From the IMG/VR virus record IMGVR_UViG_3300033571_019869, positions 1-30,152 of that record: DNA of 30,152 nt. One strand, given 5' to 3'. This document shows, in pieces, positions 1 to 30,152 of this stretch; within the stretch, counting starts at the first letter, position 1, and every line of letters starts with the position of its first letter. This stretch comes from a virus. Under the pieces are notes generated by a model. The model was not told where the DNA came from. It did no database searches and saw only the letters and a program-made list of their open reading frames with translations. Made by a program: the position numbers and the translations under genes.

Positions 1-73
1 CAGCCTCTCTTAGCGTAGCGGCTATATCGGAGGTGTACAGCGGTTTGTCAGCTATATCGTTAATCTCAATCAT
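1..73 (-). CDS. Partial small early protein (5' end only)
   Basis: Only the first 24 codons are in the window; the gene runs off the left edge. The peptide begins MIEINDIADKPLYTSDIAAT and is not recognised. The ATG at 73 is preferred over the in-frame ATG at 82 because the purine-rich GGAAGGA of the repeated leader lies about 9 nt upstream of 73 but directly abuts 82. It follows the 165-aa gene in the same leftward array. Confidence 0.5.
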   Translation of the reverse strand, partial: MIEINDIADKPLYTSDIAATLREA

Positions 74-79
74 GATGTT

Positions 80-102
80 CATTCCTTCCCGGCCTAGTGG
101 CC
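80..102 (-). repeat. Leader repeat, copy A (ribosome-binding cassette)
   Basis: This 23-bp sequence, read on the minus strand as GGCCACTAGGCC followed by GGGAAGGAATG, supplies the Shine-Dalgarno site of the gene starting at 73. It is identical to 1336-1358 and recurs shortened at 868-886. Copies A and C are also each followed by ACGGGCTAACCGC (115-127 and 1369-1381), so the similarity spans about 47 bp with a variable middle. Confidence 0.8.
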
Positions 103-146
103 TTGTGGGTAATAACGGGCTAACCGCTAAAAACCCCAGTGACAAC

Positions 147-221
147 TAAAACATTTCTAAAAATTATTTCTTTCGGCAAATTCAAGCCACCCTTTTAGCT
201 GTAGCTCCTCGCGCATTCCTT
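147..221. repeat. 75-bp perfect direct repeat, copy 1
   Basis: It is identical to 889-963, offset 742 bp, with no mismatch seen over 75 bases. This copy forms the last 13 codons (including the stop) of the 165-aa gene plus downstream spacer. It is read in a different frame from copy 2. Confidence 0.95.
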
Positions 222-679
222 CTCCCCCTACGTTGACGACGTAACTCTGACAATGTTCTTCGTATATGCTTTTCGAGTTTCTTTTTCTTTTCAAACCTCT
301 TTTCGAGTTCGATCATACGATCAACCGTTGCGTTGTTTTGTTCTCGGATCGCTTTAACCTGTTTTAAAACGTCCTCCGGTAGTTTCACCGCCGCTTCAAC
401 CCGTTTGGTTAGAGTTTCACACTCTTTGCGCAACCGGGCCACTTCGGTAATAAGTTTCAATTGAGGGTATTCGCTTTCAAGCTGCCGGATCACGTTGTGG
501 AAAATCTCAGACGCGACATCGCCATAAAGGTTTGGCATCATGGCGATTCTGAACGATTTACCACCGTGAATCCTGATCGTCAGGCATTGCATGGCGGTAG
601 GATCTGAATCCATGCCGGGGCCAGTGACATCGGCCATGATGCCGTAATCGCGCAAAGCCCGTTCAATAATGCGTTCCAT
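182..679 (-). CDS. Uncharacterised basic coiled-coil protein
   Basis: The protein has 165 residues and no family was recognised. Residues 1-65 look globular. The middle (about 65-135) is rich in Leu, Glu and Lys with heptad-like spacing, suggesting a coiled coil. The C-terminus is very basic (KKKKLEKHIRR, then RRQRRGRR), so nucleic-acid binding is possible. The ATG at 679 is chosen over one at 718 because GGAGA lies about 10 nt upstream. The final 12 residues come from the 75-bp repeat and are read out of frame relative to the other copy, so the native C-terminus may have been replaced. It lies in the leftward array driven from about 1830. Confidence 0.65.
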   Translation of the reverse strand: MERIIERALRDYGIMADVTGPGMDSDPTAMQCLTIRIHGGKSFRIAMMPNLYGDVASEIFHNVIRQLESEYPQLKLITEVARLRKECETLTKRVEAAVKLPEDVLKQVKAIREQNNATVDRMIELEKRFEKKKKLEKHIRRTLSELRRQRRGRRNARGATAKRVA

Positions 680-714
680 TGTATATCGTCTCCGGTACAG
701 TATTAAAATAACAG

Positions 715-870
715 TCATCCAGTATGCCCCTCACCATACTTGCGTAGGGTTTGGGGGCATAGTGGAGGGCTATACACTTGGTTGAGGGGTTGCCTCAATT
801 GTAAAATCACCAAAGCCTTCAAGCATACAGGGCGCAAAGTGCCCCCCTCTATGTCGTTAGTATCGTGCAT
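715..870 (-). CDS. Possible 51-aa mini-gene, perhaps decayed
   Basis: This short frame begins MHDTNDIEGGTLRPVC and opens immediately after leader copy B, the same position real genes take after leaders A and C. In copy B the Shine-Dalgarno core is shortened by 4 nt (GGGAATG instead of GGGAAGGAATG), so translation should be weak. The product resembles nothing known. The 3' half overlaps a hairpin-prone stretch at 721-761. It could equally be non-coding spacer left by recombination. Confidence 0.25.
   Translation of the reverse strand: MHDTNDIEGGTLRPVCLKALVILQLRQPLNQVYSPPLCPQTLRKYGEGHTG
723..761. other. Hairpin-prone spacer with CCAGTATGCCCC repeat
   Basis: TATGCCCC at 723-730 can pair with GGGGCATA at 754-761. 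A competing smaller hairpin pairs AGTATG (721-726) with CATACT (735-740). The 12-mer CCAGTATGCCCC (719-730) recurs at 1382-1393 beside another hairpin. No U-tract follows in the leftward direction, so it is not a classical terminator. Confidence 0.5.
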
Positions 871-886
871 TCCCGGCCTAGTGGCC
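868..886 (-). repeat. Leader repeat, copy B (shortened)
   Basis: It has the same GGCCACTAGGCCGGGA core as copies A and C but lacks 4 nt of the ribosome-binding part. It sits 2 nt from copy 2 of the 75-bp repeat. The preceding bases TATCGTGCAT (861-870) match the left half of the palindrome in the promoter at 1829-1857. Confidence 0.7.
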
Positions 887-888
887 TT

Positions 889-963
889 TAAAACATTTCT
901 AAAAATTATTTCTTTCGGCAAATTCAAGCCACCCTTTTAGCTGTAGCTCCTCGCGCATTCCTT
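889..963. repeat. 75-bp perfect direct repeat, copy 2
   Basis: This is the second copy of 147-221. Here it encodes the natural-looking C-terminus of the 143-aa gene (MREELQLKGWLEFAERNNF, stop), so it is the more likely source copy. Confidence 0.95.
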
Positions 964-1330
964 GAAAATTTGGTGAAAAAAGAGTCCTGGCGTTTTGTTT
1001 TATTTTTTTAAAAAAATTAGTCTGCTGCTCATACACCAGCCCGCCATTGTCGGGCAACGGTGTGGGATCCCATATGCCCCTGTCAAATAAAAAATCAACG
1101 CAGTCAAAAACATCGTAATAATCGACGATATTGTAAAATTTCGAGGAGTGGTGCCATTCGTCGGTGCCCTTGCTTAGTAACAGTTCTTTGCATTGTTTTT
1201 TTGTCAGCGAAACCCCCTCTTTTTTTAATTTGGCCCGGAGTACTGCCGTCGCTTTTATTAGAGGATAGCGCCCAGAACGTTCCGCAGAAACTGCATTATT
1301 CGATTTGCTGTAACCATTGTAGCCTGCCAT
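899..1330 (-). CDS. Small early phage protein with EWHH motif
   Basis: The product is 143 aa. It carries NNAVSAERSG at residues 11-20, DEWHHSSKFYN at about 57-67 and DYYDVFDCVDFLFD after it. From memory, EWHH..KFYN..DYYDV strings occur in short phage and plasmid hypotheticals without assigned function, so no role is given. The ATG at 1330 follows GGAAGGA of leader copy C at about 8 nt. The downstream neighbours belong to the same repeat-bounded array. The 112-aa gene upstream shares NA..SER.G and DEWH and may be a distant relative. The C-terminal 21 residues lie in the 75-bp repeat. Confidence 0.75.
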   Translation of the reverse strand: MAGYNGYSKSNNAVSAERSGRYPLIKATAVLRAKLKKEGVSLTKKQCKELLLSKGTDEWHHSSKFYNIVDYYDVFDCVDFLFDRGIWDPTPLPDNGGLVYEQQTNFFKKIKQNARTLFSPNFQGMREELQLKGWLEFAERNNF

Positions 1331-1335
1331 GTTTT

Positions 1336-1358
1336 CATTCCTTCCCGGCCTAGTGGCC
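1336..1358 (-). repeat. Leader repeat, copy C (ribosome-binding cassette)
   Basis: It is identical to copy A at 80-102 and serves the start at 1330. It is flanked by GTGATTGATAC (1360-1370, again at 1789-1799) and ACGGGCTAACCGC (1369-1381, again at 115-127). Confidence 0.8.
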
Positions 1359-1388
1359 TGTGATTGATACGGGCTAACCGCCCAGTAT

Positions 1389-1421
1389 GCCCCCCGTAGG
1401 GGGCACGGTAGGGGGCTACCG
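1389..1421. other. Double hairpin between two early genes
   Basis: GCCCCC (1389-1394) pairs with GGGGGC (1399-1404) around CGTA. CGGTAG (1406-1411) pairs with CTACCG (1416-1421) around GGGG. The second stem contains the stop codon of the 112-aa gene. There is no U-tract on the leftward transcript, so an RNA-processing or stability role is more likely than termination. Confidence 0.55.
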
Positions 1422-1754
1422 GTAACAGGTGCAGCGCGGGTCTACGCCGACAAGCTCACCCGATAAATTGAAGATCGTCGCTTGTGCTTGCTGGTGTGTT
1501 TGGAATTTTGGGTCATCACACCCGCGCCAAACTTCGCCAACGCAATCTAATTCCATTGCCCTACGGGCTATTTTTAATTTTTCTAGGTCGTCAGGCGATA
1601 ATTCCGCTAGTCTTTTGTTCAAGATGTTTTGTACCATTGCCCGGATGCCGATGTAATGCCATTCGTCGTTACGCCACGCGGCGATCCGGTCTTCGTTATA
1701 GCATTGTTTAGCGCTGCCTTGTCTTTCGCTGCCGTATGCATTGTCGGTCGACAT
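1416..1754 (-). CDS. Uncharacterised small early protein
   Basis: This is a 112-aa product and the first gene downstream of the leftward promoter, so it is probably expressed early. The ATG at 1754 is chosen because TTGGAGGG lies 7 nt upstream; the in-frame ATG at 1769 has no comparable site. Residues 5-13 (NAYGSERQG) and 30-34 (DEWHY) resemble the NAVSAERSG and DEWHH blocks of the 143-aa neighbour. Two Cys sit near the C-terminus. No function can be assigned. Confidence 0.65.
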   Translation of the reverse strand: MSTDNAYGSERQGSAKQCYNEDRIAAWRNDEWHYIGIRAMVQNILNKRLAELSPDDLEKLKIARRAMELDCVGEVWRGCDDPKFQTHQQAQATIFNLSGELVGVDPRCTCYR

Positions 1755-1828
1755 ATAAAAGCCCTCCAAGGCATTTATAGGGTAACAGGTGATTGATACA
1801 GCCAGACGTTGGCCGTGTCTATGCTGTT

Positions 1829-1857
1829 ATTATCGTGCATGTTGTACACGATATCAA
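1829..1857 (-). promoter_or_regulatory. Leftward sigma70-type promoter with palindromic spacer
   Basis: On the minus strand, TTGATA (1852-1857) and GATAAT (1829-1834) are separated by exactly 17 bp. An imperfect palindrome (1832-1852, outer arms ATCGTG and CACGAT) fills the spacer and overlaps both hexamers, as expected for an operator bound by a dimeric repressor. It would drive the leftward small genes from about 70 nt upstream of the 1754 start. Confidence 0.7.
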
Positions 1858-1890
1858 TCCCACAATCGGACGACATTGTTTTGTTGTGTA

Positions 1891-1906
1891 GCACTGTGTT
1901 TAGTGC
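1891..1906. other. Short hairpin in divergent intergenic region
   Basis: GCACT and AGTGC pair around GTGTTT, between the leftward promoter and the rightward -10 candidate. It could be a protein-binding site; nothing further can be said. Confidence 0.3.
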
Positions 1907-1938
1907 GCAACTTGCTAATGCGTGTTGGTGTGTAGTAC

Positions 1939-1944
1939 TATAAT
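1939..1944 (+). promoter_or_regulatory. Candidate rightward late promoter (-10 only)
   Basis: TATAAT is a perfect -10 hexamer about 100 nt before the first late gene. No good -35 lies at 16-18 bp; TTGCTA is 21 bp upstream. It may need an activator, or the late promoter may be of another type. The leader 1945-2047 holds no other recognisable feature. Confidence 0.4.
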
Positions 1945-2047
1945 TAACAATTATGGCTCGCGCACGAGGGCGGGCTCTTTAGGCCCACAGGGCAAGGCTT
2001 TCAGCGCTCCGGCGCCTGAGGGCGACAACAAGGCAGGAGGCATTGCC

Positions 2048-2425
2048 GTGCAGACGCTTAAGTACAACGGTGTGGCGCTCAATGTGCTAGGCACAGCCGT
2101 GTTACCGTCTGTAGATAGGCGTTGGCATGCGCAAGAGGTACAATGGGCTGTTACGCCAGAGGGTGGCGTGTTGATGCGCTGGCGTGGCATTGCAGGGCGT
2201 ACTGCGGCAGTCCCATACAGCAAGACCGCTTGGCAGATGGTGGCTAAGGCATCGCTGGCGGCCTGGCGCAGACGCATTGAGGCCAACACGCACGATATTG
2301 AGCGCATGCCTGGCGTGAGTGAGTACACTAAGTTAATCAGCAGGCCAACCGATGCAGTGTTTACCCGCGTGTTAAGGCACGGCGGCAGCAAGCCCGACAC
2401 AATCGACAGGGCGCTATTGCTCTAA
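2048..2425 (+). CDS. First late-operon protein, function unknown
   Basis: The product is 125 aa. The GTG at 2048 is chosen because AGGAGG stands 7 nt upstream; the open frame extends back to 1922, but that part has no ribosome-binding site. The protein has many Arg and Trp residues, a predicted amphipathic helix (WQMVAKASLAAWRRRIEANT) and no membrane segment or known motif. It sits 13 nt before the probable small terminase gene, so a packaging or regulatory role is possible but unproven. Confidence 0.65.
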   Translation: MQTLKYNGVALNVLGTAVLPSVDRRWHAQEVQWAVTPEGGVLMRWRGIAGRTAAVPYSKTAWQMVAKASLAAWRRRIEANTHDIERMPGVSEYTKLISRPTDAVFTRVLRHGGSKPDTIDRALLL

Positions 2426-2438
2426 CGGCAGGAGTATG

Positions 2439-3044
2439 ATGGAAAAAACAACCACAAAGCCGCCAGGCAGGTCTGGCAAGCGAAAAGCCCCATTGCCGAC
2501 AACAGGCCGAAAGCCAGGGCGTCCCTATGCTGGCGGAAACAGCCCGAAACTGCCTAGCAAGCACACGAACAGGCCCGGCCTAGGTAATGACCACAGACCC
2601 TATAACGACAGCGCCCCCACTGACCCCCGCCTGGCAGAGTGGCGGGCAGTTGGCTGGTATGCGTACACGCCAGAGGAGCGGCTAAAAATACTGGAAATTG
2701 TTGAGGATGCGGGCACCAACGGCTTACCCGTTGCTAGCATCATGGCGGTGCTTAAAGACCAGTTCGGACGGTCGCCCTCCAAAGCGACGCTGCAAGACTG
2801 GATTAAGACAGGGCGCATTGAAGAGGTGCAGACTGCCTACCATGTGGGCATAAGCCGCTACCTATGGGCAGAGGTTCGCCCTGTATACAAAGATTTTGCC
2901 ATTGAGACCAAAGAAAGGGGAAGAATAAGCCCGCAATGGGCAAACTGGGTAGCGCTTGTGTGTCGGCTTGTGCCACCGCCAGCAGGCCCAGAGGACGGCG
3001 CCCCGCCTGACTCCCTGACCATTGACGGCGCGCCATCAGTGTAG
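2439..3044 (+). CDS. terS: Probable terminase small subunit
   Basis: A 201-aa protein lying immediately upstream of the large terminase, the usual place for the small subunit that recognises phage DNA and stimulates the packaging motor. The first 60 residues are Pro/Lys/Arg-rich and probably disordered. Residues about 75-130 (from TPEERLKILEIVEDAG to TLQDWIKTG) look like a helix-turn-helix module with a recognition helix ending QDWIKTG. Two ATGs lie at 2436 and 2439; AGGAG is 4 nt from the second and 1 nt from the first. The assignment rests on position plus the HTH-like segment. Confidence 0.6.
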   Translation: MEKTTTKPPGRSGKRKAPLPTTGRKPGRPYAGGNSPKLPSKHTNRPGLGNDHRPYNDSAPTDPRLAEWRAVGWYAYTPEERLKILEIVEDAGTNGLPVASIMAVLKDQFGRSPSKATLQDWIKTGRIEEVQTAYHVGISRYLWAEVRPVYKDFAIETKERGRISPQWANWVALVCRLVPPPAGPEDGAPPDSLTIDGAPSV

Positions 3045-3056
3045 GCACAGTGGACA

Positions 3057-4490
3057 ATGGCCAACATCGACTTGATGCCCATGCAACGGCGGATTCTGTC
3101 GATGCCAGAGGGTGTCCACGCGGATTACGCGCTTTATCAGGGTGGTTGGGGGTGCGGGAAGTCTTTTACCGGTGCGCTGTTCGGCTTCTTGCGGTGCTGC
3201 CAGCACCCAGGCAGTCGCGGAGTTGTTGTCTCAGACACACTAAGGCGTCTTAAGCGCACGACCCTGGACAGCTACCGGCAGTTGTTTGCGCTTGCGGGCT
3301 GGCGGAGGAAGGTAGACTATATATGGCGCGAGACAGACAGTGAGCTGATTTTACCGACGGTGGATGGACTGATACACTTTATCGGGCTCGGGGAGGGTAA
3401 CGACCCCACGGATGTTCGGAGCCTTAACGCGGACTGGATTCATATCGAGGAGGGTTCGTTGCTGCCTGAACCCAGCTTTATTGAACTGGTTGGCCGGTTG
3501 CGCGGCGGCAAAGGCCCGCCTAGAGTGCTTATAACAACTAATCCGCAAGACCGGAAAGGCTGGTTGTACAAGTGGTTTGTGACCAAGGCCGGTGTGCACG
3601 CTGAGATAGTGGACGGCCAAGAGATAAGAACGAGTATCCGGCGCGTGATTGCGCCAACCCTGGACAACAAACACTTGCCAGCGGCTTACATTGCCGGATT
3701 AAAAACCCTTGATGAGAAGACCTACCGAATGAATGTGCTAGGCGAAGATGGCGATTATACCGAGGGGCTTGTTTGTTATAACTTCGGGTTCGCCAACATT
3801 GATGACACGGCAGTGTATGACGATAAAAAACGGCTGTATCTGTCGTGTGACTTCAACGCAGACCCCAATTGCTGGATGGTTGCGCATAGGGTAGGCGCTG
3901 AGTACCATTTTATTGACGAGTTTTGCCTGGAATATAGCAGCACAACGGCCAATGCGACGGCGTTTCTGGCTAAATATGGGGCTCATGGGGCTGGTGTTGT
4001 GGTGCTAGGGGACGCGACGGGTTCCAGCAACAGCAGCCAGGGGCTTGTAATGCAGTCCACACGCGAAAAACTGGACTGGAAGGGCAATTATTTGCAGATA
4101 AAACAGGTGTTTGATGAACATGGATGGAGTGAGGGCAGGCACTACGCCAGTGACAAGCCTGCGGCAAACCCACGCATTGCGGATAGGGTAAGGGTTTGGA
4201 ACAAGTTGACGAGAAGCCTTGACGGGAAAATACGGATAAAGATAAACCCTCGCTGCAAGTGGCTCATTTGGAATTGCGAAACCCTGAGATGGGTTTCAGG
4301 CGGGGAAAACAATGCCTTTGAGCTGCCTACGCGGCGAGATATAGAGCACAACAACGACCTGAAGTTCACGGAACACCCGTTTGCGGCAGCGTCTTACCTG
4401 CCTGCCAGATATGAAACGCTGGTGGAAGACAGGCCGACGCAAGTGCAGCGGGTAGTAATGGCAGGGTTCACGCCCAGAAGGCTTGCATGA
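3057..4490 (+). CDS. terL: Terminase large subunit
   Basis: At 477 aa this is of normal length for the ATPase-nuclease that pumps DNA into the prohead. Walker A is GGWGCGKS (residues 29-36), Walker B with catalytic Glu is DWIHIEE (126-132), and the coupling motif is ITTNP (159-163). The RNase-H-like nuclease half shows SCDFNADP with Asp265 and VVVLGDATG with Asp319; a third acidic site is probably in the C-terminal segment near EHNNDLKF. The start ATG has only a weak upstream site. The stop overlaps the next gene as ATGA. Confidence 0.93.
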   Translation: MANIDLMPMQRRILSMPEGVHADYALYQGGWGCGKSFTGALFGFLRCCQHPGSRGVVVSDTLRRLKRTTLDSYRQLFALAGWRRKVDYIWRETDSELILPTVDGLIHFIGLGEGNDPTDVRSLNADWIHIEEGSLLPEPSFIELVGRLRGGKGPPRVLITTNPQDRKGWLYKWFVTKAGVHAEIVDGQEIRTSIRRVIAPTLDNKHLPAAYIAGLKTLDEKTYRMNVLGEDGDYTEGLVCYNFGFANIDDTAVYDDKKRLYLSCDFNADPNCWMVAHRVGAEYHFIDEFCLEYSSTTANATAFLAKYGAHGAGVVVLGDATGSSNSSQGLVMQSTREKLDWKGNYLQIKQVFDEHGWSEGRHYASDKPAANPRIADRVRVWNKLTRSLDGKIRIKINPRCKWLIWNCETLRWVSGGENNAFELPTRRDIEHNNDLKFTEHPFAAASYLPARYETLVEDRPTQVQRVVMAGFTPRRLA

Positions 4491-4990
4491 GCGTTACAAA
4501 GCGACCGGCTACGATTGTTGACTTGCCAGAAATATGGGCACTGATGGATGCGTACAAGGCGCATTACTTGGACGATTTCAGCGAGATTAACAAGGCGTGG
4601 TTGCTTGAAATGTTTGCCGATGCGCCGCATTTAACCTCTCTAGTGGGCAAGTATGGCAACATTGTTGGCTTTGTGCACGTAAGTGAAATAAGAGAGGGGT
4701 TGCACTGCACTGCGCATGTGGTTGTACAGCCGCGATACTGGCGAAAAATTGTGCAGGCGGATGTCATCGGGAAAGAAATCACCGAAACCATCGCAAAATA
4801 CAGGCTCTACAAGATTAAGGCGCGGATTCTGAAGCACCAGAGTAGCGCACGGGTAGTGTTAAAACGGTATGGCTTTAAGCAGATTGCGAGTTTTTGGCAT
4901 GAAACCAGCTACAAAAACAAGCCCGCAACTGTTTTTGAGTTTTGTCTTTTGGCTAAAGACTGGAGGAAACGCCTAAATGGGCCCAAGTAA
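4487..4990 (+). CDS. GNAT-like N-acetyltransferase
   Basis: The 167-aa sequence follows GNAT order: an N-terminal RPATIVDLPEIWALMDAY strand-helix, a central beta segment GKYGNIVGFVHVSEI, a VVVQPRYWRK strand with following helix where acetyl-CoA would bind, and a terminal SARVVLKRYGFKQIASF block. Small GNAT proteins are known near terminase or capsid genes of some podoviruses, with unknown substrate. It overlaps terL by 4 nt and the next gene by 14 nt, so it is co-translated with packaging and virion genes. Acetylation of a host or virion protein is inference only. Confidence 0.7.
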   Translation: MSVTKRPATIVDLPEIWALMDAYKAHYLDDFSEINKAWLLEMFADAPHLTSLVGKYGNIVGFVHVSEIREGLHCTAHVVVQPRYWRKIVQADVIGKEITETIAKYRLYKIKARILKHQSSARVVLKRYGFKQIASFWHETSYKNKPATVFEFCLLAKDWRKRLNGPK

Positions 4991-5864
4991 ACCCAAGGGT
5001 GAGGACAAAATGACGGCAGCGACACAGCCGAAAAACTTTGTCTCGCCACTCGGCAACCTAACGGTAAAATCCAATTGGATAAAATACGCGCCGAAAGGGT
5101 ATGGCGACGTTGCCCAGACGATTGGCCAGATGGGCGACAAGGTTGTTGGCACGCTTGGCAATCTGCCCGAGAAGTTTAGCCTCAATGATTATTATAACAA
5201 CCCATTTTATGGCAATACGCTCAGCCTGTATAAAGCGCCGATTGAGCGGCAGTATGAGACAGACAGCCGCAGTCTTGACGATATGCTGGCAGCGCGGAAC
5301 CAGCTAGGCGGGAGTTTTGAGGCGCTAATGCGTCAAAACCTGATGCGCGATAGGGATTATAATCTGAGCCAGGCAGAATCAAGCGCACGTGGCGCCAGCG
5401 CAAACGCTTACATGAGCAACTTGCAAAGCTTGATGGATATGGCCAATAACCTGACAGACCAGCGTGGTGCGCTGTTACAGCAATACTTTATGCCAGCCTC
5501 TGTTGCGCAAGGGGCGCAGGCTGCAATAACGCCGCTTCAGGTTGCCCGTGCTGGGTATTATGGGCAAGTGGATTCGGCGCCTCGCGAGAGCCTGCTTCAA
5601 ACCGGCATAAAAGCCTATGGGCAGATGGCAGGTAGCGCGAGCCAAGCTGCGATTGCGGCATGTTGGGTCGCCCGCGAGGTGTACGGCACCTATGACCCAA
5701 GATGGGTGCAATTCCGCAAGTGGATTCTGACTGAAGCCCCGGATAAAACCAGGGAGTACTACTTGACGCACGGGCCAGACATTGCGGAGCGGCTGAAAGA
5801 GATGCCCTCGGCCAAGGCTAAAATGCGTCAAGCGATGGATACCATTCTGTTGACTGCTTCATGA
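4977..5864 (+). CDS. Probable internal virion / ejection protein with CWVAREVYG domain
   Basis: The protein is 295 aa. The middle (about 85-215) is Ala/Gln/Ser-rich and helical, typical of ejected podovirus proteins. The C-terminus (about 227-290) begins CWVAREVYGTYDPRWVQFRK and continues with a Tyr/His/Gly segment. From memory, a CxxAREVYG domain ends many phage and prophage proteins of unknown role. ATG 4977 has GGAGG 10 nt upstream; ATG 5010 has GAGGA 4 nt upstream, so the first 11 residues are uncertain. It is followed 12 nt later by the next ejection-type gene. Confidence 0.6.
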   Translation: MGPSKPKGEDKMTAATQPKNFVSPLGNLTVKSNWIKYAPKGYGDVAQTIGQMGDKVVGTLGNLPEKFSLNDYYNNPFYGNTLSLYKAPIERQYETDSRSLDDMLAARNQLGGSFEALMRQNLMRDRDYNLSQAESSARGASANAYMSNLQSLMDMANNLTDQRGALLQQYFMPASVAQGAQAAITPLQVARAGYYGQVDSAPRESLLQTGIKAYGQMAGSASQAAIAACWVAREVYGTYDPRWVQFRKWILTEAPDKTREYYLTHGPDIAERLKEMPSAKAKMRQAMDTILLTAS

Positions 5865-5876
5865 GGTTTTTGATTA

Positions 5877-7208
5877 ATGACGACACAAACCCGGCCTAGC
5901 TTTTATCTGGGTGAACAGCCAGAGATAAGCGTTGTTAAAAAAGACCCGGCAGCGAACGACCCGGTTGCGAAGGCGTATCAAAGCTACCAGGACAACCGCA
6001 ACACCATTGCGGGCATGTACAATCAAGCCAGGAATAAAGGGCTTGGGGGCTGGATACAGAACCATCCAGTAAGTTCCAGCGTGCTTGCCTCGTTGTTGTT
6101 TGGCGGCATTGGTGCTGGCCTTGGTGGCGCACTCGGTGGAGATGACCGTGGTGGTGGCGCGCTAGGCTTGGGGCTTTTGGGGCTTGGCGCTGGCGCGTTG
6201 GGCGTACCCGCATTTTCGGCTAATCGACAAGGCAGGCTTGCGGATGCTTACACCCAGATGCTGGGCCTGAATGACAAGAATTTTACAGAGATTGCGCTAC
6301 CTTTGGCCCAGTCCATGGGCGATACGCAGGGAATTGCCAGCCTGTTGGAAACGGCGCAAGGGGTACAACGGCGCGCCCTCGACCAGGGCAGCGGGCTTGG
6401 CACACTGGGCAGGCTGCTTGCGGACGCCGGGGCACCCGAAAAAGATACTGCCCCTGTTGCATTGCCGCCAATACCGGACAATGCAGGCGGTAGCGTCCTG
6501 CCACAGTATGCAGAGACGACACCGCCGCTTCGTGGCGGTGTCGCAGAGTCTGTGCCCGCTGCCTTGATGCAGATGTACAACCCAGAGGGGGCCGACATTG
6601 ATTTTTCAGGCTTGCCCACAATGACCCCAGAGACAGCGCGGGCGCTGTTGCCGTTTATTGGCGGGCTAATGAACACAGGCGTAACGCAGGGCGTGGAAGG
6701 GGCTCTTGCACCTAGCAAAAGTGCCCAGAACTACGGCGCCGCCAACCAGAGTAATGCGACGGCTGGCAAAACCAGCGCAGAAATACCGTTTGTGAAGCCC
6801 CTGTCTGAAGCTGAAATTAAAAGGCGGCAGGCCCAAGCTGGCCTTTATGGCCAACAGGCAAGCGTTGTGAAACAAGATGCCAACACCAGACGGATTAATG
6901 CCACACGGCCAACAGCTGCGTCGCAGCCAAACGAAGCGGCTCTAAGAATGATGCTGTCGAACGCGATACAGGCAGGCGATCAGAAGAAAGCCGATGCAAT
7001 ATCCGCAGCGTTGGCGGCTGGCAGAGGACAAAGCACACCTGCTTATGGTGGCTTTTCGCCGAACACACCCCCGCCAAGCAATCCGGGCCAGTTGGTGACG
7101 CCTCCCGCAGGCGCGATTGCCAAATTAAAAAGCAATCCAACGCCTGAATTTAGACAGTTCTTTGATGCCAAGTATGGAGCCGGGGCCTCAAGTCGGTACG
7201 TTAGATGA
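5877..7208 (+). CDS. Probable internal virion protein with glycine-zipper membrane segment
   Basis: In this 443-aa protein, residues 67-110 are a long Gly/Ala/Leu run (SVLASLLFGGIGAGLGGALG and on to GLGLLGLGAGALG), a glycine-zipper pattern that inserts in membranes in several ejected phage proteins. The remainder is low in Cys, rich in Ala/Gln/Pro and probably elongated. The C-terminus ends PEFRQFFDAKYGAGASSRYV. GAGG lies 10 nt before the ATG. The stop overlaps the next start as ATGA, so the two large proteins are probably made together and packaged in the head. Confidence 0.6.
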   Translation: MTTQTRPSFYLGEQPEISVVKKDPAANDPVAKAYQSYQDNRNTIAGMYNQARNKGLGGWIQNHPVSSSVLASLLFGGIGAGLGGALGGDDRGGGALGLGLLGLGAGALGVPAFSANRQGRLADAYTQMLGLNDKNFTEIALPLAQSMGDTQGIASLLETAQGVQRRALDQGSGLGTLGRLLADAGAPEKDTAPVALPPIPDNAGGSVLPQYAETTPPLRGGVAESVPAALMQMYNPEGADIDFSGLPTMTPETARALLPFIGGLMNTGVTQGVEGALAPSKSAQNYGAANQSNATAGKTSAEIPFVKPLSEAEIKRRQAQAGLYGQQASVVKQDANTRRINATRPTAASQPNEAALRMMLSNAIQAGDQKKADAISAALAAGRGQSTPAYGGFSPNTPPPSNPGQLVTPPAGAIAKLKSNPTPEFRQFFDAKYGAGASSRYVR

Positions 7209-10200
7209 ATCCATTTGATGAGTTTGACACGCCCAAGCCACAACAGGCCGTCGCGGTGCAGAAAAACCCGTTTGACGAGTTTGACGCGCCTCAGACCCTT
7301 CGGACAGGCGTCAGCACAGACTCAAACCTCCCTGCTTACGCTTCGCTCCCGCTTGATTTCGTCAAAGGCTTTGCTCAGGAAGGGCTAGCGCAGTCTACCT
7401 TTCAGGGCTATAACGCACCCAAGCCTCAGAACATGGCAGAAGGTGTAGGCCAATTTGCAGGCAACATCGGCGGTGGCGTCGCAAACACCCTGACAGGTTC
7501 AGCCGTAGGGGCTGGCCTTGGTGGTCTTGTTGGCCTGATGGGTGGGCCGTTTGCAGGCATCACGGTCCCCGCTGGCATGGCAGGCGGTGCGGCATTAGGC
7601 GGCTTGGCTGGAAACTTTCTGGGCGGGGCCGCTGCTCAATATGACCAGTATCGCAATGAAGGCAAGCCAACAAACCCGTATGCCGTAGCCTTGTCAGGTG
7701 CAGCGAGTGCAGCAGGGCCAATGCTTGGCAGAGCGATTACCAAAGCGGGTGCTCCTGTGTTGAGACGACTGGCAACAGATGCCTCTTTGGGCGCGTTGCT
7801 GTCAGGAGGCACGGATGCGGGCATTCAGCTTTCGGAATCGGGCCGTATTGATCCAGTGCGGGCGGCGCAGATGGCGGCGGTGGGTGCTGGCCTTGGCGGT
7901 GGTGCTGCTTTGCTTCCTGCCCTTGGTGGCCGATTAAAGCGTGATTACCAGATGATGAACCGGAGAAAGTTTTCACCCCGGCCAACGGTTCCCGATCCTG
8001 TGCCGCCGAAAAAGGCACTTGAAATCAAAAAAGTTTTAGTTAAAGGGCTTCTCCCTCAGAAAGAAGTTAGTGCTCAGATTGTCCCGCGCTCACAGCCCGC
8101 ACAAGGCCCATTGACGCCAACACGGTTTGCAAACGTCACGGCCTCAGAGTCCCCAATGACTTCGCCTGACGTGGCACAGGCATTACAGGCAAACGCATCA
8201 ATCGCGCCAACAACGACCAACCAAGGGCGGATTGAGCAGGCCAAAAAGAATCTAGCAGAGAATTATAACGATGTGTTGGCTCGCCTGTCGGATGAGGCCG
8301 ATATTAGCGATCAAACCGCCGTAGATGGGGAAGTGCTTGCCTCGTCCCTTCAAGAGCAAGGAAGATTTGAAGAAGCGATACAGGTCATTTCACAGCTTTC
8401 AGAGAAATTTCGGAAGGCTGGGCAAACTGTCCAAGCGGCGGCTATCTGGAATAAACTCACCCCTGATGGCGCAGTTTACGCCGCAGCAAAAGTAGCCAAG
8501 AAAAGAGGCGTTAAGCTGTCTGAAGAAACAGCAAAAGCGGTTTATGCAATGGGAAAAAGAATTGAGCAGGCAAAAGATAACGTCGAAAGAAAATTACTTG
8601 GTGCTCAGCTATTGGTTATGATAAACAGAGCAGCCCCTAAAACACTGGGCAAAAAGATTTCTACCGTGCAGACCATGAGCCAACTGCTTGCCCCCAAAAC
8701 CGCAGAGCGTAACTTGATTGGCAACCAACTGTTCGGGACGGCAGAAAACTTCTCGGATGTCATTGCCACGGTCGCGGATGCTTTTCTCTCCATCATCACC
8801 AAAAAGCGAACCAAGGTATTACCCCAAACCAAGGCCGCGCTCTCTCGTGGCTATCGTGGCGCGTTGCAAGGCGTGGGCGATGTGGCCCAAGGCATTGACA
8901 CCAGCGGCGGGAATAGCAAATGGGACGTGCAGCGGGTGCCAACCTTTGAAAAGGGGCCTTTGAACTTTCTGGAAAAGGTGATGGGCGTCGAACTGAGCGC
9001 ATCGGATCGGATGTACTACGAAGCCACTTACGGCGAAAGCATCATGAACCAGCTAAAGGCGGCCAAGAAGACACAAAAAATAAACAAAACTTTTCCTTTG
9101 TACAAAAGAAAAGTGATGAAGCTGAATGGCTACAGAGAGGTAAGAATCACCCCGAAGATGCGCGAGACGGCTCATGCTGAAGCCCTGTATCGCACGTTTC
9201 AGGATGACAATAAACTCTCTGATGCCATGGTGGCCCTCAAAAAAGGGATGAATAAAATCGGGATTAAAGATTTTGGCCTCGGCGATCTGGTGCTCAAGTA
9301 TCCTAAAACGCCCTCAAACATCATGATGCGCGGTATGGATTACAGCCCTGTTCAACTTGGCTTTTTGATGAGAGATTTATACGGAGCAATGCGGGGCAAA
9401 GAGTTTAACCAGCGCGATTTTGTGCAGCGGTTTGGCCGATTCACCACGGGTTCACTCGGACTGGGTGCAGGATATTACCTTCGCAAGCTGAATGTCGTCA
9501 CTGCCAAGCCTGACGAAAACAAAGACGTGGCCAATGCCAAGCGGCAAGAAGGCGAATCACGCTATCAGATTAACGCCTCGGCGATACGTCGTTTGTTTGC
9601 CAGTGGCATGAACCCCGCCGCCGCAGCCCCCAAAGAAGGGGATACCTTAGTGTCTTATGACTGGGCGCAACCCTCGGCAATCGCCCTGTCGGCTGGCATC
9701 TCATTGGCCGATGCAGAAGGCACGAATAACGAAAAACTTGCAGTGGACAACGCGGGGCAAGTCGTGCAGAACACGCTGGGCGCAGCAGGCGAAGCCGCCA
9801 AAGCCGCCGTTGCAGGGGCGAACACGTTGGTGGATCAGCCGTTGTTACAGGGCATTACCAAGCTCACCAGCCCTTACAATGATGGCTTAACCCAAGGGCT
9901 TGCTGATGCAGGGCTAGAGGCTCCCGTGGGCTTTGTGCCTCAGTTGGTGGGCAGCGCAGCCAAGCGGATTGACAACACGAAGCGCGATACGTATGACCCC
10001 AACCCGATTAAAGAGGCGGGGAACAAGCTCATTGCCAAGACGCCGTTTGCTAGCAAGATGCTTCCTGAGCAGCGTGACATCTACGGCGAACCGACAGAGC
10101 ACTATCAAGGCGGCTCAAACACCACGTTCAACGTGTTCTTTAACCCCGCCTTTGTAGCCAAAGCCAAGAAAGACCCTATCACCTCGAAGATTCTGGATTT

Positions 10201-10567
10201 ATACCAGCAGACAGGGGAAACGGGCCAGATTCCAAACATGGTGGGACGCAATGTCTCTATCAGCAGGAACGGCTCAACGGTGCAGGTGCAGTTGACGGCG
10301 CAACAGCGCAGCAATTATCAGCGCATTATGGGCAGAACCACCCGCCGCGTGCTGGAACAAATGGCACAAGATCCGCGCTTTGAAATGATTCCTGTGGATA
10401 GACAGGTGGATGAGATGAAAAAATACGTCTCAGCGGTGAACACGGCTACCAAGATTTATTTGTTCGGGCATCGACCCACCAAGAGGAACGCCATGGCGGA
10501 GTATTTTTACCAGATGATTGCTTCTGAAGAAAGCGCATCGGCCCAGAAAGACGCTAAAAAGAAATGA
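7205..10567 (+). CDS. Giant internal virion / ejection protein
   Basis: At 1,120 aa this is the largest product in the window. The N-terminus has two copies of NPFDEFD (about residues 2-8 and 21-27), followed by Gly/Ala membrane-prone stretches (about 90-165 and 215-240). The middle is helical. About residues 500-760 include NLIGNQLFGTAENFSDVIAT and a YPKTPSNIMMRGMDYSPVQLG string resembling large-polyvalent-protein domains seen in phage ejection proteins. Another hydrophobic stretch follows (about 740-760). No lytic transglycosylase motif was seen. It overlaps both neighbours by 4 nt. Transport into the host ahead of DNA is inferred from size, composition and position. Confidence 0.65.
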   Translation: MNPFDEFDTPKPQQAVAVQKNPFDEFDAPQTLRTGVSTDSNLPAYASLPLDFVKGFAQEGLAQSTFQGYNAPKPQNMAEGVGQFAGNIGGGVANTLTGSAVGAGLGGLVGLMGGPFAGITVPAGMAGGAALGGLAGNFLGGAAAQYDQYRNEGKPTNPYAVALSGAASAAGPMLGRAITKAGAPVLRRLATDASLGALLSGGTDAGIQLSESGRIDPVRAAQMAAVGAGLGGGAALLPALGGRLKRDYQMMNRRKFSPRPTVPDPVPPKKALEIKKVLVKGLLPQKEVSAQIVPRSQPAQGPLTPTRFANVTASESPMTSPDVAQALQANASIAPTTTNQGRIEQAKKNLAENYNDVLARLSDEADISDQTAVDGEVLASSLQEQGRFEEAIQVISQLSEKFRKAGQTVQAAAIWNKLTPDGAVYAAAKVAKKRGVKLSEETAKAVYAMGKRIEQAKDNVERKLLGAQLLVMINRAAPKTLGKKISTVQTMSQLLAPKTAERNLIGNQLFGTAENFSDVIATVADAFLSIITKKRTKVLPQTKAALSRGYRGALQGVGDVAQGIDTSGGNSKWDVQRVPTFEKGPLNFLEKVMGVELSASDRMYYEATYGESIMNQLKAAKKTQKINKTFPLYKRKVMKLNGYREVRITPKMRETAHAEALYRTFQDDNKLSDAMVALKKGMNKIGIKDFGLGDLVLKYPKTPSNIMMRGMDYSPVQLGFLMRDLYGAMRGKEFNQRDFVQRFGRFTTGSLGLGAGYYLRKLNVVTAKPDENKDVANAKRQEGESRYQINASAIRRLFASGMNPAAAAPKEGDTLVSYDWAQPSAIALSAGISLADAEGTNNEKLAVDNAGQVVQNTLGAAGEAAKAAVAGANTLVDQPLLQGITKLTSPYNDGLTQGLADAGLEAPVGFVPQLVGSAAKRIDNTKRDTYDPNPIKEAGNKLIAKTPFASKMLPEQRDIYGEPTEHYQGGSNTTFNVFFNPAFVAKAKKDPITSKILDLYQQTGETGQIPNMVGRNVSISRNGSTVQVQLTAQQRSNYQRIMGRTTRRVLEQMAQDPRFEMIPVDRQVDEMKKYVSAVNTATKIYLFGHRPTKRNAMAEYFYQMIASEESASAQKDAKKK

Positions 10568-12603
10568 TGACACCGCCGTTAGGCCCTGACCAGGGGCCTT
10601 TTTTAATGCTACCAGACCAGGGGGCAATGCCCCCGCAGGAGGCGCAAGGCCAGGGGCCGCCAGTGAGCGCTCCGGTGTTTTTGACAGTTACCATTCCTGA
10701 TGATGAGCAGCAGGAAATTGTCAGTATTTGCCAACGGTTCAAACAGGGCGCCATTACCCACGCAAGAGACAAAAAAGAAAGAATGCGTCGCTGTTATGCC
10801 TACACCCGAAGCCAGTTCTTTGGTGATGACCTGTTACCAAGGCTAGCCGCAGAAGGCGCCGAGAAGGACGCACAAACCGGCAGGCCGCAGTTGTTTGTGC
10901 CCGTCACGCGACAGCAAATAAAATTGGTTTACAGCTTTTTGAAGCTTAGTCTTTTCCCCAACGATGAGGATTTTTTTAGAGTCCTCGCCAAAAGTGATAT
11001 TCCTATTTCGCCGCAACATGCCCAAAGGCTTGGCTTAGAGCCACCTGAGCCGTATGTGGCTATGGTTGAGGCGGTTATGGCGCAAGGCGCAGACCCCGCC
11101 ATTGTGCCACCACCCAAGCCGCCTAGTTATATAGCCTTTGAAAAAGATTTAACTGAAGGCCTGAAGTATATTTTTAAAAATATGCGGCTGACGGAACAGC
11201 TTGGCAAAGCGTTATTTGACGCTTGTTGGGCGGGAAGCATGGCCGCAATCCCTTGCGCAAGATTCCCTATTTATTACGAATGGGGAATAAACCCCGTGAC
11301 GGGCGAAGGGGAACCCATTGCCGTTCAGGGGGAACCGGAGCTGGTTGTGGATGTTTGGAACCCCCTGTATTTTTATATTGACCCGCATGCAACCGACAGG
11401 GCCAATGCCAAATGGGGGTATTTCACTACAAAGAAAAAACAAGAACTGCTTGATGGCCCGTACTATATAAATAAAAACAAACTTGACGGCGTTAGCAATA
11501 AAACTGTCAACGATACCAACAGGGGCGGGCAAGCCGGGGTTATGGCGATTAGCCAGTTTAATGAGCTTAGCAACACCTTTGCGGATGTTGAGGATAACGT
11601 TCTCTTTGACCTCTACTACTTTCCGATAATGACGCTGCCCTCTGGCAAGCAATACAGGAACATGCTATTTGCGATTGCTGGAGAGAAAGTTTTGGTGGAG
11701 GCAAGGCCCAACCTGATGCCAAAGGGGTTGCCGCCTGCGGTTTTTAGCACGTGGCTGGATGATAAAGATAGCCCTTACGGCACTGGCCCGGCAGAAGATG
11801 CCTCTGAGTTGCAGCGAAGCATCAATATTATTTTTAACAACATTGTTGAAAACATGGCCAGAAATGGCAATCAGTGGGCGGTTTCACCTGCCACAGACAC
11901 AAGCCAGTTTCATGGTGTTGCTGGCGGCGTCGTTGTTACTGAAAACCCTACGCACGATATCGTCTCGCTTTCTTCTAGCATGGGCCATGTGGCTTCATTG
12001 ATGGAGCTTATCTCCTCAATGAAGTCAGAACTGGAGCTTGTTGTGGGGGCGCAAAACACGCACACGGGTGTTAGTGACAGCATTGCCAAAAGCGCGACGG
12101 AATTCAGAGTGCGGCAAGAAAACAGCATTGGTATAGCCAGGGAAGTGGTTGAGCACATTGCCAGTGATTTTTTAAAGCCAGTGCTTTACAGGCTAATGCT
12201 GCTTGCTTCTGAGCTTATTAAGGAGCCCATTAACGTTCGGATTGATGACAATCTCTATGGCTCAAGATTTGCCAAGGTGGATTTTTCCTTGCTTGCAACC
12301 GGCCAGTACGACATTGAGCTGGTCAGTGTTAATTCATCGCAAAGCAAGGAAGCGCAAATCGGATGGTTAACGCAGGCCATTCAATACCTTGGCTCAAATC
12401 CTATGGCATTGAGCATTTTGGAGCCGTTGATTGTGAAAACGGCGACACTCTCGGGCATTAAAGATGCGCAAAGCCTTCTTAGCGAAGTAAAAGAAAGGAT
12501 GGCACAGCTTGCCAACACCCAACCAGCGGCAGGAACAGGCGAACCTGGCGGCGATTCTGCTGGACAGCCAGGCGTGGAAAATTCTGCTGAAGCCGTTGCT
12601 TGA
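10564..12603 (+). CDS. Portal (head-tail connector) protein
   Basis: The product is 679 aa, close to podovirus portals. The portal forms the dodecameric ring through which DNA is packaged and ejected. Supporting features are the position before scaffold and capsid, an early RCYAYTRSQFFGDDL block, a DVWNPLYFYIDPHATD segment typical of P22/N4/T7-like portals, and a long C-terminal helical region with a Gln/Gly/Pro tail. ATG 10564 overlaps the previous stop. The in-frame ATG at 10606 has AGGGG 9 nt upstream and would exclude a terminator-like hairpin from the coding region, so the first 14 residues are uncertain. Confidence 0.85.
   Translation: MMTPPLGPDQGPFLMLPDQGAMPPQEAQGQGPPVSAPVFLTVTIPDDEQQEIVSICQRFKQGAITHARDKKERMRRCYAYTRSQFFGDDLLPRLAAEGAEKDAQTGRPQLFVPVTRQQIKLVYSFLKLSLFPNDEDFFRVLAKSDIPISPQHAQRLGLEPPEPYVAMVEAVMAQGADPAIVPPPKPPSYIAFEKDLTEGLKYIFKNMRLTEQLGKALFDACWAGSMAAIPCARFPIYYEWGINPVTGEGEPIAVQGEPELVVDVWNPLYFYIDPHATDRANAKWGYFTTKKKQELLDGPYYINKNKLDGVSNKTVNDTNRGGQAGVMAISQFNELSNTFADVEDNVLFDLYYFPIMTLPSGKQYRNMLFAIAGEKVLVEARPNLMPKGLPPAVFSTWLDDKDSPYGTGPAEDASELQRSINIIFNNIVENMARNGNQWAVSPATDTSQFHGVAGGVVVTENPTHDIVSLSSSMGHVASLMELISSMKSELELVVGAQNTHTGVSDSIAKSATEFRVRQENSIGIAREVVEHIASDFLKPVLYRLMLLASELIKEPINVRIDDNLYGSRFAKVDFSLLATGQYDIELVSVNSSQSKEAQIGWLTQAIQYLGSNPMALSILEPLIVKTATLSGIKDAQSLLSEVKERMAQLANTQPAAGTGEPGGDSAGQPGVENSAEAVA
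10581..10604 (+). terminator. Intrinsic-terminator-like hairpin at the start of portal
   Basis: AGGCCC (10581-10586) pairs with GGGCCT (10594-10599) and is followed by five more T. It lies just after the ejection-protein stop and within the first codons of the longer portal frame. It could cut transcription of the head genes unless ribosomes or an antiterminator intervene. Confidence 0.6.
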
Positions 12604-12754
12604 ACAAGGCGGGGCGCCTTCTCCCAGATTAATAAGAAGCATGGATGACGCTTTTGAAAGTGCTACGGCACAAGGAAAAGCGTCTGCGTATAGAGAGCTT
12701 TTGGCAACGCTTGAGATTCTGGCCAACGAGGGCAGGAGAACAGGCACCCATTAA
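12509..12754 (+). CDS. Small protein overlapping the portal 3' end
   Basis: An 81-aa protein starting with TTG at 12509, with AAAGGA 9 nt upstream. It overlaps the end of portal by 95 nt in another frame. The overlapped part reads as convincing protein (LAAILLDSQAWKILLKPLLE), similar from memory to small AWK..LKP helical proteins next to podovirus portals. The remainder is helical and charged. A shorter start at the internal ATG 12632 would lose this segment. Function is unknown; a portal or scaffold accessory role is suggested by position. Confidence 0.6.
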   Translation: MPTPNQRQEQANLAAILLDSQAWKILLKPLLEQGGAPSPRLIRSMDDAFESATAQGKASAYRELLATLEILANEGRRTGTH

Positions 12755-12792
12755 TAGACCCCGCCAGTGTACGCGGTAAAGGGACACATCGC

Positions 12793-12810
12793 GCACCCGG
12801 AGCAGGGTGC
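12793..12810 (+). other. Hairpin before the scaffold gene
   Basis: GCACCC and GGGTGC pair perfectly around GGAGCA inside the 107-nt gap 12755-12861, the longest gap in the head block. No U-tract follows. It may mark an RNA-processing or regulatory site for the highly expressed scaffold and capsid genes. Nothing else was recognised in the gap. Confidence 0.4.
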
Positions 12811-12861
12811 TGGTAGGACTGCCAAAACAGCCATGATTACCCCCGTTTGCTGAGGACATTT

Positions 12862-13485
12862 ATGTCTAACGATTTTGATTTCTCTGACTTCTCTCAGGAC
12901 GTTGAACAAGGACACGCTGAACAGCCACAGGAACAGCCGCCTTCTCAGCCTGCAATAGACCCGGAACAGATTCGTGTAATGCAGGAAAAGCTCGCGGCTG
13001 CCGAGCAGTTCCAAAGACAACTGCAAAGTGTGGTAAACCCACAGCCGCAGTTGTCGCAAGAACAGGTGCAAGTCCAGCAATACCTGGAAACCATGATTGA
13101 CCAGCGCATTGCGCCGCTGCATCAAGCAGCGGCTCAGTACGAGCTCGATAAAACGCGACAGGCTTTTATTGCTGAGAACCCTGATATGGCGCGGCTATTG
13201 CCGCTGCTTGAGCCCTATGCGGCTACTATTCAGAAACTTTTGCAGGCGCATGGGAGCGGGGCACAAATCAGCAACTTGCAGGCGTTACAGAGAGCCAGAG
13301 ATTTTTACAGACAACAGGCGGAGGGACAACCAAACGCAGGGCAGCAGGCCGTTCAGGCGTACAAACAGCACGCGCTGAATATGCAGATGCAGCCAGGCAC
13401 CCAGTTACAACAGCAGCCCCAAGGCGAGCTGAACGGCGCTGCGCTTGAGCAGTTGGTTCGACAGCGACGACTTGGCAAAGCGTAA
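12862..13485 (+). CDS. Capsid assembly scaffolding protein
   Basis: The 207-aa product is acidic at the N-terminus and extremely Gln-rich, with helical stretches (EQIRVMQEKLAAAEQFQRQ and YELDKTRQAFIAENPDM) and a basic C-terminal tail LVRQRRLGKA that would contact coat protein. Composition, length and location between portal and major capsid match podovirus scaffolds. ATG 12862 has TGAGGA 5 nt upstream; the in-frame TTG at 12847 lacks support. It is lost from the mature virion in related phages. Confidence 0.8.
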   Translation: MSNDFDFSDFSQDVEQGHAEQPQEQPPSQPAIDPEQIRVMQEKLAAAEQFQRQLQSVVNPQPQLSQEQVQVQQYLETMIDQRIAPLHQAAAQYELDKTRQAFIAENPDMARLLPLLEPYAATIQKLLQAHGSGAQISNLQALQRARDFYRQQAEGQPNAGQQAVQAYKQHALNMQMQPGTQLQQQPQGELNGAALEQLVRQRRLGKA

Positions 13486-13504
13486 CCCTTTGGAGATTTA
13501 GGAT

Positions 13505-14473
13505 ATGGCTTACGACTCTCTTAATGCTCATATTGAGCAAAACCGCACGCACTACACAACTGAACTACTGATTCGGGCACGGCAGCCCCAGTTGCTCTAT
13601 GACTTTGCCAAAAAAACAACCCTCCCGGATCATTCGGGTACCACGGTGCAATGGCGTCGTTTTAACGCCCTTAGCCGGGTTACAACCCCAATTACGGAAG
13701 GGACGACGCCGGCAGAAACGAACATTAGCATTACGCCAATTACCGGAACCGTTCAGCAGTACGGTAACGTGGTTGGCTATACCGATATGCTGAACACGCA
13801 CGGCATTGACAAGTTTGCCAATGAAGCAATGGACGTGCTTGGGCAGAATGCCGGTGAATCAGTTGAGCTTTTGTTCAGTAACACCCTTGGCGCTGGAACA
13901 AACGTTGTGTACGCAAATGGAAGCGCACGTACAGACGTTGGTTCATCCCACGTTATTTCCCTAGCGCTGCTTCAAAAATGCGCGGCTATTCTGAAGCAGA
14001 ACAAAACGCAGAAATATGGTGCTGATCCAATAAGCGGAAACGCGACCATTGGCAACGGCAGGCTGATTGTTGTGATTGGCCCGGAACAGGAATACGACCT
14101 GATGCGGGACACCACACTTTTGGCGGCACTGACAAACGGCAACACAGATAAATTCTGGACAGGATCCATTGCGAGCCTGCTTGGGATGGAAATTTATGTC
14201 GCCAACGACGCGCCTAAATTTGCGGCGGGCGGGGCTTCAAGCGCCAACGTTTACGGAGCCCTGATGTTTGGCATGGAGGCGTTTGGGGCCATTGACTGCG
14301 TAACTGATGGTGGCAAGTACGTCATGGAAGCCAAGGCGCTTGGCTCTGCTGGTACGGCAGACGCATTGAGCCAGCGCGGGACGGTGGGATGGAAAGCAAA
14401 GCAATGCCTGAAAATCCTGAACAACGCCTTCATGGTTCGGCTGGAGACTGGCGCAACCATAACGGTTGGCTAG
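13505..14473 (+). CDS. Major capsid protein (N4-gp56 family)
   Basis: This 322-aa coat protein matches the N4-gp56 family order: LIRARQPQLLYDFAKK near residue 22, the WRRFNALSRVTTPITEG strand-loop, the TGTVQQYGNVVGYTDMLNT segment, and later VVIGPEQEYDLMRD with a GMEIYVANDAPKF stretch. The fold is expected to be HK97-like. GGAG lies 9 nt upstream, and the gene follows scaffold after 19 nt. It ends in a small Gly/Thr/Val strand. Confidence 0.92.
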   Translation: MAYDSLNAHIEQNRTHYTTELLIRARQPQLLYDFAKKTTLPDHSGTTVQWRRFNALSRVTTPITEGTTPAETNISITPITGTVQQYGNVVGYTDMLNTHGIDKFANEAMDVLGQNAGESVELLFSNTLGAGTNVVYANGSARTDVGSSHVISLALLQKCAAILKQNKTQKYGADPISGNATIGNGRLIVVIGPEQEYDLMRDTTLLAALTNGNTDKFWTGSIASLLGMEIYVANDAPKFAAGGASSANVYGALMFGMEAFGAIDCVTDGGKYVMEAKALGSAGTADALSQRGTVGWKAKQCLKILNNAFMVRLETGATITVG

Positions 14474-14511
14474 CCCGCTTGTTAGATTCCATATTTTAGG
14501 AGGTTCCAAAG

Positions 14512-15333
14512 ATGGGACAACTTTATAAACACCATGTGCAACTTGGGTCACATCACTTTGTTACGGGAACCTGGACATACGCCGTTCCCACAACGGCGAG
14601 CCCCAAGGCTGGCGGTCTGTGGGCAAAAGCAGCAACCGACGAAACATCAACCGTTATTGTTCCGTTCGGCCTGCCTGGCTGTTCTCGTGGCCTTGAAGCG
14701 AAGGTAAAAGCTGTAACCATTCCGATTATTATTGGCACGGCAGCGTTGGATGCGGTAATTACCGCAACGTTGACGCGCTATGACGATTGGGCAGCCCCGC
14801 CTATTGTCTCGCAGACCTTTACTGCTGCGGTCAACGGGTCGCTGATTACCTTTGCGACGGCAATGCTGCCAGCAGGGACTGCGGTGACTGTTAGCACCTC
14901 TGGCGCTCTACCGACTGGGCTTGCGACTTCAACAACCTATTATGTTGGATACCAAGACCCTACAAACCCAACCATTAGCACAGGGCAACTATACACGACG
15001 CTTGGCGCTGCGCTTGCGGCAGGGCCTGCCGGAACTGGGGATCTGGTTGCTTTTACTAGTGCGGGTACCGGCACACAAACCATTGTTGCCGCGAACGTTA
15101 CTGCCACCAATGTGCCAATTACCTTGACAGGCGCACAGGTTACAGCAAATGCACAATGGCGGGAGCTTAAAGCGACGGTAACAACGCCAGAGTTCACTGC
15201 AACAAACGATTACACGGGGCTAAAAGACGCTACCACCTATGCGCTCATTGCATCGTTTAACGCGGCGGCAACAACCGTTGTAAGCGTGTCTGAGCTGCCC
15301 TGGGTTGAATACGAAGAAGCAGGCCTGCTGTAA
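14512..15333 (+). CDS. Capsid-associated beta protein carrying a fibre-type module
   Basis: A 273-aa protein right after the coat gene, with a very strong AGGAGG site 8 nt upstream, which suggests high expression as for decoration proteins. Residues 1-100 and 195-273 form a Thr/Ala/Val-rich beta framework. Residues about 104-190 are a separate module with SGALPTGLATSTTYYVGY and FTSAGTGTQT, related to modules in the fibre proteins further downstream. Cys is nearly absent. Head decoration is the favoured role; a tail-associated role is possible. Confidence 0.6.
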   Translation: MGQLYKHHVQLGSHHFVTGTWTYAVPTTASPKAGGLWAKAATDETSTVIVPFGLPGCSRGLEAKVKAVTIPIIIGTAALDAVITATLTRYDDWAAPPIVSQTFTAAVNGSLITFATAMLPAGTAVTVSTSGALPTGLATSTTYYVGYQDPTNPTISTGQLYTTLGAALAAGPAGTGDLVAFTSAGTGTQTIVAANVTATNVPITLTGAQVTANAQWRELKATVTTPEFTATNDYTGLKDATTYALIASFNAAATTVVSVSELPWVEYEEAGLL

Positions 15334-15343
15334 GGAGCTAAAC

Positions 15344-15369
15344 AGCGCGGGCTGGCAACAGCCCGCGCT
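15344..15369 (+). other. Perfect 10-bp hairpin after the capsid-gene pair
   Basis: AGCGCGGGCT and AGCCCGCGCT pair without mismatch around GGCAAC in the 53-nt gap before the next gene. Only a weak T-rich stretch follows (ATGTTTATG). It could be an attenuator, an RNase site or a 3'-end stabiliser limiting downstream tail-gene transcripts, comparable in position to the T7 terminator after gene 10. Confidence 0.6.
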
Positions 15370-15386
15370 ATGTTTATGAAGGATTT

Positions 15387-15731
15387 ATGCGCTTCCACGT
15401 TACACGTACCATTACCGCAAAAAGCCTTGTTATTGACATTGCCGACAAACAAACAGCCGATACGTTGCAAAGCATGGACACCGGGCCAAAAGAAGAGATT
15501 TATGTTGATGAATTGGAATGCGTTGATTTTCTTTTTGATGGCAACGGAATCGTAAGGCCATGCCTGTTAATTAGCATAAATGGCATCCAGACTCCCCTTT
15601 GGCCCAACAGGGTAAACAAAGTCCCTAGACCTGTTTACCGCGCTTATCAGGAGGCGAAAGAGTATCAAAAGTATGTCGACAAGCTTAACAGTCCACGTCC
15701 ACCGCAATTTTTACCATGGAGCCTTGGATAA
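15387..15731 (+). CDS. Small late protein, unknown function
   Basis: The product is 114 aa. It starts MRFHVTRTITAKSLVIDIAD and carries an acidic EEIYVDELECVDFLFDGNG stretch, then PTPLWPNRV-like and Tyr-rich segments (VYRAYQEAKEYQKYVDKL). AAGGA stands 3-4 nt before the ATG. No domain was recognised. It sits between capsid and tail-adaptor genes, so a head-completion or tail-assembly role is plausible. The next gene starts 1 nt after its stop. Confidence 0.65.
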   Translation: MRFHVTRTITAKSLVIDIADKQTADTLQSMDTGPKEEIYVDELECVDFLFDGNGIVRPCLLISINGIQTPLWPNRVNKVPRPVYRAYQEAKEYQKYVDKLNSPRPPQFLPWSLG

Positions 15732-15732
15732 A

Positions 15733-16038
15733 ATGAACACATTGGAAAGCCTTGAAAAACCAATTGATGCCCTTTCTGGCGTTATTCCAGAAGAAGAAAA
15801 AGCCTCGGTTAAAAAAGCTGCCAAACAAAAACCGGAGCAAGGAATGGAAACTGTCTATATTCCCATTCTGCCAGGGCTTGAGGTAATTGACGAAGAAGTT
15901 GATGGGGTAAAGAAAAAAATAGTGCCATTCTGGGTTGGTGGGATCCGGCTGGCGGTGCCAACGAATGAACAGGTAAAAGTGCCCGCCGCTTATGCCCCTG
16001 TTGTAAAAGCCTATTTGGCTTCGGTGCGGACTGCCTGA
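15733..16038 (+). CDS. Small late protein, unknown function
   Basis: The product is 101 aa. Translation from ATG 15733 follows TTGGA at 4 nt; the frame is open upstream to 15673, but that part overlaps the previous gene and has no site. The first 40 residues are Lys/Glu/Ala-rich and probably disordered. The rest is a compact beta-like segment (TVYIPILPGLEVIDEE and FWVGGIRLAVPTNEQVKVP) ending in an amphipathic helix. Its stop overlaps the next start by one base (TGATG). No family was recognised. Confidence 0.65.
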   Translation: MNTLESLEKPIDALSGVIPEEEKASVKKAAKQKPEQGMETVYIPILPGLEVIDEEVDGVKKKIVPFWVGGIRLAVPTNEQVKVPAAYAPVVKAYLASVRTA

Positions 16039-16691
16039 TGAGCACTGCGATTGCCATTGCCGCAGAAGCCTACCGCAGGGCAAAGCTAGACCAGCCCCTG
16101 ACAACGTTTGATGCGACGCTAGAATATCCCTATAATCTGGCAAAAGACCTGTTTAACAGTGTTATCAGGGAAATGAACCGGAAGGGGCGCTTCTGGTTTG
16201 CAGAAACAAGCCAGGCGTTGGCCTACAGCGCAGGCGTTTATGCCTATAACCTCACCTCGCTTGGAATTGACCCAAAGGCAATCAGGATTGTACGGCGCGA
16301 AACATCTGGCTATGAGGCGGACTTGTCGCCAATGTCGATTGTTTCGTTTTTGCGCGTGTATCGTCGCAGCACATTGTTGACCCAGATGCCGGAAGCCTAC
16401 GCAATTATGGGGGCGGCACTGAACCTTTCTACAATTCCAGACCTTGATTATGGCCTGAAGGTGTACTATTTCAGGGATTTACCCCTAGTGACCGCCACAA
16501 CCGACACGATGATTTGCCAAGAGTCTGACGAGGATGTGTTTATTGAGGGGATTGCTGCCCAAGTGATGAAGGCCATAGGCAGGAGTGACTGGCAAGCGCA
16601 GTACCAGCTTTACATGGACAGGGTTAAGGAGTTGCTGGCAGACCAGAAGCAAGACACACGGCTACCGCTGGTGATGCCCGCACAATTTTAA
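16038..16691 (+). CDS. Tail tubular protein A / gp4-like adaptor
   Basis: A 217-aa protein whose length and layout fit the adaptor ring attached below the portal (T7 gp11, P22 gp4). It has an N-terminal helix AEAYRRAKLDQPLTTFD, then LAKDLFNSVIREMNRKGRFWF, which is characteristic of this family, and a C-terminal helical block (IEGIAAQVMKAIGRSDWQAQ). It is followed directly by a tubular-B-like gene, as in T7-type maps. Assignment rests on the sequence pattern and gene order. Confidence 0.65.
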   Translation: MSTAIAIAAEAYRRAKLDQPLTTFDATLEYPYNLAKDLFNSVIREMNRKGRFWFAETSQALAYSAGVYAYNLTSLGIDPKAIRIVRRETSGYEADLSPMSIVSFLRVYRRSTLLTQMPEAYAIMGAALNLSTIPDLDYGLKVYYFRDLPLVTATTDTMICQESDEDVFIEGIAAQVMKAIGRSDWQAQYQLYMDRVKELLADQKQDTRLPLVMPAQF

Positions 16692-16692
16692 T

Positions 16693-18225
16693 ATGGGGAA
16701 GCTCATTACATTACGCCTAAACAATCTGACAGGCGGCATAAACACGCAGGCAGAAGAAAACGCCGTTGCCAGTTTTGATTTTAATGGGCAAGGTGTGCGG
16801 GCAGAGGCCCGGGATATTGAAAACTGGGAACCGTTAAGCCGTGGCGGGCAAAGCAAGGTAAAAGGCTATACCCTGTTGCATGATGCAGGGACAGCCGCGA
16901 TTACAGGCCTTTACCAGTACATTAAAGCTAGCGGCACAACCTACCTTGTTTTTAGCCAGGGCACAAAAATATATGACTATAACGGCGGTACGCCTGCCGA
17001 TATTGGCGCCACTATCAACAACGGGGCGTACACGCACTTTACAACCGCCTTGGATTTGATGATTTACTGCGACGGGGTTAGCGCAGTAAACACATGGAAC
17101 GGGTCAGCCGTTGCCGCTCTGACAACAGGTGCAGACGCGACCGCAATGACGGGTACCAGGCAAACACTGTGGACGCAAAACCGACTGTTTGGGTTTGGCA
17201 ACACCAGCAACCCAAGCTTGCTTTATTATAGTAACGCTGGGGTGATAAACGCCGGATATTCTACGAATTTTATCAACTGCAACGTAAATGACGGGCAGAA
17301 AATTACAGCGATTGCAGAGTATTTTTTACCGGCGCAAAACCAAAATGTTATTATTGTCGGGAAAGAGCGGTCTGTGGGGATGATTGTCGGAGACGGGACC
17401 GTCTCTGCCCCTTACACGTATGTAGTTGTCAACAGGGACGCGGGAATCCCTGGCTTTAGGCAGATTGTGCAGATTGGCGATGATATCGCATACCTCACAC
17501 ACAAAGGCATTTCTACGTTTAAAACAGACACGCAAAGCGGGAACCTTCAATATGTGTATGTAACTGAACGGGTGCGTGACCAATTTGTTGAACTGAATCA
17601 AAGCACGTTGAATACCGCGTTTTGCTGGTACGACGGCAGAAAAAGCCGTGTGAGTTTTGCAGTCCCGGAATCGGGCAAGTCAGTGCCAAACGTTATTTGG
17701 CACTACGATATTGCGACTGGCTGCCTTTACAAAGAGCGCTTTGGCGCTTCAGAGACGTTAACGGCAGCTATTGTCGACAAGGACGGCGCTTGGTATCACG
17801 CGGACAATAGCGCCAATATTTACCTGCACAGCAGTACAGACACAAGCTTTAACGGCGCCAGTATCAACGCAATTTATAAGACTGGTTACATGGATTTTGG
17901 TGCGCCCAATGCTTACAAGCAGTTGCGGGCGGTTCGTGCCGTTATACGTGGCGACAACAACCCTTTGGCAATTACGCCATTTTTTGATTTTGGCGGTCGG
18001 ACAGGCCCCATTTTTTTATTTCGTGGCAAAACGAATACGGCCTCTCTGTGGGGGGCGGGGATATGGGGGACTGCGTTATGGGCCACAGGCGCAATTGTCA
18101 CCAGGGAAGCACACCCTGCCGGATGGTTTCGCACGCTGCAATTAGAGCTTGTGCAAAACGCGGCGAACCAGCACATGGAAATCTTTGAACTTCAGTTTGA
18201 TGTTGAATTGATGGAGACTGTCTAG
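16693..18225 (+). CDS. Tail hub / tubular protein B-like beta-propeller
   Basis: The protein is 510 aa. It opens with LRLNNLTGGINTQAEENAV, the GG(I/L)N start usual in phage tail nozzle/hub proteins, followed by repeating beta blades with YLVFSQGTKIYDYNGG, LMIYCDGVSAVNTWNG and later IWHYDIATGCLYKERF. The P22 gp10 or T7 gp12 role, forming the tail nozzle below the adaptor, is inferred. The start is 1 nt after the previous stop and has no good ribosome-binding site, so it is probably translated by reinitiation. Confidence 0.65.
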   Translation: MGKLITLRLNNLTGGINTQAEENAVASFDFNGQGVRAEARDIENWEPLSRGGQSKVKGYTLLHDAGTAAITGLYQYIKASGTTYLVFSQGTKIYDYNGGTPADIGATINNGAYTHFTTALDLMIYCDGVSAVNTWNGSAVAALTTGADATAMTGTRQTLWTQNRLFGFGNTSNPSLLYYSNAGVINAGYSTNFINCNVNDGQKITAIAEYFLPAQNQNVIIVGKERSVGMIVGDGTVSAPYTYVVVNRDAGIPGFRQIVQIGDDIAYLTHKGISTFKTDTQSGNLQYVYVTERVRDQFVELNQSTLNTAFCWYDGRKSRVSFAVPESGKSVPNVIWHYDIATGCLYKERFGASETLTAAIVDKDGAWYHADNSANIYLHSSTDTSFNGASINAIYKTGYMDFGAPNAYKQLRAVRAVIRGDNNPLAITPFFDFGGRTGPIFLFRGKTNTASLWGAGIWGTALWATGAIVTREAHPAGWFRTLQLELVQNAANQHMEIFELQFDVELMETV

Positions 18226-18226
18226 C

Positions 18227-19360
18227 ATGGTGACTGTTACCGCAAAGCCCGTCACGTTCAGCTCTGGAACCATTATCCAGGCAGCAGAGGTAAATAATAA
18301 CTTTGATACGGGCTTTGCAAATGATTCAACCCTTGCGACTGCCGTTACCGCTATTGAAAGCGGCGCGTTGACAATAACGGGCAATAAAACGTTTTCAGGC
18401 GCCTCTGTTTTTATGGGAACCGCGAGTTTTTCTGATGCAACTGGGGCGACAACAGACGTTATTACTGAGAGGACAGCCGGCTCTGGTGTAACGATTGACA
18501 GTTTGCGCATAAAAGACGGGGTGCCCCTCCTGGTAAGCACAGCGCCAGCAAGCCCGGCAACCGGGGAGCTCTGGCGGCAAGACAGGGGCTTGTATTACAG
18601 GGCAAGTGGAACGACCTTAACGCTTGTTCCCTTGGTTGCCGGGGCTTACGTTCGGGGGGGGAGCCCTACATGGGCAAGCGTCTCAACCCTGACCATTCCC
18701 GCAGGAACAGAGTGGGTAGGCGACGATGGGGCGATAATTTATGCCGCAAGCCCGCTCGTTGTAGATATTACCGCCAGTGGCGCCAATGGCCTGGACACCG
18801 GCACAGAGGCAAACGGAACGTGGTATTACTTGTGGCTAGCCTCCGGGGCAAGCGGCACTTGTGGCCTGTTAAGCACCAGCACAACCACGCCGACCCTGCC
18901 GGCAGGCTATGGCACCCGCAAGGCGCGCTTGAAAAACTGTGCTTTTTACAACAACGCAAGCGGAGACCTTCTAAAGCATGTGTGCTTGTTTGGCTGGCCA
19001 CATGCCCCATTCTGGAAGCTTGAGCGGGCGCTAACAGACAATGTACTGCTCTCTGGCGGCACGGCAACAAGCTTTACTGACGTACTTTGTAGCGCATATC
19101 TGCCTGTAGCCATAACCAACACGATAAAAATATATATTTTTCAAAACTACACGAGCGCAAGCAGGGTACTATACGTGCGGCCAAAAGGCGAAACGCACGA
19201 CGGCTATCATCTGGGAACCACGAGCGCGGCGGACTATCAAACATTCTCGGAGGCCATTAACACAGACGCCAGCGGTTATATCCAGTACAAGGAAAGTGGG
19301 GCAGGGGCACAAGCGAGTCTTTACGCGATTGGTTGGTATGGCACGGAGGTTGTTGTTTGA
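18227..19360 (+). CDS. Tail fibre / appendage protein
   Basis: The protein is 377 aa. The N-terminus (FSSGTIIQAAEVNNNFDTGF) is a common start of phage fibre and virion-attached proteins. The central part contains WYYLWLASGASGTCGLLSTS followed by TPTLPAGYGTRKARL, which matches a domain often placed before the receptor-binding tip. The C-terminal third is Ser/Thr/Tyr-rich and beta. GGAG lies about 10 nt upstream. It is the first of six adjacent beta-rich appendage genes. Confidence 0.65.
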   Translation: MVTVTAKPVTFSSGTIIQAAEVNNNFDTGFANDSTLATAVTAIESGALTITGNKTFSGASVFMGTASFSDATGATTDVITERTAGSGVTIDSLRIKDGVPLLVSTAPASPATGELWRQDRGLYYRASGTTLTLVPLVAGAYVRGGSPTWASVSTLTIPAGTEWVGDDGAIIYAASPLVVDITASGANGLDTGTEANGTWYYLWLASGASGTCGLLSTSTTTPTLPAGYGTRKARLKNCAFYNNASGDLLKHVCLFGWPHAPFWKLERALTDNVLLSGGTATSFTDVLCSAYLPVAITNTIKIYIFQNYTSASRVLYVRPKGETHDGYHLGTTSAADYQTFSEAINTDASGYIQYKESGAGAQASLYAIGWYGTEVVV

Positions 19361-19629
19361 TGCCTAGCATTTATCTTGAAAACATTGTAGAGAAATCTTA
19401 CAGCGATTACCATGATAATGGTTACGGCCTTGGCAACCCCCCTTTTGCGGCTCCGCCTGGCTTTGTGTGGAAGGTAGGCCGTCCTGCCGATTTTACCAAG
19501 GTGCATAAGCCAGCAAAGGAAGCCTTCAAAAAGCTGGAGTTGTTTGACAAAATCAAGAAGGCCGGGTTTACAAGCCAACAGCAAAAACTGATTGAGGACA
19601 TTGTTACTGTAATTTACGAGGGTAAATAA
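19360..19629 (+). CDS. Small late protein, unknown function
   Basis: The product is 89 aa, starting at ATG 19360, which shares one base with the previous stop and has ACGGAGGT 9 nt upstream, among the best sites in the window. An aromatic, Gly/Pro-rich first half (DYHDNGYGLGNPPF) is followed by a Lys-rich helical second half (AKEAFKKLELFDKIKKAGF). It is not recognised. It lies between fibre genes and could be a fibre-assembly factor or minor appendage component. Confidence 0.6.
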   Translation: MPSIYLENIVEKSYSDYHDNGYGLGNPPFAAPPGFVWKVGRPADFTKVHKPAKEAFKKLELFDKIKKAGFTSQQQKLIEDIVTVIYEGK

Positions 19630-19630
19630 C

Positions 19631-19963
19631 ATGGCAAACACAAGAACAGGCGCAGCTATAGGCCTTGGCGAAACATGGGCAGTGGACACAACGGGAAATA
19701 TTGACTATGGCGGAAACCGATGTTTGGCAAAGTCTGTAGCCATTGTGAGCGTAGGAACTGCAACAATAACGGTAAGCTTGAACTACAACGGAACCTGGGT
19801 TGTCTACAACAATGGAAGCCTTGGTGGAACAACAAGCCTGAGCGGCGTAAGCATGACGGCGGGACAGACGCTTTGCCTTTCCAACATTGGGCCATGCGAT
19901 GGCATCCGTGTGAATTTCTCGGCATTAGGGTCAACTGCCGCCGTGCATTTTGTAGAGGCATAA
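19631..19963 (+). CDS. Small beta-rich appendage protein
   Basis: The product is 110 aa, Gly/Thr/Ser/Val-rich and free of long charged helices. Alternating strands such as SVGTATITVSLNYNGTWVVY and AGQTLCLSNIGPCDGIRVNF suggest a single beta-sandwich. Three Cys could stabilise it. GAGG lies 9 nt upstream, with 1 nt between the previous stop and this start. A head- or fibre-bound carbohydrate-binding or decoration role is possible but not shown. Confidence 0.55.
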   Translation: MANTRTGAAIGLGETWAVDTTGNIDYGGNRCLAKSVAIVSVGTATITVSLNYNGTWVVYNNGSLGGTTSLSGVSMTAGQTLCLSNIGPCDGIRVNFSALGSTAAVHFVEA

Positions 19964-19964
19964 C

Positions 19965-21173
19965 ATGCGGGGTTCTTTAGCTGCAACGCTTTCAGGTTCG
20001 GCTGAAAAGTTTAGGGTGCACGGTTGGAGCGCCCCTGCCGGGTATTTCGACGAGCCCACACATCTCTGGCTGTTCGATAGTAGCGATGGCGATACGGTAT
20101 ACGACCAAAACCCGACAAGCCCGTTAAACTTTCTGTTGAACGCCGGGCATGATATGGTTTATGTCGGCTCCGGTTCTAACAGGGCACTTGATACCAACAA
20201 TGTGTTTGCTTTGAGTATTAATACGGTAGACACCACGAATGACTACCTCAAATTTACTAACTATACGTTCAACACCGGCAAGCCTGTTGAATTCACAACG
20301 ACAGGTGCGCTACCCGGCGGGCTCTCAGCAAGCACAACCTATTACCTCAGAGACCAGGGCAGCGGCAATGTTACCGTGCATGAAACCCTGGCGGATGCAC
20401 AAAACAACGCCAGCAAGGTTGATTTGACGTCGATTGGCAGTGGCACGAACAAAGCGGTCGGTACAAACGACAACAACGTTTTTGTGGCGAGTAGCAACCT
20501 TCATCATAGTGATGATGCTTATACCGTTTACATCTGGTGTAAATTTAAACGGTTCAATGAGTTGCGGCAACTGTTCTCGAAAGAAACCATTGGTTCAAGT
20601 AGCGTATACCCAATGCGGTTGCGGCAGGGGCACGCCAGGCGTTGGGAGAGTCGGCACACAGAAGACCCCAGCACTGCCGTGTTTCATTCTAACGTCTGGA
20701 TACCGGGGCTGGCGCTACTCTACCCGGACGGGGAAAACAAGGGCGTCGACTACCGTAACAAGATTACCCTGAGCTACCTGGATAACACGGGGAACAGGAT
20801 ATACCCGCAGATAACAGAGAACTACGTGTACCTGCTGGTTTTTGGCGTTGACAGGGCGCAAAACCTCTTCCATATTGGGCTTGCAAGAAGCGACTGGACT
20901 AATGGCTTTGACGAGTACCAGGCGGACTATGGCCTTGCGATTGAAGGCAACGACGGCCACCCGTACCTGCAACGCCAGTATAGCGGGCTGGTGCCAAGAA
21001 ACCCAAGTTCTGGCAACATCGCCCTAACCAAACTGTGCAGCACCATTGCGTCTGCCAGTGAGATTATGGACGTGCAATACAATAAAATAATTTATTATGA
21101 CAGCTTGATGTCCTTTGAACACCACAAAAAAGTTTTTAGCGCTGGTCTTGGTAAGAATTCTTATTTTGTATAG
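19965..21173 (+). CDS. Tail fibre protein with LamG-like domain and inserted module
   Basis: The protein is 402 aa. HLWLFDSSDGDTVYDQ (33-48), NNVFVASSNLHHSDDAYTVY (170-189) with LRQLFSKE after it, and a C-terminal IIYYDSLMSFEHH form the outline of a LamG/ConA-like lectin. Residues about 86-165 interrupt it with the shared beta-module (TTTGALPGGLSASTTYYLRD, TLADAQNNASKVDLTSIGSG). Similar strings flank the insert: DTNNVFALS before and TNDNNVFVAS after. GAGG is 7 nt upstream. Receptor or glycan binding is inferred. Confidence 0.65.
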   Translation: MRGSLAATLSGSAEKFRVHGWSAPAGYFDEPTHLWLFDSSDGDTVYDQNPTSPLNFLLNAGHDMVYVGSGSNRALDTNNVFALSINTVDTTNDYLKFTNYTFNTGKPVEFTTTGALPGGLSASTTYYLRDQGSGNVTVHETLADAQNNASKVDLTSIGSGTNKAVGTNDNNVFVASSNLHHSDDAYTVYIWCKFKRFNELRQLFSKETIGSSSVYPMRLRQGHARRWESRHTEDPSTAVFHSNVWIPGLALLYPDGENKGVDYRNKITLSYLDNTGNRIYPQITENYVYLLVFGVDRAQNLFHIGLARSDWTNGFDEYQADYGLAIEGNDGHPYLQRQYSGLVPRNPSSGNIALTKLCSTIASASEIMDVQYNKIIYYDSLMSFEHHKKVFSAGLGKNSYFV

Positions 21174-21184
21174 GGGGTTTTGGC

Positions 21185-21934
21185 ATGGCCAATTATTCAG
21201 ATTCAGCTTTAGTCGTTTCCCAGGGCACCGGGAATCATGTCGCAGGGTTTATTGAAGAGGGTAAAAACCCAGAACAGTTGAACGGCGCTGCTGCTTCTGG
21301 CGTAGAGCTGTTTACACCAAGAAACCTGGCAGCCTATGAGCAGGCGGACTCTACAAAGGGGATAGCAAAAGTAACACAGCTACAGCCTTTGCCGGTAATA
21401 GGCCCCTCCTGGACTCAGGTTTTTCACGGCCAGAATGCCGATATTGGGACGGCTGCCGAAGCCCTCGTTTCCAGCCCTGTCACCATCTCAAGCGTTAACA
21501 CGACCACGAACGAAGTCACGTCAACAGCGCACGGGCTTTCTACAGGGGTGGGGGTTTATGTCACCAATAGCGGCGGCGCACTTCCCGGCGGGTTTTCTGC
21601 CACTACTAAATATTTTGTACGGGCCGTTGGCGCGGATACTTTGACCTTTCACAGTAGCCCTGACGAAGCCATCAACAATACCAATGCGCTGGATATCACC
21701 TCTTCTGGCAGCGGCACGAACACAGTAAACATTGCCGTACAGGGCGGGGTTATGATTAAAGCCATGGTGGCCAATACAGACAATATCTACATTGGCGGGG
21801 CGGGCGTGACAACAGGCACCGGATGGGAGCTTGATGCAGGCCAGGAAGTTTTCTGGAGCTGTAAGCACCTTGGCGAAGTGTTCTGTATTGCTGGCGTTAA
21901 CGGTGAGAATGTCTGCTATGTTGGGGTGAGCTAA
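21185..21934 (+). CDS. Tail fibre / virion appendage protein with shared module
   Basis: The protein is 249 aa. Residues about 100-181 are the shared module (SSVNTTTNEVTSTAHGLSTG, GGALPGGFSATTKYFVRAVG, DTLTFHSSPDEAINN, LDITSSGSGTNTV). The C-terminal 65 residues form a small beta domain (GGVMIKAMVANTDNIYIGG and DAGQEVFWSCKHLGEVFCIA) resembling capsid- or fibre-attached beta domains. GGGGG is 7 nt upstream. The next start is directly adjacent to its stop. Confidence 0.6.
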   Translation: MANYSDSALVVSQGTGNHVAGFIEEGKNPEQLNGAAASGVELFTPRNLAAYEQADSTKGIAKVTQLQPLPVIGPSWTQVFHGQNADIGTAAEALVSSPVTISSVNTTTNEVTSTAHGLSTGVGVYVTNSGGALPGGFSATTKYFVRAVGADTLTFHSSPDEAINNTNALDITSSGSGTNTVNIAVQGGVMIKAMVANTDNIYIGGAGVTTGTGWELDAGQEVFWSCKHLGEVFCIAGVNGENVCYVGVS

Positions 21935-23464
21935 ATGCAGAGTCCTTTCGGGTGGGGGCAGCGCCGGAAGTACTACCCGTCTCCTCTGTACGGCATTGAT
22001 CCGGTTGAGTATCTGAAAAGCGTCCCGGTCTCCTCGGCGACTTGGGATGGAGATACTTCCGCATGGAACTACCTGGCGGACGACATTACGGCGCTTGGTG
22101 CGCTATTCGAGCCTTGCGCTGTGTTCGGGTTGAACCAGTATGTTAGTACGGAGACCAGAGCGTTGCGGGTGTCTAATTCGGCTTCGAGTGAAATAGACAT
22201 AGGGTTTAGCAGTAAAAAGCTGGATGAGGCTGCGATTGCCACCCACTGCGGAGCAAGCGCGGGTACGTGCAAAACGCTATATAACCAGATGGGGAACGGC
22301 TTTGACGCGACCCAAAGCACAAAAGGAAACCAGTTGTTGATTTATGATGGCACTGGTGTCTATGAATTCCAGGGCCAACCGGGGCTTTATAACAGTAACG
22401 CTTCTGACCTGTTTTTGACGATGACCACCAGCGCCAACAAAACGTTTACGGCGGACGCAACGACCGACGTGCTGACCCTGACTGCGCACAAGTTGCCACC
22501 CCTGAGCTATGCCAACCTGTCCACGACGGGAACGCTCCCTGCCGGGTTGGTTGGCGCGATTGCGTTTACGGCTTCTGGAACAACGGTTGATACTACAAAC
22601 GATCAGCTTGTGTTGTCGGCGCATGGCCTGGTTACTGGTTTAATGGCGACCTTTAGCGGGACGCTACCCTCCGGGCTGTCCGCCACTGGCGCCTATTATG
22701 TTGCCGTTGTAGACCCAGACAATATCACGCTGCACAAAACCCTCGCGGATGCCGATGCAGGAACCAATAAAATAGACCTTACCACCACTGGCAGCGGGAC
22801 GGTAACACTGACCCCCTATTACTGGTTTAGGCGGCAGGATGCGGATACGGTAAAGGTATACCGGGGCCAGGAAGACGCGACAAACGAAGTTGGTAATATA
22901 GATGTTACCAGTGCGGGGAGTGGCACCCATACGGCAGCATGTAAAATTTATGCGCTTGCCAACAGCGGGATGACCATGGTTGTGTTTGGTGGCTTTGGGG
23001 CGTCTGCCGGGAGCGCTTCGACCGAACAGGTTTTTTGTAATATCGAGAGCACCGGGAGCTACAACGATTACCGCATAAAGTTCTTCACGGCGACCCCTCA
23101 GTATGTTAACTGGGAACATGCGGGGTCTCTCTCAGATGACTACTCTAAAACCGGTATAACGCTTGTTGGCAATAAAGTAATCGGGGCTCACAGATATGAC
23201 CCGATTGGCAAAGTTGTTGACGGGGCTACGGTTGGTGCCAAAACAAGTTACGGGACTCTGTCGAACGGCGCGGTAGCCACGCAAAGCCAGGTGCTTAGCA
23301 ACTCCATGCAGGCAAGGACAAGCACGGCCATTCTTGGGAAGCAGGCTGGCTCGACAGGGCGCCTCTATGATGGGTACCTGATGGGGGTGTTTATCTGGAA
23401 CCGCTTCTTTGACAATGAAGACTTTGCTTTGGTCAAAGCGTTATTAGAGACTTATTTGGTTTAA
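21935..23464 (+). CDS. Fibre protein: arabinofuranosidase-B-type lectin with nested modules
   Basis: The protein is 509 aa. It starts SPFGWGQRRKYYPSPLYG. RALRVSNSASSEIDIGF (75-91) and LYNQMGNGFDATQSTKGNQ (115-133) match the RxxxSSDxxxxDIGF / WYDQSGNGxDATQ pattern of alpha-L-arabinofuranosidase-B-like jelly rolls common in phage structural proteins; the rest of that fold appears to resume at about residue 337. Between them, residues 170-207 and 295-334 look like two halves of one shared module separated by a second complete module (about 211-292). Glycosidase activity is not claimed. Confidence 0.65.
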   Translation: MQSPFGWGQRRKYYPSPLYGIDPVEYLKSVPVSSATWDGDTSAWNYLADDITALGALFEPCAVFGLNQYVSTETRALRVSNSASSEIDIGFSSKKLDEAAIATHCGASAGTCKTLYNQMGNGFDATQSTKGNQLLIYDGTGVYEFQGQPGLYNSNASDLFLTMTTSANKTFTADATTDVLTLTAHKLPPLSYANLSTTGTLPAGLVGAIAFTASGTTVDTTNDQLVLSAHGLVTGLMATFSGTLPSGLSATGAYYVAVVDPDNITLHKTLADADAGTNKIDLTTTGSGTVTLTPYYWFRRQDADTVKVYRGQEDATNEVGNIDVTSAGSGTHTAACKIYALANSGMTMVVFGGFGASAGSASTEQVFCNIESTGSYNDYRIKFFTATPQYVNWEHAGSLSDDYSKTGITLVGNKVIGAHRYDPIGKVVDGATVGAKTSYGTLSNGAVATQSQVLSNSMQARTSTAILGKQAGSTGRLYDGYLMGVFIWNRFFDNEDFALVKALLETYLV

Positions 23465-23466
23465 AA

Positions 23467-23817
23467 ATGCCCGAACATTTGCCTACAGATTGGTTAGGGG
23501 TTATAGGCAGCGCCATGTCTGCCGGGCTGGCGCTGTTTTTGAAATACCAGACAGGCCAGGACGTGACCCGTGCGGCTAACAGCATGCCAGAAGACGCCAA
23601 CCGGCGGATAACGGAGCTTGAGGCGGAAATAAGAAAGATTCGAGATTGTGACCTTACCATCCTTCGGGATTCTGACACCGTGCTGAAAATTCAGGTTGCT
23701 GAGATAAAAGGGGATATAAAATCTTTGGCGACTTTGCTAGACCAGCTTTCTGTGCGAGTTTCAGAGGTTCATTGTGGCGTGAAAGAATTGCTAACTAGAA
23801 CAAGCGACAAAAAATAA
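23467..23817 (+). CDS. Membrane-anchored coiled-coil protein, possible lysis component
   Basis: The product is 116 aa. A single hydrophobic stretch near the N-terminus (WLGVIGSAMSAGLALFLKY, residues 9-27) is followed by a long charged helix (ANRRITELEAEIRKIRDCDL to about residue 110) with heptad periodicity. It begins the block holding the endolysin, so a holin-like or spanin-like role is possible, but the single membrane segment and lack of a lipobox do not match a standard class. It starts 2 nt after the fibre gene. Confidence 0.6.
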   Translation: MPEHLPTDWLGVIGSAMSAGLALFLKYQTGQDVTRAANSMPEDANRRITELEAEIRKIRDCDLTILRDSDTVLKIQVAEIKGDIKSLATLLDQLSVRVSEVHCGVKELLTRTSDKK

Positions 23818-23828
23818 CAGAGTTATGT

Positions 23829-23834
23829 TATACT
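23829..23834 (+). promoter_or_regulatory. Candidate promoter (-10) before the lysis mini-genes
   Basis: TATACT lies in an AT-rich 41-nt gap, with GCGACA 19 bp upstream as a poor -35. A perfect small palindrome, ATAAC-AGA-GTTAT, lies beside it (about 23814-23826). It might separately time the lysis genes. Confidence 0.3.
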
Positions 23835-23858
23835 ATGTGTAATAGGGGATAAGGCGCT

Positions 23859-24044
23859 ATGGTAGGGATGCAAGTGTTTAGTGCGGCAATGTCGCCGATG
23901 AAGATTCCATCGCCTATAATTTTTAAAGCAACCGTGCCAGCGGCTAATATGGTTCCTGTTTTTAAAAAAACAGAAAAGCCGCAACAGCTTGACCACGATA
24001 CGTTTACCCCCCGCTGCCAGTCGATTGAAGAGGGGTTTCGTTAA
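23859..24044 (+). CDS. 61-aa lysis-region mini-protein
   Basis: The product begins MVGMQVFSAAMSPMKIPSP and has Pro/Lys-rich composition without a membrane helix. AAGG is 5 nt upstream. Its stop shares a base with the next start (TAATG), which supports translation of both. Function is unknown. Confidence 0.5.
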   Translation: MVGMQVFSAAMSPMKIPSPIIFKATVPAANMVPVFKKTEKPQQLDHDTFTPRCQSIEEGFR

Positions 24045-24232
24045 TGGGTAAAGTCATCAGGGATGCCCGGATGCTTTCTCAAAAAAAAGTTCGCCAAGCC
24101 ATGGAGATTTTTTCGCGCACGATCTCTACCATTATGCGCCAGAACCCCGAGGCTATTATTTTCTTTTCTCAAGATGTTTCAATAAAACATCGTGACGTTT
24201 TGCGTCTTGAGGATGGCAATGACGTGCGCTAG
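24044..24232 (+). CDS. 62-aa lysis-region mini-protein
   Basis: This helical, basic 62-aa product (GKVIRDARMLSQKKVRQAME) starts on the last base of the previous stop and overlaps the endolysin by 14 nt. No membrane segment or known motif is visible. Coupling suggests it is co-expressed with the endolysin, perhaps as a regulator, but this is inference. Confidence 0.5.
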   Translation: MGKVIRDARMLSQKKVRQAMEIFSRTISTIMRQNPEAIIFFSQDVSIKHRDVLRLEDGNDVR

Positions 24233-24614
24233 AGATTTAATAAAAGACTGTCCAAATTTTAGTTGGCAGGAATTTTTAAAACCACCGATAGTCAGGGACG
24301 ATTTGAGCCTGCAAGAGCAGAACAACGTGACCAGAATGGCAAAGGCGTTGCAGCATTTGCGGAATGGGCTTTTCAAAAACCGCGCCATTACTATTGAGAG
24401 CGGCTACAGAACCGACGCGCAAAACAGGGCGGCAGGGGGTAGCCTTGGCAGTTATCACAGGCTTGGCCTGGCGGCTGACATTAACGTTGCTGGCCTTACG
24501 CCTGCCAAGGTGCAGGAGATGCTGGCAGACTGGCATGGGGGCCTTGGCCGGTATGATGCACATACCCACATTGACCTGGGGCCTATGCGCCGCTGGAGCG
24601 GCAAAAGCCGATGA
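24219..24614 (+). CDS. Endolysin, peptidase M15 (D-Ala-D-Ala carboxypeptidase-like)
   Basis: The product is 131 aa. It shows the M15 zinc-peptidase signature: SGYRTDAQNRAAGG (61-74), SYHRLGLAADIN with ligands His80 and Asp87 by position 89 (78-89), and AHTHIDLG with His117 as the likely third ligand (114-121). It would cleave peptidoglycan stem peptides. No signal peptide is present, so release should need a holin. ATG 24219 is chosen because GAGG is 6 nt upstream; the frame extends back to a GTG at 24192. Confidence 0.88.
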   Translation: MTCARDLIKDCPNFSWQEFLKPPIVRDDLSLQEQNNVTRMAKALQHLRNGLFKNRAITIESGYRTDAQNRAAGGSLGSYHRLGLAADINVAGLTPAKVQEMLADWHGGLGRYDAHTHIDLGPMRRWSGKSR

Positions 24615-24649
24615 TGTGTTTTAACCATTTGCACAGGGAGGCCAATACA

Positions 24650-24967
24650 ATGGGCATATTGCAAAAAATAAAGGGGTTTTTTGAGTCGCTACCTTGGCTG
24701 TTCAAGCTGCCAGGCCTTAGCGCCTTGATAGAGATTGTGCAGCAAGTGCTCGAAACGCGGGATATTACCGATGCGCAGATTGCGGAGCTGGACAAGATCG
24801 CTTATGGCTTTTTGCCAAAGCATATCAAGCTGGAGAAAAAGGGGACGGTTGCACCTGGAGAAATTGGCGCGGCCATTCAGGCCCTTGAGGATATGCTAAA
24901 AGTGGCCGCCGAGGCGATAGATAAAGGCAAGGCGTTACTAACGGCTTTCAGGGCATTACTGGTTTAA
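24650..24967 (+). CDS. Last late-operon protein, unknown
   Basis: The product is 105 aa. ATG 24650 has GGGAGG 8 nt upstream. An N-terminal amphipathic or weakly hydrophobic helix (FFESLPWLFKLPGLSALIEI, residues 9-28) is followed by Ala/Lys/Glu helices (AAIQALEDMLKVAAEAIDKG). It could be a membrane-associated lysis helper, but there is no clear transmembrane helix. It is followed by a CA microsatellite (about 24968-24980) and the terminator. Confidence 0.6.
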   Translation: MGILQKIKGFFESLPWLFKLPGLSALIEIVQQVLETRDITDAQIAELDKIAYGFLPKHIKLEKKGTVAPGEIGAAIQALEDMLKVAAEAIDKGKALLTAFRALLV

Positions 24968-25007
24968 ACACACACACACATAGCGTATTCGACTGCTATC
25001 TTCCGCT

Positions 25008-25029
25008 GGCCCTTCGGGGCCTTTTTTTT
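25008..25029 (+). terminator. Late-operon terminator with UUCG tetraloop
   Basis: GGCCC-TTCG-GGGCC followed by eight T. It ends rightward transcription between the convergent late and early blocks. The leftward direction has no matching U-tract. The rest of the 24968-25078 gap holds only a CA repeat and AT-rich sequence. Confidence 0.92.
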
Positions 25030-25078
25030 ATGGGGATTATTTCTGTTTGTCTATCTTTTAATTACCACTCTCATAAAA

Positions 25079-25573
25079 TCAAACATCGTAAGGCCCTACG
25101 TGCAACTGGCTATCGGGCAACAGTTCGCTGTGGAACTTTCTACAGGCGGCTCTAAAGCCCCCCAGCCGCCTGAGGCAGCCAGCCACAACTTTTCCTTTGG
25201 ACTGGAAGGCATCAGGGAATTCTGGCAAATGGCAATATTGCCCACTGTGCCCGCCCACCTGGCAGCACTGAAAAAACCCGGTTTGGTTTTCAAAGCTGGT
25301 TATTGGCTCTGTTCTGTCAGTATACTTGTGGCCAGCCTCGCAACTACAGGCATAGCCAACATCGTAAGTGCCGCCCGGCAAGTTAATAGTGCGAGTGAGC
25401 AACCCTCTGTCCATGCACAGCAGGCATTTTGTGGCCTTCACAATTTTTTCTGTTTTCTCTTCCGGGCTGCTGTAGCGAGTGCCTTCCGCTGCGGAAAAAT
25501 AAGCGGCCTTGTTTTCAATGGGCTTATGGCTCAAGACGGCATTTACAACACACTTGTTATGGGCATAACTCAT
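25079..25573 (-). CDS. Cys-rich protein at the end of the replication operon
   Basis: The product is 164 aa. KCLLCMDRG (about 49-57) and ACSCEAGHK (about 75-83) make a CxxC...CxC cluster, a possible zinc-binding site resembling DnaJ-type or zinc-ribbon folds. A further CC, C and C are spread to the C-terminus. It overlaps the replication gene by 17 nt. AAGGTGA lies upstream of ATG 25573. Replication or helicase-loading accessory function is possible from position. A competing frame at 25096-25293 is open, so a frameshift near the 3' end cannot be fully excluded. Confidence 0.6.
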   Translation of the reverse strand: MSYAHNKCVVNAVLSHKPIENKAAYFSAAEGTRYSSPEEKTEKIVKATKCLLCMDRGLLTRTINLPGGTYDVGYACSCEAGHKYTDRTEPITSFENQTGFFQCCQVGGHSGQYCHLPEFPDAFQSKGKVVAGCLRRLGGFRAACRKFHSELLPDSQLHVGPYDV

Positions 25574-26417
25574 GGCGTATCACCTTTGAAAGCGTGGCGG
25601 CAGGGCCAGCAACAAAAAACGGTACGTCTTCGACTTCTTCGTATGGGTCTTTTACCTTGGGTGGCGGTGTGTAGACGTGGGGAACCCCTTGGCTTTTTAT
25701 TGGATGGCCCCTTTGTGGGGGGGTGGGCTCGTCTTCCCAGCGCTTTCCGTTCAAGAACGTTGTTGCATGGGGTATAAAGCCGTCTTTCCACAGCGAACAG
25801 GACGATTCTAAACGCTTTATGCCGTCTAAAATCTTTGGCAATAGTGTTCTGAGGTTCTTTTGCTCCCATATTTTTTGGCATTTGGCTTTTGCCTTGCGCC
25901 CGGCCTGTGGGTAAGCCCTCCAGAACACCTCAAAAGAAGCCTGGTGCGTGGGTAAATTTGAGGTTTTTGGGGCCAGCACTGTCTGGCAAGTTAGCTCAAG
26001 CGGGCGCGCATCCCCCGCCTGGGAAGCGATAGGGGGCGTATTCTCTTTCTTTTTGCTTGGGGGTAGCTCCAGCGTGGCTCCCAATTTTCTCCGATACCGT
26101 TCCGTCGTTTCATCCCGGATTAGGTCGAGTTTCGGGCAGTCTATAATGACAATTTTATCCTGAAACTCGACAGAAAAAAGGCAAAGATTTTGGCAAAACA
26201 CCAGGAAATTTTTCAGGGTTTTAGGGGAAAAGCCCGTAAGGCTTTGCAGAAAGTTGAGGGTAAATGAGGCCTGTGTTCGGTCTGTTCCATCCATGAGCGA
26301 GGCTATGTTTTCTAAAATTATAAAATAAGCGCCATACCCCGCAATGCCAAACGCGGCGCGTAATTGCACAATTTTTTCTTGCATGGCAGTAGAGGTGCTG
26401 TGCTTGAACCATTTCAT
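25557..26417 (-). CDS. Phage replication protein, Lin1244/DUF4373-like (probable initiator or helicase loader)
   Basis: The protein is 286 aa. Residues 1-95 open with MKWFKHSTSTAMQEKIVQLR and GIAGYGAYFIILENIAS, the layout of the Lin1244/Lin1753 winged-helix domain of phage replication proteins. After a Pro/Lys linker, about residues 160-235 carry FWRAYPQAGRKAKAKCQKIW and FIPHATTFLNGKRWED, the C-terminal pattern of O-type or DnaD-like loaders. It overlaps the upstream gene by 4 nt and lies downstream of SSB and RecT, fitting a role in starting phage DNA synthesis. Confidence 0.75.
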   Translation of the reverse strand: MKWFKHSTSTAMQEKIVQLRAAFGIAGYGAYFIILENIASLMDGTDRTQASFTLNFLQSLTGFSPKTLKNFLVFCQNLCLFSVEFQDKIVIIDCPKLDLIRDETTERYRRKLGATLELPPSKKKENTPPIASQAGDARPLELTCQTVLAPKTSNLPTHQASFEVFWRAYPQAGRKAKAKCQKIWEQKNLRTLLPKILDGIKRLESSCSLWKDGFIPHATTFLNGKRWEDEPTPPQRGHPIKSQGVPHVYTPPPKVKDPYEEVEDVPFFVAGPAATLSKVIRHELCP

Positions 26418-26734
26418 TGCTTAGAGGGCTCCTCTAAGGGATAGCCAGCCACCGTGAGCCCTGCCATCAGCATAGCCAGGTCTAAGGGTTTGTGTATGTG
26501 GACTTGCTGTGTTTCGGTTTTATCTTTTGCGCTGGCCACCAAAAAGCCATTGCCAAACCTTATCGTCACCTGTAGTTTTGCCAGAACAGCGGCAGCAAAC
26601 ATCATTCCGAACTCGAAAGTTGATCTTGCGCATTGCTCGGCTATTTCGCGTGTCTCTTGAGTGGTTAAAATACCATGCTTCCTGACATAATCTCGCACGA
26701 GCATGCGGGCTTTTGTGACGTAATGAGAGGTCAT
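26414..26734 (-). CDS. Uncharacterised protein of the replication operon
   Basis: The product is 106 aa, starting MTSHYVTKARMLVRDYVRKH. It is mixed helix and strand, with a somewhat hydrophobic STFEFGMMFAAAVLAKLQVT segment and an HIHKPLDLAMLMAGLTVAGY stretch. GGAG is 8 nt upstream of ATG 26734. Start and stop both overlap neighbours as ATGA, so it belongs to a coupled trio with the 48-aa and replication genes. No domain was recognised. Confidence 0.65.
   Translation of the reverse strand: MTSHYVTKARMLVRDYVRKHGILTTQETREIAEQCARSTFEFGMMFAAAVLAKLQVTIRFGNGFLVASAKDKTETQQVHIHKPLDLAMLMAGLTVAGYPLEEPSKQ
26421..26437 (-). promoter_or_regulatory. Hairpin over the replication-gene ribosome-binding region
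   Basis: TTAGAGG and CCTCTAA pair perfectly over 7 bp around a 3-nt loop, 3 nt before the ATG at 26417. The only GAGG upstream of that start is inside the stem, so the hairpin could reduce translation unless the upstream gene is being translated. Confidence 0.5.
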
Positions 26735-26877
26735 AGGGCAGTCTCCATATACAGCCGCTTCAATATCTCGGCGGGAGACTTGCCCTGTTTTTTACTTTTA
26801 CGTGCCTCACGAATAGTCTCGCCAAAAGAGCGGCTAAGGCTGCAAAGCCCATTGCATGGGCAATTGGGTGCGAACAT
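26731..26877 (-). CDS. 48-aa Cys-containing mini-protein
   Basis: It reads MFAPNCPCNGLCSLSRSFGE then a Lys/Arg helix. Its TGA overlaps the next ATG as ATGA, the same coupling used by its neighbours, which is the main support for it being real. CxCxxxC near the N-terminus could bind metal, and TIREARKSKKQGKSPAEIL is basic and could bind nucleic acid. The ribosome-binding site is weak (AGG, 2 nt). The 62-nt AT-rich gap before it (26878-26939) contains the palindrome AACAATTGTT (26906-26915) and may hold a promoter. Confidence 0.55.
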   Translation of the reverse strand: MFAPNCPCNGLCSLSRSFGETIREARKSKKQGKSPAEILKRLYMETAL

Positions 26878-26939
26878 AACCTGTGTCTCTATCTAAAATT
26901 ACACTAACAATTGTTTATTTTTTAAAAAGCAAGTTCTGA

Positions 26940-27692
26940 TCAAAAAACCGCTTCTTCCCCCCCCTCGTTAGGCGGCGCCGGTGGGATCTCATAAGCCGCC
27001 AGCTTCTCAAGCGCGGCCAATAGTTCCGTTATGTTTTTGTCTAGGCTTGTGTTCATACCCGTCACCGTTGTAAACCAAAAAGCGCGGTCTGCCTTGGTTT
27101 TCGCCTTAAACTTGTTTGCCAGAACGTCCACTATTTTTGCCATTACTTCTTCAAGCGTGGGTTCAACGGGGGCGCTCGCGGCGGGGGGGGGCAAGCTGGT
27201 TACATCGGACGAGGGCATCTCGTCTTTTATGTACAGGCCGCTGCAAATAGAGGGGAAGGCCATGCGTAATACGGCGGCTTCTGCGCATTTTTTAAGCATT
27301 TGGCAGGGCATTGTAGCCCAAACCCCTCTTAGCTCTCCCCATTTATTTTTTTGCGCGAATTCAGAGAATAGAACTTCCTCGCGAAACGGCTTTTCAAAGC
27401 CCTGTATGTACACTTCCGCCCATGCAGAAACACTCTCGCCCTGCTCATTAATCACATGCCCGCGCTGGGTGACGAACGGGATGCCGCTTCTGGCCGCAAT
27501 CATCCTTAAGGCATCGATTGTTATGGTAATTTGCGGTTTCTTTGAGCGCACCCCCAGCACAGCGTGCCCCTGTATGGGGTCTAGCTGCCTGGATTTACAG
27601 ACAGACGCGAAGGCCTCGATATGCACTGGCTCTGCATCTTCGGCGATGATGTTCATCGCCTTCATAATTTTTATTTCTTCGTCGCTCCACAT
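26940..27692 (-). CDS. bet: RecT/Bet-family single-strand annealing protein
   Basis: The product is 250 aa. About residues 1-160 follow the RecT/Bet pattern: LDPIQGHAVLGVRSKKPQIT with TIDALRMIAARSG (about 37-70), the GFEKPFREEVLFSEFA strand region, and CQMLKKCAEAAVLRMAFPS (about 130-148), the CAEAxALRxAFP hallmark. The C-terminal third is variable and Pro/Ala-rich, ending in a helix. It anneals complementary single strands in phage recombination and is expected to work with SSB. GAGGAG lies 8 nt before ATG 27692. No exonuclease partner is visible in this window. Confidence 0.88.
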   Translation of the reverse strand: MWSDEEIKIMKAMNIIAEDAEPVHIEAFASVCKSRQLDPIQGHAVLGVRSKKPQITITIDALRMIAARSGIPFVTQRGHVINEQGESVSAWAEVYIQGFEKPFREEVLFSEFAQKNKWGELRGVWATMPCQMLKKCAEAAVLRMAFPSICSGLYIKDEMPSSDVTSLPPPAASAPVEPTLEEVMAKIVDVLANKFKAKTKADRAFWFTTVTGMNTSLDKNITELLAALEKLAAYEIPPAPPNEGGEEAVF

Positions 27693-27694
27693 AG

Positions 27695-27934
27695 TCAAAA
27701 CTCCTCATGCGCTGGGCAGTTAATCTCTTCTACCGGTATGGGTTGCGCGTTCGGGTTTTCCGGCTCTGTTTCACTGGGGGCCACCTCTTTTTTTAACGCC
27801 TCGGTTATTAGCTGCGCGTGGGCCAGCGTGCCCACCACGGCAATAACCTGGTTGTTTTTGCCGTACACCCTGAACCCATTTTTTAGCAGGTCTTTGATGC
27901 TGTCTTTATTTTCCGGGGGTGCAATTGACATCAT
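27695..27934 (-). CDS. Small protein between SSB and RecT
   Basis: The product is 79 aa. Residues 10-50 (IKDLLKNGFRVYGKNNQVIA and VGTLAHAQLITEAL) form a compact alpha/beta unit. The C-terminal 30 are acidic and Pro-rich. AAGGAG is 8 nt before ATG 27934. The stop is 2 nt upstream of the RecT start. An accessory recombination role is suggested only by position. Confidence 0.6.
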   Translation of the reverse strand: MMSIAPPENKDSIKDLLKNGFRVYGKNNQVIAVVGTLAHAQLITEALKKEVAPSETEPENPNAQPIPVEEINCPAHEEF

Positions 27935-27960
27935 GTGGATATCTCCTTATGGCTATCTGA

Positions 27961-28335
27961 TTAAAACGGCAGGCCGCTGTCCTCGTATACAGACTGGCCA
28001 GCATCTGCCTTAGTTTTTTTGGGGCCAAAGCGCACATCGCTTGCATTAAGCTCTACGACACAGCAGGCTTCCCCCGCGTTGCTTTTGTAGGCGCGGACTG
28101 ATAGCTTGCCGACTACGTTTACGTAGTCGCCTTTTGAGAGGTGATCGGCTACAACCTCTGCGGCTTTCCCCCACGTGATGACGCGCACCCATTGCGTAAT
28201 TGGCGCGTTATCTGCGTCTTTTTTTGCGAGATCTGGGATTGTGGCCACGCTAAACGTAGCGTAGGTTTTTCCCGCCTCGGTTGTTCTTACTTCTGGCTGT
28301 GCGCCGATATGTCCAGCGATTGTTGCGCTTAACAT
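27961..28335 (-). CDS. ssb: Single-stranded DNA-binding protein
   Basis: The product is 124 aa. About residues 1-105 form an OB fold, with EVRTTEAGKTYATFSVAT, PITQWVRVITWGKAAEVVAD and KGDYVNVVGKLSVRAYKSN, the strand-helix-strand order of bacterial/phage SSB. The C-terminal tip EDSGLPF is the acidic, Pro-Phe-ended tail used to recruit partner proteins. It coats single strands at the fork and supports RecT. It overlaps the upstream gene by 7 nt. Confidence 0.93.
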   Translation of the reverse strand: MLSATIAGHIGAQPEVRTTEAGKTYATFSVATIPDLAKKDADNAPITQWVRVITWGKAAEVVADHLSKGDYVNVVGKLSVRAYKSNAGEACCVVELNASDVRFGPKKTKADAGQSVYEDSGLPF

Positions 28336-28709
28336 TGTTGCGTTGCCTCTTCTAGGACAAGGGTTTCAAACAAAAATAACGATTGTGTTTTTTGGGCCAT
28401 GGCAGTAATGGCTTCTAGGTTCTTTTTGCTGACAAGCCCCCGCTGCTTGAGTGATGCCAGGGCGGCGGATGATAGCTTTGCTATAGCAACAAGCGCGTCG
28501 CGGGAGAGCTTCTCCGCTGCCTCTGGCGGGAATGTAACCACCTCCCTTGAGGACACACGGTAGGCAATGCGCTGCGTTCCGTTGTTGTGCTGCGTTGGCA
28601 GCAACTCGCCTGCGGTCGCCGCCTCTAGCAAATCAGCCTTCAGTGCGTCGCGTTCCGCTTGCAGCGTTTTTATTTGCCTGTTGAGCTCATAATATCGGTC
28701 AATGCTCAT
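28329..28709 (-). CDS. Coiled-coil protein upstream of SSB
   Basis: The product is 126 aa. It starts MSIDRYYELNRQIKTLQAER, a clear N-terminal coiled coil to about residue 38, then a helical Ala/Leu/Ser-rich domain (LSRDALVAIAKLSSAALASL). GGAGGG is 7 nt before ATG 28709, which overlaps the previous stop by one base. The longer open frame to 28904 lies inside the previous gene and is rejected. Function unknown; it may bind SSB or DNA. Confidence 0.65.
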   Translation of the reverse strand: MSIDRYYELNRQIKTLQAERDALKADLLEAATAGELLPTQHNNGTQRIAYRVSSREVVTFPPEAAEKLSRDALVAIAKLSSAALASLKQRGLVSKKNLEAITAMAQKTQSLFLFETLVLEEATQQC

Positions 28710-29041
28710 TATGCGACCCTCCGCAAAGGGACTGGCGTTGGCTCTCCCTCTGGGCAATTGCAACAGTCGGGGGTGGCACATGAGCCATAGGTAATACGCG
28801 TGCCGCATACCTGGCACTGCTGATGCTCGCCAGGGCAGTCTCGGTTGCTGCATGCCGCCCATGAATGGGTGACGCCAGTGGCGTCTTCGTGCTCTATCAC
28901 CCATTCATTTTCACTATTGCAGTATTCGCAGTAGCCCGGATGGTCTTCATCGGCATCCCATGGGCCGGGGTAACTGGGGTCGTAAGGGCTAAAGTTGTCC
29001 AAAGCAATGCGGATGCTGTAGCATGAATTAGTCGTCTTCAT
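28709..29041 (-). CDS. Cys-rich zinc-ribbon-like protein
   Basis: The product is 110 aa. Cys pairs recur as CEYCN (about 38-42), CSNRDCPGEHQQCQVCG (about 63-79) and CATPDCCNC (about 87-95), with His between, giving two probable zinc sites. A purine-rich region (GAGGGGGAAGAAA) precedes ATG 29041; it also encodes the acidic tail of the upstream gene, overlapped by 14 nt. A possible DNA- or protein-binding early factor; no family is named. Confidence 0.65.
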   Translation of the reverse strand: MKTTNSCYSIRIALDNFSPYDPSYPGPWDADEDHPGYCEYCNSENEWVIEHEDATGVTHSWAACSNRDCPGEHQQCQVCGTRITYGSCATPDCCNCPEGEPTPVPLRRVA

Positions 29042-29456
29042 TTTCTTCCCCCTCTTCTTCTTCTTCTTCTCGCATGTCTTTCGCTGCCTCACTAACGTTG
29101 TCGATTGCAGACGTTAGTGAGTTATGGACATCGGCTAGCCGTTCAAGCACTTCTGAGATCATGTGCGTGCCGCCTTTGTAGGCTGGCTCGTAGCCCAAGC
29201 CCCTCAACACTTCAGACCCAAGGACAAGGGAGTCCCAAGCTACGTCTTGTAGCTCGCGTGAGAGGGCTTCTGCCGCATCTGCGGTAATTACCTGCCCACA
29301 AGTGTTAACGAGGCAGGCGTTCTCGTTTTCCAGGGCCGCCAGTGCCCTGTTGACTCGCGTTTGAAACGTGTCTAGAGGGCTCAGAATGCTGGCGATTGAC
29401 GCCAGGGAGTCTTTATAGGCCTCTAACACTGTAAGCGCGTCTTGTAGCTGTTTCAT
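29028..29456 (-). CDS. Acidic-tailed helical protein
   Basis: The product is 142 aa. Helices with heptad pattern (LQDALTVLEAYKDSLASIAS and LADVHNSLTSAIDNVSEAAK) are followed by a run of Glu/Asp at the C-terminus (EEEEEEGEENEDD). The GAA-type codons of the tail also form the ribosome-binding region of the next gene. GAGG is 9 nt before ATG 29456. It is the first gene after the leftward terminator-like hairpin. The acidic tail suggests DNA mimicry or protein binding, but this is inference. Confidence 0.6.
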   Translation of the reverse strand: MKQLQDALTVLEAYKDSLASIASILSPLDTFQTRVNRALAALENENACLVNTCGQVITADAAEALSRELQDVAWDSLVLGSEVLRGLGYEPAYKGGTHMISEVLERLADVHNSLTSAIDNVSEAAKDMREEEEEEGEENEDD

Positions 29457-29489
29457 TGGGGGATACCTCAAGGGGGTAAAGAAAAGCTT

Positions 29490-29540
29490 AAAAAAAAGGG
29501 GGCCGGTAAGCGTTGGGCAAATAGAGTTTTTGGCCCCCCG
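29490..29540 (-). terminator. Leftward intrinsic terminator / attenuator
   Basis: On the minus strand GGGGGCC (complement of 29532-29538) pairs with GGCCCCC (complement of 29498-29504) around a 27-nt loop, followed by eight T. It separates the membrane-protein gene from the replication genes, with no obvious new promoter in the 33 nt before the next start. That suggests partial termination or antitermination. Confidence 0.7.
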
Positions 29541-29565
29541 AGACAGAGGAGAGAGAGGTTAACAG

Positions 29566-29805
29566 CTAATAACTGCCGCCAAGCCACGCCAGCAGGGCGT
29601 GTGCGGTCATGGCAAACAGGCTGGCGGCCACCATGGCGGCGGCCAGTACGGTTAAAATGCTCGGTTTGTTACAGCCAGTAGCAACAGGCGGTGTGGCTGT
29701 GTTAGGCTGTTGGCGTGCCACAGGGGTGGCGGTGTGTGTGTGTGCGGCTCGGCGCTGGTACGGGGGCAGGTCTACTACCCGGTACTGGCTGTGTTGTGTG
29801 GTCAT
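29566..29805 (-). CDS. Small single-pass membrane protein
   Basis: The product is 79 aa. The N-terminal 45 residues are polar and Pro/Thr/His-rich. A hydrophobic helix near the C-terminus (SILTVLAAAMVAASLFAMTA, about 50-69) is followed by HALLAWLGGSY. ATG 29805 follows AGGAGA at 9-10 nt and overlaps the stop of the repeat-protein gene as ATGA. It may act at the host membrane early in infection; no family was recognised. Confidence 0.6.
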   Translation of the reverse strand: MTTQHSQYRVVDLPPYQRRAAHTHTATPVARQQPNTATPPVATGCNKPSILTVLAAAMVAASLFAMTAHALLAWLGGSY

Positions 29806-30152
29806 TGCGGGTGGTCTCCTTTTTCGGCGGCGGTACAAAACTGGATGTCTGGGTTTTTAACCCTGGCCGGGCCCAAAATTAAATCTACATCGCCCCGAAG
29901 GCCGGTTACTTCGCCAACCAGATCGCTCACGTCGCCATACAGGTCAGGGCTCACTTCGCCCCGCAGGTCAGGGCTCACTCTGCCCCGCAGGTCAGGGCTC
30001 ACTTCCCCATGCAGGTCGCTCACGTCGCCACGCAGGCCGCTCACGTCGCCCCGCAGGCCACTCACATTGCCCCGCAGGGCGCTCACATAGCCCCGCAGGT
30101 CAGGGCTCACGTCGCCCCACAGGCCACTCACGTCGCCATACAGGTCGCTCAC
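29802..30152 (-). CDS. Partial repeat protein, SxLxGxV heptads and octads
   Basis: The 116 visible codons reach the right edge inside the repeat, so the true N-terminus lies outside; the GTG at 30152 is probably an internal Val. Twelve tandem units are visible: eight of 7 residues (SGLRGDV type) and four of 8 residues (SPDLRGEV type). Leu and Val recur 4 and 3 residues apart, like coiled-coil a/d positions, with the 8-residue units acting as skips; a beta-solenoid is the alternative. A non-repeat tail (about 30 residues) ends the protein. It is coupled to the membrane-protein gene. Confidence 0.6.
   Translation of the reverse strand: MSDLYGDVSGLWGDVSPDLRGYVSALRGNVSGLRGDVSGLRGDVSDLHGEVSPDLRGRVSPDLRGEVSPDLYGDVSDLVGEVTGLRGDVDLILGPARVKNPDIQFCTAAEKGDHPQ
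29880..30152. repeat. Coding tandem repeat, 21- and 24-bp units
   Basis: Units built on CAGGTCAGGGCTCAC and CAGGCCGCTCACGTCGCC alternate through the repeat protein and continue past the edge. Unit length is always a multiple of 3, so copy-number change keeps the frame. Confidence 0.85.

Follow-up and report, generated by a model that had tools for sequence, protein, structure and literature searches.

Does the 509-residue protein encoded beside the endolysin gene of this phage carry a row of domains, or does it contain a small beta module that has been inserted into another copy of itself? The window (the whole stretch of DNA analysed) is a single, metagenome-type virus record of 30,152 bases. 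Terminase, portal, N4-gp56-type capsid and virion structural genes lie upstream of the 509-residue gene and an endolysin gene lies directly downstream. The stretch that follows the head and structural genes and immediately precedes the endolysin gene is the usual place for a fibre or receptor-binding gene. Because of its gene position and its types of domain, the product is probably a virion surface protein. The protein has no Pfam match, and no full-length relative was found in the phages or viral_contigs collections.

Two further observations concern the record. An acetyltransferase-like gene (phrog_1249, window positions 4487–4990) directly follows the large terminase gene among the head genes, and the right end of the record (29925–30152) contains a tandem repeat of 21 and 66 bases, where the minus strand is open and encodes a repeating LRGDVSG-type peptide.

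The organization that we favor, with a probability of about 0.8, is an insertion of three levels: a jelly roll, an outer module within it and a complete, distantly related module in the loop between strands 3 and 4 of the outer one. The corresponding features are:

21935–23464, plus strand: gene of the 509-residue virion or fibre-like protein that holds the nest; open frame between virion/tail-type genes and the endolysin gene
22070–22438, plus strand: N-terminal part of the jelly roll, residues 46–168; 33% identity to an Aphanizomenon phage CL131 protein, 84 bits to a profile of 57 relatives
22439–22558, plus strand: first half of the outer module, residues 169–208, strands 1–3; profile positions 4–36; predicted strands 169–174, 179–181 and 190–197
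22559–22816, plus strand: complete inner module with linkers, residues 209–294, core 216–292; profile positions 1–78, 80 bits; predicted strands 209–212, 224–226, 237–243, 253–260 and 263–267, helix 270–275, strand from 287
22817–22942, plus strand: second half of the outer module, residues 295–336, strands 4–6 and helix; profile positions 40–77; predicted strand to 300, strand 305–309, helix 312–317, strand 332–337
22943–23461, plus strand: C-terminal part of the jelly roll, residues 337–509; jelly-roll profile positions 132–244, weak alone (E 0.0013)

A module shared by four proteins of the phage

The module is about 80 residues long and is common to four proteins of this phage. No family was found for it in Pfam or NCBIfam, and our profile was built from 122 phage modules, nearly all of them from IMG/VR loci. 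AlphaFold2 models it as a six-stranded beta fold with a helix. The copies outside the 509-residue protein are:

14845–15084, plus strand: divergent copy in a 273-residue protein after the capsid gene, residues 112–191; 47.5 bits
20223–20453, plus strand: complete copy in the 402-residue neighbor, residues 87–163; 75.5 bits; clusters in a tree with the nest's outer copy (support 0.94)
21488–21727, plus strand: complete copy in the 249-residue neighbor, residues 102–181, itself a loop insertion; 83.6 bits

Once its module is taken out, the rest of the 249-residue protein can be aligned, through the junction, with Gordonia phage Charming gp25, a module-free protein of 94 residues; the score is 132 against a shuffle maximum of 48. 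Judged by this alignment, the module of the 249-residue neighbor is a loop insertion too. The protein (window 21185–21934) looks like a small beta domain of about 90 residues with the module placed between early strands. In the 402-residue protein (window 19965–21173), similar short peptides border the module on either side (DTNNVFALS ahead of it, NDNNVFVASS behind it) and resemble a target duplication or a repeated strand. The host part of that protein looks LamG-like, and no relative of it was found.

One module inside another

The sequence-only reading had taken residues 170–207 and 295–334 for the two halves of one module and residues 211–292 for a complete copy between them. The 122-module profile divides the region in the same way: residues 174–206 match positions 4–36 (15 bits), residues 216–292 match positions 1–78 (80 bits) and residues 295–333 match positions 40–77 (33 bits). 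The ranges first given were thus right to within a few residues, and 22440–22940 is the right stretch. The outer module is split between profile positions 36 and 40, in the loop that follows G-T-L-P-A-G-L and precedes the Y-Y-W strand. The frame is open across all junctions of the nest.

A second profile was made with the window and the nested sequences left out. Against this profile, the outer halves score 14–21 and 30–37 bits singly, and 64.8 bits as a single domain covering positions 4–77 when joined. The maximum among 500 shuffles of the joined halves is 8.5 bits; when the joined flanks were shuffled 2,000 times, 1,674 shuffles gave any match and none exceeded 8.1 bits. Smith–Waterman comparison of the joined halves with the other copies in the window gives z = 10 to 19.5, a level reached by none of 2,000 shuffles. 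The alignment of the joined halves to complete modules, proposed earlier as a check, is therefore highly significant.

Two marks of a nested insertion can be read from these matches and from the model described below: (i) the two parts of the host complement each other and make up a complete domain when combined (positions 4–36 and 40–77) and (ii) the insert is itself complete (positions 1–78) and lies within a host loop, between predicted strands 3 and 4. The complementary halves, their joint score and the predicted split between strands 3 and 4 bear out the earlier view of a nest rather than a tandem array. One could instead suppose that residues 170–334 are consecutive domains: a complete module with a half-module on either side, the halves being unrelated or decayed and sharing no common fold. 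With only 33 and 39 residues, and a weak score for the first by itself, the halves would suit such an arrangement, but we consider it very improbable given that they meet at positions 36 and 40, score as one domain when joined and are modelled with pLDDT mostly above 90. The same complementary pattern is also present in five other proteins.

Predicted structure of the nest

Residues 156–345 were modelled with AlphaFold2 from an alignment of 132 natural sequences, which leaves out four rows belonging to an annotated record. MAFFT drew the module rows to one copy, and natural tandem pairs and two natural nests were added and placed unaided. The model has a mean pLDDT of 89.7 and a pTM of 0.82, with ten-residue pLDDT means of 87–98 from residue 166 to residue 335. 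The first outer half forms three strands, the inner copy forms three strands followed by two strands, a helix and a strand, and the second outer half forms two strands, a helix and a strand. The predicted split of the outer module falls exactly between its strands 3 and 4. A structure prediction for the whole protein had been suggested as a check on the nest; residues 156–345 do show the layout that nesting requires, whereas the full-length protein of 509 residues, predicted without an alignment, reached a pLDDT of only 32. Most rows of the alignment lie on the inner copy; about 16–18 and 9–11 rows reach the first and second outer half, and only three (the window, L022 and L248) span both halves; the pairing of the outer halves was therefore largely left to the predictor.

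This matters for a second arrangement of the same pieces, in which the modules are intertwined rather than nested. The first outer half would pair with the second inner half and the first inner half with the second outer half, giving two swapped modules. The order of the pieces (1-1′-2′-2) alone fits both pairings, and the sequence pieces would be the same. Three lines of evidence nonetheless run against the swap. First, Foldseek superposes the model on single modules over 81–97 contiguous columns at 2.1–2.4 Å. Matches of only this length need an inner copy that is intact and contiguous in the model, and the outer halves are therefore left to each other. As far as the model can be trusted, its intact inner copy argues against the swapped arrangement. 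Second, among family members, similarity to the first outer half tracks similarity to the second outer half (rho 0.18, p 0.03) and not similarity to the second inner half (rho −0.07), a weak signal. Third, insertion points differ among six nests, and the inner copy is contiguous every time. Taken together, we regard the swapped pairing as improbable and retain the nested one.

The jelly roll as the likely outermost level

Residues 46–166 are 33% identical to a 266-residue protein of Aphanizomenon phage CL131 (E 5e-11), which in turn matches Pfam PF09206 (ArabFuran-catal) with E 2.4e-8. A search with the N-terminal stretch returned 80 viral loci, and the module is present in 0 of the 88 reading frames that have this jelly roll. 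Against a profile built from 57 of the module-free relatives, residues 74–172 match positions 22–119 (84 bits, E 1.6e-27) and residues 362–500 match positions 132–244 (6 bits, E 0.0013). Excision of residues 169–336 yields a single match over positions 22–244 with 95.3 bits, about 10 bits of which are added by the C-terminal half. None of 400 shuffled C-termini reaches this score (maximum 90.9). When natural segments are used as the C-terminus, 15 of 400 do reach it; the top five do so because they match positions 1 to about 113–149 on their own, being themselves jelly rolls of this family.

The earlier proposal of an arabinofuranosidase-B-like jelly roll with the outer module in its midst thus holds unevenly along the protein. 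Sequence comparison makes a strong case for the N-terminal half of this level and a moderate one for the C-terminal half, and it is likely that the jelly roll is split by the outer module. PF09206 has no match in the window protein itself, and the jelly-roll relatives L084 and L279 match positions 13–95 of its 315 only.

A third mark of nested insertion, the existence of relatives that lack the insert, is seen for the jelly roll and for the 249-residue protein. The search for such relatives, also suggested beforehand, was successful at the outer level, where module-free jelly rolls exist, but no relative with the outer module and without the inner one was found.

Self-nesting in other phage proteins

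We surveyed 325 non-redundant modules in 225 reading frames. Five other clear self-nests were found, all in phage proteins, and three different loops are used overall. The split is at the same loop as in the window protein in L395, in the hairpin between strands 4 and 5 in L248, L370/L371 and L406, and in the loop between the helix and strand 6 in L022. Their joined outer copies score 44–73 bits, where shuffles score at most 9.5, and the insertion points of all nests fall in loops of the predicted structure. On these profile matches, the self-nest of the 509-residue protein is not unique: at least five phage proteins besides it contain one. Three additional candidates, L386, L050 and L055, were too weak to count.

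The tail proteins L022 and L395, both of phrog_376, are homologues with 35% identity; they have the outer module at the same site and the inner module in different loops. No module was detected at the outer-module site in their relatives L217 and L354.

The module is also split by foreign stretches, of 68 residues in L147, 140 residues in L011 and L016 and 313 residues in L196. In these cases (L011:426–1454, L016:4665–5651, L147:1339–3219 and L196:1–5595) the unrelated guests interrupt the module at positions 25–29 or 47–50. Since both foreign and own-kind splits occur, the module is generally tolerant of interruption, its own kind being one guest among several.

The survey also bears on the chance that a chimeric contig, or an annotation error, produced the nest. 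The window is one metagenome-type record for which no close relative was found, so that a single misassembly might be imagined. The same kind of nest is present on independent contigs, however, and in the window the frame stays open across every junction and the junctions lie in a predicted loop, which together make an artefact extremely improbable.

Origin of the nest

Did the outer module duplicate into itself, or did it receive a different member of its family? A copy in the same gene and genome would have been an easy donor, and both copies are indeed in one gene. The inner and outer copies are only 36% identical, however, and in a tree of the modules the outer copy groups with that of the 402-residue neighbor (support 0.94) while the inner copy is placed elsewhere. 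The two copies are not sisters in L022 and L248 either. The tree is built from sequences of about 80 residues and its supports are otherwise mostly low. Because the inner and outer copies are not sisters in the nests tested, the insertion of a distinct, divergent family member is the more probable origin, and we regard internal duplication as unlikely. At the DNA level, no flanking repeats specific to the inner copy were found as a trace of insertion. The GC content is 63% in the first outer half and 51–54% in the rest, but the first half is too short to argue from.

In the history that we propose, the jelly roll would be the base, and the outer module would have entered first, in a loop after the early strands. 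This order is suggested by the grouping of the outer copy with the module of the 402-residue protein, in a tree of mostly poor supports. A different family member would later have recombined into an exposed loop of the outer module. Such a plug-in could work if both ends of the module exit close together, so that it can be inserted at a hairpin without breaking its host.

Relation to known folds and to known insertions

The closest PDB folds found with Foldseek are the phage endosialidases K1F and phi92 (ranks 1–7, E 2e-3 to 3e-3), with TM-scores of 0.24–0.28 that were computed on a two-module query at E of about 2e-3. A profile search of PDB sequences also ranks the phi92 endosialidase first (4hiz_A, residues 199–250, E 0.008). 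By fold and by profile, the endosialidase beta-barrel (K1F 1v0e/3ju4, phi92 4hiz; PF12195) is therefore the closest solved structure to the module. In the endosialidases one such barrel sits next to a beta-propeller, and it is not known to be nested in itself. The next-best fold matches are the first catalytic-cysteine half-domains (FCCH) of the ubiquitin E1 enzymes Uba1 and Uba6 (PF16190; E 9e-3 to 6e-2). FCCH, too, is an insertion that occupies a host loop, but no link to ubiquitin chemistry is known here. Neither PF12195 (End_beta_barrel) nor PF16190 (FCCH) matches the window at E 10, so that the module resembles these families without being filed under either.

The barrel of K1F lies on the phage surface and contacts host glycan; it is one of the sites at which the enzyme binds polysialic acid, and its loops are hotspots of host discrimination (PMC12632334). 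By analogy, the module may contact glycan as well. The N-terminal half of the 509-residue protein is homologous to phage proteins that match the catalytic jelly roll of GH54 alpha-L-arabinofuranosidase B (PF09206) above cut-off. Unlike that domain, the window protein is interrupted by two modules and lacks the Pfam match.

Domain insertion and deep nesting are known. In the sections of Schaeffer et al. 2026 drawn on here (PMC13114784), 48,551 insertion events are reported, 65.8% of them between different homology groups and about a third within one, with nesting up to six levels and architectures such as A1-B-A2 and A1-B1-C-B2-A2. The nest of the 509-residue protein has the same class of architecture. 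Its insert equals its host in size; of the inserts counted there, 77% are smaller than their hosts. The same sections do not discuss the module or recurrent self-insertion of one family, and the open-access literature searched yielded no account of a small beta module of phage proteins, this one included, that inserts repeatedly into its own kind and does so in several loops.

Biological implications

The putative role of the 509-residue product follows from these analogies. Each level of the nest would be held by two chains, which might make a two-storey projection stiffer than a string of domains. The nest could then project glycan-contacting loops from a lectin-like base, much as the endosialidase beta-barrel does. 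We tentatively suggest that the product is a virion surface protein, probably receptor-binding, in which the stack of two modules serves as a projection, stiffer than tandem modules would be, and adds glycan-contacting loops.

A small beta module that has hosted itself repeatedly, in different loops, offers a natural series on the tolerance of a fold to interruption, and the same series bears on how phages remodel their host-binding surfaces. Automatic domain annotation misses such modules because each half is too weak alone. The evolutionary question can be tested directly on the homologous L022 and L395 proteins, which share an outer module but carry the nested copy in different loops of it. 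It is conceivable, though we hold this with slightly less than even confidence, that the module is a recursively self-inserting block, with ends close together and at least three loops that accept inserts, and that tailed phages grow host-contact surfaces by loop insertion and not by tandem array alone. If this is true, loop insertion would be a general way in which phage host-contact proteins gain new storeys.
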